Shown: one piece after another, positions 1 to 64,000 of the stretch
Layout: each line of letters starts with the position of its first letter
How positions within the stretch are numbered: the stretch's first letter is position 1
NCBI RefSeq assembly: GCF_900113765.1
Contig: NZ_FOQO01000010.1
Coordinates: forward strand, 186,001-250,000
Source of the DNA: Parapedobacter indicus
Lineage (GTDB): Bacteria; Bacteroidota; Bacteroidia; Sphingobacteriales; Sphingobacteriaceae
Length of the DNA stretch: 64,000 nt
Direction of reading: 5' to 3'
Position numbers and translations under genes: made by a program
Notes under the pieces: model-generated
What the model was told of the DNA's origin: nothing
The model's database searches: none
Seen by the model: only the letters and a program-made list of their open reading frames with translations

Positions 1-600
1 CTGGCCGGGGGCAGAAGCAAACGGATGGGCAGCAACAAGGATCTCATAAAGTGGCATGGAAAAGAACAACGCTTTTTTGCGGCTGATTTGTTGAAAGACC
101 TTTGTCAGGACGTTTTTATTTCGTGCCGGCAAGACCAGTTGGTGCACTTTGATCCCGCCTACCATGCGTTAACCGATACGTTCCTGAATATGGGCCCATT
201 CGGGGGCATACTTTCGGCGCTTCGTTCGGATAGGGAAAAAGCCTGGTTGGTTGTTGCCTGTGACCTGCCGCTGCTGGATGAGGAATCCCTGCGTGTTTTA
301 ATCGAAAACAGGTTGCCGGACAAAGTAGCTACCACGTACGAAAGCCCTTTTGATGGCTTGCCGGAGCCGTTGATCACTATTTGGGAACCGGCAAGCTATC
401 CGGTATTGTTGCGCTTTCTGGGAGAAGGGATCACCTGTCCGAGGAAAGTATTGATAAATGCCGATACGCATATGCTGACACCCCGTAACCCAGACGCGCT
501 GCTGAATGTCAATACGCCCGAAGATGCAGCTGTTGCCAGCAAAATCCTGCGGCGAGGAAATGCTGTCCCGGATGCTCAAAAACCCGACATGAATGACTGA
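1..600 (+). CDS. mobA: Molybdenum cofactor guanylyltransferase MobA, 5' end cut by window
   Basis: MobA transfers GMP from GTP to molybdopterin to give the guanine dinucleotide form of the cofactor in the cytoplasm. The frame is open from base 1. The first codons read LAGGRSKRMGSNK, the nucleotide-binding LAGGxSxRMGxxK signature near the N-terminus of this family, so only a few residues are missing and the internal ATG at 25 is not the true start. Further support comes from GPFGGILSAL, VACDLPLL and a C-terminal NVNTPED. About 200 residues is the normal family length. The stop overlaps the next gene by 8 bases (ATGACTGA), so the two are translationally coupled. The neighbours are all cofactor-related, which supports the call. 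Confidence 0.92.
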   Translation: MAGGRSKRMGSNKDLIKWHGKEQRFFAADLLKDLCQDVFISCRQDQLVHFDPAYHALTDTFLNMGPFGGILSALRSDREKAWLVVACDLPLLDEESLRVLIENRLPDKVATTYESPFDGLPEPLITIWEPASYPVLLRFLGEGITCPRKVLINADTHMLTPRNPDALLNVNTPEDAAVASKILRRGNAVPDAQKPDMND

Positions 601-1666
601 AAATTTTGAACGATACCATTGCCAGATGGCATTGCCCGGATTTGGAAAGGCTGCACAGCAGCGTTTGCAAAACGCTAAGGTATTGGTTGTAGGTGCTGGC
701 GGATTGGGGTGCCCGGCTGCGCAATACCTTGCCGCTGCAGGTATCGGCACCATCGGCATCGCCGACGATGATGTCGTTTCTTTACGTAATTTACACCGTC
801 AAATCCTATATACCCCAACCGATGTGGGACGCCCGAAAGTGGAAGTCGCCGCGGGGAAACTACAGCAACAAAACCCTGCAATCAAGATCCTCCCTTACCG
901 GCTGCGGATCACTCCGGATCATGCCATGGAGCTGATTGAAGGATTCGATCTCGTCATTGAGGGCACGGACAATTTTGAGACGAAACTGCTGCTAAACGAT
1001 GCCTGCGTATTGTCGGGCAAACCGTTGGTTTACGGTGCCATTTATCAATACGAAGGGCAGGTAAGCGTTTGGAATGTATTGCGGGAGGACGGCACCTATT
1101 CCCCCAACTACCGGGATGTATTCCCCGACGCGGAAAAAGCACAGGTGCCGAATTGCGCCGAGGGCGGCGTTATCCCCACGCTGGCCGGCATCGTTGGCTG
1201 TATGCAGGCAAACGAAGCGATAAAGTACCTGATCGGTTCTGAGAACGTATTGGCAGGTAAACTATGGATCATGAACGTTCTGGACGGTCAAACCCGCACC
1301 ATTAAATTAAAGAAAACGGATGTTCAGATAAATGGGCTTCCTGACATCGTCCGTACCATTACATTGGATGAGCTAACCAATGGGGCCGGAAATTATGAAT
1401 TGATCGATGTAAGAACTGAACATGAGCATGAGGCCTTTCATATCGGCGGCCTGAACATTCCGTTAGCAGATCTGGAAGACCGGCTAACTTCCATAAACCA
1501 TGTTGTTCCGATCGTCTGTTACTGCACTACTGGAAAAAGGAGTGCTTCAGCAGCTCTTTTGATTAAACGTCGGTTTCCCGAAGCGGTGGTGTATTCATTG
1601 AAAAATGGAATTGAGAAAACGCAGGGTAACTATATTCGGGCGTTTAAAGGGAAAAACACGGTTTAA
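593..1666 (+). CDS. moeB: MoeB/ThiF-type adenylyltransferase with C-terminal rhodanese domain
   Basis: This protein should adenylate the C-terminal glycine of MoaD (or a ThiS-like protein) as the first step of sulfur transfer for molybdopterin synthase. Residues 1-240 are an E1-like fold with GAGGLGCP at 35-41, the catalytic stretch RNLHRQ at 65-70 and VPNCAEGG around 186-192. Residues 255-357 are a rhodanese domain with active-site loop CTTGKRS starting at Cys311. The zinc site is absent: where zinc-binding relatives have CYRCxFP this protein has NYRDVFP (172-178), and no second Cys pair follows. The start codon overlaps the mobA stop. MoaD, its presumed substrate, is encoded about 5 kb away on the other strand. 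Confidence 0.88.
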   Translation: MTENFERYHCQMALPGFGKAAQQRLQNAKVLVVGAGGLGCPAAQYLAAAGIGTIGIADDDVVSLRNLHRQILYTPTDVGRPKVEVAAGKLQQQNPAIKILPYRLRITPDHAMELIEGFDLVIEGTDNFETKLLLNDACVLSGKPLVYGAIYQYEGQVSVWNVLREDGTYSPNYRDVFPDAEKAQVPNCAEGGVIPTLAGIVGCMQANEAIKYLIGSENVLAGKLWIMNVLDGQTRTIKLKKTDVQINGLPDIVRTITLDELTNGAGNYELIDVRTEHEHEAFHIGGLNIPLADLEDRLTSINHVVPIVCYCTTGKRSASAALLIKRRFPEAVVYSLKNGIEKTQGNYIRAFKGKNTV

Positions 1667-1695
1667 CGAAATAAAATAAAACAGGGGATTTATTA

Positions 1696-2076
1696 ATGAT
1701 TGATGATCTTGATCTGGATGAGCTGAGGAAAATGCGCCGCATTGGATATTATTTTCGCTATCCACTGCATCGTAACAACTTTCATGATCTCAAAATAAAG
1801 GATCGTATTTGCGGACATTATACCGCAAAACCGTTATATGGCCGACTCACCCCGAAGGGGCATGTTGATAAATCAGCCGGGTTCAATGGTGATGTCGCTG
1901 TGCTTTATGTGCCGTTGGAAGCCAAGACTTCGGATGACGCGGAGCTGTTTATCTCACACACAGATCCAAAGAACATTCAGTTGGCAACGGGAAAACGGAA
2001 TTGGAAAAAGATTAATGAAATAGCGGTGAAATCCATTATAAAACGATTGGATGAGCATGAGTCACCGGCTCGTTGA
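1696..2076 (+). CDS. Hypothetical protein of 126 residues
   Basis: I do not recognise a family. The protein is soluble-looking, basic and charged, without signal peptide or membrane segment. It begins with an acidic MIDDLDLDEL stretch, has a motif-like GYYFRYPLHRNNFH at 16-29 and ends in a basic helix-like region. It starts 29 bases after the MoeB-like gene on the same strand and could share its transcript. Its last 15 bases overlap the 3' end of the convergent oxidoreductase gene. No Cys pairs or obvious cofactor motifs are present beyond scattered His residues. Confidence 0.6.
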   Translation: MIDDLDLDELRKMRRIGYYFRYPLHRNNFHDLKIKDRICGHYTAKPLYGRLTPKGHVDKSAGFNGDVAVLYVPLEAKTSDDAELFISHTDPKNIQLATGKRNWKKINEIAVKSIIKRLDEHESPAR

Positions 2077-4437
2077 TGCTTTCCGCATAGGGAGGTCGGG
2101 GTCATGCTTTTTAATCTTTATCTTCACATATTTGGATGCCGGCATATTGCTCCCCTTCACCACGTTATTCACGGAGACCAGCACATTGGTTTCGGGGAAA
2201 TAGGTCATCGTATTCCGTTCCGGTATGGGATAAGGGACGATGATGAATAACGGCGCAACACGCTCGATACCATCGTCATAATTGAATAAATCTACTTTGT
2301 CGCCCGGCTTAAATCCAGCTTGCGCAATATCTTTCTCATTCATCATCACTACCCTTCGTTCATTAAAGATCCCGCGATACCGGTCATCGAGCCCATAAAT
2401 GGTCGTATTGAACTGGTCGTGGGTTCGGGTGGTAGCCATCAGGTATTCATCCGGTGCAAGCGTATTCTCAGGGACGGTCGTCAATGTAAACGGCGCACGA
2501 CCGTTGAATTGTTTGGCGAATCGCTGCTCATCGCGTGCCGCATTGGGTAGGTAGAATCCGCCCTTTTGCTTTACACGGATGTTATAATCCTCAAAACCGG
2601 CGATACATTTTTCAATGTCATCCCGCACAGCGTCATAGCTATCGTGGTACCGCTGCCAATCAACGACCGTTCTGTTCCCGATAGTCGCCCTTGCCATGCG
2701 GCATACAATTTGTGTTTCATTGATGAGGTCATCCGAGATGGGCTTCAACATCCCTTTCGACCACTCTACCACACCCATCGAATTTTCGGTGCTGACAAAT
2801 TGCTTTTCCCCCTTCACCATATCAATCTCGCTCCGCGATTTGGTCGGTAATATCAACGACTCCTTTCCATGGATCAGATGGCCTCGATTAAGTTTGATGG
2901 ACACAAATGCCGTCAGGGCCAGTTTCCTCATCGCCTCGGCGGTATACGTGGTGTCTGGCGTGGCAGACAGGAAGTTGCCGCCCATGCCAAAGAAGACGTT
3001 GACCTTACCGGCATGCATCGCCTTTATAGCGTTTACGACATCATAACCACCCGTCCGTGGCGGATTAAATCCGAAAACCTGCTGCAGGCGGTCCAGCTGC
3101 TCCGCCGTGGGATGGTGATTGATCAGCATGGTACGGTTTCCCTGCACATTGCTATGGCCCCGGACGGGACAGGCGCCCGCACCCGGCTTGCCAATACTGC
3201 CCTTTAGCAATAGGATGTTAACGATCTCCCTGATCATATCCACGCCATTATGTTGTTGCGTGAGGCCCATCCCCCAGCAAAAGATAATACGCTTTTTAAA
3301 TGCGATCAGTTGGGCTGCTTCATAAAGCAAAGCTGTCGATACACCGGATGCGGCAGCGAGATCATCCAGCCGGTAGTGATCAAACTGCTTGATAAAGGCG
3401 TCATAACCAACCGTTTTCTGGGAAATAAATTCGTGGTCAAATACTTCACCCGGGGATTTCTTTTCAAAATCAAGTAACAACAGCTCCAGGGCCTTCAATA
3501 AAGCCAAATCACCGTTTATTCTTACCGGAAGGTATAGGTCGCCGAGGTTAACTCCACCGCCAATGACGCCGGATAGTTGTTGCGGATTACGGAAGCCCAT
3601 TAATCCGGCTTCGGGCAATGGATTGATTGCAATAATTTTTGCACCCTTCTTTTTGCCTCTTTCCAAGGCGCTCAACATGCGGGGAGCATTGGTTCCGGGG
3701 TTTTGCCCGATGATCACAATGACATCCGTGTCGTAGAAATCATGCAATTTTACCGTCCCTTTTCCAATTCCGATGGTGGGTGAAAGGGCAAATCCGGAGG
3801 TCTCGTGACACATGTTGGAGCAATCGGGAAAATTGTTGGTGCCGAATTCCCTTACAAAAAGCTGGTAGACGAACGAGGCTTCATTGCTTGTCCTTCCCGA
3901 CGTATAAAATATCGCTTCATCCGGTGACGCCAGCCCATTGAGGTGTTCGGCTATTTTTTTGAAGGCGTCATCCCAGCTTATCGGCTGGTAATGTGTACCG
4001 CCTTTGGGCAGATACACCGGTTCGCTCAGCCTGCCCAGGTGCCCGATCTCGTAATCTGTTAATTTAGCCAGATCATAAACCGAATTGTTTTTAAAAAAAT
4101 CCGCCGTAATTTTTTTGGTTGTGGCTTCTTCCGCAAGTGCTTTCGCGCCATTTTCACAATATTCAGCGATGGGCGACCGGTCGTCATCCGGATCGGGCCA
4201 CGCACAGCTTGGGCAATCAAAGCCATCAAACTGGTTCATCTTGAATAATGCTTTCCCACCGCGAAGAAGGGTCTTCTCACCGATCAGGTCCTTCACTGAA
4301 GCCACCACCCCCGGGACGCCCGCAGCCCATTTTTTTACCCCGCCAACGGTAAGGTCCAATAATTCATGGGGTGGCTCTGCGGAAGGCTTTTTGTTAGCTT
4401 CCGGTCTGGTTTCCTTTATATCGTTTTCTTCTTTCAT
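2062..4437 (-). CDS. FdhF/YdeP-family molybdopterin oxidoreductase
   Basis: This is a 791-residue cytoplasmic bis-molybdopterin enzyme of the formate-dehydrogenase-H-like YdeP family. The N-terminal region carries the family motif GFDCPSCAWPDPDDD near residue 72. The catalytic core has NFPDCSNMCHETSG around 204-217, IIGQNPGTNAPRM and the C-terminal dinucleotide-binding domain starting near YLMATTRTHDQFNTT. No twin-arginine signal is present. The length matches YdeP (about 760) rather than respiratory formate dehydrogenases. It is the last gene of a reverse run containing FdhD, MoaE and MoaD, so cofactor supply and the enzyme are encoded together. The physiological substrate of YdeP proteins is not settled; formate is possible but not shown by sequence. 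Confidence 0.87.
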   Translation of the reverse strand: MKEENDIKETRPEANKKPSAEPPHELLDLTVGGVKKWAAGVPGVVASVKDLIGEKTLLRGGKALFKMNQFDGFDCPSCAWPDPDDDRSPIAEYCENGAKALAEEATTKKITADFFKNNSVYDLAKLTDYEIGHLGRLSEPVYLPKGGTHYQPISWDDAFKKIAEHLNGLASPDEAIFYTSGRTSNEASFVYQLFVREFGTNNFPDCSNMCHETSGFALSPTIGIGKGTVKLHDFYDTDVIVIIGQNPGTNAPRMLSALERGKKKGAKIIAINPLPEAGLMGFRNPQQLSGVIGGGVNLGDLYLPVRINGDLALLKALELLLLDFEKKSPGEVFDHEFISQKTVGYDAFIKQFDHYRLDDLAAASGVSTALLYEAAQLIAFKKRIIFCWGMGLTQQHNGVDMIREIVNILLLKGSIGKPGAGACPVRGHSNVQGNRTMLINHHPTAEQLDRLQQVFGFNPPRTGGYDVVNAIKAMHAGKVNVFFGMGGNFLSATPDTTYTAEAMRKLALTAFVSIKLNRGHLIHGKESLILPTKSRSEIDMVKGEKQFVSTENSMGVVEWSKGMLKPISDDLINETQIVCRMARATIGNRTVVDWQRYHDSYDAVRDDIEKCIAGFEDYNIRVKQKGGFYLPNAARDEQRFAKQFNGRAPFTLTTVPENTLAPDEYLMATTRTHDQFNTTIYGLDDRYRGIFNERRVVMMNEKDIAQAGFKPGDKVDLFNYDDGIERVAPLFIIVPYPIPERNTMTYFPETNVLVSVNNVVKGSNMPASKYVKIKIKKHDPDLPMRKASTSR

Positions 4438-4448
4438 GGTGTTGGATG

Positions 4449-4841
4449 TTAATCACATGATAGCGAAGGGTTGGGGTAATGATCACTTTGGTCTTCTTCT
4501 GTATTGTCAATACAGGCAAAATCTTTCTCCACCAATAAACTTACCGTGCCGGACGTATCTTCGAAACCCACTTTATCGGTGTTATACAATTCATCAATCA
4601 TGGTCCTGGGCATGTTCAGCACAATCTTGTTTTCAATAAAATCAGCGGTCAGCCGATCACTGTTGCCCGTTTCGATGGCGTAGGTAAATGTCTTGCCATC
4701 AAACGCAGTATGTTCCTCCAAGCGACCCGCTGCTTTCAGGCCGGCTACTTCCGACCGGGTCAGTCTGTATCGTAATGAGTTGCCTTTAATCCGTATTTTC
4801 ATTCGAATAAATTGTCTTTTTAATGGTAATGAAACTTGCAT
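4449..4841 (-). CDS. Small conserved-looking protein next to the oxidoreductase
   Basis: This 130-residue soluble protein is not confidently assigned; it may belong to a Bacteroidota domain of unknown function that opens with MKIRIKGNSLRYRLT. The chosen ATG at 4841 has a GAGGTG ribosome-binding site 11 bases upstream (4853-4858 on the complement). An in-frame ATG at 4802 would start directly at MKIRIKGN and fits the likely domain boundary, so the first 13 residues are uncertain. It sits 11 bases upstream of the YdeP-like gene and downstream of fdhD, so it may be an accessory or maturation factor for that enzyme; this is inference from position only. The C-terminus is acidic and contains CIDNTEEDQSDHY. 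Confidence 0.65.
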   Translation of the reverse strand: MQVSLPLKRQFIRMKIRIKGNSLRYRLTRSEVAGLKAAGRLEEHTAFDGKTFTYAIETGNSDRLTADFIENKIVLNMPRTMIDELYNTDKVGFEDTSGTVSLLVEKDFACIDNTEEDQSDHYPNPSLSCD

Positions 4842-4939
4842 AAATTATTTTTCACCTCTTGTTTGTTTTCAGCGGCGTTCAAGAGATCGCGTCGCTTAGT
4901 CCATGTTCTTTTGTTTATGGCAATTTATGCAGGTTTCAT

Positions 4940-5806
4940 CTAATCTGTCCGTATTAAAACGTTATCACTTAAATTGTAAATGTTGAAGCTCTCTTCTTTG
5001 AGAAAGCCAATAAGCGTTATACCCAGTTCCTCGGCCAATTCCACTGCCAGGCTCGACGGGGCACCAATGGCAGCAATAAGGGAAATACCGGCCATAGCTG
5101 CTTTTTGGATCAATTCAAAGCTTGCCCGTCCACTTAACAGCAAAATATGCTGGTTCAACGGCAGCGCATTATTCATCAGGGCGTTCCCAATCAATTTATC
5201 GAGTGCATTATGCCGGCCAACATCTTCCCGTAAATCCACCAGCTCGCCCAGCATGGTAAAAAGTCCGGATGCATGAATCCCTCCGGTAGCAGCAAAACCA
5301 CTTTGGGCCGCTCTTAATTTCTCCCGCAACGGATAAAGAACATCTTTGGATAAATCCAACTTCGGCTTTTTGTTGGTGAGAAATGGGCTCACTGTTTTTA
5401 TGGATTGTATCGAGCTTTTCCCGCAAACGCCGCAGCTCGAAGTGGTATAAAAATTCCGGTCAGCCTGATGAAGCCGGGGAACAAAATCTTCTGTAAAATT
5501 GACCAGCACAATATTCTCTTTTTGCACCGAACAATTCATGCCCGCATGTTGCGTGCTTTGTATCGTTTCGTAAGAGGTAATGATTCCTTCCGTGAATAAA
5601 AAACCAAGCGCGAGCTCCGGATCATTGCCCGGTGTGCGCATGGTTACGGAAATGCTTTTCTGCATCCGTTCATGCCCGGGGCCATAGCTGATTCTTATTT
5701 CAAGAGGTTCTTCAACGGAAAGCACATCGGGGAATAACGTATCTGCGTGTCCGTTCACCTTCGTCACCTGTATGGGTTTAATGGAACCTGCCGTAAACTC
5801 CCTCAT
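4940..5806 (-). CDS. fdhD: Formate dehydrogenase accessory sulfurtransferase FdhD
   Basis: FdhD passes sulfur from a cysteine desulfurase to the molybdenum cofactor of formate-dehydrogenase-type enzymes, giving the essential sulfido ligand. The 288-residue protein has the catalytic CxxC pair in SSCGVCGK (Cys125 and Cys128), LGFLFTEGII near 68-77 and the C-terminal VGRHNALDKLIG and SGRASFELIQKAAMAGI motifs of the family. It lies between the cofactor genes and the YdeP-like oxidoreductase on the reverse strand, which identifies that enzyme as the probable client. Length is normal. Confidence 0.95.
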   Translation of the reverse strand: MREFTAGSIKPIQVTKVNGHADTLFPDVLSVEEPLEIRISYGPGHERMQKSISVTMRTPGNDPELALGFLFTEGIITSYETIQSTQHAGMNCSVQKENIVLVNFTEDFVPRLHQADRNFYTTSSCGVCGKSSIQSIKTVSPFLTNKKPKLDLSKDVLYPLREKLRAAQSGFAATGGIHASGLFTMLGELVDLREDVGRHNALDKLIGNALMNNALPLNQHILLLSGRASFELIQKAAMAGISLIAAIGAPSSLAVELAEELGITLIGFLKEESFNIYNLSDNVLIRTD

Positions 5807-5847
5807 TTTCGTATCGATTTGTAACGATGTGTAAATTTACTAAAAAC

Positions 5848-6264
5848 TCACGCATGTGGGGATACCCATACCTCACCATTTTCAAAAACTTCCTTTTTCC
5901 AGATGGGCACGGTTATTTTCAAGGTATCTATCGCGTAGCGGCAGGCATCAAAGGCCGCAGCGCGGTGTGCAGCGCCTACGGCAATGATCACCGCAACATC
6001 TCCTACGTTCAAAACCCCCACACGGTGATGGATTACTATATTATTAATTTTCCACGATTCGACAGCATGCGCTGCAATTTTTGCCAGTTCCTTCAATGCC
6101 ATTGATTCGTAGCATTCATATTCCAGTCGTACAACCTTTCGCCCATCTGTCTTGTCGCGGACCACGCCTATAAAACTTGCCGTACCTCCGCATGCAGCAT
6201 CCGTTGCATTCCCGATGCAACTTGCTGTATCCAACGGCTCGTTTAAAATTTTAATGTCAATCAT
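5848..6264 (-). CDS. moaE: Molybdopterin synthase catalytic subunit MoaE
   Basis: MoaE is the large subunit of molybdopterin synthase and converts cyclic pyranopterin monophosphate to molybdopterin using thiocarboxylated MoaD. The 138 residues carry GGTASFIGVVRD, LEYECYESMA, HRVGVLNVGDVAV and the C-terminal lysine-rich TVPIWKKE, which supplies the catalytic lysine. It is 47 bases downstream of moaD in the same reverse run. Confidence 0.95.
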   Translation of the reverse strand: MIDIKILNEPLDTASCIGNATDAACGGTASFIGVVRDKTDGRKVVRLEYECYESMALKELAKIAAHAVESWKINNIVIHHRVGVLNVGDVAVIIAVGAAHRAAAFDACRYAIDTLKITVPIWKKEVFENGEVWVSPHA

Positions 6265-6311
6265 TTCATCTGATTATTTTTTTGCCGGCCGATGAGCGCT
6301 CGATGTGAATT

Positions 6312-6554
6312 TTAGCCGCCGCTTACCGGCGGAATGATTGCAATTTCATCTTCAGGACGGATAACCAATTCATCTTCGGCATATTCATCGTTAACGGCAA
6401 CCATGTATGTCCGTAGCCTTTTCAGGTCCGGGTAAGTTGCTTCCAATTTTTCCTTTAACCCGGCAACAGTAAGCCTGCCCTGTAATTCCAATGCGATGGA
6501 AGGGCCACCGAAGAACTCCTTTACAATACCGAACGCCAGTATATTTATATCCAT
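6312..6554 (-). CDS. moaD: Molybdopterin synthase sulfur carrier subunit MoaD
   Basis: This is an 80-residue ubiquitin-like sulfur carrier. The C-terminus is PPVSGG, the Gly-Gly tail that MoeB adenylates and a rhodanese or desulfurase thiocarboxylates. The body shows the beta-grasp pattern, including LKEKLEATYPDLKRL and VAVNDEYAEDELVIRPEDEIAIIPP. It lies 5 bases downstream of the TSUP transporter gene and upstream of moaE. The MoeB-rhodanese fusion on the forward strand is the obvious activating partner. Confidence 0.93.
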   Translation of the reverse strand: MDINILAFGIVKEFFGGPSIALELQGRLTVAGLKEKLEATYPDLKRLRTYMVAVNDEYAEDELVIRPEDEIAIIPPVSGG

Positions 6555-6559
6555 TTCTG

Positions 6560-7333
6560 TTAAAACAATTGTTCAAAAAATAAAGGGAAGTGCTTAACTA
6601 ACACGTTTACCCCCGCACTACATACTAGCACCGCCGTCATGCGGCGAATGATTAACGGGTTAAATTTTATGGCCATTCGGGAACCCGCTTGCCCCCCGAT
6701 AAGTACCGCAACGCATAACAAACCGATCCGGGAATAATTGATGTTTTCGGGCAAGCCGGTAAGCTGTCCTGCAATACCGGAGATGGAATTAACCAATATA
6801 AAAACACTAGCGGTTGCAGCTATTTTCTTAGGTAGATCCCATTTCATTAGGTTCAGTACCGGCGATAGGAAAATGCCCCCACCAATACCCACCATACCCG
6901 ACAGAAAACCGATGGACCCGCCCAAAGTGCTGTTTTTCAAGAAAGCATGTCTTTTCGGTTCGTTCAGTTGGTCAATGGTGGCGGGGCCCGTTTTTATCCA
7001 AAGCAATATGGCAGCGATCACCAGGCTGCATCCGAGGATGACAAAAAAAGTGTGCTGGCTGATACGCACGATAGCACCCAAATATGCCATCGGTATACTC
7101 AGCAAAACAAATGGAACAATCTTTTTCCAGTTTACCTGTTTATTTTTTACATAGATATAGACACCGCCGGAAACGACGATGATGTTACCTATCAACGCAA
7201 TCAAACGTAGTTCTTTAAACGGCAGTGCATAGAGGGCTAAAATCGCCAGGTAGCTGGAGCCACCGCCGAACCCCACCGAGGCATATAGAAAAGCGATAAG
7301 CAGAAAAAAAAGTAACAATTCCCAGTGTTGCAT
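6560..7333 (-). CDS. TSUP (TauE/SafE) family membrane transporter
   Basis: This is an integral membrane protein of about 257 residues with roughly eight hydrophobic segments. It contains the TSUP repeat motifs GFGGGSSYLAILALY near the N-terminus and GFLSGMVGIGGGIFLSPVL in the second half. TSUP members move sulfite, sulfoacetate, sulfate-like anions or other organosulfur compounds. The ATG at 7333 (MQHWELLLF) is preferred; an upstream start at 7357 would add eight polar residues. It heads the reverse moaD-moaE-fdhD run, so a role in sulfur or oxyanion supply for cofactor synthesis is possible, but the substrate cannot be read from sequence. Confidence 0.85.
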   Translation of the reverse strand: MQHWELLLFFLLIAFLYASVGFGGGSSYLAILALYALPFKELRLIALIGNIIVVSGGVYIYVKNKQVNWKKIVPFVLLSIPMAYLGAIVRISQHTFFVILGCSLVIAAILLWIKTGPATIDQLNEPKRHAFLKNSTLGGSIGFLSGMVGIGGGIFLSPVLNLMKWDLPKKIAATASVFILVNSISGIAGQLTGLPENINYSRIGLLCVAVLIGGQAGSRMAIKFNPLIIRRMTAVLVCSAGVNVLVKHFPLFFEQLF

Positions 7334-7431
7334 GATACGTATTGACGATTGTAACAACTATACCAACCACGACTGTTGTCATGGTTTGAAACTTGTATCC
7401 ACAAAGAGACCGCAAAATAGCGTTTTTTTGT

Positions 7432-7671
7432 CTATTTGCTTTCTTTCTTGAAAAGAGAAGGGGAGATATTCATTTCAAATGCAATTTCGGCGACGGTTAG
7501 ACCGGTTTCTTTGCGTAATTTACAAGTTTTTTCCAGCTTGAAATTAAGGAGGTATTGGCCGGGGGAAACGCCGATAACTTCTTTAAACGCCTTCCTGAAC
7601 CATGTATAGCTGACATTGTGTTCGGCGGCCAGTTCGTCGAGGTTAAGATGGTTGCTCAGGTTGTCATGCAT
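7432..7671 (-). pseudogene. Truncated AraC-family DNA-binding domain
   Basis: The 79 codons align only with the C-terminal two-helix-turn-helix domain of AraC regulators: LNLDELAAEHNVSYTWFRKA is the first HTH, followed by GVSPGQYLLNFKLEKTCKL. The second HTH is damaged. After VAEIAFEM the usual GF(x)5-6YFSR segment is about five residues short (NISPSLFKKESK) and the frame ends before the conserved SPSEYR tail. There is no N-terminal ligand domain upstream, only the promoter region of the divergent membrane-protein gene. A regulator remnant is the simplest reading; a functional mini-regulator is unlikely because the second recognition helix is lost. Confidence 0.6.
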
Positions 7672-7745
7672 TATCTTTTTGGTACAGTCGCGTGGCCATC
7701 GGTGATGATGAGAGGAAGTTATTTTTAAAATAAAAAACTTTATCC

Positions 7746-7753
7746 CACCTTTG
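7746..7753 (+). promoter_or_regulatory. Candidate -7 promoter box CACCTTTG
   Basis: The sequence CACCTTTG matches the Bacteroidota -7 consensus TAnnTTTG at seven of eight positions. A T-rich stretch (7722-7726) sits about 20 bases upstream in place of the -33 box. A start of transcription near 7760 would put the ATG at 7775 some 15 bases into the message. Confidence 0.45.
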
Positions 7754-7774
7754 TCCTGATAATTGGCCGATCCG

Positions 7775-8560
7775 ATGATTCAATTTTTGAAGGACAGTAC
7801 ATTTGCGGTAAATGAAGTGATCAACAGATCGTGGGATCTGCTTAGACACCATTATTTTTCAATTGCGGGATTATGTTTCCTACTTTTTCTCACGTCCAAC
7901 ACCTCAGGAATTCTGGCTTTTTACTTCAGCGAGGTTAATACCTTCCTGAGTGTATTTATGGCCTTTCTTTTTGCTATATTGTATTTCGGTACCCAACTTA
8001 CACTCTTCAAGTATATTTTTACCTTAATAGATCACCGGGAAAAAATTCAATTTATCCAAACCATACCCAGTACCAAAGAGCTGTTATATTTTTTTACCGG
8101 CATGTTTAGCATAGCTTTGCTTGCCCTGGTATTTTATTTGGTAATCTCTATCATCGCTTTTCCGTTAGTCTACGCCCGCATTGAGGTATCACTTATGGTT
8201 AACATAGCACGTGTTGTTTCCGCAATCGTCATCTTTGCCTTTCTGCTCCGTGTTGCGTTTTATCCGTTTTTTATCATCGATCGGAATGCCGAGCCTTTCC
8301 GGGCCATACGGCTTAGTTTTGCGCTAACGAAGGGAAATGTGACCAAACTGTTGCTCATCTTGGCATTTTTTGCCATTTTGCACCTTTTATATTTATATTT
8401 CAACTATGCTGGATACCCGATGGTGTCCACGGTGTTGAGCTTAGTCAATTCGTTTCTAGTCGGGCCGTTATCCAGTGTGGTGGTTGCCGTAGCCTATCGT
8501 AATATGATGGCTGACTATCAAGGAGGTGATGATCCGGAGTTGATGAAGAATATTTTGTGA
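7775..8560 (+). CDS. Multi-pass membrane protein of unknown function
   Basis: The 261 residues hold about six hydrophobic segments (near 30-50, 60-80, 105-125, 135-160, 195-215 and 225-245) joined by short charged loops. No catalytic motif is visible. The pattern resembles small Bacteroidota membrane proteins sometimes labelled beta-carotene monooxygenase-like without evidence. The ATG at 7775 is preferred over an in-frame TTG at 7763, which would lie almost at the predicted transcription start. The gene ends 51 bases before dxr on the same strand and could be co-transcribed with it. Confidence 0.6.
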   Translation: MIQFLKDSTFAVNEVINRSWDLLRHHYFSIAGLCFLLFLTSNTSGILAFYFSEVNTFLSVFMAFLFAILYFGTQLTLFKYIFTLIDHREKIQFIQTIPSTKELLYFFTGMFSIALLALVFYLVISIIAFPLVYARIEVSLMVNIARVVSAIVIFAFLLRVAFYPFFIIDRNAEPFRAIRLSFALTKGNVTKLLLILAFFAILHLLYLYFNYAGYPMVSTVLSLVNSFLVGPLSSVVVAVAYRNMMADYQGGDDPELMKNIL

Positions 8561-8611
8561 ACGAGGGAGTAAGAGGATGCGATTGTAATATTGTGAATAT
8601 TTAAGATTATT

Positions 8612-9796
8612 TTGATAAAGAAGCAGATAGCCTTATTGGGTTCCACAGGGAGCATAGGCACGCAAGCGTTAGAAGTGGTTCGTGCATATCCGGAACGATT
8701 CGAAATACAGGTAATTACCGCGGCGACAAATGCCGAGTTGTTGATTCGGCAAGCGTTGGAGTACCGCCCCCACACGGTGGTCATCGTAGATGAAGGGAAG
8801 TACAGTGAGGTAAAAGAGGCGCTTTCAAGTGTAACCACTACCGTGTTGGCGGGTAAGGCAGCTCTTGAAGAAGTGGTCACTTATCCCGCCGTTAACTTGG
8901 TCATTAATGCCCTGGTTGGATCGGCCGGTCTACGTCCGACGGTCGCAGCCATCAAGGCAGGCAAGGACGTTGCTTTAGCCAATAAAGAAACCCTCGTCGT
9001 GGCTGGCGAATTGGTGACGGATCTGGTTCGGAAAAACGACGTGAAGCTGTTGCCGGTGGATTCGGAGCATTCAGCCATCTTCCAATGTTTGGTGGGGGAA
9101 AGCGATAATCCCATCGAGAAGATTTACCTTACTGCATCAGGAGGGCCGTTTCGAGGGAAGCGCAAGGAATACCTGGCCACCGTAGGACCGGAACAGGCAT
9201 TGCGTCATCCCAACTGGGTGATGGGAGCCAAAATCACGGTAGACTCCGCTACGTTGATGAATAAGGGACTGGAGGTTATCGAGGCAAAATGGCTGTTTGG
9301 GTTAGAAATGCGACAAATTGACGTAGTCGTTCATCCCCAATCTATTGTGCATTCCCTGGTGCAGTTTGCCGATGGTAGCATCAAAGCTCAACTCGGGTTA
9401 CCCGATATGAAACTGCCTATCCAATACGCGCTTACCTATCCCCTGCGCGTCAAAAACAGCTTAAAGCGCTTCAATTTTATGGATTTTCCAGCGTTGACAT
9501 TTGAGCAAGCCGATCGGGATACGTTTCGTAATCTGGCGTTGGCTTACGATGCATTGGATGCACGAGGCAATATGCCGTGTATTCTCAATGCTGCCAATGA
9601 GGTGGTCGTGGCAGCATTTTTGAAAAGCGAGGTTGGATTCCTGCAAATGAGTGACATCATTGAAGAAACGATGCGGACGGTTCAATACCATGCGGCGCCG
9701 TCGCTGGATGACTATGCAGAAATCGATCAGATCAGTCGTAAGGTTGCGAAAGAGCTGGCAGCAAAAAGCAAAAAAGTATATCAAATAGCAAAATAA
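8612..9796 (+). CDS. dxr: 1-deoxy-D-xylulose 5-phosphate reductoisomerase
   Basis: DXR catalyses the NADPH-dependent rearrangement and reduction of DXP to MEP, the committed step of the non-mevalonate isoprenoid pathway. The N-terminal IALLGSTGSIGTQALEV is the NADPH-binding motif; LANKETLV, PVDSEHSAIFQ, ASGGPFRG and HPNWVMGAKITVDSATLMNKG cover the metal and substrate sites. The start is TTG at 8612: it places the NADPH motif at the usual distance, and an in-frame stop at 8594-8596 leaves no ATG upstream. Length (394) is typical. rseP follows after 5 bases, a pairing common in this phylum. Confidence 0.96.
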   Translation: MIKKQIALLGSTGSIGTQALEVVRAYPERFEIQVITAATNAELLIRQALEYRPHTVVIVDEGKYSEVKEALSSVTTTVLAGKAALEEVVTYPAVNLVINALVGSAGLRPTVAAIKAGKDVALANKETLVVAGELVTDLVRKNDVKLLPVDSEHSAIFQCLVGESDNPIEKIYLTASGGPFRGKRKEYLATVGPEQALRHPNWVMGAKITVDSATLMNKGLEVIEAKWLFGLEMRQIDVVVHPQSIVHSLVQFADGSIKAQLGLPDMKLPIQYALTYPLRVKNSLKRFNFMDFPALTFEQADRDTFRNLALAYDALDARGNMPCILNAANEVVVAAFLKSEVGFLQMSDIIEETMRTVQYHAAPSLDDYAEIDQISRKVAKELAAKSKKVYQIAK

Positions 9797-9801
9797 ATTA
9801 A

Positions 9802-11130
9802 ATGGGTGTATTGATAATGATTGGGCAAGTGATATTGGGCTTGTCCATTTTAGTGGTACTGCACGAGTTCGGTCACTTTCTGGCGGCCCGTGCATTTGGG
9901 ATTAAGGTTGAGAAATTCTATTTATTTTTTGATGCCTGGGGGATTAAGTTGTTCAAGTTTACGTATAAAGACTGTGAGTACGGCATCGGATGGCTTCCGC
10001 TGGGTGGATACGTAAAGATTGCCGGGATGATAGACGAGTCCATGGATACGGAGCAGCTTAAGGGCGAGCCCCAGCCGTGGGAGTTCCGTTCGAAACCGGC
10101 TTGGCAACGCCTTATCGTAATGATGGGGGGGATTATCGTCAATATTATTTTGGGGATGTTTATCTTCTGGATGCTGACCTACAAATACGGTGAGACGTAT
10201 GTAGATAATACGAAGTTGGTTAACGGTATTGCGCCGGGTGTTATCGGCAAGAAGATCGGGCTGCAGGCGGGTGACCACATTACGGAGATCGATGGGCAAC
10301 CGGTATTGCGGTTTGACGAGCTGCTAAGTTCCAAGGTACTGATGGGTAATACCACCCTCACGGTAGAACGGGATGGGCAGACACTTTCCCTCGAGGTGCC
10401 GGGTGATATTCTCAACGATGTGGCCGATCACGACCGCAATGAGTTTGTCGGACTCCGTTCACGTACGATGGCCGTGGATTCCGTGGTTGTGGGGAGTGCA
10501 GCGGAGAAGGCGGGAATGCGTTCGGGCGACAGCATCCTGATGATCAATCATACCACGGTTCCATTTTGGGATCAAGTGAGAGGACTAATCAGCGAAAGTG
10601 CAGGCGAAGAGATCACCTTAAGCGTGCTACGTGATGGGGATACCGCTACCGTCCGGGCAACGGTTCCCGAGGAGGGTACGCTGGGCTTCAGCATCCATCC
10701 AGACACGGATTTCCCTTCGGTAACCACGCATTATGGATTCTTCGAATCGCTGCCCATCGGCTCGGCTAAAGCTTGGGGTACCCTGATAGACAATGCCAAG
10801 GGGTTGGGTAAGATTGCCACGGGCGAGTTAAGGGCTGATAAGGCGATTTCGGGCCCAGTGCGTATCGCAACGATGTTTGGTTCCGAAGTAAATTGGGTCA
10901 AGTTTTGGACACTGGTGGGACTCCTATCTATGGCGTTAGCATTGATGAATTTCCTGCCGATTCCTGCGCTTGATGGCGGACATGTGTTGTTTTTATTGGT
11001 GGAAATGATACAGGGCAAACCATTGAGTGACAAATTTTTGGAAAAAGCCCAAATCGCGGGTTTCTTTATCCTATTGGCACTGATGGTATTTGTCTTCGGT
11101 AATGACATCTTGAAAATTATGAATAAATAA
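9802..11130 (+). CDS. rseP: Site-2 intramembrane zinc metalloprotease RseP
   Basis: RseP-type proteases cut membrane-spanning substrates such as anti-sigma factors after a first periplasmic cleavage. The HExxH zinc motif is H21-E-F-G-H25 in the first membrane helix, and the third metal ligand lies in PIPALDGGHVLF near the C-terminus. Two periplasmic PDZ domains lie between (about 130-210 and 220-300), with the usual GLQAGDHI and AGMRSGDSI peptides. A second ATG at 9817 would trim five residues. The gene follows dxr directly and is followed by a lipoprotein gene 7 bases later. Confidence 0.93.
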   Translation: MGVLIMIGQVILGLSILVVLHEFGHFLAARAFGIKVEKFYLFFDAWGIKLFKFTYKDCEYGIGWLPLGGYVKIAGMIDESMDTEQLKGEPQPWEFRSKPAWQRLIVMMGGIIVNIILGMFIFWMLTYKYGETYVDNTKLVNGIAPGVIGKKIGLQAGDHITEIDGQPVLRFDELLSSKVLMGNTTLTVERDGQTLSLEVPGDILNDVADHDRNEFVGLRSRTMAVDSVVVGSAAEKAGMRSGDSILMINHTTVPFWDQVRGLISESAGEEITLSVLRDGDTATVRATVPEEGTLGFSIHPDTDFPSVTTHYGFFESLPIGSAKAWGTLIDNAKGLGKIATGELRADKAISGPVRIATMFGSEVNWVKFWTLVGLLSMALALMNFLPIPALDGGHVLFLLVEMIQGKPLSDKFLEKAQIAGFFILLALMVFVFGNDILKIMNK

Positions 11131-11137
11131 ACTCAAT

Positions 11138-11614
11138 ATGGAAAGACGACGTTTCATCAAGCAGGCCGGAGCAGCAATTGCTGTGGCTGGAGCGGGGGGC
11201 GGCCTATTGGCTGCGTGCGCCTCACCGACCTCCAATCAGGAAAATGATCAAACTAGTGAAAACCCAGAAACCAACACAACGATGGAAAACAACGAAGTAA
11301 TTGCACATTACGTACTTTTTTGGCTCAATGACGGGCTCTCTGAACAAGAAATTAATGATTTTGCCAACTTTTTTGAAGAACTGAAGACCATTCCGGAAAT
11401 TAAGTCGCTTCATTATGGCCGCGCCGCAGCGACACACGCCCGCGACGTAGTTGACAACAGCTTTACTTATAATTTGCTGGTGTTTTTTGATAGCTTGGAT
11501 GAAATTAACGTCTATGAAACGCATCCTACCCATTTGGCCGCTATCGAAAAATATTCCAAATTCTGGAATAAAGTGGTCGTGCACGATTCCGTGGTAAAGC
11601 AAGCGGTGGTTTAA
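11138..11614 (+). CDS. Exported lipoprotein with Dabb (stress-response A/B barrel) domain
   Basis: The N-terminus combines a twin-arginine-like MERRRFIKQAG, an alanine- and glycine-rich hydrophobic core and a lipobox LAAC with Cys27. A Ser/Asn/Thr-rich linker (to about residue 50) leads to a C-terminal dimeric alpha/beta barrel domain of about 105 residues: HYVLFWLNDGLSEQE, HYGRAA and a final HDSVVKQAV. Dabb domains are found in small enzymes and stress proteins; the substrate here is unknown. Export of a folded protein through Tat would suit a domain that binds a cofactor or assembles before export, but this is inference. Confidence 0.75.
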   Translation: MERRRFIKQAGAAIAVAGAGGGLLAACASPTSNQENDQTSENPETNTTMENNEVIAHYVLFWLNDGLSEQEINDFANFFEELKTIPEIKSLHYGRAAATHARDVVDNSFTYNLLVFFDSLDEINVYETHPTHLAAIEKYSKFWNKVVVHDSVVKQAVV

Positions 11615-11638
11615 GGTCGACCGTCGAAAGCTGAAAAC

Positions 11639-11833
11639 ATGAACGGACAGCATCGCAAGGATATCTACCCGGGGTTGGAGGTAGCTATTATTCTCAAAAA
11701 GGACCAACGTACCGGAAAGCTAACTGAGGGTGTTGTAAAAGACATCCTCACTTCAGCGCCTTTTCATTCCAGGGGCATCAAAGTGCGTTTGGAGGATGGC
11801 CAGATCGGTCGTGTGGCGGAGATCTTAGCGTAA
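11639..11833 (+). CDS. YwbE-family small protein
   Basis: This 64-residue protein matches the YwbE family found across Firmicutes and Bacteroidota: RKDIYPGLEVAIILKKDQRT, followed by LTEGVVKDILTSAPFHSRGI and KVRLEDGQIGRV. The fold is expected to be a small beta barrel, perhaps nucleic-acid binding, but no function is established. It has no signal or membrane segment. It lies 24 bases after the Dabb lipoprotein and converges on the ABC transporter gene. Confidence 0.85.
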   Translation: MNGQHRKDIYPGLEVAIILKKDQRTGKLTEGVVKDILTSAPFHSRGIKVRLEDGQIGRVAEILA

Positions 11834-11850
11834 AATCCGGTGCCGGTTTT
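11832..11850. terminator. Possible bidirectional terminator between convergent genes
   Basis: A-rich sequence, CCG, loop GTGC, CGG and TTTT form a short symmetric hairpin directly after the YwbE stop codon and before the end of the ABC transporter gene. The stem is short, with one bulged T, so this is a weak candidate. Confidence 0.3.
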
Positions 11851-11863
11851 CAAGAGGATGTAC

Positions 11864-13639
11864 TTACGTCGGCAAGAGTGCTTCTTTGCGCTCGCCGATC
11901 TGTTGCCGCCACATGGCATAGTAGAGCCCTTTTATATCCAGCAGTGCTGCATGATTTCCTGTTTCCGCAATCGTTCCTTTTTCCAATACAAAAATACGGT
12001 CGGCATGCATAATGGTCGATAGTCGGTGGGCAATCATGATCGTAATATGCTGCCGTTCGGCCGTGATATGACGGATGGTATTGGAGATTTCTTCTTCGGT
12101 TATGGAATCCAATGCGGAAGTAGCCTCATCGAAAATCATCAAATGTGGCTGCCGCAACAAAGCCCGTGCGATGGAAAGCCGTTGCCTTTCGCCCCCCGAT
12201 AGCTTCAGTCCGCCTTCGCCGATCACGGTATTCAACCCGTTGTCTGCCCGTGCGAGGATGTTTTGTCCCGCTGCTTTCTGCAGCACATCCAGAATCTGTT
12301 CATCGGTTGCACCGGGGTTCACAAAGAGCAGGTTTTCCCGTATCGTGCCGGAAAATAGCTGGGTATCCTGAGTCACGAAGCCGATTTGGTGGCGGAATGT
12401 ATCAAAGTCTATGCGGTCGCCACGGAAATCGTTGTAAAAGATACGTCCTTCACTGGGATGGTATAGGCCCACCAGCAGTTTTACCAACGTGGTTTTGCCG
12501 GCGCCCGAGGGACCTACAAACGCAATGGTTTCTCCCCGTTTTACTTCAAATGAGATTCCTTCCAGTGCGGGCCGGCTGGCCGACTGATGTTGGAAGGATA
12601 CATTGTCAAACCGCAAGCTTGTTATGGCGTTGATTTTTTCTGGGTTTGCAGGCTGAAACTCCGGTTTACGGCTAAATAGCTCCTGCAGGTTATTTAACGA
12701 TGCTTCTGCCTCTCGATAAGAGAGGATGATGTTGCCCAGTTCCTGTAATGGGCCGAAGATGAAAAACGAGTAGAATTGCATCATCATCAGTTGCCCTACC
12801 GTGATCTGGTCCCTGAAGACAAAAAACAGTAACGAGAACATGATGCATTGCTGCAGGAAATTCACAAATGTGCCCTGCACAAAGCTTACTGCCCGGATGC
12901 TTTTTACCTTGCGCAATTCCAGCTTTAGGATTTTGAGGGTGGTGCTATTCAGTCGCCCGATTTCCTGTTGGGTTAAGCCAAGGCTCTTGACGAGCTCGAT
13001 GTTGCGTAGCGATTCGGTGGTAGACCCAGACAATGCATTGGTTTCTTTGAGGATGTTTTTCTGGATGAACTTGATTTTCTTGCTCAGGTAGCTGGTTAAG
13101 AATGCCAGTGTGAACGCACCGACAAGGTAGATCAGTGGCAGCGACGGACTTAACCGGAATGACACAATCACCACGAAAACAATACCCACTAGCGTAGCAA
13201 ATAGGACATTTACAAAGTTGGTGATAAACTTCTCGCAGTCTGCCCGTGCTTTTACCAGTACAGACAACGTCTCACCGCTACGCTGGTCTTCGAAATCCTG
13301 ATAAGGCAACTGCAACGCATGTTTGAGGCCATCGGTATAAAGCTTGGCACCGAACTTTTGGATCACCACATTGACGACATAGTCTTGGAAAGCTTTAGCT
13401 ATTCGTGACACCATAGCGACACCAATGATGAGCAGGAGCCCGATGGTTATTCCCCTGAAAAAAGTTGCATCGGCCCCCTCGGCCCGAAAATCAGCCGCTT
13501 TATTGGCATAAGGGTCAATAATCAAGTTGCCAAAAATATAAGGGTTCAGCAGGGAAAAGACTTGATTGATAGCTGCCAGTAGAAGCGCCAGCAGGATCAA
13601 TCCCTTGTATCTACTTAAGTAAGACAATAGTAATTTCAT
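11864..13639 (-). CDS. ABC transporter, fused membrane and ATPase domains
   Basis: This is a 591-residue half-transporter of the lipid/drug exporter type (MsbA-like). Residues 1-310 form six membrane helices. The ATPase domain has Walker A GPSGAGKTTL, Q-loop GFVTQDTQLF, signature LSGGERQR, Walker B LMIFDEATSALD and switch His in IMIAHRLS. The ATG at 13639 (MKLLLSYLSRYKGL) is preferred over a TTG 18 bases upstream. It probably works as a homodimer exporting a lipid or hydrophobic compound. It is divergent from a Crp-type regulator gene across about 160 bases. Confidence 0.88.
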   Translation of the reverse strand: MKLLLSYLSRYKGLILLALLLAAINQVFSLLNPYIFGNLIIDPYANKAADFRAEGADATFFRGITIGLLLIIGVAMVSRIAKAFQDYVVNVVIQKFGAKLYTDGLKHALQLPYQDFEDQRSGETLSVLVKARADCEKFITNFVNVLFATLVGIVFVVIVSFRLSPSLPLIYLVGAFTLAFLTSYLSKKIKFIQKNILKETNALSGSTTESLRNIELVKSLGLTQQEIGRLNSTTLKILKLELRKVKSIRAVSFVQGTFVNFLQQCIMFSLLFFVFRDQITVGQLMMMQFYSFFIFGPLQELGNIILSYREAEASLNNLQELFSRKPEFQPANPEKINAITSLRFDNVSFQHQSASRPALEGISFEVKRGETIAFVGPSGAGKTTLVKLLVGLYHPSEGRIFYNDFRGDRIDFDTFRHQIGFVTQDTQLFSGTIRENLLFVNPGATDEQILDVLQKAAGQNILARADNGLNTVIGEGGLKLSGGERQRLSIARALLRQPHLMIFDEATSALDSITEEEISNTIRHITAERQHITIMIAHRLSTIMHADRIFVLEKGTIAETGNHAALLDIKGLYYAMWRQQIGERKEALLPT

Positions 13640-13751
13640 CGCGAAAGGACCGGACAATTATGAAACCATTTTTTTCGCATGTCAGTAAAAAGCTATCAAT
13701 TTGTATCCTGTGTCGGTTTATTTTTACGACGAGCAGACAATAGCCGGCCGT

Positions 13752-13782
13752 TTTGGCACGCTTTTAAAAATGCCTATGTTTG
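13752..13782 (+). promoter_or_regulatory. Promoter with TTTG and TATGTTTG boxes for the Crp-type gene
   Basis: TATGTTTG at 13775-13782 is a full match to the -7 consensus TAnnTTTG, and TTTG at 13752-13755 is the -33 element with a 19-base spacer. Transcription should start about 13788. This rules out the longer reading frame beginning at 13701 and supports the ATG at 13803. Confidence 0.6.
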
Positions 13783-13802
13783 TTTCAAATTCCAAAGTTA
13801 GC

Positions 13803-14378
13803 ATGTCCAATGTATTAAAGGCCCATTTAAGCAAATTTATCGTCATCGATGACGACGAGTTTACCGAAATATTGTCCTATTTCGAAGCTCAGAATGCAAG
13901 AAAGAAAGAAAACCTGCTAATCGAAGGAGCGATCTGTAAGCGGCATTACTTTGTTATAAAGGGAATCCTGCGCAAATTTTTTGTCACGGATAAGGGAGTG
14001 GAGCGGACCACCGAATTCGCGATCGAAAACTGGTGGATGACCGATCATTTTGCTTTCGAAGCCGGATCGACATCGCAGTTTTATATTCAAGCGGTGGAAC
14101 AGGCAGAATTGCTCGCCATCACCCGGGATAAACAAGCGGAAATGCTGCGGCGACATCCCCTGATGGAGAAATATTTCCGATGTATTTATCAAAAGGCTTA
14201 CGGGGCAGCTCAGATGCGGATGAAATTCCTGCATGATTTTTCGCGGGAGGAGCTGTATCATCATTTCCGTAAGAGTCAACCTGATTTTTTGCAGCGTGTT
14301 CCTCAATATCTGGTTGCTTCCTATCTCGGATTTACGCCGGAATACCTAAGTGAAATCCGCAGGAAAAGCATTTCTTAA
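13803..14378 (+). CDS. Crp/Fnr-family transcriptional regulator
   Basis: This is a 191-residue Bacteroidota-type Crp protein: an N-terminal cyclic-nucleotide-binding-like barrel (HYFVIKGILRKFF, TTEFAIENWWMTD) followed by a helix-rich region and a short C-terminal HTH (VPQYLVASYLGFTPEYLSEIRRK). The cNMP-binding phosphate cassette is degenerate, as is common in this group, so the ligand may differ from cAMP. The start at 13803 was chosen because a promoter lies inside the longer frame. The next gene, an AhpD-like protein, begins 68 bases downstream and carries a palindrome in its leader that could be this regulator's site. Confidence 0.82.
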   Translation: MSNVLKAHLSKFIVIDDDEFTEILSYFEAQNARKKENLLIEGAICKRHYFVIKGILRKFFVTDKGVERTTEFAIENWWMTDHFAFEAGSTSQFYIQAVEQAELLAITRDKQAEMLRRHPLMEKYFRCIYQKAYGAAQMRMKFLHDFSREELYHHFRKSQPDFLQRVPQYLVASYLGFTPEYLSEIRRKSIS

Positions 14379-14411
14379 ACCCGTTTAAGTTTTTTCGGTT
14401 TGTTGTTTTTC

Positions 14412-14431
14412 AACTTTGTGCCATCAAAGTT
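14412..14431 (+). promoter_or_regulatory. Palindrome AACTTTG-N6-CAAAGTT, candidate operator
   Basis: Two perfect 7-base arms are separated by six bases, the same half-site geometry as Crp-type operators. The left arm overlaps a possible -7 box (CAACTTTG, 14411-14418), so a bound protein would block or position polymerase for the AhpD-like gene that starts at 14447. The adjacent Crp-family gene is the natural candidate regulator; the link is inferred. Confidence 0.45.
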
Positions 14432-14446
14432 TAACAGAATAGAATC

Positions 14447-14890
14447 ATGGAAAAACGTATCAACATCAACACGGTAGCCCCCCAAGCCTATAAGGCTATA
14501 TTTGCATTGGAAGGTTACCTGGCAAAAGCTGAAATCTCGAAAAAGCTGAAGGAACTTATCAAAATCCGGGCCTCGCAGATCAATGGTTGCGCCTTTTGCA
14601 TTAATATGCATACCAAAGACGCGTTAAAAAACGGCGAAACCGATCAACGTATTTTTTTACTGAATGCATGGCGCGAAGCGCTTGGATTTTTTACCGAGGA
14701 GGAGCAGATTGTCTTGGCGATGACTGAGGAGATTACGCTGATCAATAAGGAAGGACTGACGGATGATACGTATGATAAGGCTTCGGCTGTTTTCAGTGAA
14801 AATCAGATTGCTGAAATCATCACAGCCATCGCGACCATCAATGTATGGAATCGGATCGCCATAAGCACGCGAATGCAGCCGGGGGAATAA
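14447..14890 (+). CDS. Carboxymuconolactone decarboxylase / AhpD-like protein
   Basis: The 147 residues form an all-helical CMD/AhpD fold. The motif GCAFCINMHTKDA near 46-58 carries the redox CxxC pair and following His of peroxidase-associated AhpD-like proteins, so alkylhydroperoxidase or thiol-disulfide activity is more likely than decarboxylation. LKELIKIRASQING is the typical lead-in helix. It is downstream of a Crp-type regulator and is probably controlled by it. No peroxiredoxin partner is encoded nearby. Confidence 0.85.
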   Translation: MEKRININTVAPQAYKAIFALEGYLAKAEISKKLKELIKIRASQINGCAFCINMHTKDALKNGETDQRIFLLNAWREALGFFTEEEQIVLAMTEEITLINKEGLTDDTYDKASAVFSENQIAEIITAIATINVWNRIAISTRMQPGE

Positions 14891-14918
14891 GGATTACGCG
14901 CTTATGTTTGGGGAACGA

Positions 14919-16493
14919 CTAAGGTTCGCTGAAACCGTGGTATAAATACAGCGCTCCATACGTCCAGTTCGGTCCTTCCAATCCGGGATAATTGAATCGG
15001 TCCATCATCAGCGCTACATAACGGAACGGATAGCCATCGGGCAATTCCACTACATTGGGCCAGACCCGGGTGCCGGATTTTTCATCCCACGGGGGGAGAT
15101 CCATTTTGAGTGTGCCTGCTTCGTGGAGGTCGGGATATGAATAGACAAAGATTTTCCGTTCCTGGCTTCCGGAAAAACAAAAGAGTTTTCCGCCGATGCG
15201 CTGGATGGATGTTCCCGTCGAATTATGGCTTACAGGACCGGCGATGCGTCGGTAGTCTTTATTCCACGTATCGGATTCCAATAGGACGGCTTTATAGCCG
15301 TCGTTGTTCTCGCAGGTTAGTATCCGCCATTTTTCGGCCTTAGCATCATATAGAATATGTGGATCTTCGATGTCACCCACAACGCCGAAAGGCGTAGCCC
15401 GCATACTGGAGAATCCAAAACGGGGGTCTTTCACGCTTTCTACGGCCAATAGTTGCTTTTGCTCATCGGGACTGGCATAGGCACTAAATCCGGTGGTAAT
15501 ACCCCGCCAAACCTTGTGATTTCTGTCATAGAAAATATGGGACGCAACCTCATTCCGAAGGATGCCGTCCTGCCGGTCGAACACAATAATTCCCTCAAAC
15601 CGGAGATCAAACACGGAAGGATCCATGCTGAAAACACCCTGTATGTGTTGGGGCAATGCGCGTCCCCGGATGGTCATTGTGTACCAAATCCGGCCCTGGT
15701 CCAGCAGTGGCGTCCCATCTTCGTAGGTGATGGCACGGATGTCTGCGAGGCCCATGCCGCTGCTGAGTGCGGATGTCACTTTGTTTACCTGAATGGCCCC
15801 GTATTTGATCTGCACAAACAAGTTTGATTGGAAGGTATTCAGGTATTCTTTCTTCCGTAGGTCAATGTGCTGACTGAAATCCGACTGGGCGATTGGCAGG
15901 GGAAGGCCATCGCCTTGGCAATACAAGGTCAGACCGCTGCCAAGCATTTGGAGAATGAGCTTTCCGTTGGCAGCTGTGTTAGCTTGGGTAGCGATGCAGA
16001 TTGACTTACGCGAAATCACCTCATCGCCTCTCATGATCAGTTGGTGAACATCGGTGATGTAGTTGTCCCGATAATCGATGGTGATGAGGAAACGTTCCAT
16101 TTTGGTGCCATCCGAAAATTCAAATCCAATGGCACCTTCCCCTTCACAGGAAGCCAGATCTAGCGTGTATGTTGAAAATGGATTGAACCCACCAAACCAA
16201 ATAGACGTTTCCGTTTCGGTATCCGCCACAATCTGCAGTTGCTCGTGGCGTACGTTTATTTGCGCATGGGCTTCCCTATGGTGGGTGATGGGATACATGG
16301 CAGACATTCCGATAATTTCACGGGGGTTGAGCGCGGCCAGCGGAATGGTATGTAAGTCGTCAAAGATAAATCGCCGAACTCCCTGCCGTACAAAATTGAT
16401 GTCATCGGGAGCCGGTTGACTTTGAACAGAAACAGCCATCGACATGAGAAATATATGGAGTACGGAAAAAGCTAGTCTGCGTAATTTGTTCAT
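14919..16493 (-). CDS. Secreted protein with glycosidase-like beta-propeller region
   Basis: The protein has about 524 residues and a clear signal peptide (MNKLRRLAFSVLHIFLMSMA, cleavage near SVQS). The ATG at 16493 is preferred because longer frames start with TTG and add polar sequence before the signal. The N-terminal half is beta-rich and unassigned. The C-terminal half has features of a GH43/GH32-like propeller: GDIEDPHILYDAKAEKWR, ILTCENNDGYKA, TGTSIQRIGGKLF and RVWPNVVELPDG. I cannot assign a family or confirm catalytic acids. It may act on a carbohydrate outside the cell. It is divergent from the muramidase gene across 155 bases. Confidence 0.65.
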   Translation of the reverse strand: MNKLRRLAFSVLHIFLMSMAVSVQSQPAPDDINFVRQGVRRFIFDDLHTIPLAALNPREIIGMSAMYPITHHREAHAQINVRHEQLQIVADTETETSIWFGGFNPFSTYTLDLASCEGEGAIGFEFSDGTKMERFLITIDYRDNYITDVHQLIMRGDEVISRKSICIATQANTAANGKLILQMLGSGLTLYCQGDGLPLPIAQSDFSQHIDLRKKEYLNTFQSNLFVQIKYGAIQVNKVTSALSSGMGLADIRAITYEDGTPLLDQGRIWYTMTIRGRALPQHIQGVFSMDPSVFDLRFEGIIVFDRQDGILRNEVASHIFYDRNHKVWRGITTGFSAYASPDEQKQLLAVESVKDPRFGFSSMRATPFGVVGDIEDPHILYDAKAEKWRILTCENNDGYKAVLLESDTWNKDYRRIAGPVSHNSTGTSIQRIGGKLFCFSGSQERKIFVYSYPDLHEAGTLKMDLPPWDEKSGTRVWPNVVELPDGYPFRYVALMMDRFNYPGLEGPNWTYGALYLYHGFSEP

Positions 16494-16648
16494 AAGAGTA
16501 ATGACCATTGGCCGGGTAAAAATAACGTTTTGCCGGTAGGTTCCCAAGCGTTGCTGTTTGGGAGTACTACTCGTAACCAAAGCATGTTTTTCGAGTTCTG
16601 TTGCATCGAGTCAAACTTTTACCTAAATTGCGGATTGTAAGAGAAAAC

Positions 16649-17878
16649 ATGCCTGATCGGATGATTAAACTGATAATAAGCTTGCTCATAGTGACTTCAT
16701 GCAGCGGAGCCGCCGAGCGGTCGGACGAAACCACCGGCCAACCCGAGGCAACGGAAGCGATTATTACCGGTGCCGACCAAGTGGAAAGCTATGTGCCTTA
16801 TCTGATGGGGAAACGTGTGGGAATGGTCATCAACCAGACTTCCATCATCGGCGATCAGCTGAGTGTGGATAGTCTGCTTGCGTTGGGAGTCGATATTAAA
16901 GCGATTTTCGGGCCTGAACATGGATTTCGTCAAAATGCGAGTAACGGTGCGGCAGTCGGAGATGAAATTGATCCACAGACCGGCATACCCATTGTTTCAC
17001 TGTATGGCAAAAATAGAAAGCCCTCCCAGACACAGATGGAAGCGCTGGATGTGATGGTTTTTGATGTTCAGGATGTAGGCTGCCGATTTTACACGTACAT
17101 TAACACCTTGGCGGACATCATGGAAGCCTGTGCGGAATATGGAAAAAAGCTGGTTATCTTAGACCGCCCCAATCCCAATGGATTCGTGGACGGTCCGGTG
17201 TTGGATATGCAGTTTAAGTCGGGTATTGGGAAGTTTCCGATACCGGTTGCACACGGGATGACCATGGGTGAGTTTGCCCGCATGTTAAATGGCGAAGGCT
17301 GGCTCGCCAATGGTATCCAATGCGACATCAACGTTATTCCCATCAAGAACTATACCCACGATCTGTATTATGAGTTGCCGGTACCTCCATCCCCAAATCT
17401 CAACACACAGGCATCCATTATTCTCTACCCGTCCTTATGTCTGTTTGAAGGTACGATTATCAGTCAGGGGAGGGGTACCTACATGCCTTTTACGGTGCTG
17501 GGAGCACCCGCGTTGAAGGGACAATATGATTTTTCTTTTAAGCCGGTAAGTATACCCGGTATGTCTGAAGCACCGTTGCACCAGGGTAAAATGTGCTATG
17601 GGATAGACCTGAGAGATTATGATATTAAGAGGTTGCATGCCAGCGGCCGGATTAATTTGCAATGGATGCTTGAGTTTTATAAAGCTTTCCCCGAGAAGGA
17701 ACGTTTTTTTGATTCCTCACAAAGCCCCGCCATGGGGCGAATTGAGGCATTGATTGGAAATAATGTGTTTAAAAAGCAGGTGATGGATGGCCTGAGTGAA
17801 GAAGAAATCCGGAAATCCTGGGAACCAGGATTGAGCGACTACAAAGAAATGCGTAAACAATATTTATTATACAAATGA
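16649..17878 (+). CDS. namZ: DUF1343 / NamZ-type exo-beta-N-acetylmuramidase, lipoprotein
   Basis: NamZ removes terminal MurNAc residues from peptidoglycan fragments and belongs to the former DUF1343 family. Motifs include GKRVGMVINQTS, IKAIFGPEHGFR, GIPIVSLYGKNRKPS, FDVQDVGCRFYTYI, VILDRPNPNG and SQGRGTYMPFTVLGAP. MIKLIISLLIVTSC provides a lipobox, so the enzyme is anchored and periplasmic. The ATG at 16649 is used; ATG 16661 is equally able to start the signal, and a TTG at 16601 is unlikely. The stop overlaps the following VOC gene by 4 bases. No other MurNAc catabolic genes are adjacent. Confidence 0.88.
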   Translation: MPDRMIKLIISLLIVTSCSGAAERSDETTGQPEATEAIITGADQVESYVPYLMGKRVGMVINQTSIIGDQLSVDSLLALGVDIKAIFGPEHGFRQNASNGAAVGDEIDPQTGIPIVSLYGKNRKPSQTQMEALDVMVFDVQDVGCRFYTYINTLADIMEACAEYGKKLVILDRPNPNGFVDGPVLDMQFKSGIGKFPIPVAHGMTMGEFARMLNGEGWLANGIQCDINVIPIKNYTHDLYYELPVPPSPNLNTQASIILYPSLCLFEGTIISQGRGTYMPFTVLGAPALKGQYDFSFKPVSIPGMSEAPLHQGKMCYGIDLRDYDIKRLHASGRINLQWMLEFYKAFPEKERFFDSSQSPAMGRIEALIGNNVFKKQVMDGLSEEEIRKSWEPGLSDYKEMRKQYLLYK

Positions 17879-18336
17879 AGAAATCATTGATCGTATACAT
17901 ACTGGTCGGCATGTGCTTTCTCGGAGGTTCCGTGAGAAGTTATGCGCAAACAAACAAGGGAAGTTTCAACCACATTGCGTTATCCGTTTATGACCTTCAG
18001 AAAAGCGCGTCGTTTTATCGGGAAGTCTTGCAGTTGGATACCCTTCCTGAACCGTTTAAAATAGGGAAGCATGTGTGGTTGGAGATTGCTCCGGGGTTTT
18101 CGCTGCACCTGGTTGCGGATGCAACCGAACTGAAAGAACACAGTCGGAATACCCACATTTGTTTCAGCGTAGCATCTATGGATGAGTTCGTTGATCGGCT
18201 TGGTGAATTTGGCATTGTTTATTACAATGTGCAGACTGAACCGGGTAAAGTTGGAACCCGTGTGGATGGAGTTAAACAGCTTTATATCCAAGATCCCGAT
18301 GGTTATTGGATCGAGGTCAATGACGAAAAACGCTGA
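17875..18336 (+). CDS. Secreted VOC (glyoxalase/bleomycin-resistance fold) protein
   Basis: This is a 153-residue protein with an N-terminal signal peptide (MKKSLIVYILVGMCFLGGSV, cleavage near SYAQ) and a single VOC domain: FNHIALSVYDLQKSASFYRE contains the metal-ligand His, and the C-terminal QDPDGYWIEVND contains the Glu ligand. VOC enzymes are usually cytoplasmic, so the exported form is unusual. The start overlaps the namZ stop (ATGA), giving tight coupling with the periplasmic muramidase. The reaction is unknown. Confidence 0.82.
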   Translation: MKKSLIVYILVGMCFLGGSVRSYAQTNKGSFNHIALSVYDLQKSASFYREVLQLDTLPEPFKIGKHVWLEIAPGFSLHLVADATELKEHSRNTHICFSVASMDEFVDRLGEFGIVYYNVQTEPGKVGTRVDGVKQLYIQDPDGYWIEVNDEKR

Positions 18337-18341
18337 GGCGG

Positions 18342-19481
18342 TTATTTTGACCTGTTCCAATAGATTTTCAGGTTGTGGGTTGAGCTGCCATAGGCAATGA
18401 TGTCGGGTTTCCCATCGCCATCCATGTCTTCAATATCGAGATCTTCGCAAGCAATACCACCTCGATCCACCCAGTAGACGTCGATCGCTTCCCAGTATGG
18501 GTTAAATGGTACATACAATTTGATTCCGAAAAGCCCATCTTCATTGGGCCTTTTCCATCCGGCGACTACCTGATCTCGCCCTAAGTCCAAAAAATCAGCC
18601 ATTCCCAATCCGTATCCTGCTTCCATCTTCCGTTCAAGTACTCTCCTTTTAATTTTGTCGTATACCAATACGCTATCGGCGAGTCCGGGTGTATAGAGCG
18701 TTATCCGATTGCCATGAGTCGGTTCAATAGCTGCAAAAACATGTGTATTCCGGCTCGCTAGGGCGCCAATGCGCGCCCTGCCCAGCCGACGGCCTCTGGC
18801 CAGCCAATCGGCTGTGTTACGGATCCAACGTCCATCCCTAAAGAAGAATGCCATCATACCGCCCGCTCCGCTGATATAAAATACTTCCTGGTGGCCATAG
18901 TTGTACACTTCCAAATCATTGGCCCGCGGTAGGGGAAGCCCGATGAACCGCTGCTTCCACGGTAAGGTTAGGTCCGTCGGTTTTTCATACGTCCGTATAG
19001 TTGGAGCTTGCGTTTGGCTGTCATCACTTTCCATGCTGTATTTCGGCAATACCACCAATTGATACGTGCTGTCGCTCACCTTCACCCATTGCATCCGGTG
19101 GGCAGGAGGGACCTGACGGAGCTGGACCGACGTCCACAAGTGGGTTGGGTTTTCGGGACAGATCAAATAATAGACAGAATCGGACGCCACCGCGATCTCG
19201 GCTTTTCCATCGCCGTCGATGTCACGCGCGGCAATGCAAACACCGTCATCATTAGTAAGGTTATCCACCATCACGAATCGTTTCCAATCCCCGTTGCGAT
19301 ACCAGACAACCCGATGCGAATCCGCGAGTATAATATCCGGCTTGCCGTCACCATTTACATCGCCAATTGTCAAGTCATGTCCCCCGTCGATCCGATCGTC
19401 AATGATTTCCGTTGCGAAGCGGGGTTCCTTCCCAATGAGGGAAACCATACCAGTAAGCATAATTAATGACGGGTAGAACAT
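18342..19481 (-). CDS. FG-GAP/VCBS-repeat beta-propeller protein
   Basis: The 379 residues contain repeated calcium-binding DxDGDGxxD loops typical of FG-GAP/VCBS propellers: IGDVNGDGKPDIILAD, ARDIDGDGKAEIAVAS and DIEDMDGDGKPDIIAYG, with a less regular middle. The N-terminal MFYPSLIMLTGMVSLI could act as a short signal. Such proteins are exported and usually bind ligands or occur beside glycan genes. It is convergent with the VOC gene (5-base gap) and divergent from the NUDIX gene. Confidence 0.75.
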   Translation of the reverse strand: MFYPSLIMLTGMVSLIGKEPRFATEIIDDRIDGGHDLTIGDVNGDGKPDIILADSHRVVWYRNGDWKRFVMVDNLTNDDGVCIAARDIDGDGKAEIAVASDSVYYLICPENPTHLWTSVQLRQVPPAHRMQWVKVSDSTYQLVVLPKYSMESDDSQTQAPTIRTYEKPTDLTLPWKQRFIGLPLPRANDLEVYNYGHQEVFYISGAGGMMAFFFRDGRWIRNTADWLARGRRLGRARIGALASRNTHVFAAIEPTHGNRITLYTPGLADSVLVYDKIKRRVLERKMEAGYGLGMADFLDLGRDQVVAGWKRPNEDGLFGIKLYVPFNPYWEAIDVYWVDRGGIACEDLDIEDMDGDGKPDIIAYGSSTHNLKIYWNRSK

Positions 19482-19554
19482 AGGTTATTTAAAGACTTGC
19501 GATGCTGTTTGTTTTCATGTCACGAATTTAGTAAAATTGCATAAGTAACGATCC

Positions 19555-20013
19555 ATGAAACAAAGTGCCGGTATTCTACTGTTCCGCCGAATAGATCGGA
19601 AACCCCAATTTTTTCTGGTGCATCCCGGTGGTCCCTTTTTTGCCAAAAAAGATGCCGGGGCATGGACCATTCCCAAAGGAGAGATCATCCCGCCTGAAAG
19701 TCCGCTGGACACCGCTATCCGTGAATTCGAGGAAGAAACAGGACGGCGTCCTGTCGGTCCTTTTATCCCATTGGATGCCATCGTCCAGAAGGGGGGCAAA
19801 CACGTGTTGTGCTGGGCGGTGGAGGGAGATTTGGATCCGGAAAAGGTGGTAAGCAATACCTTCGAATTGGAGTGGCCACCGCGTTCTGGCACAAAGGTTT
19901 CTTTTCCGGAAATAGACAAGTCGGGTTGGTTTACACTGGCGGAAGCCAAGCAGTTAATCAATGAGCGGCAGGTCTCCTTGCTGGAGCAGCTTGTCATGTT
20001 TCTGAATGGATAA
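19555..20013 (+). CDS. NUDIX hydrolase
   Basis: The 152 residues carry an exact Nudix box, G(x)5E(x)7REFEEETG, at about 43-65, which binds magnesium and cleaves a nucleoside diphosphate linked to another group. AGILLFRR and WTIPKGEI match the group of NUDIX proteins related to diadenosine polyphosphate hydrolases. The substrate is not predictable. It is cytoplasmic and stands alone, 67 bases before an unknown gene. Confidence 0.88.
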   Translation: MKQSAGILLFRRIDRKPQFFLVHPGGPFFAKKDAGAWTIPKGEIIPPESPLDTAIREFEEETGRRPVGPFIPLDAIVQKGGKHVLCWAVEGDLDPEKVVSNTFELEWPPRSGTKVSFPEIDKSGWFTLAEAKQLINERQVSLLEQLVMFLNG

Positions 20014-20080
20014 TAAAAAAAAGAGTATTTTAGCCCGTAAGAATCATTGGAAGTTAAGTTTTGTAATTAAAGTTTAAGAT

Positions 20081-20872
20081 ATGCGGAGAGGTTTGTTGAC
20101 GTTAGTATATACAGTTGTGATGGTCTGGAGTGCGTTGGCGCAGGATCAAACAGATCGGGCTAAATACGAGCTCATCCGGGAGACCATCAATTTTTTGGCG
20201 ACAGATAAAGCCGTTTCACCGGATACCAGTTTCAGGATATCCTGCGAAACGTTGGATTACGACTGCTTCAAACAACAGTTATCCAGCAATCCCGTAAATG
20301 GTATTGAGCGGTGGTACAATGCGTGGCGATCTATGAAAGCCACAGATGAAGCGGGATTGGCTACCTTGCGTAACCAAATATTTTCAGATATCTTCGAAAG
20401 GCCGGGGAAGGGGTATCGAAAGCAACTTGCCGGTTATAAAGCCTACGTTGAACGTGCCGAAAATCTGATACGTCCATCGGTGAATGAAGTGCCGGTGGAC
20501 CAAATAGCCATGGATTCTGATGAGGCACCGCAGCAACACCCTGCCCAATCCGACATCATCTATCCTGAACAAACAAATGAAGGAAACGAAAACCCAGAAA
20601 AAGAAGATACTATGATTGCTTACCTCGCTATCACCCTCGCCATCATTGCGCTAATCCTTGTCGCCCTGCCGCTATTCAAGAAAAAAGAGCCGCAGCCAGT
20701 TGCTGATTTCTACGGATTACAAGAGCGCCTGGATGAATTAGCCGTGCGGATGAAACACTTGGAACAAAAACTGTCGGATGGCCACGTAAAAGATGAGGCC
20801 ATTACTAATTTAATCGAAATCATGGAATCGGTCGAAAAGCGGGTAGTGGAATTGGAACACAGATGTATGTAA
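20081..20872 (+). CDS. Exported protein with one membrane anchor and coiled-coil tail
   Basis: This 263-residue protein was not recognised. It has a signal-like N-terminus (MRRGLLTLVYTVVMVWSALA), a helical region with two Cys (ISCETLDYDC), a charged low-complexity linker rich in Glu, Gln and Asn (about 150-185), a single membrane segment (MIAYLAITLAIIALILVALP, about 187-206) and a C-terminal heptad-like helix (LQERLDELAVRMKHLEQKL onward). The end overlaps the next gene by 10 bases, so the two products are probably made together and may interact in the membrane. Confidence 0.6.
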   Translation: MRRGLLTLVYTVVMVWSALAQDQTDRAKYELIRETINFLATDKAVSPDTSFRISCETLDYDCFKQQLSSNPVNGIERWYNAWRSMKATDEAGLATLRNQIFSDIFERPGKGYRKQLAGYKAYVERAENLIRPSVNEVPVDQIAMDSDEAPQQHPAQSDIIYPEQTNEGNENPEKEDTMIAYLAITLAIIALILVALPLFKKKEPQPVADFYGLQERLDELAVRMKHLEQKLSDGHVKDEAITNLIEIMESVEKRVVELEHRCM

Positions 20873-21327
20873 CCTTATTGGCCCTGCACTCGCTGGTTCG
20901 CTGGTTGGTGTTGGCGAGTTTGCTTTTCGCGATCGGCTGTGCATACCGCGGATGGTTGGCTAATAAGCAATTTTCGCGTTTCGATAATTCGGTTAGGCAC
21001 TGGACGGCAACCGTCGCCCATATTCAATTGCTTGTGGGGGGTGCACTATATGTCATCAGCCCGATTGTAAACCATTTTCTGCACAATTTCAAAGAAGCCG
21101 TGCACCAGCGGGATCTCCGTTTTTTTGGTATGGAGCATATTACGATGATGCTGTTGGCCGTTATCATGATCACCATCGGTTCGGCCAAGGCCAAGCGTAA
21201 GCCAACCGATCGGGAAAAATATAAGACCCTGGCGATCTGGTTTACCGCTGGCCTGCTTATCATCCTGTTGTCCATCCCCTGGGCTTTTTCGCCATTCACG
21301 AGTAGACCTTACCTCAGGCCCTTTTAG
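20863..21327 (+). CDS. Four-helix membrane protein, possibly cytochrome b-like
   Basis: The 154 residues have about four membrane helices. Conserved-looking His residues in the helices (LALHSLVRWLV, TVAHIQLLVGG, FFGMEHITMML) resemble those in small Bacteroidota proteins annotated as cytochrome B, where paired His could hold heme. Heme binding is not proven by sequence. It starts inside the preceding coiled-coil gene, which suggests a two-protein membrane unit. Confidence 0.6.
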   Translation: MYVTLLALHSLVRWLVLASLLFAIGCAYRGWLANKQFSRFDNSVRHWTATVAHIQLLVGGALYVISPIVNHFLHNFKEAVHQRDLRFFGMEHITMMLLAVIMITIGSAKAKRKPTDREKYKTLAIWFTAGLLIILLSIPWAFSPFTSRPYLRPF

Positions 21328-21354
21328 TTAGATATATTACCTGCTTAACTCCCT

Positions 21355-21504
21355 ACTTTTTCCTGCCTATTTCCTGCCGTTTACTATGCGGGGAATAAGG
21401 TTCATCTAACCTGTATCTATTAAATTGATAGCCACCGGACGGATATGGCATAAATACCGCTTACATTACGGCAGGAGAAACGCAAAAGAAAGGCAGGAAA
21501 AAGT
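21355..21504. repeat. 150-bp imperfect long inverted repeat
   Basis: The left arm begins ACTTTTTCCTGCCT (21355-21368), then CCTGCCGT (21373-21380). The right arm carries the exact complements ACGGCAGG (21468-21475) and AGGCAGGAAAAAGT (21491-21504). A further GCGG/CCGC pair lies seven bases inside each arm. The right arm is longer by about 11 bases. No target-site duplication or ORF is seen. It could be a MITE-like remnant, a large RNA hairpin or a regulator target upstream of the MerR gene. Confidence 0.65.
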
Positions 21505-21555
21505 GGCCAATTATGTATGGCTAAAAAGCATGAATAAAAAAAATGAAAAAAGTTC

Positions 21556-21588
21556 TTGACTCTTACCTTACGTCATAGCCTACCTTTG
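21556..21588 (+). promoter_or_regulatory. Promoter TTGAC-N20-TACCTTTG of the TipA-like gene
   Basis: TTGAC at 21556-21560 and TACCTTTG at 21581-21588 match both Bacteroidota promoter boxes with a 20-base spacer. The spacer holds a short inverted pair (TGAC...GTCA), in the position where MerR-family proteins usually bind. The start codon at 21597 lies only 8 bases after the -7 box, so the message would be leaderless or nearly so. Confidence 0.65.
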
Positions 21589-21596
21589 TCGGGACA

Positions 21597-22364
21597 ATGG
21601 ATAAACACATGACAAAATACACGGTAAAGAAGCTTGCAAAGGCGGCCGGTGTGAGTGTGCGCACGCTCCATCATTACGACCGGATTGGTCTGCTGAAGCC
21701 GTCGATCCGCACCGCTGTAGGGTATCGGTTGTACGGTGAAAACGAACTGCTGCGGTTACAGCAGATCCTTTTCTATAAGGAATTGGATTTCGGACTGAAG
21801 GAGATCGCTGCATTGATCAATCGTCCAGATTTTGACCGGATACGTGCACTTGAAAGTCAAAAGCAGCTGCTGAAAGCACGCAGGAAGCGTATCGACCGGC
21901 TTATGTCAACATTGGATAAAACTATCTTACACATAAAAGGAAAAATCAAGATGAATTACGAAGAATTGTATGAAGGGCTCCCGAAGGAGCAGGCTGCCGC
22001 ATGGCGAAAGGAAGCCTTGGAAAAATGGCCGGACCAAGTGAAGCAATCGGAAAAAGTACTTATCGGCATGAGCATGGAAGAATTTGAGGTGCTGAAATCC
22101 GGTTTCAAGGAAAACTTCGAAACATTGGCTTCCCTTTGTGGCCACGGTGCCGATCCCGCTTCCGAACGGGTTCAGCAAGAGATCGACAGGCACTATCATT
22201 ATATCCTGCGTTTTTGGGGTAAACCGGGAAACCAGGTAGAGGCTTACAAAGGACTTGGCGAGCTCTATCTAGCCGATCCCCGTTATACGGGAACGGGGGG
22301 TGCGCCTTTTGGACTGTTTATGAAACAGGCAATTGATCATTATGTGACGAGCCTACCGGCCTAA
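21597..22364 (+). CDS. MerR-family regulator with TipAS ligand domain
   Basis: Residues 1-70 are a MerR winged helix (YTVKKLAKAAGVSVRTLHHYDRIGLLKPS), followed by a coiled-coil helix to about 118. Residues 119-255 match the TipAS antibiotic-recognition domain, which binds thiopeptides or other cyclic ligands (MNYEELYEGLPKEQAAAWR, YAADPRYT-like LADPRYTGTGG and the final FMKQAIDHYV). As in TipA, an internal ATG (codon 119, base 21951) begins the ligand domain and is preceded by a purine-rich AAAAGGAAAAA about 9 bases upstream, so a separate short form may be made. Autoregulation is likely. Confidence 0.87.
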   Translation: MDKHMTKYTVKKLAKAAGVSVRTLHHYDRIGLLKPSIRTAVGYRLYGENELLRLQQILFYKELDFGLKEIAALINRPDFDRIRALESQKQLLKARRKRIDRLMSTLDKTILHIKGKIKMNYEELYEGLPKEQAAAWRKEALEKWPDQVKQSEKVLIGMSMEEFEVLKSGFKENFETLASLCGHGADPASERVQQEIDRHYHYILRFWGKPGNQVEAYKGLGELYLADPRYTGTGGAPFGLFMKQAIDHYVTSLPA

Positions 22365-22368
22365 TCCT

Positions 22369-22376
22369 TATATTTG
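22369..22376 (+). promoter_or_regulatory. -7 promoter box TATATTTG of the old-yellow-enzyme gene
   Basis: TATATTTG fits the TAnnTTTG consensus exactly and lies 17 bases upstream of the ATG at 22394. It begins 5 bases after the TipA-like stop codon, so the reductase gene probably has its own promoter. No clear -33 TTG was seen. Confidence 0.5.
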
Positions 22377-22393
22377 TCGCAAACATATTGCAT

Positions 22394-23458
22394 ATGTCTA
22401 CGCTTTTCAGTCCCCTAACCATTAAAAGCATCACATTGAAAAACAGGCTCATTGTGTCGCCTATGTGCCAATATTCATCTGTGGATGGATTCGCTGACGA
22501 TTGGCATTTGGTACACTTGGGAAGCAGGGCAGTGGGAGGGGTATCCATGGTTATCTCTGAAGCTACGGCGGTAGCTCCGGAGGGCCGGATATCGCCGTAT
22601 GACTTAGGTATCTGGAAAGATGAACACATCGGAAAGCTGGCGCAGATCACTGCTTTCATCAAGAGTCAAGCGTGCGTGCCGGGCATTCAGCTTGCACACG
22701 CTGGCAGGAAAGCCAGTACCGCCGTACCCTGGAAAGGTAGAGGCAAAGTGACCGAGGAAGCAGGAGGATGGACGCCGGTGGCGCCTTCGGCTATAGCATT
22801 TGCCGGTCACTATCCGACGCCCGATGAATTGGATGCGGAAGGCATCCGTAAGGTGATCACGGACTTTACGGCGGCCGCGCAACGGGCACAACGGGCGGGT
22901 TTTCAAGTGGCTGAGATTCATGCGGCACATGGTTACTTGTTGCATCAATTTCTCTCTCCGCTGAGCAATCAGCGCATGGATAACTATGGTGGAAGTTTTG
23001 AAAACCGCATCCGGCTGCTGCTGGAAGTCATCGAAAGCATAAAGACGGTATGGCCGGCCGATTTGCCGCTGCTTGTCCGCATTTCAGCCACAGATTGGGC
23101 CGAAGGTGGATGGAATGGCGACGATTCGGTACGGCTGGCGGCCATACTGCAAACAGTGGGTGTGGATCTGATCGACGTGTCAACGGGCGGACTGGTAAGC
23201 CATCAGCAGATTCCCGTGGGACCCGCTTACCAACTGCCGTTTGCCGCCCGGATCAAAAAAGAAACGGGTATATTGACTTCTACCGTTGGATTGATTACCG
23301 ATGCTGTGCAGGCAGAGACGATACTGGCCAACGGTGATGCCGATGCCGTGATGATGGCTCGGGAGCTGTTGCGCAACCCCTATTTTCCACTAAAAGCTGC
23401 TGCTGAGCTGGATGATAGCATCGTATGGCCGGTACAATATGAGCGGGCGAAGTCGTAA
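22394..23458 (+). CDS. namA: NADPH dehydrogenase, old yellow enzyme (YqjM/NamA type)
   Basis: This FMN-dependent ene-reductase reduces activated C=C bonds of enals, enones and nitro compounds. The 354-residue TIM barrel carries the YqjM-class signatures: FSPLTIKSITLKNRLIVSPMCQYSS with the redox-tuning Cys, AGRKAS, HAAHGYLLHQFLSPLSN containing the substrate-binding His pair, DNYGGSFENRIR and the late ADAVMMARELLRNP phosphate-binding stretch. The ATG at 22394 is preferred over a TTG two codons upstream. The TipA-like regulator directly upstream may respond to a toxic electrophile or drug, making this a possible detoxification pair. Confidence 0.92.
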   Translation: MSTLFSPLTIKSITLKNRLIVSPMCQYSSVDGFADDWHLVHLGSRAVGGVSMVISEATAVAPEGRISPYDLGIWKDEHIGKLAQITAFIKSQACVPGIQLAHAGRKASTAVPWKGRGKVTEEAGGWTPVAPSAIAFAGHYPTPDELDAEGIRKVITDFTAAAQRAQRAGFQVAEIHAAHGYLLHQFLSPLSNQRMDNYGGSFENRIRLLLEVIESIKTVWPADLPLLVRISATDWAEGGWNGDDSVRLAAILQTVGVDLIDVSTGGLVSHQQIPVGPAYQLPFAARIKKETGILTSTVGLITDAVQAETILANGDADAVMMARELLRNPYFPLKAAAELDDSIVWPVQYERAKS

Positions 23459-23513
23459 TAAGCATCATGCGCAATGGCATGTTAGAATTGTCATGCTGGG
23501 CAGACTCCGTCTA

Positions 23514-24569
23514 CTAGTAGTTAATGTCGGTAAGTGTAGATAACGTTTTATTGGTAGAATTCCTGATGATCAGTGAGGTCTCCAATACGCGTATCTCCGG
23601 ACGATAGTCTTCGCCCTTTTCGATATGTTCTAATAATAGGTTGGCTGCCACTTGGCCGATCTGAAAAGTTGGTTGTACGACAGAAGTTAGCGGGGGATCT
23701 ACAAATGCGCTGTGAGGTGCATTGGAAAAACCTACTAAAGCGATATCATCTGGAATGTTTAGGCCATTTTGCTTAATGCAGATCAGCGCCTCGATTGCTG
23801 TAGGGTCGTTAACTGCAAATATCGCATCGGGTTTATCGTCCATGGCAATTAATTGCTGTGTACATTCTCTTGCTTTGTCATCGACAAAATCTGCGTGGAG
23901 GATATAATTCTCGTTGATTGGAATTTGATAATGATTCAACGCATCTAAATATCCTTGCAGTCTACTCTCGCACATGGTCAGGTTTTTGGGCCCTGATATA
24001 TGGGCTATTCTTCTGCAGCCTACTTCAATTAGGTGCTTCACCGCTTCATAGGCTCCTCCGTAGTCGTCAACCAAAACTTTAGAACCCGATATCTCGTCCG
24101 TTATTCGGTTGAAAAAGACGATAGGTGTTTTCTCCTGTACTTTTTTGATGTGTTTATAATGATCCGTTTCGCGACTTAACGCCATAATAAGACCGTCTAC
24201 GCGGCTGGACACGAGCGCCTGAAGGTTTTTTTTCTCGAGATCGAAGGATTCGCTTGACTGGCAGATCATTAGTTTATATCCTGCTTTATTGACAACATCC
24301 TGTACGCCCAATATAACACTTGGGAAATAAACATGTACGAATTCAGGAACAATGATGCCAATGATGTTGGTTTTATTATTCCGGAGGCTGGCGGCAACCG
24401 TATTGGGCTCATAACCTATTTTTTCGGCCATTGCCAAAACCGCTTTTTTGGTATGTGTATTTACATCAGGCGCGTTGCGTAACGCTCTGGATACAGTAGA
24501 TATGGACAGGTTCAACCTGACCGCAATATCTACAATCGTGGGTTGTTTGGTATGAGTTGCTGTCGACAT
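23514..24569 (-). CDS. LacI-family transcriptional regulator
   Basis: This is a 351-residue repressor or activator. Residues 10-30 form the LacI HTH (TIVDIAVRLNLSISTVSRAL), followed by the hinge helix (EPNTVAASLRNNKTNIIGI) and a periplasmic-binding-protein-like sugar domain. The hinge and VGFSNAPHSAFVDPPLTSV are characteristic. It is divergent from the D-lyxose isomerase and sialidase-like operon across 246 bases that contain a matching palindrome, so it very likely controls that operon and itself. The inducer is probably a sugar or sugar acid released by the locus. Confidence 0.92.
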   Translation of the reverse strand: MSTATHTKQPTIVDIAVRLNLSISTVSRALRNAPDVNTHTKKAVLAMAEKIGYEPNTVAASLRNNKTNIIGIIVPEFVHVYFPSVILGVQDVVNKAGYKLMICQSSESFDLEKKNLQALVSSRVDGLIMALSRETDHYKHIKKVQEKTPIVFFNRITDEISGSKVLVDDYGGAYEAVKHLIEVGCRRIAHISGPKNLTMCESRLQGYLDALNHYQIPINENYILHADFVDDKARECTQQLIAMDDKPDAIFAVNDPTAIEALICIKQNGLNIPDDIALVGFSNAPHSAFVDPPLTSVVQPTFQIGQVAANLLLEHIEKGEDYRPEIRVLETSLIIRNSTNKTLSTLTDINY

Positions 24570-24624
24570 AATTGGTTATTATTTTCAGTTTAAAGATACG
24601 AAAAATGTACAAACTGTTTATCGA

Positions 24625-24642
24625 AACGTTGCCGGTAACGTT
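24625..24642. promoter_or_regulatory. LacI-type operator AACGTT-N-CCGG-N-AACGTT
   Basis: This 18-base sequence is symmetric about a central CCGG with only one mismatched pair. Two AACGTT half-sites around a central CG step are the standard LacI-family operator layout. It lies 55 bases upstream of the LacI-family ATG and 174 bases upstream of the isomerase ATG, so it could control both divergent transcripts. Confidence 0.7.
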
Positions 24643-24775
24643 TTCATTTGGTCGAGATTGCAGTAGTTAAGTTATTCTATTTATCATTGTTACAGAATTA
24701 TAAATCGCTGCGGCGCGAAAATTATGAGAAGCGAAATTTCTGGACTACGCTATTTGGTGTGGATAATCATTACGC

Positions 24776-24805
24776 GATAACTTAAAAACTATTCGGATAA
24801 CTTAA
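24776..24805 (+). repeat. Direct repeat GATAACTTAA, 20-base period
   Basis: Two exact GATAACTTAA copies (24776-24785 and 24796-24805) lie on the same DNA face just before the isomerase ATG at 24816. They may be a protein-binding site or part of the 5' leader. No function is known. Confidence 0.4.
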
Positions 24806-24815
24806 CTAACAGTAG

Positions 24816-25541
24816 ATGAACTTAAAGCGATCAATTATTAATGGAAGCTTAGCACGTGCAAAACACGTTATTGAACATTTTGGATTAAAACTTCCTCCTT
24901 TTGGTTATTGGAATGTAGCAGATTGGGATAAAGCTGGAGTTGAATACGATGAAATCAGAAATTGTTTGCTGGGATGGGATGTTACGGATTTCGGAAGTAA
25001 GGATTTCCATAAAATTGGCCGTACATTATTTACACTACGGAATGGCAGAAAGGGAATTGCAGGCTACCCAAAGGAGTACGCGGAGAAGCTACTGATCGAC
25101 CCCGAAGGGCAACGGGCGCCAGCACATTATCACTTATCTAAACGAGAAGACCTGATCTGTGTAGCCGGGGGAAATATTTTGGTGCAATTACGGAAAGCTG
25201 ACAGAGAAGGCAACGCGTCCTCCGAAGCGTTTACCATACAGGTGGATGGTTGTGAGAGACGGTTGCAGGCCGGTGACATCATCCGCTTGAAGCCGGGGAT
25301 GAGTGTGTGCGTTCCCCCGCGCACCATCCATCAATTCTGGGGCGAGGAGGGAACCGGCTACCAGGTAGATGGAGTGGGATATACACTGAGCAGCGAGGTA
25401 TCAAGTGTTTGTGACGACTATAACGACAATGTTTTCTTAGTGGATTATGCTGTTCGGTTTCCGGAAATAGAAGAAGATGAACCCAAAGATTGCTATTTAT
25501 GTCATGAATACCCTAAAGCAACTTCTTATGAAACGAAGTAA
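24816..25541 (+). CDS. D-lyxose/D-mannose isomerase-like cupin
   Basis: This protein matches D-lyxose ketol-isomerases, cupin metalloenzymes that interconvert D-lyxose with D-xylulose and often D-mannose with D-fructose. The metal ligands are visible as H104, H106 and E111 in HYHLSKRED and H172 in PPRTIHQFW. FGYWNVADWD and WDVTDFGSKDF are further family motifs. At 241 residues it is typical. It is cytoplasmic and is the first gene of the LacI-controlled run; its 3' end overlaps the sialidase-like gene by 14 bases. The actual substrate in this locus may be another ketose/aldose pair. Confidence 0.83.
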   Translation: MNLKRSIINGSLARAKHVIEHFGLKLPPFGYWNVADWDKAGVEYDEIRNCLLGWDVTDFGSKDFHKIGRTLFTLRNGRKGIAGYPKEYAEKLLIDPEGQRAPAHYHLSKREDLICVAGGNILVQLRKADREGNASSEAFTIQVDGCERRLQAGDIIRLKPGMSVCVPPRTIHQFWGEEGTGYQVDGVGYTLSSEVSSVCDDYNDNVFLVDYAVRFPEIEEDEPKDCYLCHEYPKATSYETK

Positions 25542-27408
25542 TCAATTTCAAGCATTGCTGACCGTTGTTTTGTTTTTGTTACTCGGTAACGTGTCAGCCC
25601 AGCAGACAGATTGGCGTAACATCCGTTCCGGGTGGGTCATTCCGGATGAAAGTTACAGCGACCAACCCTATGTTATTAAAACGGATGATGGCGCCTGGCT
25701 CTGTGTACTTACTACCGCGCTGGGGCATGAAGGTTCGTCGGGGCAACACCTCATTACCCAGCGTAGTTTAGACAACGGAAAAACATGGGAAGACCGGATT
25801 GCTGTTGAGCCGTCCGATGGGCCCGAAGCTTCTTATGCGGTATTATTAAAGGCCCCTAGCGGGCGCATATTTGTATTCTATAACCACAATACCGACAATA
25901 CCAGGTGGGTTAAGGGAGATAATCCGCCTTACAGGGACGGTAAGGTAACGCGTGTTGACAGCCAGGGACACTTTGTCTTTAAATATTCGGACGACCATGG
26001 CAAGACATGGTCCGCAGCCCGCTATGATATTCCCATGCGCGCATTCGAGATCGATAAAAACAATCCCTACGGTGGTTCAATCAAGTTCTTCTGGAATGTG
26101 GGTAAGGCTTTTACACATAAAGATAAAGCATATGTGCCCGTGCACAAGGTAGGTGGATTTGGGGAGGGATTTTTTACATCAAGCGAGGGAGCCCTGCTGT
26201 GCAGCGGTAATCTGTTGACCTTGGCCGACCCCGCAGCGGCCACATGGGAAACCCTCCCCGATGGTGAAATCGGTTTGCGGGCGCCTTCTGACGTTGGGGG
26301 GCCGATTGCCGAGGAACAGAGTTTCGTGGTATTGAGCGACGGGAGTTTCTTTTGTGTATATCGTACAATTGACGGCTATCCGGTTTATACCTACAGCCGC
26401 GACGGAGGACATACCTGGGACCCGCCGCAATATATGCGCTATGCCGATGGGCGATTGATGAAACATCCCCGTGCAGCTAATTTTGTATGGAAATGTGAGA
26501 ATGGTAGGTATTTATATTGGTTTCATAACCACGGCGGCCGGTTTATCAGGGAACACCCGCAACGGCGTAGCATAGCTTACAACGATCGCAATCCGGTATG
26601 GCTGTCGGGCGGCATAGAAAAAGACTCACCCGAAGGTAAAATCATTGAATGGAGTCAACCGGAGATTCTTTTTTACGATAACGACCCGCTGATACGGATG
26701 AGCTATCCCGATCTGATTGAAGAAGCAGGGAAGTACTATGTAACGGAAACCCAGAAAGATATTGCAAGAACCCATTTAGTCGACACGCGTTTATTGGAGC
26801 ATCTGTGGGAGCAACAGGAAAATATCACAAAAACCACCCGCGGTGTGCTGTATCATTGGGAAAGTCAACGTTCCAAACCGGGAGATGTCGTGGAAGTGAC
26901 CTGGGGCGGCTTTCCGGAATTTTACAAGCGAGACCTGACAAAAATTGACCATGGCGGAAAGCGAACCAACGGGGGCTTTTCGATTGATATTGCTTTTCAT
27001 GTTCCATCACAGAAGGGGAACGTAAAGTTACTAGACGCGATGGATGAACAGGGGAGGGGATGGCAGATCACGATCAATGATGAACAATGCCTTGAAATCG
27101 CGTTTAACGACGGTCAGACCCGCGCCATATGGGCATGTGATAAAGGTCAGCTTCGGGCAGGTGCCGATTGTTACGCGAGCATTATCGTAGATGGGGGACC
27201 AAACGTTATCTCTTTCGTCGTAAACGGATTGCTGAATGACGGCGGCGACAGCCGTCAGTTCGGATGGGGGAGGTTCAGCCCATACATAAAGTCAGCTAAT
27301 GGTAATCCGGCAATATCAGTCGATAACAATGTCAGGGAGTTTACACTTTATGATCGCGCTTTGCGGACCTCGGAAGCAGTTGGTAATTACCGGGCGCCTA
27401 AAAATTAA
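25528..27408 (+). CDS. Secreted sialidase-like propeller with lectin-like C-terminus (A)
   Basis: This 626-residue exported protein starts at ATG 25528, which gives a good signal peptide (cleavage after NVSAQ); upstream ATGs at 25477 and 25504 would bury it. Three Asp-box repeats (SLDNGKTW, SDDHGKTW, SRDGGHTW) mark a sialidase-type beta-propeller. The (F/Y)RIP arginine motif of true GH33 sialidases is not present near the N-terminus, where the protein instead reads YSDQPYVIKTDDGAWLCVLTT. The last 170 residues look like a concanavalin/LamG-type sandwich. It is paralogous to the gene at 35459. The likely activity is a glycosidase or lyase on the locus glycan; specificity is unknown. Confidence 0.75.
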   Translation: MKRSNQFQALLTVVLFLLLGNVSAQQTDWRNIRSGWVIPDESYSDQPYVIKTDDGAWLCVLTTALGHEGSSGQHLITQRSLDNGKTWEDRIAVEPSDGPEASYAVLLKAPSGRIFVFYNHNTDNTRWVKGDNPPYRDGKVTRVDSQGHFVFKYSDDHGKTWSAARYDIPMRAFEIDKNNPYGGSIKFFWNVGKAFTHKDKAYVPVHKVGGFGEGFFTSSEGALLCSGNLLTLADPAAATWETLPDGEIGLRAPSDVGGPIAEEQSFVVLSDGSFFCVYRTIDGYPVYTYSRDGGHTWDPPQYMRYADGRLMKHPRAANFVWKCENGRYLYWFHNHGGRFIREHPQRRSIAYNDRNPVWLSGGIEKDSPEGKIIEWSQPEILFYDNDPLIRMSYPDLIEEAGKYYVTETQKDIARTHLVDTRLLEHLWEQQENITKTTRGVLYHWESQRSKPGDVVEVTWGGFPEFYKRDLTKIDHGGKRTNGGFSIDIAFHVPSQKGNVKLLDAMDEQGRGWQITINDEQCLEIAFNDGQTRAIWACDKGQLRAGADCYASIIVDGGPNVISFVVNGLLNDGGDSRQFGWGRFSPYIKSANGNPAISVDNNVREFTLYDRALRTSEAVGNYRAPKN

Positions 27409-28740
27409 ATGGTAACGAATATGCACAGGTTCCGTAAGCTTCTACTGTTATTTTCCGTGGCGTTGACTTTTTGTGCGGGTTTGGTGTTTTGGTTGCGCAA
27501 GGATACATCAACTGGACCTATTCTGCTGTTGGTAGGTTTGGTGTTAACAGCACTCGCTTTCCTTCGATTTAAATCGCTCAGGGGTTTTTCTTACACGGTT
27601 TGGATACTGGTTGCTGTCGCAGCGGCCATGTTCTATCCCCATCTCTTCCACCGTATTGGCAGTTTTGAACTAAAGAATGTGATTGTTCCGTTCGTGCAAG
27701 TCACGATGTTTGGAATGGGCGCCCATATGAGTTTCAGCGATTTCAAGGGGGTGGTCATGATGCCGAAAGGAGTGATTATAGGCGTTTGCTGCCACTTCCT
27801 TGTCATGCCGCTGGTGGCATACGGTCTCTCCCATATCTTTCCGTTTCCAGCAGAAATTGCCGGTGGTGTCATCCTGATCGGATGTGTTTCGAGTGCAATG
27901 GCTTCAAATGTTATGTCTTATCTTTCCGGTGCCAATTTGGCACTTGCAATCACCGTTGGCGCTGTATCAACGATTGTGTCTCCATTTGTTACACCGTTTC
28001 TGATGCTGTGGCTGGGCGGTCAGTATGTTGAAATAAATACCATTCATATGATGATCGATATTATCAATATGATCATCATTCCCGTGGTAGCGGGATTTAT
28101 ATTCAACCTTTTTTATGAAGCCTCTGCATCGAGGGGCCAAATGGTAGTACAACTTGTTTCGTATGCCCTCATTATGTTGATTACCAATAGTGTGTTGACA
28201 GTCATAACGAAAGGTTCACTGCTTGATTTTGTTTACGCGACACTTTCCTCTTTTTTCTGGTTTTATCTGTTACCAATGTTGGGTGCCATCTTTTTCCGGA
28301 AGGTTAAGGACACCGTTTCCCGGCAGCAGTTGGAAGGAGGCTTATCGTTTGCTGCGATGTTGGGAATTGTGGTGAATACCGTCGTTATCACTGCTTCCGG
28401 CCGTGATAACCTGCTGGAGGTAGGCGGACTGCTTATCATCACCTGTTTGCTCCATAACGTCGCCGGATTAAGTTTAGGCTATTTTCTGGCCAGATTGTTC
28501 GGTTTGCCCGAAAAAGATCGCCGCACCATAGCCTTCGAAGTGGGAATGCAGAATGGAGGAGTAGCCACAGGATTAGCCCTCCAGATGGGCAAGGTTGCTA
28601 CATTGGGTTTAGCGTCTACGATTTTCGGGCCGCTACAGAATATTACTGGATCCGCATTGGCGAACTGGTTCAAAAAGAAGGACCACCGCGGGGAAGCAAA
28701 GAGCCCCCCCGGTATAGAGACAGTTCGTCAAGCTGTATAA
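27409..28740 (+). CDS. BASS-family (bile acid:sodium symporter-like) transporter
   Basis: The protein has 443 residues with about ten to twelve membrane helices. The core BASS motifs are clear: GCVSSAMASNVMSYLSGANL with the conserved crossover helix, AITVGAVSTIVSPFVTPFL, and FEVGMQNGGVATGLA near the C-terminus. Two extra helices precede the usual domain. Members take up bile acids, pantoate, pyruvate, 2-keto-3-deoxygluconate-like acids and other organic anions with sodium. The ATG follows the sialidase-like stop codon directly. Uptake of an acidic sugar released by the propeller enzymes is a plausible role. Confidence 0.82.
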   Translation: MVTNMHRFRKLLLLFSVALTFCAGLVFWLRKDTSTGPILLLVGLVLTALAFLRFKSLRGFSYTVWILVAVAAAMFYPHLFHRIGSFELKNVIVPFVQVTMFGMGAHMSFSDFKGVVMMPKGVIIGVCCHFLVMPLVAYGLSHIFPFPAEIAGGVILIGCVSSAMASNVMSYLSGANLALAITVGAVSTIVSPFVTPFLMLWLGGQYVEINTIHMMIDIINMIIIPVVAGFIFNLFYEASASRGQMVVQLVSYALIMLITNSVLTVITKGSLLDFVYATLSSFFWFYLLPMLGAIFFRKVKDTVSRQQLEGGLSFAAMLGIVVNTVVITASGRDNLLEVGGLLIITCLLHNVAGLSLGYFLARLFGLPEKDRRTIAFEVGMQNGGVATGLALQMGKVATLGLASTIFGPLQNITGSALANWFKKKDHRGEAKSPPGIETVRQAV

Positions 28741-28816
28741 ACCGTTTTGCTACGAGTAAGACGTGGATTTCTGACTTGCGTCTGCGATATCAGAATAATA
28801 TCTCGGTGATTTATGT

Positions 28817-28875
28817 CAGTTGACAACTGTTGAAAAATCGAGGAAATCGACGGAACAAATTGTCGTCAGGGACGA
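28817..28875. promoter_or_regulatory. Two short palindromes upstream of the first SusC gene
   Basis: CAGTTG-A-CAACTG at 28817-28829 and TCGTC-AGG-GACGA at 28863-28875 are perfect inverted repeats in the 166-base gap between the BASS gene and susC. Either could be a protein site or an mRNA hairpin that sets relative expression of the two genes. No clear promoter box was found here, so susC may be read through from the upstream promoter. Confidence 0.35.
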
Positions 28876-28906
28876 TCCGTTTGGAATTAACTAACCAATA
28901 GAGAAC

Positions 28907-31900
28907 ATGAAAATTAGACTACAAAAAAAGGACGTAAGACGAGTGGGACTATTGCTCGCCATGCTGTTAGGTGTCATAAGCAACCCTCTTCATGCGCAAC
29001 AGACCGTTACGGGTACAATCTTCGATCAGGATGATCGGCCCCTGCAGGGCGTGAATGTTCGTGTTATCGGAAAAAATCAAAGTACGGCTACCGCTGCTGA
29101 CGGGCAGTTTGCGTTGGATAATGTGGACGCAGAGGCTACCCTTACTGTTTCCTACTTAGGATACCGGACACAGGAGGTTGCATTACAAGGACGGACGAAT
29201 ATCTCGGTGATATTGCAATCCGACGCCGAATTGTTGGACGAAGTCGTGGTGATGGGCTACGAATCCAGAAGCAGGCAGTCATTGACCGGTAGCGTGGTCA
29301 ATGTGAATACAACGGAGTTGAAAAAAATGAATCCGGTGAATAACATTACCAATGCCTTGCAAGGCATGATTCCGGGGGTAGTGGCAAATAGTGGGAATTT
29401 GCCAACTTCCGGTGCAGATATCCAGATTCGCGGAATCGGTACAATCAATAATACATCGCCGTTAATTATTGTAGACGGGGTACCCTCAGGAATCGGGCAA
29501 CTGAATCCGGCTGAGATTGAATCCATGTCCGTTTTGAAAGACGCAGCATCTACTGCCATATACGGTGCCCGCGGTGCAAATGGGGTCATTGTGGTAACCA
29601 CCCTCAAAGGAAAACGAAATCAGGCTCCCAAGGTGGCTGTAAACGCACGGACAAGTATCAGCGGGCTACCCCCGCAATACGATATGCTCAATCCAACCGA
29701 ATTTGGTGAAATGCTTTGGATGTCATTTAGAAACGCGGGAATACAGCCGAACCATCCTCTCTATGGGAATGGAGAAAATCCCGTTATTCCAAAATACATT
29801 TATCCAGCGGTAACAAACGACATCGATCTAAGCAAATACCATGCGTACGATTATCAGATTGTAGAATCTACTCCGGAAGGTACAAATTGGTTTGACCACG
29901 TTTACCAAAGGTCGGTAAAGCAAGATTATGATGTAGCGATAAATGGCGGTACCAACAATCTGTTGTATAGTTTTGTGCTTGGCTATACCGATAATACCGG
30001 TTCGGTTAAGCAATCGGGCTACGATCGGTTCAATTTCCGAACCAATTTATCGGTTAACTTGACCGACTGGTTGGAAATTGGTGAAAATCTAGGAATTAGG
30101 TCTCAGAATATTTATGGGCGGCAATCGGATGGTGGCGAAGGAAGTACAATCGGGATGACGTTACTGATGCCGCGTCTGAGTCCGGTATACGATATCATGG
30201 GCAACTGGGCCCCCGTGACGAAGCTGATCGGATTTTCATCCAATCGCAGCGAACCTTCTGAAATTTGGAGACAAAGTGATTATACCCAGAAACACCTCGC
30301 TATTGACGGGAACGTATTTGTGAATATCAACGTTCTGAAGAACTTGACTGCAAAATCCGTGGTGGGAATAAACACCGGCAACGGCAACAATAACTATCCA
30401 ACGGAGGCAAACCCATGGAATTACGCGGGGACAACGCTGGACAAGCTTACTGTTTCTTCCAGCAATAACCGGAGCTGGAATTGGGTAAATACACTAAACT
30501 ACCGGCAGGACATCCAGGATCATACGTTTGATGTTTTGCTAGGCTTTGAAACCGGCGCAAGCAGGTCTGAGGATATGGAAGCCGCGCGGGAAAAATATTT
30601 TCTACAAACTCCGGAGTATTTTGTGCTCAGCGCTGGTGAAGGGACCCAAACCAATAGTGGCGGTTATTCAGAAAGCTCGTACGCATCCTACTTCGGACGG
30701 TTGCATTACAATTTTAACAATCGCTATTTTTTTGATGGCGTGCTAAGACGGGATGGTTCGTCTGTTTTCGCAGAAAACAACAGATGGGGGACATTTCCAT
30801 CGATCGCTGGGGCTTGGGTTGTTTCCGAAGAACAGTTTATGAATGGGATCAACTGGTTAAACTTTTTAAAGCTCCGCGCCAGTTGGGGGCAATCAGGAAA
30901 TAACCGTATAGGCACCTATAATGGGTTCTCTACGTTCCAAACCAATATCAACTTTTCATACTATCCGATTGATGGGTCAAGCAACAATCCACAGTCGGGC
31001 TTCGAAACCAGAGGTTTTGGTAACCGCGACGCCAAATGGGAAACTACTACAACGATTAATCTCGGGTTGGATGCCAACTTCCTTGAAAATTTCTCCCTGG
31101 GGTTAGACCTGTGGACGAAGCAGACAACCGATATGTTGTATCCGAAAGCAATTCCTGCGGTTTATGGCTATGCTGCCGCGCCTTCGGTAAACATCGGCGA
31201 CATGTTAAACCGGGGTATTGACCTGTCGGTCGGCTATAAGGGAGTGGCGTTGAACAATGATCTTTCTTTTGACGTGAATTTGGTGGCGTCAACCTATAAA
31301 AATGAAATACTTAGGTTATCAGACGCTGTTGATGAGGTCAGGTATGGGACTATCTTCCGGGATCAATATTATACGTTTGCAAAAAAGGGCACAGCGTTTC
31401 CTGAGTTTTATGGCTATCAAGTGTTAGGAATCTTCCAAACCAGCGCCGAAGCCGATGCGTATGCTCCCAATGAATTGGATCCTTCCTATAACAAACCGGG
31501 CCACTTTAAGTTTGCAGATGTCAATGGTGATGGGGTAATAAATTCGGACGACCGAACATCTATTGGTAATCCACACCCCGATTTGACGCTGGGGTTAAAC
31601 CTAATGCTACGGTATAAAAATTTTGATCTTCTCGCATCCATCTACTCCAGTATCGGCAATGATGCAATGAATTTAGATAGACGGATCATGGACTTCAACT
31701 ATATGGATTTCTGGAGAGGAACGCGGCGGTTGTACGAATCTTGGGGCAGTCCACATCTTTCGGACAATGCCAACGCAAAAATGCCTATCGCCGAAATAAA
31801 CGACCAGGTGAGCCAACTACCTTCTTCGTATTATGTGGAAGATGCGTCCTATGTACGGGTCAGGAATCTCCAGTTAGGTTATAACATTTCAGGCGATTGG

Positions 31901-32080
31901 TTTAAAAACATCGGGGTAGAGAATTTGCGCATATATGTGGTCGGATCGAATCTCTTTACCTTCACTTCATACGAAGGATTGGATCCTGCGTTTTATAATT
32001 CAGGTATAAACCTCGGTATTGATGGAGGTAGATGGCCTACGGTCAAATCTTACATTGTCGGAGTGAACATAAATTTCTAG
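28907..32080 (+). CDS. SusC-like TonB-dependent outer-membrane transporter (1)
   Basis: This 1057-residue receptor imports oligosaccharides through the outer membrane with its SusD partner. It has a signal peptide ending near LHAQQ, a carboxypeptidase-like regulatory domain (VTGTIFDQDDRPLQGVNV), a TonB-box region (LLDEVVVMGYES), a plug domain (LKKMNPVNNITNALQGMIPG, SVLKDAASTAIYGARGANGVI) and a 22-strand barrel ending in an aromatic residue (VGVNINF). It is followed after 27 bases by susD. The cargo is presumably the product of the neighbouring propeller enzymes. Confidence 0.95.
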   Translation: MKIRLQKKDVRRVGLLLAMLLGVISNPLHAQQTVTGTIFDQDDRPLQGVNVRVIGKNQSTATAADGQFALDNVDAEATLTVSYLGYRTQEVALQGRTNISVILQSDAELLDEVVVMGYESRSRQSLTGSVVNVNTTELKKMNPVNNITNALQGMIPGVVANSGNLPTSGADIQIRGIGTINNTSPLIIVDGVPSGIGQLNPAEIESMSVLKDAASTAIYGARGANGVIVVTTLKGKRNQAPKVAVNARTSISGLPPQYDMLNPTEFGEMLWMSFRNAGIQPNHPLYGNGENPVIPKYIYPAVTNDIDLSKYHAYDYQIVESTPEGTNWFDHVYQRSVKQDYDVAINGGTNNLLYSFVLGYTDNTGSVKQSGYDRFNFRTNLSVNLTDWLEIGENLGIRSQNIYGRQSDGGEGSTIGMTLLMPRLSPVYDIMGNWAPVTKLIGFSSNRSEPSEIWRQSDYTQKHLAIDGNVFVNINVLKNLTAKSVVGINTGNGNNNYPTEANPWNYAGTTLDKLTVSSSNNRSWNWVNTLNYRQDIQDHTFDVLLGFETGASRSEDMEAAREKYFLQTPEYFVLSAGEGTQTNSGGYSESSYASYFGRLHYNFNNRYFFDGVLRRDGSSVFAENNRWGTFPSIAGAWVVSEEQFMNGINWLNFLKLRASWGQSGNNRIGTYNGFSTFQTNINFSYYPIDGSSNNPQSGFETRGFGNRDAKWETTTTINLGLDANFLENFSLGLDLWTKQTTDMLYPKAIPAVYGYAAAPSVNIGDMLNRGIDLSVGYKGVALNNDLSFDVNLVASTYKNEILRLSDAVDEVRYGTIFRDQYYTFAKKGTAFPEFYGYQVLGIFQTSAEADAYAPNELDPSYNKPGHFKFADVNGDGVINSDDRTSIGNPHPDLTLGLNLMLRYKNFDLLASIYSSIGNDAMNLDRRIMDFNYMDFWRGTRRLYESWGSPHLSDNANAKMPIAEINDQVSQLPSSYYVEDASYVRVRNLQLGYNISGDWFKNIGVENLRIYVVGSNLFTFTSYEGLDPAFYNSGINLGIDGGRWPTVKSYIVGVNINF

Positions 32081-32107
32081 TTTGTTACCCCCTAAATTTT
32101 TGATGAT

Positions 32108-33883
32108 ATGAAAAAAATACTAAAAAATAGCAGTGGTAAAACCTCACTGGTATTACTGCTGGTCGTGGGATTATCGTTGTCATGTAGCGAGGATTTTTTA
32201 TATAAAAAGCCAACCGGCGTGGTATCGCTTGAAGATCTGTACACAAAAGAGGGTGTCGACCTGCTGCTAACGGCCAGTTATTCGTTAATCAAAGGCGCCG
32301 CCATCAAATCGGGGTGGCCCGCCGAAGCGTATTCGGCCTCCATTACCAACTGGGTCTGGGATCTTGCGTCGGACGACGCGTATAAAGGGTCTACCTTATC
32401 GGATCTCGCAGACGGCGGAGAGATCGAACGTTTTGTGGCTTTACCGAATAATGCACACATCATCAATAAGTGGGTTGTCATGTACGATGGTGTATCAAGG
32501 TCTAACGATTGCATCAACGCAATTTTGAATGCCAAGGACATGACTGATCAGGAAAGAAGCGAGGCAATGGGGCAGGCAAAATTTTTACGGGCGCTCTTTC
32601 ATTTTAGAGTGCAGCAAATGCATTATCAGGTGCCGTTTATATCGCATGAGGAAAGTAATCCCGGGTCAGTTCCCAATGATCATCCGATTTGGCCGGAAAT
32701 CGAAGCCGACTTGACCGAAGCAATTTCGTTATTACCTGAAAGATTCCCTAGCGAACCGGGACGAGCAACAAAATACGCCGCGCTGGCATTGAAATCTTAT
32801 GTGTTACTCCATCAAGGAAAATATACTGACGCCAGTCCATTACTTGACGAAATTATAAACAGCGGCATATACAGCTTGGCACCTCATTTTTTTGATAATT
32901 TTGATTACGACCACCGAAACAATTCGGAGTCCATCTTTGAAATACAACGTGCGGTCAACGACGGTACGGCGCAAGGTTTCAACGGGACTCCCGATATTTG
33001 GACTACAAATCCGCCTACTACTTCCGGGCTCCCCGTTTGCTGCGGTATGTACCAACCCTCAATGGACTTGGTGAATGCGTTTAAGGTAGATGGAAACGGA
33101 TTGCCATTATTGGGATATGAGGGGCCCAGGTATGACGAGTCTAACTTAAAAAATGATATGGGCTTGGGTCCCAATGATGAATTTATCCCACCTACCGATT
33201 TGCTGGATCCCCGCCTGGACTGGACCGTTGCCAGACGTGGAATTCCGTTTTTGGATTGGGGGATATGCACAGGGTGGGCACGCGACCAGATAAATGGAGG
33301 CCCCTTTGAACTGAAAAAGAGGATGTATCCTAAGTCACTCGAAGGGATTGCATCCCATACCTCTTTTGCAAGGTCCACGGCGCTGAACACCCGGTTTATT
33401 CGATATGCGCATGTCTTGCTTTGGCGGGCAGAATGTGCAGTTGAAGCAAACGACCTTGAACGGGCACGGAACCTGGTCAATCAGGTAAGGGAACGTTCAT
33501 CCGACGACTTCGTTATGGGAAGAACGTTGTCTTACACGTTTCCTAACGCCCCTGGATCGGAAGGTGCCGAGGTGGACTGGGATCAGCCAGCTGCTAATTA
33601 TCTTTTGGGAACGTATGACAGCTTTCCTGATCAGCAATATGCAAGGGATGCCGTTCGTATGGAACTTCGGCTTGAAACGGCAATGGAAGGAAATCGTTTC
33701 TTTGATCTGCGGAGGTGGGAAATCCTGGATGAGGTTATTCCGGTCTTTATCGAAAAGGATGCTAACTTCCGGTCTTTCATGCAGGGAGCCGTATTTAATG
33801 CTGAAAAACATGACTATTGGCCATTGCCGGAAAGCCAACTAGACATTCAAGCAGGTGTTTTACAGCAGGATCCCGCTTGGTAG
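32108..33883 (+). CDS. SusD/RagB-family glycan-binding lipoprotein (1)
   Basis: SusD proteins cap the SusC barrel and bind glycan at the cell surface. The lipobox LSLSC places Cys26 as the lipid anchor, followed by acidic SEDF, a typical surface-export context. TPR-like helices (EAMGQAKFLRALFHFRVQQM, ATKYAALALKSYVLLHQGKY) and the C-terminal RLETAMEGNRFFDLRRW and AEKHDYWPLPESQLD motifs are diagnostic. The 591-residue length is normal. Confidence 0.95.
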   Translation: MKKILKNSSGKTSLVLLLVVGLSLSCSEDFLYKKPTGVVSLEDLYTKEGVDLLLTASYSLIKGAAIKSGWPAEAYSASITNWVWDLASDDAYKGSTLSDLADGGEIERFVALPNNAHIINKWVVMYDGVSRSNDCINAILNAKDMTDQERSEAMGQAKFLRALFHFRVQQMHYQVPFISHEESNPGSVPNDHPIWPEIEADLTEAISLLPERFPSEPGRATKYAALALKSYVLLHQGKYTDASPLLDEIINSGIYSLAPHFFDNFDYDHRNNSESIFEIQRAVNDGTAQGFNGTPDIWTTNPPTTSGLPVCCGMYQPSMDLVNAFKVDGNGLPLLGYEGPRYDESNLKNDMGLGPNDEFIPPTDLLDPRLDWTVARRGIPFLDWGICTGWARDQINGGPFELKKRMYPKSLEGIASHTSFARSTALNTRFIRYAHVLLWRAECAVEANDLERARNLVNQVRERSSDDFVMGRTLSYTFPNAPGSEGAEVDWDQPAANYLLGTYDSFPDQQYARDAVRMELRLETAMEGNRFFDLRRWEILDEVIPVFIEKDANFRSFMQGAVFNAEKHDYWPLPESQLDIQAGVLQQDPAW

Positions 33884-33906
33884 TTGTTTTTAATAGGTGT
33901 AATACC

Positions 33907-35379
33907 ATGGATGACATGAATAATCGTTTGAATAGCGCCACCGTAGGCGGCCACAGATATCCAGCGTGTTTATTGCTGACGTCTTTATTCATTATAATAA
34001 CTTCCTGCACAGGCGGGACAGGCGGTGAAAAGGAAACTTCACAGGAATCCGATCTGAAGCCGCTCTTCAGTCGGCAGGAACTGATCGATATGAATTATCC
34101 ATTCGGCCGATACGGAAAAGATGTGCCGTTGGGCGATCCGGATGTAGAATGGAAAAGAAGTAATCCCGACATTCTGGTGTACGTACCTACCGGCTCGGGT
34201 ATTTATAACGGTGACAACGAACATTTTCTTGTTTTTAAAGCTCCCAAAAGCGAGGAACTATTGGCACTATGGACGCAAAGTTCGGTAGAAGGTAGCGGAA
34301 ATAACCACCTGGTGTTGGCACGTAGCGCCGATGCCGTCAATTGGTCGGCCCCAGCATATTTGGTAGGTGCCAACTATGGCCGGAGTGAGCTGCAGGCGAG
34401 CTGGGGGTTTCCCGTTGTATCAAAAAGTGGTCGGATTTATATTTTTTACACAAAGGAAGTCGAGCCCTATGATAACAATCGCCAGGGCAGCGGTACAATG
34501 GGATGTATTTTTTCGGATGATAATGGCGTTACCTGGACACCGCCTGAAGAAATCCCTATGCCACGGTCCAAGTACGATAACCCCGATACCACTTACCCCA
34601 AAAACTGGATTGTGTGGCAGCGTCCTACCAAAGACAGCGAAGATAAGTGGATAGCCGGGTACACGTTGATCACATCCAACACCGTGATGAAAGATGAACC
34701 GAATTGGGTGAATGCCGATTCCCGGTGTTATTTTATGCGATTCATGAATCTGGATGAAGATCCCTTTCCCAATGAACTGGAAATCGACTGGTATCCGGAA
34801 AACGACCTCGGCCTGGAGGTGCAAAACCCGGTATATCCACATCTTTCGGTAGCTCAGGAGCCGGCTGTGGTCCTCTTGCCTGATGGGCGGCTGTTTACGA
34901 TTATGCGGAATATGACGGGGTTTATTTACTATGCCGTTTCTTCCGACCAGGGGAAGACTTGGACAGACCCGGAAATGCTCAGGTATTCGGACGATGGACC
35001 GGGGATTGAACACCCCATGTCGCCTTGTCCAATTTATAGGCTAACTAATGGGAAATTTGTGCTGTTTTTTCACAATAACACGGGCGAGCGGCTGGGATAC
35101 GACCAAGCGGCCAAGCATTGGGATATTAATGTGGCTAATGTGGTAAGGAATCCAACTTATTATGCGGTCGGTGAATTTAACGCAATGGCAAAACAACCCA
35201 TATGGTTTGGAGATCCCGTCGAAATATTAAATACAGGTGACGTTGCTGTACCACCGAAAATGACCGCGGAGATAGGAACATACCCCAGCGTGACGGAATT
35301 CGGTGGCAAAACAATCCTTTGGTATCCCGACCGGAAGCGATATCTTCTTGGGAAATACCTTGAGCTAGGTGATGAATGA
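33907..35379 (+). CDS. Sialidase-like propeller lipoprotein (B)
   Basis: This is a 490-residue lipoprotein with lipobox ITSC (Cys34). The ATG at 33907 is chosen; a longer frame would run into susD. Asp-box-like repeats (SADAVNWSAP, SDDNGVTWTPPE, SSDQGKTWTDPE) define a sialidase-type propeller. Distinctive stretches include YPFGRYGKDVPLGDPDVEWKR and VQNPVYPHLSVAQEPAVVLLPDGR. It is only distantly related to propellers A and C and lacks the C-terminal lectin-like sandwich. It sits right after susD and is probably surface-exposed, acting early on the polymer. Seven-bladed propellers of this general type include sialidases, PL24/PL25 lyases and the GH145 rhamnosidase family. Confidence 0.72.
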   Translation: MDDMNNRLNSATVGGHRYPACLLLTSLFIIITSCTGGTGGEKETSQESDLKPLFSRQELIDMNYPFGRYGKDVPLGDPDVEWKRSNPDILVYVPTGSGIYNGDNEHFLVFKAPKSEELLALWTQSSVEGSGNNHLVLARSADAVNWSAPAYLVGANYGRSELQASWGFPVVSKSGRIYIFYTKEVEPYDNNRQGSGTMGCIFSDDNGVTWTPPEEIPMPRSKYDNPDTTYPKNWIVWQRPTKDSEDKWIAGYTLITSNTVMKDEPNWVNADSRCYFMRFMNLDEDPFPNELEIDWYPENDLGLEVQNPVYPHLSVAQEPAVVLLPDGRLFTIMRNMTGFIYYAVSSDQGKTWTDPEMLRYSDDGPGIEHPMSPCPIYRLTNGKFVLFFHNNTGERLGYDQAAKHWDINVANVVRNPTYYAVGEFNAMAKQPIWFGDPVEILNTGDVAVPPKMTAEIGTYPSVTEFGGKTILWYPDRKRYLLGKYLELGDE

Positions 35380-35458
35380 TGAATTCGGTAGCTGAGGTCT
35401 ACGCTTTTGGGTTACTTGTTATATCCTTATACATTTTATTCAGTTAAATCTTAGTCTT

Positions 35459-37267
35459 ATGATCCGCTTGTTGATGTTATTCGCATTCGTAACGGTGCTC
35501 TTACCGTCAGCCCTACAATCGCAAACCATTGAGATAACCAACACCGATGCCAGGTACATTGGTAATGGAAGTGAACTGCCCAGTGAGCATTATGCCGATC
35601 AGCCCTATGTAATAGTTTGTGATGACGGGAGTTGGGTATGCACAATGACCACGTCTTCCGGAGTAGAATCTGCGTACATGAATCACATTGTCTCTACAAA
35701 AAGCTATGACCAAGGAAAAACTTGGAGTCGACTTACCGATGTAGAGCCTTCCGGAGTTCCCCAGTCGTCTTGGGCTGTTCCGCTAAAAGTCCCCAGCGGC
35801 CGAATCTATGTGTTCTACAATTTCAATCGGGATCGTCATCCCGGGCTTGCTGGAGTGATGAGCGGACCGTTTGCGTTTCGGTACTCAGATGATCACGGAA
35901 AATCGTGGTCAACTGAGCGATATGAAGTCCCCATGCGGAAAACCAAAATCGATTACGATAATTTCTCGAATGGATCGTATCAATTTTTCTGGAGCGTCGC
36001 CAAACCGGTCGTCACTGACAAAGCTGCATATATTACTTATTCAAAATTGCTTGTCGATAATCCCGAAGCTAAGGGGTTTCACCGAAGGGCAGAGGGGTTT
36101 ATTCTCAAAAGCTCGAATCTATTAACGGAGAGCGATCCCGAGAAGATCCGTTGGGATTTACTGCCAGAAGGAGAGATAGGAATTAACAATCCCCAATTCG
36201 GTGACGTGCAGGAGGAACACCACACCGTTGTGATGGAAGACGGCAGTCTGTATGTGGTGTACCGTACCGTAGAGGGCCATATGGCTTATTCCATAAGCAG
36301 GGATGATGGGCGGAATTTTTCGCTTCCCCAGCAACTGACGTATGCTTCCGGTGGGGTGATGGGCAATCCGCGAGCCTGCCCACGGATACATCGTACCCGC
36401 GACGGAAAATACCTGCTTTGGTATCACAATAACTTTAGAACCCGTACCTACCAAGGCAGGAATCCAGTATGGTTGTCTGGCGGAGTTGAAAAAGATGGAG
36501 AAATAGCATGGTCACAGCCCGAAATCGTACTTTACGACATGGATCCCGAGGCTTTCGGAATGAGCTATCCCGATTTTGTTGAACAAGACGGCAAGCTATG
36601 GATCGTGGAAACACAAAAGAATTATGCGCGGGTCCACGAAGTGAGTCAGGATTTGCTGGACGGAATGTGGTCGCAGTTTTTGGAAAACAAGGGGCGTATT
36701 GTAAAAGAGGGGTTGGTTATGGAGAGCAACGATAACATGCTGAAAGCAGGAAGCATCAACTTTCCCACACTGCCAAATTTGATGACCGGTGGTGGCTTTA
36801 CGCTAGCGTTGTGGTTTACGGCGAAGGACTTGGAGCCTGAACAAACGCTATTGAGTACGTTTGGTTCCAAACATAAGGGATTGGAAGTTTCGCTAGCTGA
36901 AAACCGTGCGATCCAAATCAAAATCCACGATGGCGAAATGAGGGATGCGGACGGCCCGTATCGCGAAGGTCAGGTTTTCGTGTCCGATACGGATGTTCTC
37001 TCCCCGGGTACACTCCACCACGTTGTATTTGTGGTAGATGGAGCATCTGGCATCGCGTCTATTATTGTTGATGGTATGTTGAGCGACGGCTCGTTAGGTA
37101 CACGGCCCTATGGCTGGGGTCGCATATACACGTTCATGGGAGATCTCAATGACACCTACACCTGCAAGGGCAATCCTGATTTTAACGGGCAACTGCGGCA
37201 TATCAGAGTGTATAATAGGTACCTAACTACGTCTGAAGTTATAGCGAATTATCAGGCTGGATTATAA
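35459..37267 (+). CDS. Secreted sialidase-like propeller with lectin-like C-terminus (C)
   Basis: This 602-residue exported protein is a paralogue of propeller A: both share a YxDQPYVI-DDG-W-C-TT block after the signal peptide, Asp boxes (SYDQGKTW, SDDHGKSW, SRDDGRNF), PVWLSGGVEKDG and a MSYPDFVEQDGK stretch. The C-terminal 170 residues form a LamG-like domain with GFTLALWFTAKDL and GQLRHIRVYNRYLTTSEV. It carries a Sec signal (cleavage near LQSQ). Sharing of the invariant blocks between A and C suggests a family with its own catalytic residues. It is 16 bases upstream of the RraA-like gene, tying glycan cleavage to acid catabolism. Confidence 0.75.
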   Translation: MIRLLMLFAFVTVLLPSALQSQTIEITNTDARYIGNGSELPSEHYADQPYVIVCDDGSWVCTMTTSSGVESAYMNHIVSTKSYDQGKTWSRLTDVEPSGVPQSSWAVPLKVPSGRIYVFYNFNRDRHPGLAGVMSGPFAFRYSDDHGKSWSTERYEVPMRKTKIDYDNFSNGSYQFFWSVAKPVVTDKAAYITYSKLLVDNPEAKGFHRRAEGFILKSSNLLTESDPEKIRWDLLPEGEIGINNPQFGDVQEEHHTVVMEDGSLYVVYRTVEGHMAYSISRDDGRNFSLPQQLTYASGGVMGNPRACPRIHRTRDGKYLLWYHNNFRTRTYQGRNPVWLSGGVEKDGEIAWSQPEIVLYDMDPEAFGMSYPDFVEQDGKLWIVETQKNYARVHEVSQDLLDGMWSQFLENKGRIVKEGLVMESNDNMLKAGSINFPTLPNLMTGGGFTLALWFTAKDLEPEQTLLSTFGSKHKGLEVSLAENRAIQIKIHDGEMRDADGPYREGQVFVSDTDVLSPGTLHHVVFVVDGASGIASIIVDGMLSDGSLGTRPYGWGRIYTFMGDLNDTYTCKGNPDFNGQLRHIRVYNRYLTTSEVIANYQAGL

Positions 37268-37282
37268 GAAATGTAGACGAAT

Positions 37283-37975
37283 ATGGAAAGCTGGAAATCA
37301 GATAATGAACTGTTCAAGCTGATACGAGCTGAATTGTTCACGGCTGTTGTGGGCGATATTATGGATAAAATGGGCTACTTATGCCAATTTTTGCCGCCCC
37401 AAATTCAACCGTTGCGCGGTGACATGTTGGTCGCAGGGCGGGCGATGACCGTTCTTGAAGCGGATAGTTTTGGTGATTCATCAGCAAGCACGAAGAATGC
37501 GGTTCTGCAGCAGCATTTCGGTCTGATGCTTGATGCGCTGGATGACCTGAAGGAAAATGAAATTTATGTATGTACGGGCTCCTCTCCGTCATACGCGGTA
37601 TGGGGGGAGTTGATGAGTGTAAGGGCGATGAAGCTCGGGGCGGTGGGTGCCATTGTCAATGGCTACTCTCGGGATACCGATAAAATATTGGAATTAGGGT
37701 TCCCTACGTTTTCCTTAGGTAGGTATGCCCAAGACCAGGCACCCCGTGGAAAGGTTATCGATTTTAGGGTGCCGATAAAGATAGGTGAGGTCAGCATTTA
37801 CCCAGATGATATCTTAATCGGGGATATCGACGGCGTTTGCGTGGTTCCGCAGGTAGCAGAAAGCGAGGTAATCCGAGGAGCATTGGAAAAAGTCCGTGGA
37901 GAAAGGGCGGTAAAAGATGCCATGCTGGACGGGATGAGTGCGAAAGCGGCTTTTGGTAAGTTCGGAATCATGTAA
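37283..37975 (+). CDS. RraA / HMG-aldolase-like protein
   Basis: The family covers RNase E inhibitors and 4-hydroxy-4-methyl-2-oxoglutarate (pyruvate) aldolases, plus oxaloacetate decarboxylases. The 230-residue protein keeps the aldolase-type residues in GAIVNGYSRDTDKI (Arg-Asp pair for metal and substrate) and PDDILIGDIDGVCVVP. In this setting, next to an acid-sugar dehydratase, a class II pyruvate aldolase for 2-keto-3-deoxy acids is the natural reading rather than RNA regulation. It is 12 bases before the dehydratase. Confidence 0.78.
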   Translation: MESWKSDNELFKLIRAELFTAVVGDIMDKMGYLCQFLPPQIQPLRGDMLVAGRAMTVLEADSFGDSSASTKNAVLQQHFGLMLDALDDLKENEIYVCTGSSPSYAVWGELMSVRAMKLGAVGAIVNGYSRDTDKILELGFPTFSLGRYAQDQAPRGKVIDFRVPIKIGEVSIYPDDILIGDIDGVCVVPQVAESEVIRGALEKVRGERAVKDAMLDGMSAKAAFGKFGIM

Positions 37976-37987
37976 CCGGGTAGTGGT

Positions 37988-39154
37988 ATGAAAATAACCG
38001 AAGTTAAAGTCTGGTTGGTGGAAGGCATCAAGTACAATTGGACACTGATAAAAATTTATACGGATAGCGGCTATACCGGTGTAGGCGAGGCTACCAACTG
38101 GCCGGGGAGCCCAATTGTATACCATGCCGCTAAGCACGTCGGTGAACGCGTTGTAGGCCTTGATCCCATGCGCACCGATTTTATTTGGACGAAGCTATAC
38201 CGCGATCTGAACTGGGTAGGTCCTTATGGCGCAAGTATGTGTGCAATTAGTGGCATTGACATGGCACTACTTGATCTAAAAGGAAAGGTACTAGGCGTAC
38301 CCTGTTATGAACTTTTGGGTGGGTGCTTTCGTAAAGAAATACAACTTTACGCTAATTATTGGTTCATAGCGGGTGGCCACAATGAAATCGACTACGCAAG
38401 CCAGGCGGCAGCCGTAAAAAAGGCGGGTTTTACGGGGTTGAAATTCGATCCCTTCGCACATACCTCTTATTTGTATGATACGGATCTTTCTACCAATCTC
38501 AGTTTAACGGCCTCGCAGCAAAACCGGGCATATACCATCAGTAAGTCGGTTAGGGATGCCGTAGGTCCGGATGTCGATATCATGATTGAAACACATGCCA
38601 TGCTCAATATCCGGACGGCCATAAAAATGGCGCAATTGCTGGCCCCGCTTGATATCGCGTGGTATGAAGAACCCGTCGGCCCTGAAAATGTAGCGGCGTT
38701 GAGGGCGGTACGTGACCGACTTCCCGGCAATATGGCCATTTGCGTGGGCGAACGATTGTATACGCGCTTCGGGATACGTGAAGTCCTCGAAAAACAATTG
38801 GTAGAAGTAGTGATGCCAGATATTACCCGATGCGGAGGGCCATCCGAATTAAAACGTATAGCGACGTTGGCTGAAACGTACAACGTGCTGATTGCGCCGC
38901 ATAATCCAAACGGTCCGCTATCCACCTTGGCAAGTGCGCACGTATGTGCCAGTATCCCCAATTTTTTTCGTCAAGAATTTATGTTTAACGACGTTCCTTG
39001 GCGGGATACCGTCATTGATTATCCCCTGTCACATATGATATCCGAGGGTCATTTGAAACTGTCAGAACGGCCCGGACTTGGGGTCGATTTAGTGGAAGAT
39101 GAAATGGAGAAGCATCCCGGGATTCTCGAAGAAAAGGAAGGGTTTTATGTGTAA
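37988..39154 (+). CDS. Enolase-superfamily acid-sugar dehydratase (mandelate racemase subgroup)
   Basis: The 388-residue protein has the capping domain plus barrel of the MR subgroup. Metal ligands are visible as the Glu of MIETHAML, the Glu of WYEEPV and the Glu of VGERLYT. The His-Asp dyad is provided by PDITRCGG and IAPHNPNGP, and GLKFDPF follows the capping lid. Members dehydrate aldonates such as galactonate, rhamnonate, fuconate or gluconate to 2-keto-3-deoxy acids. The exact aldonate cannot be read. The flanking RraA-like and 2-hydroxyacid dehydrogenase genes fit a three-step acid-sugar route. Confidence 0.88.
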   Translation: MKITEVKVWLVEGIKYNWTLIKIYTDSGYTGVGEATNWPGSPIVYHAAKHVGERVVGLDPMRTDFIWTKLYRDLNWVGPYGASMCAISGIDMALLDLKGKVLGVPCYELLGGCFRKEIQLYANYWFIAGGHNEIDYASQAAAVKKAGFTGLKFDPFAHTSYLYDTDLSTNLSLTASQQNRAYTISKSVRDAVGPDVDIMIETHAMLNIRTAIKMAQLLAPLDIAWYEEPVGPENVAALRAVRDRLPGNMAICVGERLYTRFGIREVLEKQLVEVVMPDITRCGGPSELKRIATLAETYNVLIAPHNPNGPLSTLASAHVCASIPNFFRQEFMFNDVPWRDTVIDYPLSHMISEGHLKLSERPGLGVDLVEDEMEKHPGILEEKEGFYV

Positions 39155-39199
39155 GATATCCGGACGAGGAGAAATCATTGAAAGCGTGTAAAAAGAACA

Positions 39200-40156
39200 A
39201 TGAATCAAAAACAAAAGGTGTTGATCACCAGGCGCGTGCCCCACGAATGGCTGTCGGTACTTGATGATATTGCCGAAGTAACCATTTGGGACGGGAAAAA
39301 TGCATCCTTGATGCCCAGGGACATGTTGATGGATTTAATTGGCAATTACAATGCGGTGATTAATTTCACCGATATAAAAACAGATGAGGAATTCATTCAT
39401 CAAGCCCGACAACTAAAAATTATTGCTAACGTATCCATTGGACATGACAACCTGAATTTGCCACTTCTTACCGAAAAGGGTATTTGGGCAACGAATACGC
39501 CGGGCTTTTTTACGTATCCAACCGCCGAATATGCATTTGTGGGCATGATGATCATCCTAAGAAAGATGTTGGAAGCCGACAGTTTCGTCAGGAATGGTGA
39601 TTGGCACGGCTTTGAACCGGGCAGATGGGATGGCGTTAGTCTGCATGAATGCAGCGTGGGAATAATCGGTCTCGGAAGCATTGGAAGCCAGCTAAAGAAG
39701 CTTGTAAAGGCCATAGGCGCTGATGTGGTATATTATACAAGAAAAAAAAGCAACGAGAAGGATTATCGGCCATTGGACGAATTACTGAGGAGTTCGGACA
39801 TTATCTCGCTACACGTTCCACTTAATTCTTCCACGAAAAAAATGGTAGACGCCAATTTTATCTCGAAAATGAAAGATGGGGCCATATTAGTGAATACCTC
39901 GCGGGGCGGTATTTTGGATTTAAATGATTGCATTGCGGCGCTAAAAACCGGGAAGCTCGGAGGAGCGGTGCTGGATGTTTTCGAGGATGAACCGCATGTG
40001 CCTGCACCGCTAAGAGCGATGAAGAATGTATTGTTAACACCCCATATGGCTGGTGGCACGCACACGGTAAGGGAGTTGAGTGTCAGTGCGGCTGCAAGGA
40101 ATGTTGCAGATGCGTTGAGTGGTAAAAAGCCCCAGCATGCACTTAACAGCATTTAG
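39200..40156 (+). CDS. D-2-hydroxyacid dehydrogenase
   Basis: This is a 318-residue NAD(P)H-dependent reductase of the D-isomer-specific 2-hydroxyacid dehydrogenase family (glyoxylate/hydroxypyruvate reductase-like). The Rossmann motif is GLGSIGSQLKKLVKAIGADV; the catalytic Arg is in NTSRGGILD, the Glu in DVFEDEPHV and the His in TPHMAGGT. It is likely to reduce an aldehyde-acid or 2-keto acid produced by the aldolase, or to oxidise a hydroxyacid intermediate. It ends the LacI-linked run. Confidence 0.9.
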   Translation: MNQKQKVLITRRVPHEWLSVLDDIAEVTIWDGKNASLMPRDMLMDLIGNYNAVINFTDIKTDEEFIHQARQLKIIANVSIGHDNLNLPLLTEKGIWATNTPGFFTYPTAEYAFVGMMIILRKMLEADSFVRNGDWHGFEPGRWDGVSLHECSVGIIGLGSIGSQLKKLVKAIGADVVYYTRKKSNEKDYRPLDELLRSSDIISLHVPLNSSTKKMVDANFISKMKDGAILVNTSRGGILDLNDCIAALKTGKLGGAVLDVFEDEPHVPAPLRAMKNVLLTPHMAGGTHTVRELSVSAAARNVADALSGKKPQHALNSI

Positions 40157-40174
40157 ATTCAACTTAGATTCAAC
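40153..40174 (+). repeat. Perfect tandem repeat of TTAGATTCAAC
   Basis: Two adjacent identical 11-base units span the stop codon of the dehydrogenase gene (TAG 40154-40156). The one-turn period could place two protein half-sites on the same DNA face upstream of the second SusC promoter; a recent slippage duplication is the simpler explanation. Confidence 0.5.
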
Positions 40175-40239
40175 CTAATCGATTTCGCTAAGACCCCATC
40201 TTGATAAAATCATTGACAACACCGTTAAGAATCATCATA

Positions 40240-40267
40240 ACGGGTGGCCCCCCGTCTGCTACCTTTG
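40240..40267 (+). promoter_or_regulatory. Promoter of the second SusC operon with internal palindrome
   Basis: TACCTTTG at 40260-40267 is an exact -7 box, 26 bases before the susC ATG. Immediately upstream is ACGGG-TGGCCC-CCCGT (40240-40255), a 5-base-arm inverted repeat located where a regulator would act. No TTG -33 element is at the usual distance, which is typical of promoters that need an activator, perhaps the AraC protein encoded at the far end of the operon. Confidence 0.6.
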
Positions 40268-40293
40268 CTTCGTAACTTTTTAAATCTAATAGT

Positions 40294-43200
40294 ATGATCA
40301 GCGTTAAATGTATTTTAGACAGGGCGCTGTGCGATTCGCGGTTAAAACGGATCGTACATGTGATTCTTGTGCTGGCCTCTGTGGGATGGGCGGGGGGAGT
40401 AGGGGCCTACGCCGCCTCAGTCCAGCAGCGAACGGTAATCGGCACAGTTGTGGATGCAGACGGACAATCGTTGGAGGGGGTAACTGTAGCTGTGAAAGGA
40501 ACTGAAACAGCAACACAAACGGATGCTTCTGGCCGGTTTTCGCTGCGCGCAGAAGCCAGTGCCGTACTGGTGTTTACCTCAGTAGGATTCCTCACACAGG
40601 AGGTGGTAGTTAGTTCATCGGATGTATACCGTGTAACACTTGAGAGCGACCGCGAAGATCTGGATGAGGTTGTCGTGGTGGGATATGGCAGCCAACGGAA
40701 AATCAACCTGACGGGTTCAGTGGCGAGCGTCCCGTCCGATGTATTGCTGAAACGACCGACACCCAATGTGAGCAATATGTTGCAGGGACGGGTAGCAGGG
40801 TTACAGGTAACACAAGGTACGGGGCAGCCGGGTAGGGAAAATACTTCGCTTAGCGTCCGTGGTCAGGGTTCATACGGTGCTTCGTCGGCGCCAATGGTGC
40901 TGATTGATGGTGTATTGGGCAACCTGGCAGCTGTAGCTCCTGAAGATGTCGCCTCCATCAGTGTGTTAAAAGACGCAGCGTCGGCGGCTATCTACGGTGC
41001 GCGAGCGGCGAACGGGGTCATCCTTGTCACTACAAAGCGCGGTTCTTCCGGTGCACCCAGTATTACGTATTCCAACAATTTTGCCATGCATGAAGCGACC
41101 CGGCTGCCGGATTTGATCTGGAACTCCGCCGAAACGATGGAACTCTGGAATAGTGCGGTGGCATTTAGTGGCAGCGGCTATGCAACTTTTACGGAAGAAG
41201 AGATTGCTGCCTACCGAAACGGTTCGGATCCGCAATATCCGAATTACAACTGGGTAGACAATACGTTCAAGAAAGCTTTTGTCCACAACCATCACGTGGC
41301 AATAAGTGGTGGCGGTGAACGTTCTACGTACCAATTGTCTTTGGGATACTTAAATCAGGATGGAGTACTGCCCGGTCACGACCATCAGCGGTATACAGGA
41401 ATGATCAGTGTCAATACCGACATTAGGGACTGGATCAGCGTGGGCTCCAACATTGCGCTTGCGCAACGCGACCTTCGGGCTCCCTCGTTTGAAAACGATG
41501 AATATGTGCTGATGATCTATTCGCAGACGGGCCTTTCCCGTCCCTATCTACCTGATGGCAGCGGTCGGTATTCGGCAAGGGCCTACGAAAAAGTATGGCA
41601 GAACCGTAATCCCATGGCTATCGCTAACGAAGGGGGACGCAACCGCACGGACTACAATATCCGGGCACAGGCTTATGTAGACGTTAAGCCGTTGCCCGGC
41701 TTAACCTGGAGTACCAAGGTGGCTGTAAACCTTGACGAAGTTCACGATAAACTGCGTGCATACGATATCGATGCCTATTATTATCAGAAGGTGAACGCAA
41801 ACGATGTGGATTATACCTATGCCGGAAACCTATGGCCCATCATCGACAATGGCCTCAATCAAGATAATTATCGAACCAATTTGTACACATTATTCTCTAC
41901 CGTGCAGTATGATAAAACGATGGGTAGCCATGATTTTTCTGTATTGGGCGGATATAGCCAGGAATATCAGAAATACAGTCAATTGGGCGGTTCACGGATC
42001 GGCATCCCGTCGCCCATATTGAATGAGTTAAATGCAGGTACGCCGCAAGGACAGTCTACCCGCGGTACAGCCAACGAATGGGCAATCCAATCGTTGTTTG
42101 GTCGGGTGAACTACAGTTATGAAGGAAAGTACCTGTTGGAGGCGAACCTGCGCTACGATGGTACCTCACGAATATATAGTGATAACCGCTGGGGCTTGTT
42201 TCCGTCGGTTTCCGCCGGATGGCGGCTCTCTCAGGAGAATTTCATGCAATCACTGGATTGGCTTGACGACCTGAAAATCCGGTTGTCGTATGGGAAATTG
42301 GGTAACCAAGAGATCAATAACTACCCCTATCAGGACATTCTCTCGCAGGCTAACTATGCGTTCGGATCGAGTCTCACACCGGGCGCTTATGTAACCCGGC
42401 TAACGGATAAGAATTTGGTCTGGGAATCTACCGAGGTATTCAACATCGGTTTAGATTACAGCATGCTCAACGACCTGTTTGGCTTCTCACTGGATGTGTA
42501 TCGTAAGAATACAACGGACATCCTCTATACGCAGCCTGTACCCGCCAGCGTGGGGTTGGATGCACCTACCGTCAACTTCGGGGCGATGCAGAATAAAGGT
42601 ATTGACCTCGAATTGCGCCATCGCCATCATATCGGTGAGGTCAACTATCGGATAAGCGGAATATTCAATACCTATCGCAACGAAGTAACCCGGTTGCTGT
42701 CGCCAGCTATCGGCACCTATACGCTGTCCCGCGAGGGTGAGCCTTGGAATTCGTTTTACATGCTTGAATGGATCGGGGTATTTCAATCGGACGAGGAAAT
42801 TGCCAATTCGCCTACGCAGCCGTTTAATCCCAAGCCGGGTGATCTGAAATTCAAGGATCAGGACGGTAATGGCTCTGTGGGACCTGAAGATCGTATTATC
42901 GTAGACGGAGCCCACCCGAAGTTTGCGTATTCTTTCGGTCTTGACGTAGAATACCGGCAGTTTGACCTGACTGCTTTTTTTCAGGGGGTAGAAGGCCGTA
43001 AGCTGTATGTAAATCAATTTGGTAGCGAACCGTTTTACCAAGCCGGGGCTCCGCCCGCAAAATGGCGTAACGCCTGGACGCAGGAAAATCCAACCAATGA
43101 ACTGCCGCACATTTACGTAGGAGGAAACAGCGAGTATAGTCCGGTTAATGGCAATGCATCCACCTTTTTCCTACAGGATGCCTCATACTTTCGGCTCAAA

Positions 43201-43401
43201 AACGTTCAGATCGGCTACAATTTCCCCACTGCCCGTGTCAGCAAAATCGGGCTTGCGGGGCTGCGGCTGTTCGTTGCAGGCGACAACCTGCTGACCGCTA
43301 CGAAATACGACGGGGCGGATCCCGAACGTGCAAGTAACGGACGCTATGCGCAATACCCGCAAGTACGGATATTTTCTGCCGGACTGAATGTTAAACTCTA
43401 A
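40294..43401 (+). CDS. SusC-like TonB-dependent outer-membrane transporter (2)
   Basis: This 1035-residue receptor opens the second locus. Its signal-anchor-like N-terminus is followed by VIGTVVDADGQSLEGVTVAV (carboxypeptidase-like domain), LDEVVVVGYGSQRKINLTGS (TonB box and plug entrance), SISVLKDAASAAIYGARAAN and the barrel, ending IFSAGLNVKL. It is clearly different from SusC 1, so the two systems probably import different oligosaccharides. SusD follows after 13 bases. Confidence 0.95.
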   Translation: MISVKCILDRALCDSRLKRIVHVILVLASVGWAGGVGAYAASVQQRTVIGTVVDADGQSLEGVTVAVKGTETATQTDASGRFSLRAEASAVLVFTSVGFLTQEVVVSSSDVYRVTLESDREDLDEVVVVGYGSQRKINLTGSVASVPSDVLLKRPTPNVSNMLQGRVAGLQVTQGTGQPGRENTSLSVRGQGSYGASSAPMVLIDGVLGNLAAVAPEDVASISVLKDAASAAIYGARAANGVILVTTKRGSSGAPSITYSNNFAMHEATRLPDLIWNSAETMELWNSAVAFSGSGYATFTEEEIAAYRNGSDPQYPNYNWVDNTFKKAFVHNHHVAISGGGERSTYQLSLGYLNQDGVLPGHDHQRYTGMISVNTDIRDWISVGSNIALAQRDLRAPSFENDEYVLMIYSQTGLSRPYLPDGSGRYSARAYEKVWQNRNPMAIANEGGRNRTDYNIRAQAYVDVKPLPGLTWSTKVAVNLDEVHDKLRAYDIDAYYYQKVNANDVDYTYAGNLWPIIDNGLNQDNYRTNLYTLFSTVQYDKTMGSHDFSVLGGYSQEYQKYSQLGGSRIGIPSPILNELNAGTPQGQSTRGTANEWAIQSLFGRVNYSYEGKYLLEANLRYDGTSRIYSDNRWGLFPSVSAGWRLSQENFMQSLDWLDDLKIRLSYGKLGNQEINNYPYQDILSQANYAFGSSLTPGAYVTRLTDKNLVWESTEVFNIGLDYSMLNDLFGFSLDVYRKNTTDILYTQPVPASVGLDAPTVNFGAMQNKGIDLELRHRHHIGEVNYRISGIFNTYRNEVTRLLSPAIGTYTLSREGEPWNSFYMLEWIGVFQSDEEIANSPTQPFNPKPGDLKFKDQDGNGSVGPEDRIIVDGAHPKFAYSFGLDVEYRQFDLTAFFQGVEGRKLYVNQFGSEPFYQAGAPPAKWRNAWTQENPTNELPHIYVGGNSEYSPVNGNASTFFLQDASYFRLKNVQIGYNFPTARVSKIGLAGLRLFVAGDNLLTATKYDGADPERASNGRYAQYPQVRIFSAGLNVKL

Positions 43402-43414
43402 AATGCGATCAACG

Positions 43415-44923
43415 ATGAAAACGAATAAATTATATACGGTTCTGGTGGGCGCACTGGTCACGATAGGGAGTATCTCATGCTCGGATTTCCTGGACCGCGC
43501 ACCTTTAGACCAGATGTCAAGTGAAACATTCTGGCAATCGGAAGTCGATGTGGAAATGGCCCTAACCGGCTGTTATCGCAGACTCAGGGATGAGCAATAT
43601 TTTGGATGGAAACGGGTAGATTTGGACTGTCTGACAGACAACGCCCAGCAACGCCATAACCATGGCGCTGTGACCGACATCAGTCGCGGTGTGATTGAAA
43701 AAACGACTGGAGGAATCATTTCTGCGATATGGGGCAGTGCCTACAAGGGGATCAACACGTGTAATTACTTTTTGGAAAACATAGCGCGCGTACCTGGTAT
43801 CGACGAGCAGAAAAAGAATCGCTATATGGCTGAAGCACGCTTTTTAAGAGCGTTCTTCTATTTTGAGCTGGTGCACTTCTTTGGCGACGCGCCGCTTTAC
43901 CGGGATGTGCCGACCGTTGAAACCGCCAGCATCCGGCAATCGCCCAAAGCCGAACTATTGGCCTTTATCCACGAAGACCTCGACTTCGCCATACAACAAC
44001 TGCCTGATGTACCCTATACAGACGGACATGTAGTGAAAGGAAGTGCGCAGGGCTATAAAGCCCGTATCTTGATGTACGAAGAGCAATTTGCGGAAGCTGC
44101 TGCGCTCTGTAAGGAAATTATAGACGCTGGAAATTTTCAGCTGGGCACCAGCTATTCAGGACTGTTTATCACGCCAGGGCAGGCTAACAATCCCGAAATC
44201 ATGTTTTCTACCCGGTACGTGGCACCCGACGATTATACGGAGATGGATATTCAGGTGAACTGGTGGTCGTCAAACAATCCACGCCAGGAGTTTGTGGATG
44301 CCTACGAAACAACAGACGGTAAGGCCATAAACGATGCAAGCGGCATTTACGATCCGGACCAGCCCTATGAAAATCGTGACCCCCGGTTGGAAATGACGGT
44401 AATGCTACCCGATGAGGTTTGGTTGAATCCCGATGGCTCGCCGTATACGCCCGAGCACACCACCACAGGTTACCGGCAGAAAAAGTACATCGATCCGACC
44501 ATCGTACCGATTGATTATGCCACCAGGAGTGACCAAGATTACGTGCATCTCCGCTTTGCCGATATCCTGTTGATGTATGCAGAAGCTCAAAATGAGGCAA
44601 ATGGACCAGATCAATCGGTGATAGACGCGATCAACCGCGTCAGGAACAGGGAGGATGTGCAAATGCCTCCGGTGGAAATGGAAGCGTCCAAAGATGTTAT
44701 GCGGGAGGTCATCCGGCACGAAAGGCGCATCGAACTTGCGCTGGAAGGCTTGCGTTATTTCGATCTCAAGCGTTGGCACATCGCGCATGAGGTGATGCCA
44801 AACGTGCAGGATGCCGCGGGCGTGCCCATCCGGTTTGACAATCCCAAGCATTACTTGTGGCCGTATCAGCAATCTGAATTGGACATTAACCCGAATTTGG
44901 AACCTAACCCGAATTACGAATAA
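43415..44923 (+). CDS. SusD/RagB-family glycan-binding lipoprotein (2)
   Basis: This is a 502-residue surface lipoprotein with lipobox GSISC (Cys22) followed by SDFLDRAPLDQMS, a classic SusD beginning. ATG 43415 is preferred to ATGs at 43388 (inside susC) and 43403. RFLRAFFYFELVHFFGDAPLY, YADILLMYAEA-like FADILLMYAEAQNEAN and LALEGLRYFDLKRWH are family motifs. It is the partner of SusC 2, and its gene ends 1 base before the GH95-like ATG. Confidence 0.95.
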   Translation: MKTNKLYTVLVGALVTIGSISCSDFLDRAPLDQMSSETFWQSEVDVEMALTGCYRRLRDEQYFGWKRVDLDCLTDNAQQRHNHGAVTDISRGVIEKTTGGIISAIWGSAYKGINTCNYFLENIARVPGIDEQKKNRYMAEARFLRAFFYFELVHFFGDAPLYRDVPTVETASIRQSPKAELLAFIHEDLDFAIQQLPDVPYTDGHVVKGSAQGYKARILMYEEQFAEAAALCKEIIDAGNFQLGTSYSGLFITPGQANNPEIMFSTRYVAPDDYTEMDIQVNWWSSNNPRQEFVDAYETTDGKAINDASGIYDPDQPYENRDPRLEMTVMLPDEVWLNPDGSPYTPEHTTTGYRQKKYIDPTIVPIDYATRSDQDYVHLRFADILLMYAEAQNEANGPDQSVIDAINRVRNREDVQMPPVEMEASKDVMREVIRHERRIELALEGLRYFDLKRWHIAHEVMPNVQDAAGVPIRFDNPKHYLWPYQQSELDINPNLEPNPNYE

Positions 44924-44924
44924 T

Positions 44925-47435
44925 ATGAAACCATTGCTTAGGAACTCACTGACATCGCTTGTTTGCCTGTTGGCATCCTCAGCCTGGCTGCAGGTTTATG
45001 CGCAATCAGCCATCCATCCCATATCGGCCTATACGCAGGCAAAAAAGCATGCTATCGTTTATGACAAGCCTGCGCCCAACTTCTTCGAGGGCGCCCTGCT
45101 TGGAAATGGAGGGATGGGTGTGGTGGTAACTACGCGACCCGATGCAGTGGTGCTGTATTTCGGTCACAACAACGTGTGGGATATCCGTATTGCCGAAGAT
45201 TTCAAAGATGAAATCGGCACATTTGCTGAGGTTTTTGAGAAGGTGCAGCAAATTCCGGATACCCTAGAGAAACTGACTGACGACCCTTGGTACCGGGAAT
45301 ATAATAAGCTTACCACAGCAAATTATGCCAAGCCCTATCCCCGCCCGTTTCCATGCGGCCGCGTGGTACTCGGCTTTGACCGGCGGGAAGCGACATTGCT
45401 GGGACATAAGCTGGATATTGCCACGGGAGTGTGCGATGTATCGCTGCTTACGAAAGACGGCAAGCACCTTACCCTGCGCGTGTTTACAGAGATGGAGCAT
45501 GATAGGTTGTGGATGAGGTTGTTGGATGCAGAGGGTCGAGATGCTTCCAATGTGTTTGACCGCATTCGGGTGATACCCGACCCATCTACACCTAAGGAAT
45601 TTCCCACGTATGCAGTAACGGAAGCGTTGACCGCAGGTACGCTGGCATTCCGGCAGGTATTGCCCCGGCAGGAGCCTGCCGATTACAATCCTTCAACCGG
45701 GGATCCGGGAGAGCGGGCGTTCAGCCTGATCGCAAAAACCAACGTACCACTGGAGAAAAAGCCGCGTATTAATTGGGATGGTAATCAAGAGGAGATGCAT
45801 GAGCTTGAGGCGGCGCTGGGGGATGGCGATGAATTGTTAATCTGTGTGGCGTTGGCAGAAGGCCTGGATAGTCAATTACCAGCACGTGTAGAAAAACTGG
45901 ATGTTCCCTCGGTGGAGGCAGCTTCTTTCCGCTTGGCAGCAGAGCAAGCCACCGCTAGTTGGCAGCAATACTGGGATAAGTCGGGCATGCGGCTGGCTGA
46001 CGAATTTCTGGAATGTATTTGGTACCGTAACCTGTACTTCTTCAACTGTGCCGCGAAAGACGGTGTGACGCCTCCGGGACTCTTTGCCAACTGGAGCTAC
46101 AACAACATCGGCACAGCGTGGCATGGCGATTATCACATGAATTACAACACGCAACAGCCTTTCTGGATGACCTTCTCCAGCAATCACCTGGAAAAGAACC
46201 TGCCGTATGTACAGCTCGTTGAAAATCTGATGGATGTGAGCCGAAAATGGGCGCGTGATTATTACAACTTGCCGGGGGCATATTTCCCACACTCGGCCTA
46301 TCCCGTGACCATGACGATGAATCCTTACCCGGTGCCCGATTGGGGGTGGGAGATCTGCGAGACACCATGGACCGTACAGGGGCTTTGGTGGCATTACCTG
46401 TATTCGGGCGATGTGGATTTCCTCAAAAACCGTGCTTATGAACCCATCAAGGCTGCCGTGGAGTTTTTAGTGGCATATATCAAACGACCCGAAGCGCGTG
46501 GTGGCGACCGGTGGGACGACGACCGCTATCACATTTTTCCAACCATTCCGCCCGAGCTATATTCGCTGCGGCCGGGGTTTGCCTTTAATTACGATGTGAA
46601 TATCGATCTGGCGCTGACGAAATTCATATTCAACGCATTTAGCCAAATGGTGCAGGTGTTGGGCACGCAGGCGGAGGATGGGACTATTGTTGAATCCATC
46701 CGAGACATCCTTACAAATTTTCCGGACTATCCCATGGCCAAATCACCCGCTCTTGGACCGATTTTCGTTTCCGTACCGGGCGAGCATGACAAAGTGGTAT
46801 ATAATGTGCCACTGCCGCTGACGACGGTTTTTCCGGGCGAACAGCACGGTTTGCATACTTCCCCGGATACCTTGCAGTGGTTGGAAAACACCTTCCGCAA
46901 CCAACAGAACGAGGGCGGGAATGACTTGGTGTTCCTCAACTTACAGGCGGCACGCATCGGTTTGCTCGATCTGGAGCAGTTTAAGCAGCAGGTGAATTAC
47001 TCCCTCCTGCCGAACGGAACAGCCACCGATATGGTTATGCAGGTACATGGCCGATATAGTGACCAGACAAATTTTGATTTTATGGCCGGCATGGGCATTT
47101 GGTTTGAAAACTTCGGATTGCCTGCCGTGATCAACGAGTGCCTGATGCAGAGCTATACAGGAACCATAGAGTTGTTTCCCAATTGGCCGATGGATAAAGA
47201 TGCACAATTCACGACCCTCCGGGCGGTAGGTGCCTTTTTGGTGAGCGCATCCCTCGAAGGAGGCCAGGTGCGGTGGGTAAACGTTATTAGCGAGAAAGGA
47301 GCGACATTGAAGATAAAATCGCCTTGGGGTAAAAAAGGATTCATCGAAACCGCTGGAAAAAAGTGGCCGATCACAACAGAACTCATTGAACTTGAAACGA
47401 CTTCTGCAGAGGAAATTATATTGACACTGGAATAA
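44925..47435 (+). CDS. Secreted GH95-like (alpha/alpha)6 glycosidase (A)
   Basis: The protein has about 836 residues with a Sec signal (cleavage near VYAQS). The GH95/DUF5703-like opening AIVYDKPAPNFFEGALLGNGGMGVVV, a central barrel (GIWFENFGLPAVI and NTQQPFWMTFSSNH) and a C-terminal sandwich (GTIELFPNWPMDKDAQFTTL) are seen. Characterised GH95 enzymes are alpha-L-fucosidases or alpha-L-galactosidases, but this sequence is divergent and may represent an adjacent family. The ATG at 44925 directly follows susD. It should act in the periplasm on imported oligosaccharides. Confidence 0.75.
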   Translation: MKPLLRNSLTSLVCLLASSAWLQVYAQSAIHPISAYTQAKKHAIVYDKPAPNFFEGALLGNGGMGVVVTTRPDAVVLYFGHNNVWDIRIAEDFKDEIGTFAEVFEKVQQIPDTLEKLTDDPWYREYNKLTTANYAKPYPRPFPCGRVVLGFDRREATLLGHKLDIATGVCDVSLLTKDGKHLTLRVFTEMEHDRLWMRLLDAEGRDASNVFDRIRVIPDPSTPKEFPTYAVTEALTAGTLAFRQVLPRQEPADYNPSTGDPGERAFSLIAKTNVPLEKKPRINWDGNQEEMHELEAALGDGDELLICVALAEGLDSQLPARVEKLDVPSVEAASFRLAAEQATASWQQYWDKSGMRLADEFLECIWYRNLYFFNCAAKDGVTPPGLFANWSYNNIGTAWHGDYHMNYNTQQPFWMTFSSNHLEKNLPYVQLVENLMDVSRKWARDYYNLPGAYFPHSAYPVTMTMNPYPVPDWGWEICETPWTVQGLWWHYLYSGDVDFLKNRAYEPIKAAVEFLVAYIKRPEARGGDRWDDDRYHIFPTIPPELYSLRPGFAFNYDVNIDLALTKFIFNAFSQMVQVLGTQAEDGTIVESIRDILTNFPDYPMAKSPALGPIFVSVPGEHDKVVYNVPLPLTTVFPGEQHGLHTSPDTLQWLENTFRNQQNEGGNDLVFLNLQAARIGLLDLEQFKQQVNYSLLPNGTATDMVMQVHGRYSDQTNFDFMAGMGIWFENFGLPAVINECLMQSYTGTIELFPNWPMDKDAQFTTLRAVGAFLVSASLEGGQVRWVNVISEKGATLKIKSPWGKKGFIETAGKKWPITTELIELETTSAEEIILTLE

Positions 47436-47449
47436 CACACTGCAAACAC

Positions 47450-48595
47450 ATGAAGGATTTACCATTGAAAAATATATGGGTGCTGGAGTTTTGCCAATAC
47501 CTATCAGGCCCTTGTGCCACCCTGCGGCTGGCCGATCTCGGGGCACGGGTCATTAAAATCGAACGGCCGAACAAAGGTGAAGCAGGCCGTAAATTGGCCA
47601 TAGAAAATCAATGGGTCGGTGAAGACTCGTTGCTCTTCCATACCATTAATCGCAATAAAGATAGCTTTGCGGCCGATTTGAACGATCCAAAGGACCGGGA
47701 ATGGGTGGATAAATTGATCGCTAAAGCCGATGTGCTCATTCACAATTTTAGACCGGGAACGATGGAGAAAAAAGGGCTCGACTACGCATCTGTCAAAAAG
47801 TTGAACAGGAGCATTATTTACGCGTCCATCAGTGGCTATGGGGAGGAAGGGCCTTGGAAAAATAAACCCGGGCAAGACCTACTCATCCAGTCGCTTTCAG
47901 GGCTTGCCTATACGACCGGAAATAAGCAGGACAACCCCGTACCTTTTGGCTTAGGCTTGGGCGATTATCTGTGTGGTAACCAGGCCGTCCAGGGAATATT
48001 GGCTGCGCTGATCCGGAAAAAACGGACCGGACAGGGAGCGAAGCTGGAACTTAGTCTACTGGAAAGTGCGGTTGATTTTCAGTTTGAGTTGTTTACCACC
48101 TATTTTCAGTCCAAGCGCGTGCCGATCCGGTCCAGTGTAAACAATGCGCATACCTTGCTGAGTGCCCCATATGGTATCTATAAAACAGCCGATGGATACC
48201 TCGCCGTCGCTATGATGCCCCTTCAGCGGCTCAATAGGGCCATCGATTGCGTTGCATTGGCCGGGTTTACGGAGGCGGAAGCTTTTACAAAACGTGACGA
48301 GATTAAATGTGTGCTGACGCATCATTTTAAGACGAATACGACCGCTCATTGGCTCGAACGGTCGCAACCTCATGATTTGTGGATGGCACCGGTGATGAAT
48401 TGGGATCAATTGCGGAGTACTCAAACTTACCGTCAGCTTCAAGTGGAACAGCATGTGGCCCTGAACGGTGGCAAGACCCTGACCACCACCCGTTGCCCCA
48501 TACGTATGGATGGTACGGTTGTCCATGCCGCAAAGCCAGCACCTGCCGTGGGTGAACAAACCGATGTGATTAAAGCCGAACTCAGTCGAAAATGA
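47450..48595 (+). CDS. Class III (CaiB/BaiF) CoA-transferase, subunit A
   Basis: Family III CoA-transferases move CoA between carboxylic acids through an enzyme-aspartyl intermediate. The 381 residues contain LSGPCATLRLADLGARVIKI at the N-terminus, the acyl-CoA-binding IRNKD-like NRNKDSFAADL, GYGEEGPW and LGLGDYLCG with the catalytic Asp172. The gene overlaps the second CoA-transferase by 4 bases (ATGA). The two proteins are paralogues (they share TTTRCPIRxDG near the C-terminus) and probably form a heteromer, as in SmtAB succinyl-CoA:malate CoA-transferase. The acid substrate is unknown. Confidence 0.9.
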   Translation: MKDLPLKNIWVLEFCQYLSGPCATLRLADLGARVIKIERPNKGEAGRKLAIENQWVGEDSLLFHTINRNKDSFAADLNDPKDREWVDKLIAKADVLIHNFRPGTMEKKGLDYASVKKLNRSIIYASISGYGEEGPWKNKPGQDLLIQSLSGLAYTTGNKQDNPVPFGLGLGDYLCGNQAVQGILAALIRKKRTGQGAKLELSLLESAVDFQFELFTTYFQSKRVPIRSSVNNAHTLLSAPYGIYKTADGYLAVAMMPLQRLNRAIDCVALAGFTEAEAFTKRDEIKCVLTHHFKTNTTAHWLERSQPHDLWMAPVMNWDQLRSTQTYRQLQVEQHVALNGGKTLTTTRCPIRMDGTVVHAAKPAPAVGEQTDVIKAELSRK

Positions 48596-49731
48596 AGTTG
48601 TTGGAAGATATTTTAGTACTCGATTTCAGCCAATTTCTTTCTGCGCCGTCGGCAAGCCTGCGGCTGGCAGACATGGGGGCAAGGGTCATCAAGGTGGAAC
48701 GGCCCGATACCGGAGATATCTGCCGTTCGTTGTATGTATCCGATGTGGAAGTACATGGAGAATCAACCATCTTCCATGCAATAAACCGCAACAAAGAAAG
48801 TTTTGCAGCCGATTTGAAAAAGCCGGAAGACCGGGCCAAGCTCAATAAGCTGATTGCTCGGGCAGACGTTATGCTGCACAATTTCCGGCCTGGAGTCATG
48901 GAACGTCTCGGACTCGACTATCAACAGGTGAAGGAGCTCAATCCGACGATTATCTACGGTTCCATCTCCGGATACGGAGAGGTGGGCGAATGGAGGGAGA
49001 TGCCCGGTCAGGATTTGCTGTTACAGGCTGTTTCCGGAATTACTTACCTGAGCGGTAGCGCAGACGATCCCCCCATACCCATGGGAGTGGCTGTCGGCGA
49101 TATCGTCGCTGGTACACACTTGGCACAGGGCATCTTATCTGCGTTATACCGGCGCTTGGTTACCGGCCAAGGTGCGCATATACAGATCAGCATGCTGGAA
49201 AGCTTACTGGATTTCCAGTTTGAAGTGATCACCACCTATCTGAACGATGGATTCCAATTGCCGAAACGGAGCTCGGTAAATGGAGCCCATGCCTACATCG
49301 CCGCGCCCTACGGCATTTACAAAACCCACGACGGGTATATGGCACTCGCCATGGGCAACATTCCAAGGCTGGGTGAATTGCTGGACAGCCCACCGCTGCA
49401 ACGCTATAGGGATGAACGCAGTTGGTTTGACCAACGCGATGAAATCAAACACATCCTGAAAGAGTTACTGGTTACGAAGCCGACCGCCGAATGGCTCGCG
49501 CGCCTTGAACCCGCTGACATCTGGTGTGCGGATGTACTCGACTACGAAAAATTGCGCCGCGAAGAAGGTTACCGGGTACTCCAAATGGAGCAGCAGGTAC
49601 ACAATGAAGCCTTTGAGCTGACCACCACGCGCTGCCCGATACGGGTAGACGGAGTGATTTTGAAATCAGAAACGGCTGCTCCCCACTTGGGTGAGCATAA
49701 TGAAGAGATTGAAAATGAGTTTGGACTGTAA
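48592..49731 (+). CDS. Class III (CaiB/BaiF) CoA-transferase, subunit B
   Basis: This is a 379-residue paralogue of the preceding protein, arising from a tandem duplication. It keeps LSAPSASLRLADMGARVIKV, NRNKESFAADL, GYGEVGEW and VAVGDIVAG with catalytic Asp170, so both copies appear active. Differences are concentrated in the middle and C-terminal third (ERSWFDQRDEIKHIL, DIWCADVLDYEKLRREEGY). It is followed by two MaoC-type genes; transfer of CoA and hydration of the resulting acyl-CoA are likely to be linked steps. Confidence 0.9.
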   Translation: MKLLEDILVLDFSQFLSAPSASLRLADMGARVIKVERPDTGDICRSLYVSDVEVHGESTIFHAINRNKESFAADLKKPEDRAKLNKLIARADVMLHNFRPGVMERLGLDYQQVKELNPTIIYGSISGYGEVGEWREMPGQDLLLQAVSGITYLSGSADDPPIPMGVAVGDIVAGTHLAQGILSALYRRLVTGQGAHIQISMLESLLDFQFEVITTYLNDGFQLPKRSSVNGAHAYIAAPYGIYKTHDGYMALAMGNIPRLGELLDSPPLQRYRDERSWFDQRDEIKHILKELLVTKPTAEWLARLEPADIWCADVLDYEKLRREEGYRVLQMEQQVHNEAFELTTTRCPIRVDGVILKSETAAPHLGEHNEEIENEFGL

Positions 49732-49752
49732 ATACAATTAAACCGAAAGAAC

Positions 49753-50259
49753 ATGAAGAATCCCAATCCTGATCCGGCATCGCACGGCGATATTCCAATT
49801 TGGAATGCCGAAAACTGGTTTTACGAAGACATTGAAATCGGACTGCGCATACGCTCTATCCGGCGCACCATCAGTGAGGGCGAAAGCATGCAGTTCAACA
49901 CGCTGGTGCAGGACCTTCATCCCTATGTGGCAGACGAGTTATTTGCCGGTCGGGAAGGCATTTTCGGCAGGCGGTTGGTGGCCGGTGCATTTGTATTCAG
50001 CCTGGGACTGGGGTTGGTGGCTACAAACTGTATAAATGCTTTCAGCTATGGCTATGATAAGTTGCGCTTCATTAAACCCGTCTTTATCGGCGATACGCTG
50101 TATTGCATCAAGACCAACCTCGCGAAAGAACCCAAGTATAAAGATATGGGACTGTATCGCGCCAGCTATGAAGTCTTTAAAAACGAAGGCGAGCTTGTGT
50201 TGTACTGCGAGCACCTGCAAACAGTCAAATACCGGGAAACCTCCAGCTTTGCTGAATAA
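49753..50259 (+). CDS. MaoC-like hot-dog protein lacking the catalytic His (A)
   Basis: The 168-residue hot-dog protein aligns with MaoC/R-specific enoyl-CoA hydratases: [55 protein letters not shown]. The active-site Asp/His pair of the family (D-x4-H) is incomplete: QDLHPYVAD keeps the Asp (D54) but has Val59 where His is expected. It could be the structural half of a heteromer with the next protein, which keeps both residues, or bind a different thioester. Confidence 0.82.
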
Positions 50260-50273
50260 AAACAACAAACGGC

Positions 50274-50711
50274 ATGAATGACAGGAAATTTTTTGAAGAG
50301 TATAGGACGGGAGAAACGCGGGAAACCACGGGACGAACCATCACTGAAAGCGACATCGTACTGCATGCTGGCCAAACCGGAGATTTCTATCCGCACCACA
50401 TGGACGTGGAGTGGTGCAAAACTCAACCGTTTGGGCAGCGTCTTGCACACGGAACGTTAATTTTCAGCGTAGCCATCGGGATGACGGCAGGAACCATTAA
50501 TGAAGAGTCGTTGACCTATGGATACGACCGCCTGCGGTTCCTGCGCCCGGTCTTCATCGGTGATACCATCCGTGTAAAGGTAACCATCACTGACAAACGG
50601 CCGCATAGGCAGCCGGATAAAGGGATGGTTGTGGAAGGCGTGGAGGTGGTCAACCAACATGGGCAACCGGTGATGGTTTGCGAGCACCTGTTGTTGGTAA
50701 ACCGTAAATAG
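50274..50711 (+). CDS. MaoC-like enoyl-CoA hydratase (B)
   Basis: This 145-residue hot-dog hydratase has the intact catalytic motif [10 protein letters not shown] (Asp37 and His42), [16 protein letters not shown] and [22 protein letters not shown]. It should add water across the double bond of a short enoyl-CoA; mesaconyl-C4-CoA hydratase is an example in this group. It is 14 bases after the inactive-looking relative, and the shared YGYDxLRFxxPVFIGDT block shows the two arose by duplication. Confidence 0.87.
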
Positions 50712-50718
50712 ACAAGGT

Positions 50719-51876
50719 ATGAAAAAACCGATTACATTGCGTGGTATTACATGGAACCACAGCCGGGGGTACACGCCGCTAGTGGCAGCCGCCCAGCGGT
50801 ACGGAGAGTTGCATCCCGAGGTGTCCGTCACGTGGGATAAGCGTACCTTACAGGAGTTTGCAGATGCGCCGCTCGATCAGTTGGTGCCACAGTATGATTT
50901 GCTGATCATCGATCACCCATGGGTGGGCCGTGCGGCGGCAGTGGGATTGGTACTCCCCCTGGATAGTTATTTGTCCGGTGGTGTACTGCGAGATCAGGCC
51001 CGTCATTCCGTTGGCTTTTCGCACGCCAGCTATCAATACGATGGACACCAATGGGCGTTGGCCATCGATGCCGCCACGCCTGTAGCAAGTTACCGTAAAG
51101 ACCTGCTGGACAAACACGACGCAGCGTTGCCGACGGTATGGGACGACGTACTATCGCTGGCTAAAGCAGGCAAAGTGGCCGTTCCGTCGATTCCCATTGA
51201 TCTGCTGATGTACTTCTACACATTTTGCCTTGTAGTTGGCCAAGAGCCATTCCTTAGCGAAGAAGAAGTGGTAGGCCAAGTTTCGGGCATTGAGGCATTG
51301 GAATTAATGCGGTCGTTGTGGTGTTTGATCGATCAACGGTTTTTTGAGATGAATCCCATTCGGGTGGCAGAATGCATGACTGCAGAAGCTGGTTATTGGT
51401 ATTGCCCGTTTTCCTATGGTTATTCAAACTACGCACGTACGGGTTATGCGGCAAATGTACTTGCTTATACGGATGTTGTAGGTTTTGGAACTTCAGACAA
51501 TAAGATGAGAACGACATTGGGGGGTACGGGACTGGCCGTTTCGGCCACTTCCCGACATCAACAAACGGCGCTGGATTTCGCGACGTGGATTACCTCCGGT
51601 GTTATCCAGTCTACCCTGTATGCCGAGGCAGGCGGACAACCCGGCCATCGCAGTGCTTGGGAAAATGAACGCGTCAACTTATCTTGCAACCACTTTTTCA
51701 AGGATACCCTGCCAGCGCTGGATCGGGCGTATGTAAGACCACGGTACAACGGCTACCTTTCTTTTCAGGATCGGGCTGGAGAACCGTTACAGCGCTACCT
51801 TCGCCATGGCGGAGATCCTACACGGGTACTCACGGAAATAAATACCATCTATCGCGAATCACGGAAGAGACTATGA
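50719..51876 (+). CDS. Cytoplasmic homologue of ABC solute-binding proteins
   Basis: The 385 residues match the type-1 extracellular sugar-binding fold: KPITLRGITWNHSRGYTPLV, DLLIIDHPWVGRAA, FDIT-like TLGGTGLAVSA and a C-terminal helical lobe (AYVRPRYNGYLSFQ). No signal peptide or lipobox is present, as the protein begins directly with the first beta strand, and no ABC permease or ATPase is encoded nearby. It is enclosed by CoA-transferase, hydratase and lactonase genes with overlaps of 4 bases, so it probably works in the cytoplasm, as an enzyme or as a binding/chaperone protein for a pathway intermediate. Confidence 0.78.
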   Translation: MKKPITLRGITWNHSRGYTPLVAAAQRYGELHPEVSVTWDKRTLQEFADAPLDQLVPQYDLLIIDHPWVGRAAAVGLVLPLDSYLSGGVLRDQARHSVGFSHASYQYDGHQWALAIDAATPVASYRKDLLDKHDAALPTVWDDVLSLAKAGKVAVPSIPIDLLMYFYTFCLVVGQEPFLSEEEVVGQVSGIEALELMRSLWCLIDQRFFEMNPIRVAECMTAEAGYWYCPFSYGYSNYARTGYAANVLAYTDVVGFGTSDNKMRTTLGGTGLAVSATSRHQQTALDFATWITSGVIQSTLYAEAGGQPGHRSAWENERVNLSCNHFFKDTLPALDRAYVRPRYNGYLSFQDRAGEPLQRYLRHGGDPTRVLTEINTIYRESRKRL

Positions 51877-52733
51877 ACGCTATAATTGATACGCATGTGC
51901 ATTGCTGGAATCTAGAACGAGCCCGGTACGACTGGCTTGAGGGCAACGGCACACTACTGAACCGGAATTATGCATTTTCGGAGCTGCAGCCGGAATTCCA
52001 GCAGGCCGGAATTGCTGGTGGCATGTTGGTACAAGCCGCCAACAACGTGGACGATACGGAGTTGATGCTGGAAATCGCACGAGCATTTCCCACCGTTGTG
52101 GGGGTGGTAGGGTGGTTGCCGTTGGAGGCACCCGAAGATGTACAGCGACTGATCGAGGGGCAGTTTCGGAAGGAGCCACATCTCAAAGGGGTGCGGCACC
52201 TGATACACAACGAAACGGACGCAAAGTGGCTGCTGCGTGAGCCTGTGCTGGATAGTCTTCGCATATTGGCAGCCGAATGCATACCGTACGACGTAGTAGG
52301 TGTCTTACCGGAACACCTCGAAACGGTGTTGGAGGTGGCCGAACGGATCCCCGGACTTCGCCTCATGCTTGATCACCTTAACCAGCCACCCATCGCGGCC
52401 AAAGAGACGTTCGGTCGTTGGGGTGAATTGATGTCGGAAGTGTGTCAGCATACGCAGGTTTGGTGTAAGATTTCCGGCTTAGGTACCACCACCGGAAAAG
52501 GGAATGCGTGGACGGCGGAAGACATTAAGCCTTATGTAGCTTATGTGTTGGAACTTTTTGGGGTAGAACGCTGCATATGCGGAGGGGACTGGCCGGTTTC
52601 ACTGCTGGCCGGATCGTATGCACATACGTGGCAGACATACCGGGAAGTGATTGGTAATCTGTTGCCTCCCGGTGAGCAAGCACAAATATACCGCGAGAAT
52701 GCAATAGCTTTCTATAAGTTGGAGATGCCATGA
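51873..52733 (+). CDS. COG3618-type amidohydrolase / aldonolactonase
   Basis: This is a 286-residue TIM-barrel hydrolase in the amidohydrolase-2 group that includes L-rhamnono- and L-fucono-lactonases and 2-pyrone-4,6-dicarboxylate lactonase. HxH metal ligands are in IIDTHVHCW; VLPEHLETVLEVAERIPG, LRLMLDHLNQPP and the closing CICGGDWPVSLL are the other family motifs. The ATG at 51873 overlaps the preceding stop (ATGA); the longer open frame upstream is an artefact. It should open a sugar lactone made by the dehydrogenase encoded two genes later. Confidence 0.87.
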   Translation: MNAIIDTHVHCWNLERARYDWLEGNGTLLNRNYAFSELQPEFQQAGIAGGMLVQAANNVDDTELMLEIARAFPTVVGVVGWLPLEAPEDVQRLIEGQFRKEPHLKGVRHLIHNETDAKWLLREPVLDSLRILAAECIPYDVVGVLPEHLETVLEVAERIPGLRLMLDHLNQPPIAAKETFGRWGELMSEVCQHTQVWCKISGLGTTTGKGNAWTAEDIKPYVAYVLELFGVERCICGGDWPVSLLAGSYAHTWQTYREVIGNLLPPGEQAQIYRENAIAFYKLEMP

Positions 52734-53779
52734 ATCTAACCGAAGGTATTTTATTACATGCAGTTGGGGCTTTTTCCGCGGCACTTTGTTATACTCCGCA
52801 AAAGAAAACAGTCAGCTGGTCTTGGCAGACGTTCTGGCTGGCACAGGCCGCCGTTTGCTGGTTGTTGCTGCCCATCGTCGTAGCAGTATTAACTATCCCC
52901 GAACTGCTCACCGTGCTGCGTGAAGCACCGGCGGATGCCATGGGTAAGTCGTTTGCCCTCGGCGCGCTTTACGGAGTAGGTGGCACGGCTTTTGGATTGG
53001 CGATCAGGTATGTAGGGTTTTCGCTGACTTATGCCGTGTCCGTAGGTCTTTCGTGCGTACTGGGTACACTCCTGCCACCCCTGTATCACGGCACGTTAAT
53101 GACGACATTAGCAGAAGCTGGGGGTGCATGGATCGGATGGGGCGTGGTCGTCGGCACGGCAGGTATCGCATTTTGTGGTTTGGCCGGTGTTGCTAAAGAG
53201 AAAGATCTAATACGGGGAAACAACCTATTTCAGTTTGATGTCCGGAAAGGGCTGCCGCTTTGTATATTGGCCGGTGTACTGTCGGCTTGTTACAGTTTTG
53301 CACTTGACCAGGGACAACCGATAGCCGAGGTGGCCGAGCGGCATGGTGCCGGTAGTTTTCAGGGAAATGTGATTTACCTGTTTTCGAATACCGGTGCTTT
53401 CTTGGTCACTTGCCTGTATTGTGTTCACCTGCACCGGAAGCATCGTTCCTTTGCGGAGTATCGGTTGCTGACGACGGCCGAACCGTCAAACAGGCGACGG
53501 CTGGGATGGAACTATCTGCTGGCCTGCCTGACTGGATGCATGTGGTACACGCAATTTTTTTTCTATGGCCTGGGACATGTACGGATGGGTAATTATAAAT
53601 TCAGCAGCTGGGCTATTCACATGATTATGCTGGTTGCCATCAGCCTGATTATCGGTTTGCTGATGAAGGAGTGGTCAGGCGTACGTCGGCCTACGCTCGT
53701 TGCCCTGTATGTGGCTTTATTGACGTTAGTTGCTTCGGTACTATTGCTTACCTATGGGAATTACCTGGGCACCGTTTAA
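52730..53779 (+). CDS. rhaT: L-rhamnose/proton symporter RhaT
   Basis: The protein has 349 residues with ten membrane segments, the size of RhaT. The characteristic beginning LHAVGAFSAALCYTPQKK, YGVGGTAFGLAIRYVGFSLTYAVSVGLSCVLGTL and late WMMGNYKFSSWAIHM-like RMGNYKFSSWAIHM all fit. It moves L-rhamnose or a related deoxyhexose or uronide across the inner membrane with a proton. It is coupled to the lactonase gene by a 4-base overlap, which points to sugar oxidation as the next step. Confidence 0.88.
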   Translation: MNLTEGILLHAVGAFSAALCYTPQKKTVSWSWQTFWLAQAAVCWLLLPIVVAVLTIPELLTVLREAPADAMGKSFALGALYGVGGTAFGLAIRYVGFSLTYAVSVGLSCVLGTLLPPLYHGTLMTTLAEAGGAWIGWGVVVGTAGIAFCGLAGVAKEKDLIRGNNLFQFDVRKGLPLCILAGVLSACYSFALDQGQPIAEVAERHGAGSFQGNVIYLFSNTGAFLVTCLYCVHLHRKHRSFAEYRLLTTAEPSNRRRLGWNYLLACLTGCMWYTQFFFYGLGHVRMGNYKFSSWAIHMIMLVAISLIIGLLMKEWSGVRRPTLVALYVALLTLVASVLLLTYGNYLGTV

Positions 53780-53792
53780 CAGCACAGAATTT

Positions 53793-54869
53793 ATGGATTT
53801 ATCACGCATTGCTTACCAAATTCCGAAACCTGCACTGCACACGCCAATAGTATGCATCGGCGCCGGAAATATCGTCCAGCAAGCGCACCTGCCTGCGTAT
53901 GCGCTGGCAGGATTTGAAGTAACCGGGATCACCGACCTGAATAGTGAGCTTGCCCGAAAAGTCGCTGATGACTTTGCGATTCCCTCCGTTTATGACAGTC
54001 TGGATGAGGCCTGCAGGCAGCACGGCAATGCCGTTATTTTCGATGTAGCGGTTCCGGGCAATGCCATCCTTGGAATCTTGGAACGGCTGCCAGCAAATAC
54101 TTATGTGTTGCTCCAAAAGCCAATGGGAGAGAACATCGCTGATGCCCAGCGAATCCTCGATATATGCCGGAAAAAAAACATTACCGCGGCCATGAATTTC
54201 CAGTTGCGTTATGCACCCTACATGATGATGGCCAAAGAAATGCGCCGTCAGGGTGTGTTGGGTGAAGTATGCGATATCGAAGTGCATGTGGACGCATACA
54301 CACCGTGGCATTTATGGGATTTTCTCCGGGAGGCTCCGCGCGTGGAGATAGTATACCACAGCATCCATTACATCGATCTCATCCGCCACTTAATCGGCAC
54401 CCCTAGGGGAGTGCTCGGCAAAACGGTGAAACATCCGCTTATGGCAGACCTCGATTCTGTACGATCGGCGATCATCTTAGATTACGGAGATATGTTGAGG
54501 GCTAACATCCTGACCAACCACGCCCATCGATATGGGGCCGCATATGAAAATGCGTATGTGAAAATAGAAGGTACGTTGGGCGCCGTGCGGATCCAGTTGG
54601 GACTGATCATGAACTATCCCGATGGTGTAGAAGATAAATTTGAGTACGCACTGCTCGGAGAAGACGGAAGCCGTACGGGCTGGAAATCCCTGCCGATCAA
54701 CGGTTCGTGGTTTCCGCATGCCTTCATCGGTAGCATGGCAGAGGTGATGGAAGCCCGGCACACGGGAAAGCAGCCCGACAACTCCGTGGAGGACGGTTTT
54801 GAAACCATGTTGTGTGTGGAAGCGGCATATCGTACCGTGATCCCGCCGCTAGCGGGGTTTATGCCGTAG
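53793..54869 (+). CDS. Gfo/Idh/MocA-family oxidoreductase
   Basis: The 358-residue dehydrogenase has a Rossmann domain (CIGAGNIVQQAHLPAY, GITDLNSELARKVADDF), a QKPMG motif in place of the common EKP, and substrate residues His and Asp in YHSIHYIDLIRHL. The start at ATG 53793 (MDLSRIAYQ) follows RhaT by 13 bases; the longer frame overlaps RhaT. It probably oxidises the imported sugar to a lactone using NAD(P). It ends exactly where the convergent AraC gene ends. Confidence 0.87.
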   Translation: MDLSRIAYQIPKPALHTPIVCIGAGNIVQQAHLPAYALAGFEVTGITDLNSELARKVADDFAIPSVYDSLDEACRQHGNAVIFDVAVPGNAILGILERLPANTYVLLQKPMGENIADAQRILDICRKKNITAAMNFQLRYAPYMMMAKEMRRQGVLGEVCDIEVHVDAYTPWHLWDFLREAPRVEIVYHSIHYIDLIRHLIGTPRGVLGKTVKHPLMADLDSVRSAIILDYGDMLRANILTNHAHRYGAAYENAYVKIEGTLGAVRIQLGLIMNYPDGVEDKFEYALLGEDGSRTGWKSLPINGSWFPHAFIGSMAEVMEARHTGKQPDNSVEDGFETMLCVEAAYRTVIPPLAGFMP

Positions 54870-55748
54870 TTACAACGCAGATTGGTTCAACGATTCCCGG
54901 TATTCAATGGGGGTGACCTTCATGATTTGCTTGAAAGCGGTATGAAAACTGGTGGGATTGTTGTAACCGCAGCGATAACAGATCTCCTTGAGTGAATAAT
55001 CATCGGTCTGCAGCAGCTTGCACGCATTGCCGATACGGATTTCATTGAGAAATTGGATGAATGTTTTCTGAGTTTTTAATTTAAAAAACCGACAGAAGGA
55101 GTTGGGAGACATGTGACTGATCTCGGCCATTTCCTTAAGTGAGATATCTCGGGCGAAGTTTTGCAGTAGGTATTGGTATACATCATTGAAACGCTTCATG
55201 TCCCTTTCATCGATCGATGTCCGGTAGGAAACACTCGCCAACGCTTCGCTGTGGTCCGTGTTGGATAGCAAATCGACGATTTGCAGAAACAGGCCGATAC
55301 GTGACAATCCTGTACTGGCGCGCAAGGCGGCTATTTTTTCCAGAATGATCGATTTGATACCGCCGAAGAACCGGATTCCACGTTGCGCACGAACGAGCAT
55401 CTTTTGGTACCGGCTGATGCTATCGGTATCATCGGTGATCCGGGCGATCAAATTCGATGGAAAATAAATGGCTGTGGCTTTGGTGTACAGATTGAGTGTT
55501 TTTTCGTAATAGACGGCATCACTCCGCCACAGATGTGGCATTTCGGGACTGATAAGCACCAAATCTCCCGCCTGATAATTGCCCACATAGTCGCCCATGA
55601 TGAGCTTTCCATGACCTTTTTCTATCCATACCAATTCACAAAGTTTATGGAAATGGAATGGGTGATTGAAATGGGAATGGTTAATTTCTTTTACCCATAT
55701 TTTTTTCTGCCCGACAATGGGTGCGTCAACAATTAACTCAGGTTTCAT
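54870..55748 (-). CDS. AraC-family transcriptional regulator
   Basis: This is a 292-residue activator with an N-terminal cupin ligand domain (HSHFNHPFHFHKLCELVWIEKG, HGKLIMGDYVGNYQAGDLVL) and two C-terminal HTH motifs (ISLKEMAEISHMSPNSFCRFF, SLKEICYRCGYNNPTSFHTAF). A GTG start 9 bases upstream is possible, but ATG 55748 is preferred. It lies between the CoA/deoxysugar operon and the second GH95-like gene, from which it is divergent, so it is the likely regulator of both. The cupin pocket suggests a sugar ligand such as rhamnose. Confidence 0.9.
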   Translation of the reverse strand: MKPELIVDAPIVGQKKIWVKEINHSHFNHPFHFHKLCELVWIEKGHGKLIMGDYVGNYQAGDLVLISPEMPHLWRSDAVYYEKTLNLYTKATAIYFPSNLIARITDDTDSISRYQKMLVRAQRGIRFFGGIKSIILEKIAALRASTGLSRIGLFLQIVDLLSNTDHSEALASVSYRTSIDERDMKRFNDVYQYLLQNFARDISLKEMAEISHMSPNSFCRFFKLKTQKTFIQFLNEIRIGNACKLLQTDDYSLKEICYRCGYNNPTSFHTAFKQIMKVTPIEYRESLNQSAL

Positions 55749-55935
55749 AATTTCCACATTGGTTAGACTGTGATTACTTGAAATCGATCTGAAAGATAAC
55801 TTTTATCGAGGAAATATACTGAAGTTTTCTGGATGTACTTTACCATGTGCCTAAATCCTTTACAGTTTGGGTAAAATTGAGCATGAAAAACAAGAAGAGA
55901 TTTGCTTATTTTGAGGTGACCAATTTAAAGAAAAG

Positions 55936-58203
55936 ATGATCCGAAAAATAGCCTTTAGTGGTATCTTATTCGTTCATGCTTGTGCGTTATATGCACAGCC
56001 TGTAGAAACGCATAACCTAACATTTAATCGCATTCCCAATCGTTGGGACGAAGGCCTGCCATTGGGTAATGGGATGCTGGGTCAACTGATCTGGAAGAAG
56101 AGCGACTCGCTGCGTTTCGCGTTGGACCGGGCGGATCTCTGGGACGAGCGGCCGATGGAAGGACTGGACAGGCCTGAGTTTAATTTCGAATGGATCCGGC
56201 AACAGGTACTAAAGAACGATTATGGTATCGTACAGAAATATTTTGATGAGCCGTACGACAAACTTCCGGCTCCCAGTAAAATTCCCGGCGCGGCGCTGAT
56301 GTTTCCTATCGATGATCCGGTGGTGTCTTCATCGGTCGATATTGCATCCGCAATGGCGCATATACAGTACGCGGGCGGCATGCGTGTAGCGGCTTTTGTG
56401 CATGCAGAGCGGCCAATCGGATGGTTTAGAATATCGAATGCACCGGAAGGGCTGTCGCCTGTTATTGCGCCACCGCCCTACCGGGGAGGCGATAAACAAG
56501 AAAACGACAATGCTCATAGTGGCGACGACCTGAAACGCTTGGGCTATCCGCCGGGAACGTTAAAACGGACAGACAGTAGTATGTATTACATGCAGGAGGG
56601 CTGGGGCGACTTTGTGTATGAAGTGTACGTGGCGTGGAAACGCGAAGGCAGTACCCTCGTCGGTGCATGGAGTATCACCACTCGTAAACAGTCGCTGAGC
56701 GCCAGGGAAGAGGTCGCACTAGCTTTTGCACGTGGATGGGAGGTCGACTTAGCTACCCATCAACGGTGGTGGGACACCTTTTGGGCTTCGTCTTCCATCC
56801 AGATACCGGACAAAGCGCTGGAAAAGCAATGGTACCTGGAACAATATAAATTTGGTTGCGTAGCGCGGACGGGGGCACCGGCAATTTCCCTGCAAGCCAT
56901 CTGGACAGCGGATAATGGACGCATACCGCCCTGGAAAGGGGATTTTCACCACGACCTGAATACGCAACTGAGCTACTGGCCTGCCTATGGGGCTAACCAC
57001 CTCGTGGAGGCAGAAGCCTACCTTGATTTTCTTGAAAGCGGCAGACCGGCGTTCGCGCGGTTTACCAATGGGTTTTTCGGAACGAAGGGATTGGCGGTAC
57101 CGGGTGTCACTGCGTTGGATGGTAGCTATCTCGGGGGATGGGTGCAATATTCGTGCTCACCCACTACTGCGGCATGGCTGGCACAGCATTATTACTTGCA
57201 GTGGCGTTATAGCATGGACCGTGAGCTGCTGGTGCAGCGGGTTTATCCCTGGTTCCGTGATGTCAATACTTTTTTTGAATCGATAGTAAAGAAAGATGCC
57301 AACGGCAAGTTGCAGTTGCCGCTAAGTTCGAGTCCGGAAATCAACGACAACCGTATCGACGCCTGGTTCCAGGAAATGACCAATTACGATCTGGCGCTGA
57401 TCCAGTATGCCTTTCAATACGGAGCCGAGGTCGCGCGAGAGGTGGGGTTTACCGAACAGGCACAGCATTGGCGGGAAATGTTACCTCAGTTACCTGAATT
57501 TGCAATAAGCGAAAACAACGAGCTGAAATTTGCACCCGATTTGGCTTACCAGGAATCGCATCGGCATTTTTCACACCTGATGGCGATTCATCCGCTGGGG
57601 CTTATCCAGTGGGAGCAGGGTGAACAGGCGCAGCACATCATTAAGAACAGCATTCGGCTGCTGGAAACGGTGGGTCCTGACTATTGGGTGGGGTACTCTT
57701 GGTCCTGGCTGGGTAACCTGAAAGCCCGGGCTAAAGACGGAAGTGGAGCAGCTGAGGCATTGCGGATATTCGCCGAAGCATTCTGCTCGCCTAATACCTT
57801 CCACCTGAACGGCGACCAGACGCAATCGGGTTACTCGAAATTTTCGTATCGGCCGTTTACACTGGAAGGAAATTTTGCTTTCGCGGCAGGAATACAGGAA
57901 ATGTTACTGCAAAGCTACGCCGGAGCGCTGGAAATATTTCCGGCGATTCCCCCCGACTGGGCAGATGTTTCCTTCCGCGATCTGCGGGCCGAAGGGGCGT
58001 TCCTCGTTTCCGCGATGCGTAAACAAGGAGCGCTGGATGAAGTGCGTATCAAATCCGAAAAAGGAGGCAAGCTGCGCATTGTCAATCCCTTCGCAGATGA
58101 GCAGTATACGGTTTCCGATGGGCGGCAACCCGTCGGCGACGATGGGAATATCATCGAGTTTGATATGGATGCCGGCGAAATGATCCGGCTAACGCGTCGG
58201 TAA
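55936..58203 (+). CDS. Secreted GH95-like (alpha/alpha)6 glycosidase (B)
   Basis: This 755-residue exported protein has a signal peptide ending near ALYAQ. Family features are clear: RIPNRWDEGLPLGNGMLGQLIW with the N-terminal acceptor site, DFHHDLNTQLSYWPAYGANHLVEA, the catalytic-helix region SPEINDNRIDAWFQEMTNYD, SHRHFSHLMAIHPLG and NFAFAAGIQEMLLQSYAGALEIFP. It is a canonical GH95 arrangement and hence a candidate alpha-L-fucosidase or alpha-L-galactosidase, better conserved than the enzyme encoded at 44925. It starts 187 bases from the divergent AraC gene. Confidence 0.82.
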   Translation: MIRKIAFSGILFVHACALYAQPVETHNLTFNRIPNRWDEGLPLGNGMLGQLIWKKSDSLRFALDRADLWDERPMEGLDRPEFNFEWIRQQVLKNDYGIVQKYFDEPYDKLPAPSKIPGAALMFPIDDPVVSSSVDIASAMAHIQYAGGMRVAAFVHAERPIGWFRISNAPEGLSPVIAPPPYRGGDKQENDNAHSGDDLKRLGYPPGTLKRTDSSMYYMQEGWGDFVYEVYVAWKREGSTLVGAWSITTRKQSLSAREEVALAFARGWEVDLATHQRWWDTFWASSSIQIPDKALEKQWYLEQYKFGCVARTGAPAISLQAIWTADNGRIPPWKGDFHHDLNTQLSYWPAYGANHLVEAEAYLDFLESGRPAFARFTNGFFGTKGLAVPGVTALDGSYLGGWVQYSCSPTTAAWLAQHYYLQWRYSMDRELLVQRVYPWFRDVNTFFESIVKKDANGKLQLPLSSSPEINDNRIDAWFQEMTNYDLALIQYAFQYGAEVAREVGFTEQAQHWREMLPQLPEFAISENNELKFAPDLAYQESHRHFSHLMAIHPLGLIQWEQGEQAQHIIKNSIRLLETVGPDYWVGYSWSWLGNLKARAKDGSGAAEALRIFAEAFCSPNTFHLNGDQTQSGYSKFSYRPFTLEGNFAFAAGIQEMLLQSYAGALEIFPAIPPDWADVSFRDLRAEGAFLVSAMRKQGALDEVRIKSEKGGKLRIVNPFADEQYTVSDGRQPVGDDGNIIEFDMDAGEMIRLTRR

Positions 58204-58237
58204 TGGATGGATGTTTTGCTGTTGTCTGTGGGCAACG

Positions 58238-58259
58238 TGTCAGGCGATCATCCCTGACA
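58238..58259. terminator. Hairpin between convergent genes
   Basis: TGTCAGG (58238-58244) and CCTGACA (58253-58259) form a perfect 7-base stem with an 8-base loop just before the end of the convergent membrane-protein gene. There is no U-run, so it may slow polymerase or protect the mRNA rather than act as a full intrinsic terminator. Confidence 0.35.
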
Positions 58260-58781
58260 TTACAGGAGCTTGATACGTAGATTTGTGACCATGATATACA
58301 AAGGAATCAGTCCGAATGATATCGCGACGAAAATTCCCACACGGACGTAATTCAGGACACGCCATTGAGAAGTACGGGCGAGCAAATCCGTGTCTGCTGT
58401 ACCGGATGTCGCAATTTTCTGAAAATCGATGATATTCGGTGCAAAATACATCAGCGTCCAAGCCCGCACGGCAACATGAAGTACAAACAAAAGCAATAGC
58501 CAATTCCTGACCGGATCTATTTTCCAGCAGAAGAGGAGAGCCAGTAGGAACGTAAGTTCATGAAGCGAATGCGTGACGATCCAAAACACCTTGAGGTCAA
58601 GCCCATATTTCCCGCCCAACATCGCAAGCGATTCCGGCGGAGCGGTCGTCCATTTGGGTATGATTACCGTCGTTTCAAACAGTTGCGCACCATTCATCAT
58701 GAAATAAGCCAGTGTGGTGATAAACAACCAAATTTCGGCTCTTGTTAAGTAACTTGCTGTTAACTGTTCCATCTTATGCAT
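58260..58781 (-). CDS. Membrane protein co-encoded with MarR
   Basis: The 173 residues include about four hydrophobic segments (near 18-40, 65-85, 92-112 and 150-170). No family was recognised; the first long loop (FETTVIIPKWTTAPPESL) resembles DUF1772/anthrone-oxygenase-like proteins only loosely. The start overlaps the MarR stop by 8 bases (ATGCATAA), so expression is coupled. Export or detoxification of the MarR ligand is possible but not supported by motifs. Confidence 0.6.
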   Translation of the reverse strand: MHKMEQLTASYLTRAEIWLFITTLAYFMMNGAQLFETTVIIPKWTTAPPESLAMLGGKYGLDLKVFWIVTHSLHELTFLLALLFCWKIDPVRNWLLLLFVLHVAVRAWTLMYFAPNIIDFQKIATSGTADTDLLARTSQWRVLNYVRVGIFVAISFGLIPLYIMVTNLRIKLL

Positions 58782-59247
58782 GATTAGTTAATTTCACTAG
58801 GGTTTCCTCCATAATCTGCACAGCCGAGCGGAAGTATTTTTCGAGTACTTCGAGCTCCCGATCTGAAAAAGAAGTAACCAAGGCCGTGGTTTTTCCATCT
58901 AACTCCAAAAATAAAGGCTGTAAGAGTTTTATCACATTTTCTGTACGCGGCACAATGATTACCTTACGTCGGTCATGCTTGTCAAATTCCCGCTTGACTA
59001 ATTTTTTTTTCTCCAATCGGTCTACCAAGCCTGTGACCGCACCCGTGGTTAAGGCGGTCAGTTTTGAAAATTCCCCGGCGGTCATGGCTCCTCGCTCTAT
59101 CAATAGTCCCAAGTATTTATGATCAGTGCCTGAGAGGCCTGCTTTTCGTGCAATGGCTTCATGCATCAGTATGGAAGTGTCTGAGTAACGCCTGCTTAAT
59201 GCCCGTAGCTCCGATATCTTTTCAGTATCCTGTAATTTGTTTATCAT
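58774..59247 (-). CDS. MarR-family transcriptional regulator
   Basis: This is a 157-residue winged-helix dimer. LTALTTGAVTGLVDRLEKKKLVKREFDKHDRRKVIIVPR is represented by the recognition helix and wing (AVTGLVDRL and DKHDRRKV). An N-terminal dimer helix (LMHEAIARKAGL) and C-terminal dimer helices (FSDRELEVLEKYFRSAVQI) complete the family. A 19-base palindrome 22 bases upstream is its probable operator. It is divergent from the SRPBCC gene and coupled to the membrane protein downstream. Confidence 0.9.
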   Translation of the reverse strand: MINKLQDTEKISELRALSRRYSDTSILMHEAIARKAGLSGTDHKYLGLLIERGAMTAGEFSKLTALTTGAVTGLVDRLEKKKLVKREFDKHDRRKVIIVPRTENVIKLLQPLFLELDGKTTALVTSFSDRELEVLEKYFRSAVQIMEETLVKLTNHA

Positions 59248-59268
59248 CTAAATATTTTTTGTAAAAAG

Positions 59269-59287
59269 TATCTTTGTTGCAAAGATA
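59269..59287. promoter_or_regulatory. MarR operator overlapping -7 boxes on both strands
   Basis: TATCTTTG-TTG-CAAAGATA is a perfect 8-base-arm palindrome. Read on either strand, the left half is a TAnnTTTG-type -7 box, so RNA polymerase sites for both directions lie inside the operator. The MarR start codon is 22 bases away on the reverse strand. A dimer bound here would block both promoters at once. Confidence 0.65.
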
Positions 59288-59377
59288 TATGTTTTGTTTA
59301 TATAATGCGGTTTAAAAAAAAATAGAAAAATGATCCATAGGAAAATGGCTATGTTTGTACTGCAAATACAATCGTAT

Positions 59378-59758
59378 ATGAAGGACTATAAAGCATATTT
59401 CATCATACCGGCTGTTCCAGAGCTGGTTTATTTGGCGTTAACCACTGCGGAAACCATTCGGCTTTGGACAGGCGATGAGGTGGTGATGGCTGCTGAACCA
59501 GGGACTGAGTTTTCATGGTGGGATGGGGCGATTGTAGGCAAGAACCTTTCTTTTGAGCCCGGTAAAAAAATTGAGCAACAATGGTACTTTGGTGAACAGC
59601 AGGAGCCCTCCATCGTGACCATTAAACTACATCCGCATAAACAGGGGACTTCCATGGAAGTAAGGCAAACCCACATTCCCGATGAAGACTATGCTGATAT
59701 TGTGGATGGCTGGCATACGGTATATGCAGCGTCGCTCATTGAGTTTTATACGGAATAA
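59378..59758 (+). CDS. SRPBCC/AHSA1-like small ligand-binding protein
   Basis: The 126 residues form a START-like (SRPBCC) fold: MKDYKAYFIIPAVPELVYLAL at the beginning, LWTGDEVVMAAEPGTEFSWWDG, GKKIEQQWYFGEQ and the closing helix DIVDGWHTVYAASLIEFY. AHSA1-type members bind hydrophobic ligands. An ATG at 59330 would add 16 residues, but TATGTTTG at 59350-59357 looks like a -7 box inside that extension and homologous proteins start at MKDYK, so ATG 59378 is preferred. It may be under MarR control. Confidence 0.75.
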   Translation: MKDYKAYFIIPAVPELVYLALTTAETIRLWTGDEVVMAAEPGTEFSWWDGAIVGKNLSFEPGKKIEQQWYFGEQQEPSIVTIKLHPHKQGTSMEVRQTHIPDEDYADIVDGWHTVYAASLIEFYTE

Positions 59759-59815
59759 AATAGCGGTTCTACCAATGAAATTGGAGATACCCCAATGTAT
59801 AAACCCTAACTGAAT

Positions 59816-62800
59816 ATGAAAATTCTTAGTAAAAATGCCGTGCTGGCTCTCCAATTGGCTTTTCTTTTGACATTATGGGCATGCCAGCAACCAACGGCTG
59901 ATTATGATACGTTAACGGAAGACGAAAAGCGCTTGCCTGAAAATGCGGTGCTCGGGCTCGAGGCAGCCTCTGGTTTGCAGGTGAAATTGATGGCATCAGA
60001 ACCGCAGTTAGTGAACCCAACTAATATCGAAGTAGATGACCGCGGACGGGTTTGGGTAACCGAGGCGTACAATTACCGGCCGGCGTTGAATGGAAACCCT
60101 ACGACGGATGCAGGAGACCGCATACTTATTTTCGAGGATACCGATCACAACGGCACGTTGGATAAGCAGACGGTTTTCTATCAGGGACCGGAAATCAATG
60201 CGCCGCTGGGAATCTGCGTATTGGGAAACCGCGTCATTGTATCGCAAAGCCCATATGTATGGGATTTTTATGACGACGACGGTGACGGGAAGGCAGACCG
60301 GAAAGAAATTCTTTTTCAGGGCACCGGCGGAGAACAGCATGACCACGGTGTGCACGCGTTCGTTTTCGGCCCGGATGGTAAATTATATTTTAATTTCGGA
60401 AATGAATGCCACACGTTGCAGGACCGAGAGGGCAATGTTGTGCGGGATCAGGATGGGGATGAAATAACGAATAAAAAGTACCGGCAGGGCATGGTGTTCC
60501 GATGCGATATCGATGGTACAAACGTGGAGGTGCTGGGCCACAACTTCAGGAACCCGTATGAACTGGCGGTAGATAGTTACGGTACCATCTGGCAGAGTGA
60601 TAACGACGACGACGGAAACCGGGGTGTGCGTATCAACTATGTGATGGAATATGGCAATTACGGGTATACGGACGAGCTGACGGGAGCTGGTTGGCGCAAA
60701 GAACGGGTGAATCTGGAGGACTCCATTCCGCTGCAGCACTGGCACCTGAATGATCCGGGCGTGATTCCCAATCTGCTGCAAACGGGTGCTGGTTCACCGA
60801 CCGGAATAGTGGTTTATGAAGGTGCAGCGCTTCCCGCGGTATATAGGAACCAACTTATCCATGCCGATGCGGGGCCCAACGTAATTCGATCGTATGCCAT
60901 TGAGAAAGAGGGGGCGGGCTACCATGCAGAACTAACAGAACTGCTACGCGGAAAAGACCGATGGTTCCGGCCGTCTGACGTATGCATTGCTCCGGATGGT
61001 TCCCTGATCCTTGCAGACTGGTATGATCCTGGGGTAGGCGGGCACCAGGCAGGCGACCAAACACGGGGGCGGATTTATCGTGTGGCACCGTCGGTGTCGG
61101 AATACCAGGTGCCCGCGCAAGACTATTCGACGATCGAGGGATCGATCGCGGCGCTACAAAGCCCTAATCTGGCGGTTCGGTACAAAGCTTGGACCAGCTT
61201 AGTGCATCGAGGGAAGGAGGCGATTCCTGCCTTGGAAAAGCTGTTTCATAGCCAAGGTAACGATCGGATGCGGGCGAGAGCACTGTGGCTGCTTACCAAG
61301 ATCGACTCCGGCGACCGTTACCTGCTGGAAGGACGGAACGATGACAACCCAGATATCCGGATCGTGGCCATCCGTGCCGCGCGCCAGGCGGGCGTGGATC
61401 TGGTGTCCTTTCTCATGCCGTTGGTAGAAGACTCGGATATGCAGGTAAAACGGGAGTGCGCGCTCGCATTACGCCATGTAACCGATTCCCGGGCGGCAGC
61501 GTTATGGGCCAAGTTGGCTGGACAGCACGAGGGAAGGGACCGCTGGTACCTGGAGGCGCTAGGAATCGGTGCCGCCGGGCAGTGGGATTCGTTTTTTGAC
61601 GCTTTTCTCCAAGGAAATGAACAGCCGATGAACACCCCCGGAGGACGAGATGTTATCTGGAGGTCGCGGACGGAGGCAGCTATTCCGATACTGACGCGCC
61701 TCGCCGTCGATAATAGGGAAACCTTGGAGTCACGTCTGCGCTATTTCCGGACATTCGATTTTATGCCGGAAAGAAGCAGATCGGACGCCTTGTTCGCGAT
61801 GCTAACGGATCAGTCGGTTCACGGGGCTTTGTCGGTGAATGGGGTTCTTTTCCATATGCTTGACCCAGAGAAAGTCCTGCATTCAGCACCAGCCAGGCGT
61901 GCACTCCATGCAGTCCTCGATTCGTTGGCTGGCAAGGCGGCGTATCTCTCGCTGGTGGACAGGTACGACCTAGTCTCCGAAATACCGGCTTTATCGCAAA
62001 TGATTACTGCGTCAGCGAGTCCCGAAAGGGAAAAAGCGCTTGGCCTATTATTCCGCTTTGGGGCTACAGAGCAGATCAAGGCAGCGCTGGTAGCGGTACC
62101 CGACAGCCTGGTGGTGGCCACCGGAACCATCGGTACGGAAAATGCAGTTGATCTGTTAAAGGATTTACTGCTATCGCCTGCGTCGCCGGCAAAAGTAAAA
62201 ATGCTTTCCGCTGCAGCATTGGGGCGGACTGAACGAGGCGAAGAGGCTGTGCTGGCGCTGTTGCAGTCAGGTGCGGTCCGGGAAGAACTTATTCCCGAAC
62301 TGGTGGAAGGTCTTCAGAATACACCAAGAGTGGATCGGTATACGGAAGCTCGCCGGTTCCTGCCGGACAGCGAGGAAGCAAGCACCGGAATAGAACGTGA
62401 GAAAGGCGCCGCCTTGACTTCCGAGGAACTACTTGCAGCGAGCGGCGACCCCGAGAAAGGAAGTACACTGTTCCAGACTCACTGCGCGCTTTGCCATGAG
62501 GTGAACGGCAAGGGGCATGATTTCGGACCAAAACTTTCGCAAATAGGGGCTAAATTGCCAAAGACCGCATTGCTGGATGCGATCGTTGATCCCACTGCCG
62601 GAATCAGTTTCGGCTATGAGACATCCTCCATAACGCTAAAGGACGGTTCCGAATTGATGGGGATTGTTTCCAGCAGGACAGAAACCGAAGTAGAGGTCAG
62701 ATTTGTGGGGGGCGTTTCGCGGAAATTGATGGCCAAGGATATCGCGTCTGTTGAAAACAAGAAAGTATCCCTAATGCCTCCGCTGGCAAAGGCAATGTCC

Positions 62801-62848
62801 AAAGGGGACCTGATTGATCTCATTGAATACCTGGCATCGTTGAAGTAG
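59816..62848 (+). CDS. PVC-type propeller-HEAT-cytochrome c lipoprotein
   Basis: This is a 1010-residue lipoprotein (lipobox LWAC, Cys23). The N-terminal 420 residues form a PVC-type beta-propeller dehydrogenase domain (GLQVKLMASEPQLVNPTNIEV, DHGVHAFVFGPDGKLYFNFGN, LGHNFRNPYELAVDSYGTIW, DADAGPNV-like HADAGPNVIRS and ILADWYDPGVGGHQAGD). HEAT-like helices follow (about 440-860). The C-terminus is a cytochrome c domain with CALCH (Cys890, Cys893, His894). Such proteins are linked to oxidation of sugars or other organics in glycan-degrading bacteria. It has its own gap on both sides and is not obviously part of the adjoining loci. Confidence 0.85.
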   Translation: MKILSKNAVLALQLAFLLTLWACQQPTADYDTLTEDEKRLPENAVLGLEAASGLQVKLMASEPQLVNPTNIEVDDRGRVWVTEAYNYRPALNGNPTTDAGDRILIFEDTDHNGTLDKQTVFYQGPEINAPLGICVLGNRVIVSQSPYVWDFYDDDGDGKADRKEILFQGTGGEQHDHGVHAFVFGPDGKLYFNFGNECHTLQDREGNVVRDQDGDEITNKKYRQGMVFRCDIDGTNVEVLGHNFRNPYELAVDSYGTIWQSDNDDDGNRGVRINYVMEYGNYGYTDELTGAGWRKERVNLEDSIPLQHWHLNDPGVIPNLLQTGAGSPTGIVVYEGAALPAVYRNQLIHADAGPNVIRSYAIEKEGAGYHAELTELLRGKDRWFRPSDVCIAPDGSLILADWYDPGVGGHQAGDQTRGRIYRVAPSVSEYQVPAQDYSTIEGSIAALQSPNLAVRYKAWTSLVHRGKEAIPALEKLFHSQGNDRMRARALWLLTKIDSGDRYLLEGRNDDNPDIRIVAIRAARQAGVDLVSFLMPLVEDSDMQVKRECALALRHVTDSRAAALWAKLAGQHEGRDRWYLEALGIGAAGQWDSFFDAFLQGNEQPMNTPGGRDVIWRSRTEAAIPILTRLAVDNRETLESRLRYFRTFDFMPERSRSDALFAMLTDQSVHGALSVNGVLFHMLDPEKVLHSAPARRALHAVLDSLAGKAAYLSLVDRYDLVSEIPALSQMITASASPEREKALGLLFRFGATEQIKAALVAVPDSLVVATGTIGTENAVDLLKDLLLSPASPAKVKMLSAAALGRTERGEEAVLALLQSGAVREELIPELVEGLQNTPRVDRYTEARRFLPDSEEASTGIEREKGAALTSEELLAASGDPEKGSTLFQTHCALCHEVNGKGHDFGPKLSQIGAKLPKTALLDAIVDPTAGISFGYETSSITLKDGSELMGIVSSRTETEVEVRFVGGVSRKLMAKDIASVENKKVSLMPPLAKAMSKGDLIDLIEYLASLK

Positions 62849-62868
62849 CTATTACATAGTTGAGGCAA

Positions 62869-62890
62869 ATTAATATTGATGCATATTAAT
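62869..62890. promoter_or_regulatory. AT-rich palindrome ATTAATAT-N6-ATATTAAT
   Basis: This is a perfect inverted repeat with 8-base arms and spacer TGATGC, 21 bases after the stop of the cytochrome-type gene. It may be a protein site or a weak transcript-end hairpin; it is too AT-rich for a strong intrinsic terminator. Confidence 0.4.
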
Positions 62891-62918
62891 ACGGTATCCA
62901 AATCTCATTCTCGGGCTG

Positions 62919-62948
62919 CGTACCCCATAAAGGTACATAACGGGTACG
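62919..62948. repeat. Inverted repeat CGTACCC / GGGTACG
   Basis: Perfect 7-base arms are separated by 16 bases, just upstream of the CGTGCATA triplet repeat. It could be a regulator site or an RNA hairpin in this otherwise empty region. Confidence 0.4.
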
Positions 62949-62953
62949 GATCA

Positions 62954-62983
62954 CGTGCATATATCGTGCATATGCCGTGCATA
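62954..62983 (+). repeat. Three CGTGCATA copies at an 11-base period
   Basis: CGTGCATA recurs at 62954, 62965 and 62976 with three-base spacers, so all copies face the same side of the helix. Such phased short repeats often bind a protein cooperatively. It is about 145 bases upstream of the carA promoter. Confidence 0.55.
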
Positions 62984-63126
62984 CGAAGCGAAGGAAAGGC
63001 GCGTAGGGCAGTGGGGCCTCTAGCCGACGCCAAGGTTTGCGGAGTAGTCTAAGAGCCGTCCGGCAGCCGATAAACAACCGTTACAAAACCTGTGTAAAAA
63101 ATTTTTAAAAAACCATGAAAATCCCT

Positions 63127-63134
63127 TACCTTTG
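63127..63134 (+). promoter_or_regulatory. -7 promoter box TACCTTTG for carA
   Basis: TACCTTTG is an exact TAnnTTTG match. Transcription from about 63140 would give a leader of about 164 bases before the carA ATG, long enough for the upstream ORF and hairpin described here. A -33 TTG is not clear; the upstream region is A/T-rich. Confidence 0.6.
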
Positions 63135-63164
63135 TCCCTCGTGAAATTTGGAGTACATTGCTTC

Positions 63165-63311
63165 ATGACGAAATGCCCCAAGCCCGGAAATGTTTCCGAC
63201 ATATCTTGCATTTTTAACCGTTTTTGGCCCGTTGAGGGCTTTTTTTATGAACGTATGTACAGACCTTATCAACATAGCAAACCATCAACAACAGGAATAA
63301 CGAATGACTAA
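63165..63311 (+). CDS. 48-residue leader ORF upstream of carA
   Basis: The ORF begins about 25 bases into the predicted transcript (MTKCPKPGNVSDIS...) and ends with TAA at 63309-63311, overlapping the carA start (ATGACTAA). Codons 21-28 run through the terminator-like hairpin. In size and layout it resembles the E. coli pyrL leader peptide of pyrBI (44 residues, attenuator inside it). No protein-family features are expected or seen. Whether it is translated is unproven. Confidence 0.45.
   Translation: MTKCPKPGNVSDISCIFNRFWPVEGFFYERMYRPYQHSKPSTTGITND
63227..63246 (+). terminator. Hairpin plus U-run in the carA leader (attenuator candidate)
   Basis: GCCC-GTTGA-GGGC followed by seven T residues forms a compact intrinsic-terminator shape; a G-T pair can extend the stem. 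Two U-rich runs (63211-63215 and 63221-63225) precede it. The GGGC strand could instead pair with upstream GCCC at 63175-63178 or 63182-63185, an alternative that would prevent the hairpin. Confidence 0.5.
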
Positions 63312-64000
63312 CTACAGCAAACTTCCGGCGATTTTGTTATTGGAAGACGGAACCGTCTACCATGGCAAGGCAGCGGGAAAGATTGGTACCACGACGGGCG
63401 AGATCTGTTTCAATACAGGTACTACGGGTTACCAAGAGATTTTTACCGACCCGTCTTACTACGGGCAGATTATGGTCACCACGAATGCCCACATTGGCAA
63501 TTACGGCATAGCGGGAGCCGAGTCTGAGTCAAACCAGATTCAGATTGCGGGGCTAGTCTGCAAAAATTACAGTGTAAATTACAGCCGCAAAATGGCTGAT
63601 TCGTCGATCCAGACCTACTTCGAAGACGGCAAACTGGTAGGCATCTCTGATATCGACACCCGTTCGCTGGTACGCCACATTCGCGACAAAGGGGCAATGA
63701 ATGCCATCATTTCTTCGGAAATACTGGATGTGGACACACTGAAAGAAAAATTGGCAGAAGTGCCTTCGATGGCAGGGTTGGAATTGTCGTCAGTAGTTAC
63801 CACTGAAACCCCCTATTACTATGGCAACGAGGATGCGCCGCTTCGCGTAGCCGTATTGGACCTGGGCATAAAGAAAAACATCCTGCGTAATTTCGATGTA
63901 CGGAAAGTATACGCCAAGGTATTTCCAGCAAAGACATCATTTGCCGAAATGGATGCCTGGGGTGCCGATGGTTATTTCGTTTCTAACGGTCCCGGCGATC
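63304..64000 (+). CDS. carA: Carbamoyl-phosphate synthase small subunit, 3' end cut by window
   Basis: CarA is the glutamine amidotransferase subunit that delivers ammonia to CarB for carbamoyl phosphate, feeding pyrimidine and arginine synthesis. The 232 visible codons cover the N-terminal domain: PAILLLEDGTVYHGKAAG, GEICFNTGTTGYQEIFTDPSY, TNAHIGNYGI, ISDIDTRSLVRHIRDKG, and the start of the amidotransferase domain (VAVLDLGIKKNILRNF, GYFVSNGPGD). The catalytic Cys and His lie beyond the window. The leader contains a possible attenuator. Confidence 0.95.
   Translation, partial: MTNYSKLPAILLLEDGTVYHGKAAGKIGTTTGEICFNTGTTGYQEIFTDPSYYGQIMVTTNAHIGNYGIAGAESESNQIQIAGLVCKNYSVNYSRKMADSSIQTYFEDGKLVGISDIDTRSLVRHIRDKGAMNAIISSEILDVDTLKEKLAEVPSMAGLELSSVVTTETPYYYGNEDAPLRVAVLDLGIKKNILRNFDVRKVYAKVFPAKTSFAEMDAWGADGYFVSNGPGD

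Follow-up and report, generated by a model that had tools for sequence, protein, structure and literature searches.

The pyrE attenuator of Escherichia coli lies behind orfE/rph, an ORF whose stop falls just a few bases ahead of the stem of the terminator. At pyrBI of the same bacterium, a leader ORF (pyrL) runs through an intrinsic terminator and has U-rich sequence ahead of it. Excerpts from two papers describe how tight coupling across this leader prevents the terminator (PMC5021804) and state that neither a hairpin nor other RNA structure is believed necessary for the pause in pyrL (PMC9291695). The carAB operon of E. coli is controlled at initiation, among other means by UTP-dependent reiterative transcription at P1; at P2, according to the same excerpt, attenuation does not act (PMC6245113). 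Pseudomonas aeruginosa has a leader peptide before carA and controls the gene by pyrimidines, possibly through attenuation (excerpt of PMC4997734), and Polynucleobacter (SRC-12-1) has a candidate element, the carA RNA motif, right before the gene (excerpt of PMC8632094). The expectation that leaders of this kind are little described in the Bacteroidota was half right: our searches of open-licence papers turned up no account of attenuation at pyrimidine genes of Sphingobacteriaceae or of the leader reported here, but excerpts do contain a proposal of leader-peptide attenuation for amino-acid operons of Flavobacterium (PMC9723704) and a mention of leader-like small ORFs in Bacteroides (PMC7366714).

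The window, by which we mean the whole 64,000-nt stretch of DNA that was analysed, carries carA at 63304–64000 on the forward strand (PF00988, E 2.0e-47), and an enolase-like ORF comes after it. By CarA, the relatives of the window's genome among the named loci are Sphingobacteriaceae. The region before this carA resembles pyrBI in that a leader ORF passes through an intrinsic terminator with U-rich sequence ahead of it; it differs in that the gene is carA, that the ORF, which opens with GTG, is predicted to begin very close to the 5′ end, and that two covarying hairpins, the second of which has no place in the known pyrL scheme, lie inside the ORF. The leaders of Sphingobacterium recall pyrE, since their ORF also ends shortly before the stem; the ORF at pyrE, however, is a full upstream gene, whereas here it is a leader of about 24 codons. 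With E. coli carAB the locus shares the gene and, presumably, pyrimidine control; with P. aeruginosa, a member of another phylum, it shares a leader peptide before carA and, again presumably, pyrimidine control. The Polynucleobacter motif, compared by its description, is one extended imperfect hairpin and a proposed riboswitch, in contrast to the short hairpins inside an ORF that are found here.

Regions preceding carA were gathered from four sources: 9 genomes of the window's genus; 21 further loci from among the 30 listed by a family search in which 196 of 201 genomes had a match; 60 regions chosen from the table of that search; and 80 named loci, of which the first 44 fall within Sphingobacteriaceae and the remainder in other families. 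Group codes g1 to g25 were assigned by software, g1 being the window's genus and g16 Sphingobacterium; the named loci received their codes by name and likeness, with no computed assignment. From 135 family loci inspected, 129 were kept, comprising 119 distinct leaders, which are related by descent, so that counts over the 119 are not independent events. Left out before counting were five loci without a visible leader (four Solitalea-like loci of g4, and L074) and L090, which has no candidate leader. Because of these exceptions, the leader, recognizable in most sampled Sphingobacteriaceae genera, is not universal in the family. At the four g4 loci (L055, from Solitalea longa, and L114, L115 and L116), a −7 box TACCTTTG lies 7 nt before the ATG of carA, and carA itself seems to be near-leaderless.

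Promoter, open frame and peptide

A −7 box of the Bacteroidota housekeeping promoter, TACCTTTG, occupies 63127–63134 on the forward strand, in agreement with the promoter of the original prediction. Because the TAnnTTTG box sits at −12 to −5 in the excerpted Flavobacterium study that guided our placement (PMC9723704), transcription is predicted to begin near 63139, 2 nt before a GTG, a position that derives solely from that of the box. The box alone occurs 44 times in the window, with 42.05 occurrences expected, and shows no excess over chance; the box with GTGAA six bases on occurs once, with 0.02 expected.

The GTG at 63141, six bases after the box, opens a leader ORF of 56 codons plus TAA (63141–63311, forward strand) and is found in all 9 genus members. 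Translation most likely starts at this codon, on a message that would be nearly leaderless. The original prediction had a 48-codon ORF starting at ATG 63165, the ninth codon of the longer ORF and an ATG in 3 of the 9 genus members: its open frame was right, and its start and length were not. It was also correct that the end of the ORF overlaps carA, the frame ending at 63311 and the ATG of carA lying at 63304.

The spacing between box and start codon is conserved. Within the limits of a start-picking rule that permitted no spacings except those tallied here, the commonest arrangement among the 119 leaders is a GTG 6 nt behind the box (74 leaders), followed by an ATG 9 nt behind it (21) and a GTG 4 or 5 nt behind it (16); the remaining ATG starts lie at 11–13 nt (7) or 6 nt (1). 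Leaderless messages are infrequent, accounting for 5.5% of mapped mRNAs in the Flavobacterium of that study (excerpt of PMC9723704), and another excerpt describes Shine-Dalgarno sequences as naturally absent from Bacteroidota messages (PMC6847099).

The frame that begins at these starts is conserved as well: it is open in 116 of the 119 distinct leaders, compared with 47 and 30 for the other two frames and 41% in shuffles. The test covered the stretch between codon 11 and a point 20 nt short of carA (in Sphingobacterium, 12 nt short of the terminator); beginning at codon 11 avoids the stops that GTGA and ATTGAA create in the other frames. All members are open in 19 of 21 groups, the exceptions being g1 (8 of 9) and g13 (17 of 19). 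Of the 82 leaders from outside Sphingobacterium, 73 have their stop between −4 and +8 relative to the start of carA. Three others run into carA past the fetched bases, and six end at +44, −14, −15, −36, −105 and −148; the last of these (L075) contains another box as well, and the ORF belonging to that box stops at +8. The leader ORFs of L137–L142 (g20) and of L121 and L122 (g6) have 72–73 codons and end 1–3 nt before carA.

Is it the frame or the peptide that is conserved? We compared all within-group pairs at codons with a single change, for which about 23% synonymous changes are expected; the resulting counts are not independent. In g1, four members compared over the whole ORF gave 24 synonymous changes of 111, which is chance level, and all nine compared over the first 25 codons gave 139 of 373. 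The counts were 51 of 255 and 23 of 53 in two groups from Sphingobacterium; 22 of 56, 30 of 119 and 4 of 30 in three larger groups from g13; and 23 of 67 in g14. The 73-aa ORF of g20 changes like a protein (179 of 331; 126 of 224 over codons 32–73). Judged by these comparisons, it is the frame rather than the peptide that most genera keep; g20 is the clear exception, and its ORF is perhaps a leader peptide turned small protein.

The g20 counts would be explained if the peptide itself acted, for example through ribosome arrest or as a small protein. The motif PKPGN, present in 7 of the 9 genus members (the other two have PKPGS and PKPRN), and the count over the first 25 codons in the same genus speak for such a role. 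Leader peptides nevertheless differ from genus to genus, the whole-ORF count of four g1 members and the 51 of 255 in one Sphingobacterium group offer it no help, and three leader peptides, including that of L138 (g20), matched no Pfam family at E up to 5. We find an active peptide very improbable. As there was no Pfam match, we regard the leader as an analogue, and not a homologue, of pyrL.

Hairpins, U-rich tract and terminator

Two hairpins lie within the leader ORF, both on the forward strand. Hairpin 1 (63149–63165) pairs 63149–63154 with 63160–63165, and hairpin 2 (63185–63198) pairs 63185–63189 with 63194–63198. Covariation was assessed in an alignment of 40 of the 85 distinct GTG leaders, selected for good alignment, which favours a common structure; the 40 include 5 of 29 Sphingobacterium leaders and none from g14 or g5. 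In its 39 distinct rows, 90.9% of the cells in the two hairpins are paired, and 27 cells show changes on both sides; shuffling gives 6.2, and none of 500 shuffles reached the real count. Registers slid along the alignment are 25–50% paired, a comparison in which the real register has an advantage, having been taken from the alignment itself. The number of further standard pair types in the two hairpins showed no excess (13 versus 13.9 in shuffles). Hairpin 1 is absent from several Sphingobacterium leaders (L013–L018) and from 3 of 5 g5 leaders, and the hairpin loops vary in sequence.

Two covarying hairpins at a fixed distance are what one might expect if a protein, such as PyrR together with pyrimidine nucleotides, bound them and chose between termination and readthrough. 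Indeed, all 9 genus members encode PyrR. The variable loops nonetheless count against such a protein, as does the conserved open frame, which it would leave unexplained. In addition, searches run without a positive control revealed no PyrR-binding element (RF00515) in the window at the gathering score and none in 8 loci when E values up to 5 were allowed. We judge control by a hairpin-binding protein to be improbable.

Behind hairpin 2 lies a U-rich tract (63199–63225, forward strand) that contains five U's at 63211–63215 and again at 63221–63225 and that we propose as a pause region. U content peaks behind hairpin 2 in most groups and is weak in g14. A strong hairpin 2 occurs in 42 of the 60 non-Sphingobacterium GTG leaders; in 29 of these 42, representing 13 of 17 groups, the first run of at least four U's comes 9–13 nt behind the hairpin, where shuffles lead one to expect 7.0 (sd 2.3, largest 13; 300 shuffles). 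No Sphingobacterium leader of 27 has this spacing (shuffles: 4.6). In the his and trp pauses, the distance from hairpin to pause is about 11 nt.

The candidate intrinsic terminator follows at 63226–63246 on the forward strand: its sequence is GGCCC-GTTGA-GGGCT, with a short stem of five pairs (63226–63230 with 63236–63240) and a run of seven U's to 63246. In the window alone, such a hairpin is not beyond chance (1 seen versus 2.8 expected in 2 kb). It becomes convincing because relatives keep it: scans of the 119 leaders found a terminator in 9 of 9 members of g1, 37 of 37 of g16, 5 of 5 of g15, 1 of 2 of g17 and the single member of g19. No terminator was detected by these scans in 65 of the 119 leaders. 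A separate scan of 108 leaders agrees on the terminator groups, with shuffle rates of 0 to 0.05. A strict scan missed 4 of 5 g15 leaders and flagged 2 of 9 in g14, for which a relaxed scan gave 5 of 5 and 0 of 9; the scans overlooked L144 (g24), which has a visible 8-pair stem, a long loop and six T's.

In a quick CarA tree of 92 rows, from which g24 is absent, the rows with a terminator fall inside one clade of 44 (SH-aLRT 94); 43 of its members have a terminator and one does not, and the fewest changes that account for this are two. Given the 65 leaders without a detected terminator, the translated leader appears to be the older part and the terminator to have joined it later.

The same 65 leaders would be expected if the main control were translational coupling, with or without Rho: carA would be translated mostly by ribosomes finishing the overlapping leader ORF, untranslated leaders would be lost, and the terminator of one clade would be merely an added layer. 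The position of the stop, close to carA in most non-Sphingobacterium leaders, is also as such coupling would have it. It fits poorly with Sphingobacterium, in which 34 of 37 ORFs end before the terminator and well upstream of carA, and with the retention of the terminator throughout that genus and the window's own. All told, coupling as the main control seems to us rather unlikely.

How the ORF meets the terminator differs between these two genera. All 9 members of g1 have an ORF that continues across the terminator; in Sphingobacterium, the ORF stops 5–11 nt before the terminator stem in 34 of 37 leaders and passes through in the other 3. An excerpt of PMC4824070 reports an E. coli test in which termination fell from about 90% to less than 10% when a stop lay 5 bp ahead of a terminator. 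With either layout, a ribosome close behind polymerase would be able to silence the terminator. The Sphingobacterium layout also bears on whether the leader could be an amino-acid attenuator of the trp/his kind, responding to arginine. Although carA stands on both pathways and a leader ORF and a terminator are both present, attenuators of that kind keep more than 20 bp between stop and terminator (same excerpt, PMC4824070), far from the 5–11 nt seen here; inspection by eye revealed no run of arginine codons in the leader peptides, and no conserved antiterminator was found. We can hardly credit an arginine attenuator.

We also considered other RNA structures. The original prediction had pointed to upstream GCCC strands that might form a competing hairpin, but the AAGCCC strand occurs in 6 of the 9 genus members only, the other 3 having AAACCC or AACCC, and the hairpin was dropped as a conserved antiterminator. 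In the minimum-energy fold of the window's full-length leader, a long alternative structure replaces the terminator; as a computed structure, it may matter in the window's species. A riboswitch was rejected, as the leaders show no clear gain in stability over shuffles (for all groups of two or more leaders, the mean z lies between −1.6 and +0.8) and the hairpin loops vary. Sequestration of the start codon was rejected as a general feature: the leaders' own energies match those of shuffles (−7.47 and −7.60), and 9 of 119 reach p up to 0.05.

The comparison of ORF and hairpin among related genomes was the proposed check on the pyrBI-like idea, and the idea survived it. The U runs are present, the GC hairpin with its seven U's inside the ORF is kept across the genus, the parts are conserved as a set and the frame is open up to the terminator; the start, the ORF length and the GCCC hairpin had to be given up.

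Proposed coupling of ribosome and polymerase

Our preferred reading, held with moderate confidence, is that the leader acts by coupled attenuation, set by the distance between ribosome and polymerase and working like that of pyrBI and pyrE. Since the predicted 5′ end of the transcript lies only a few bases from the GTG or ATG, a ribosome could load there at once. Polymerase would then pause in the U-rich tract, aided by hairpin 2 and by low UTP. Were the pause long, the ribosome would catch up and cover the upstream arm of the terminator, and transcription would continue into carA; were UTP plentiful, polymerase would run ahead, the terminator would fold and transcription would stop. The overlap between the ORF stop and the ATG of carA would probably add translational coupling. 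Judging from gene identity and U content only, pyrimidine supply is the likely signal; that carA serves arginine synthesis too counts against a signal of UTP only.

Because so many leaders have no detected terminator, this mechanism can hold for part of the family only. The existence of leaders without a terminator suggests that the near-leaderless ORF, the hairpins and the U run came first and function by themselves, probably through a link of the first ribosome with both polymerase and carA. A broader history can be offered tentatively, as a possibility that we would not yet rely upon: an old, terminator-free pyrimidine sensor in which a pause at low UTP, caused by the hairpins and the precisely placed U run of a near-leaderless ORF, brings polymerase into step with the first ribosome and thereby couples the latter to carA, to which one clade added a terminator inside the ORF and in which Sphingobacterium shortened the ORF to end just ahead of that terminator, such that pyrBI-like logic arose independently in Bacteroidota.

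If coupled attenuation does operate here, ribosome-polymerase coupling is used for control in Bacteroidota, built on a near-leaderless start codon. The family would then provide a natural series (no terminator, an ORF through the terminator, and an ORF ending just before it) in which the parts are separable. Were the sensor indeed old, the evolutionary steps would still be visible in living genera.

Occurrence of the leader and long-range pairing

Searched with a model of the leader (R2), each of the 9 genus genomes yielded a single strong match, immediately upstream of carA; weaker matches had E above 1. At E up to 1, matches occurred in 42 of 61 genomes of the family. Those with E below 0.001 number 29: 28 are immediately upstream of carA, and for the remaining one (G061) the place of carA was unlisted. 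In an order-wide sample, 73 of 151 matched at E up to 0.1, and all 73 belong to Sphingobacteriaceae. The family and order-wide searches used strict filters, and a missing match in either is weak evidence. By eye, the pyrR-pyrB region of the window's genome has no such leader. One genome, G052, has two carA copies on two contigs (L042 and L043), with a leader at both; the duplicate may reflect strain mixture, the named record being a metagenome-derived genome.

A possible long-range helix, which could form only after readthrough, spans 63153–63260 on the forward strand (GTACAT at 63153–63158 with ATGTAC at 63255–63260). In Sphingobacterium, the first 36 nt of the leader pair better with the leader's own stretch of 40 nt behind the terminator than with the corresponding stretch of other species: the energy is −10.96 kcal/mol for own pairs and −8.35 for swapped pairs (11 clusters; 0 of 5000 permutations), and a control stretch showed no difference (−7.72 versus −7.73). 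The contrast is smaller for unbroken helices of at least 7, which were found in 13 of 37 own pairs compared with 22% of swapped pairs. Such species-matched pairing is weak in g1 (p 0.024 with nine rows, 0.49 with three clusters) and absent in g15 (p 0.77). Our guess is that the helix might shut the start of the leader once the decision has been made.

Upstream of the leader, the terminal domain of a 1010-aa ORF (59816–62848) carries a CxxCH motif (CALCH), which we take to be as in heme-binding c-type cytochromes.
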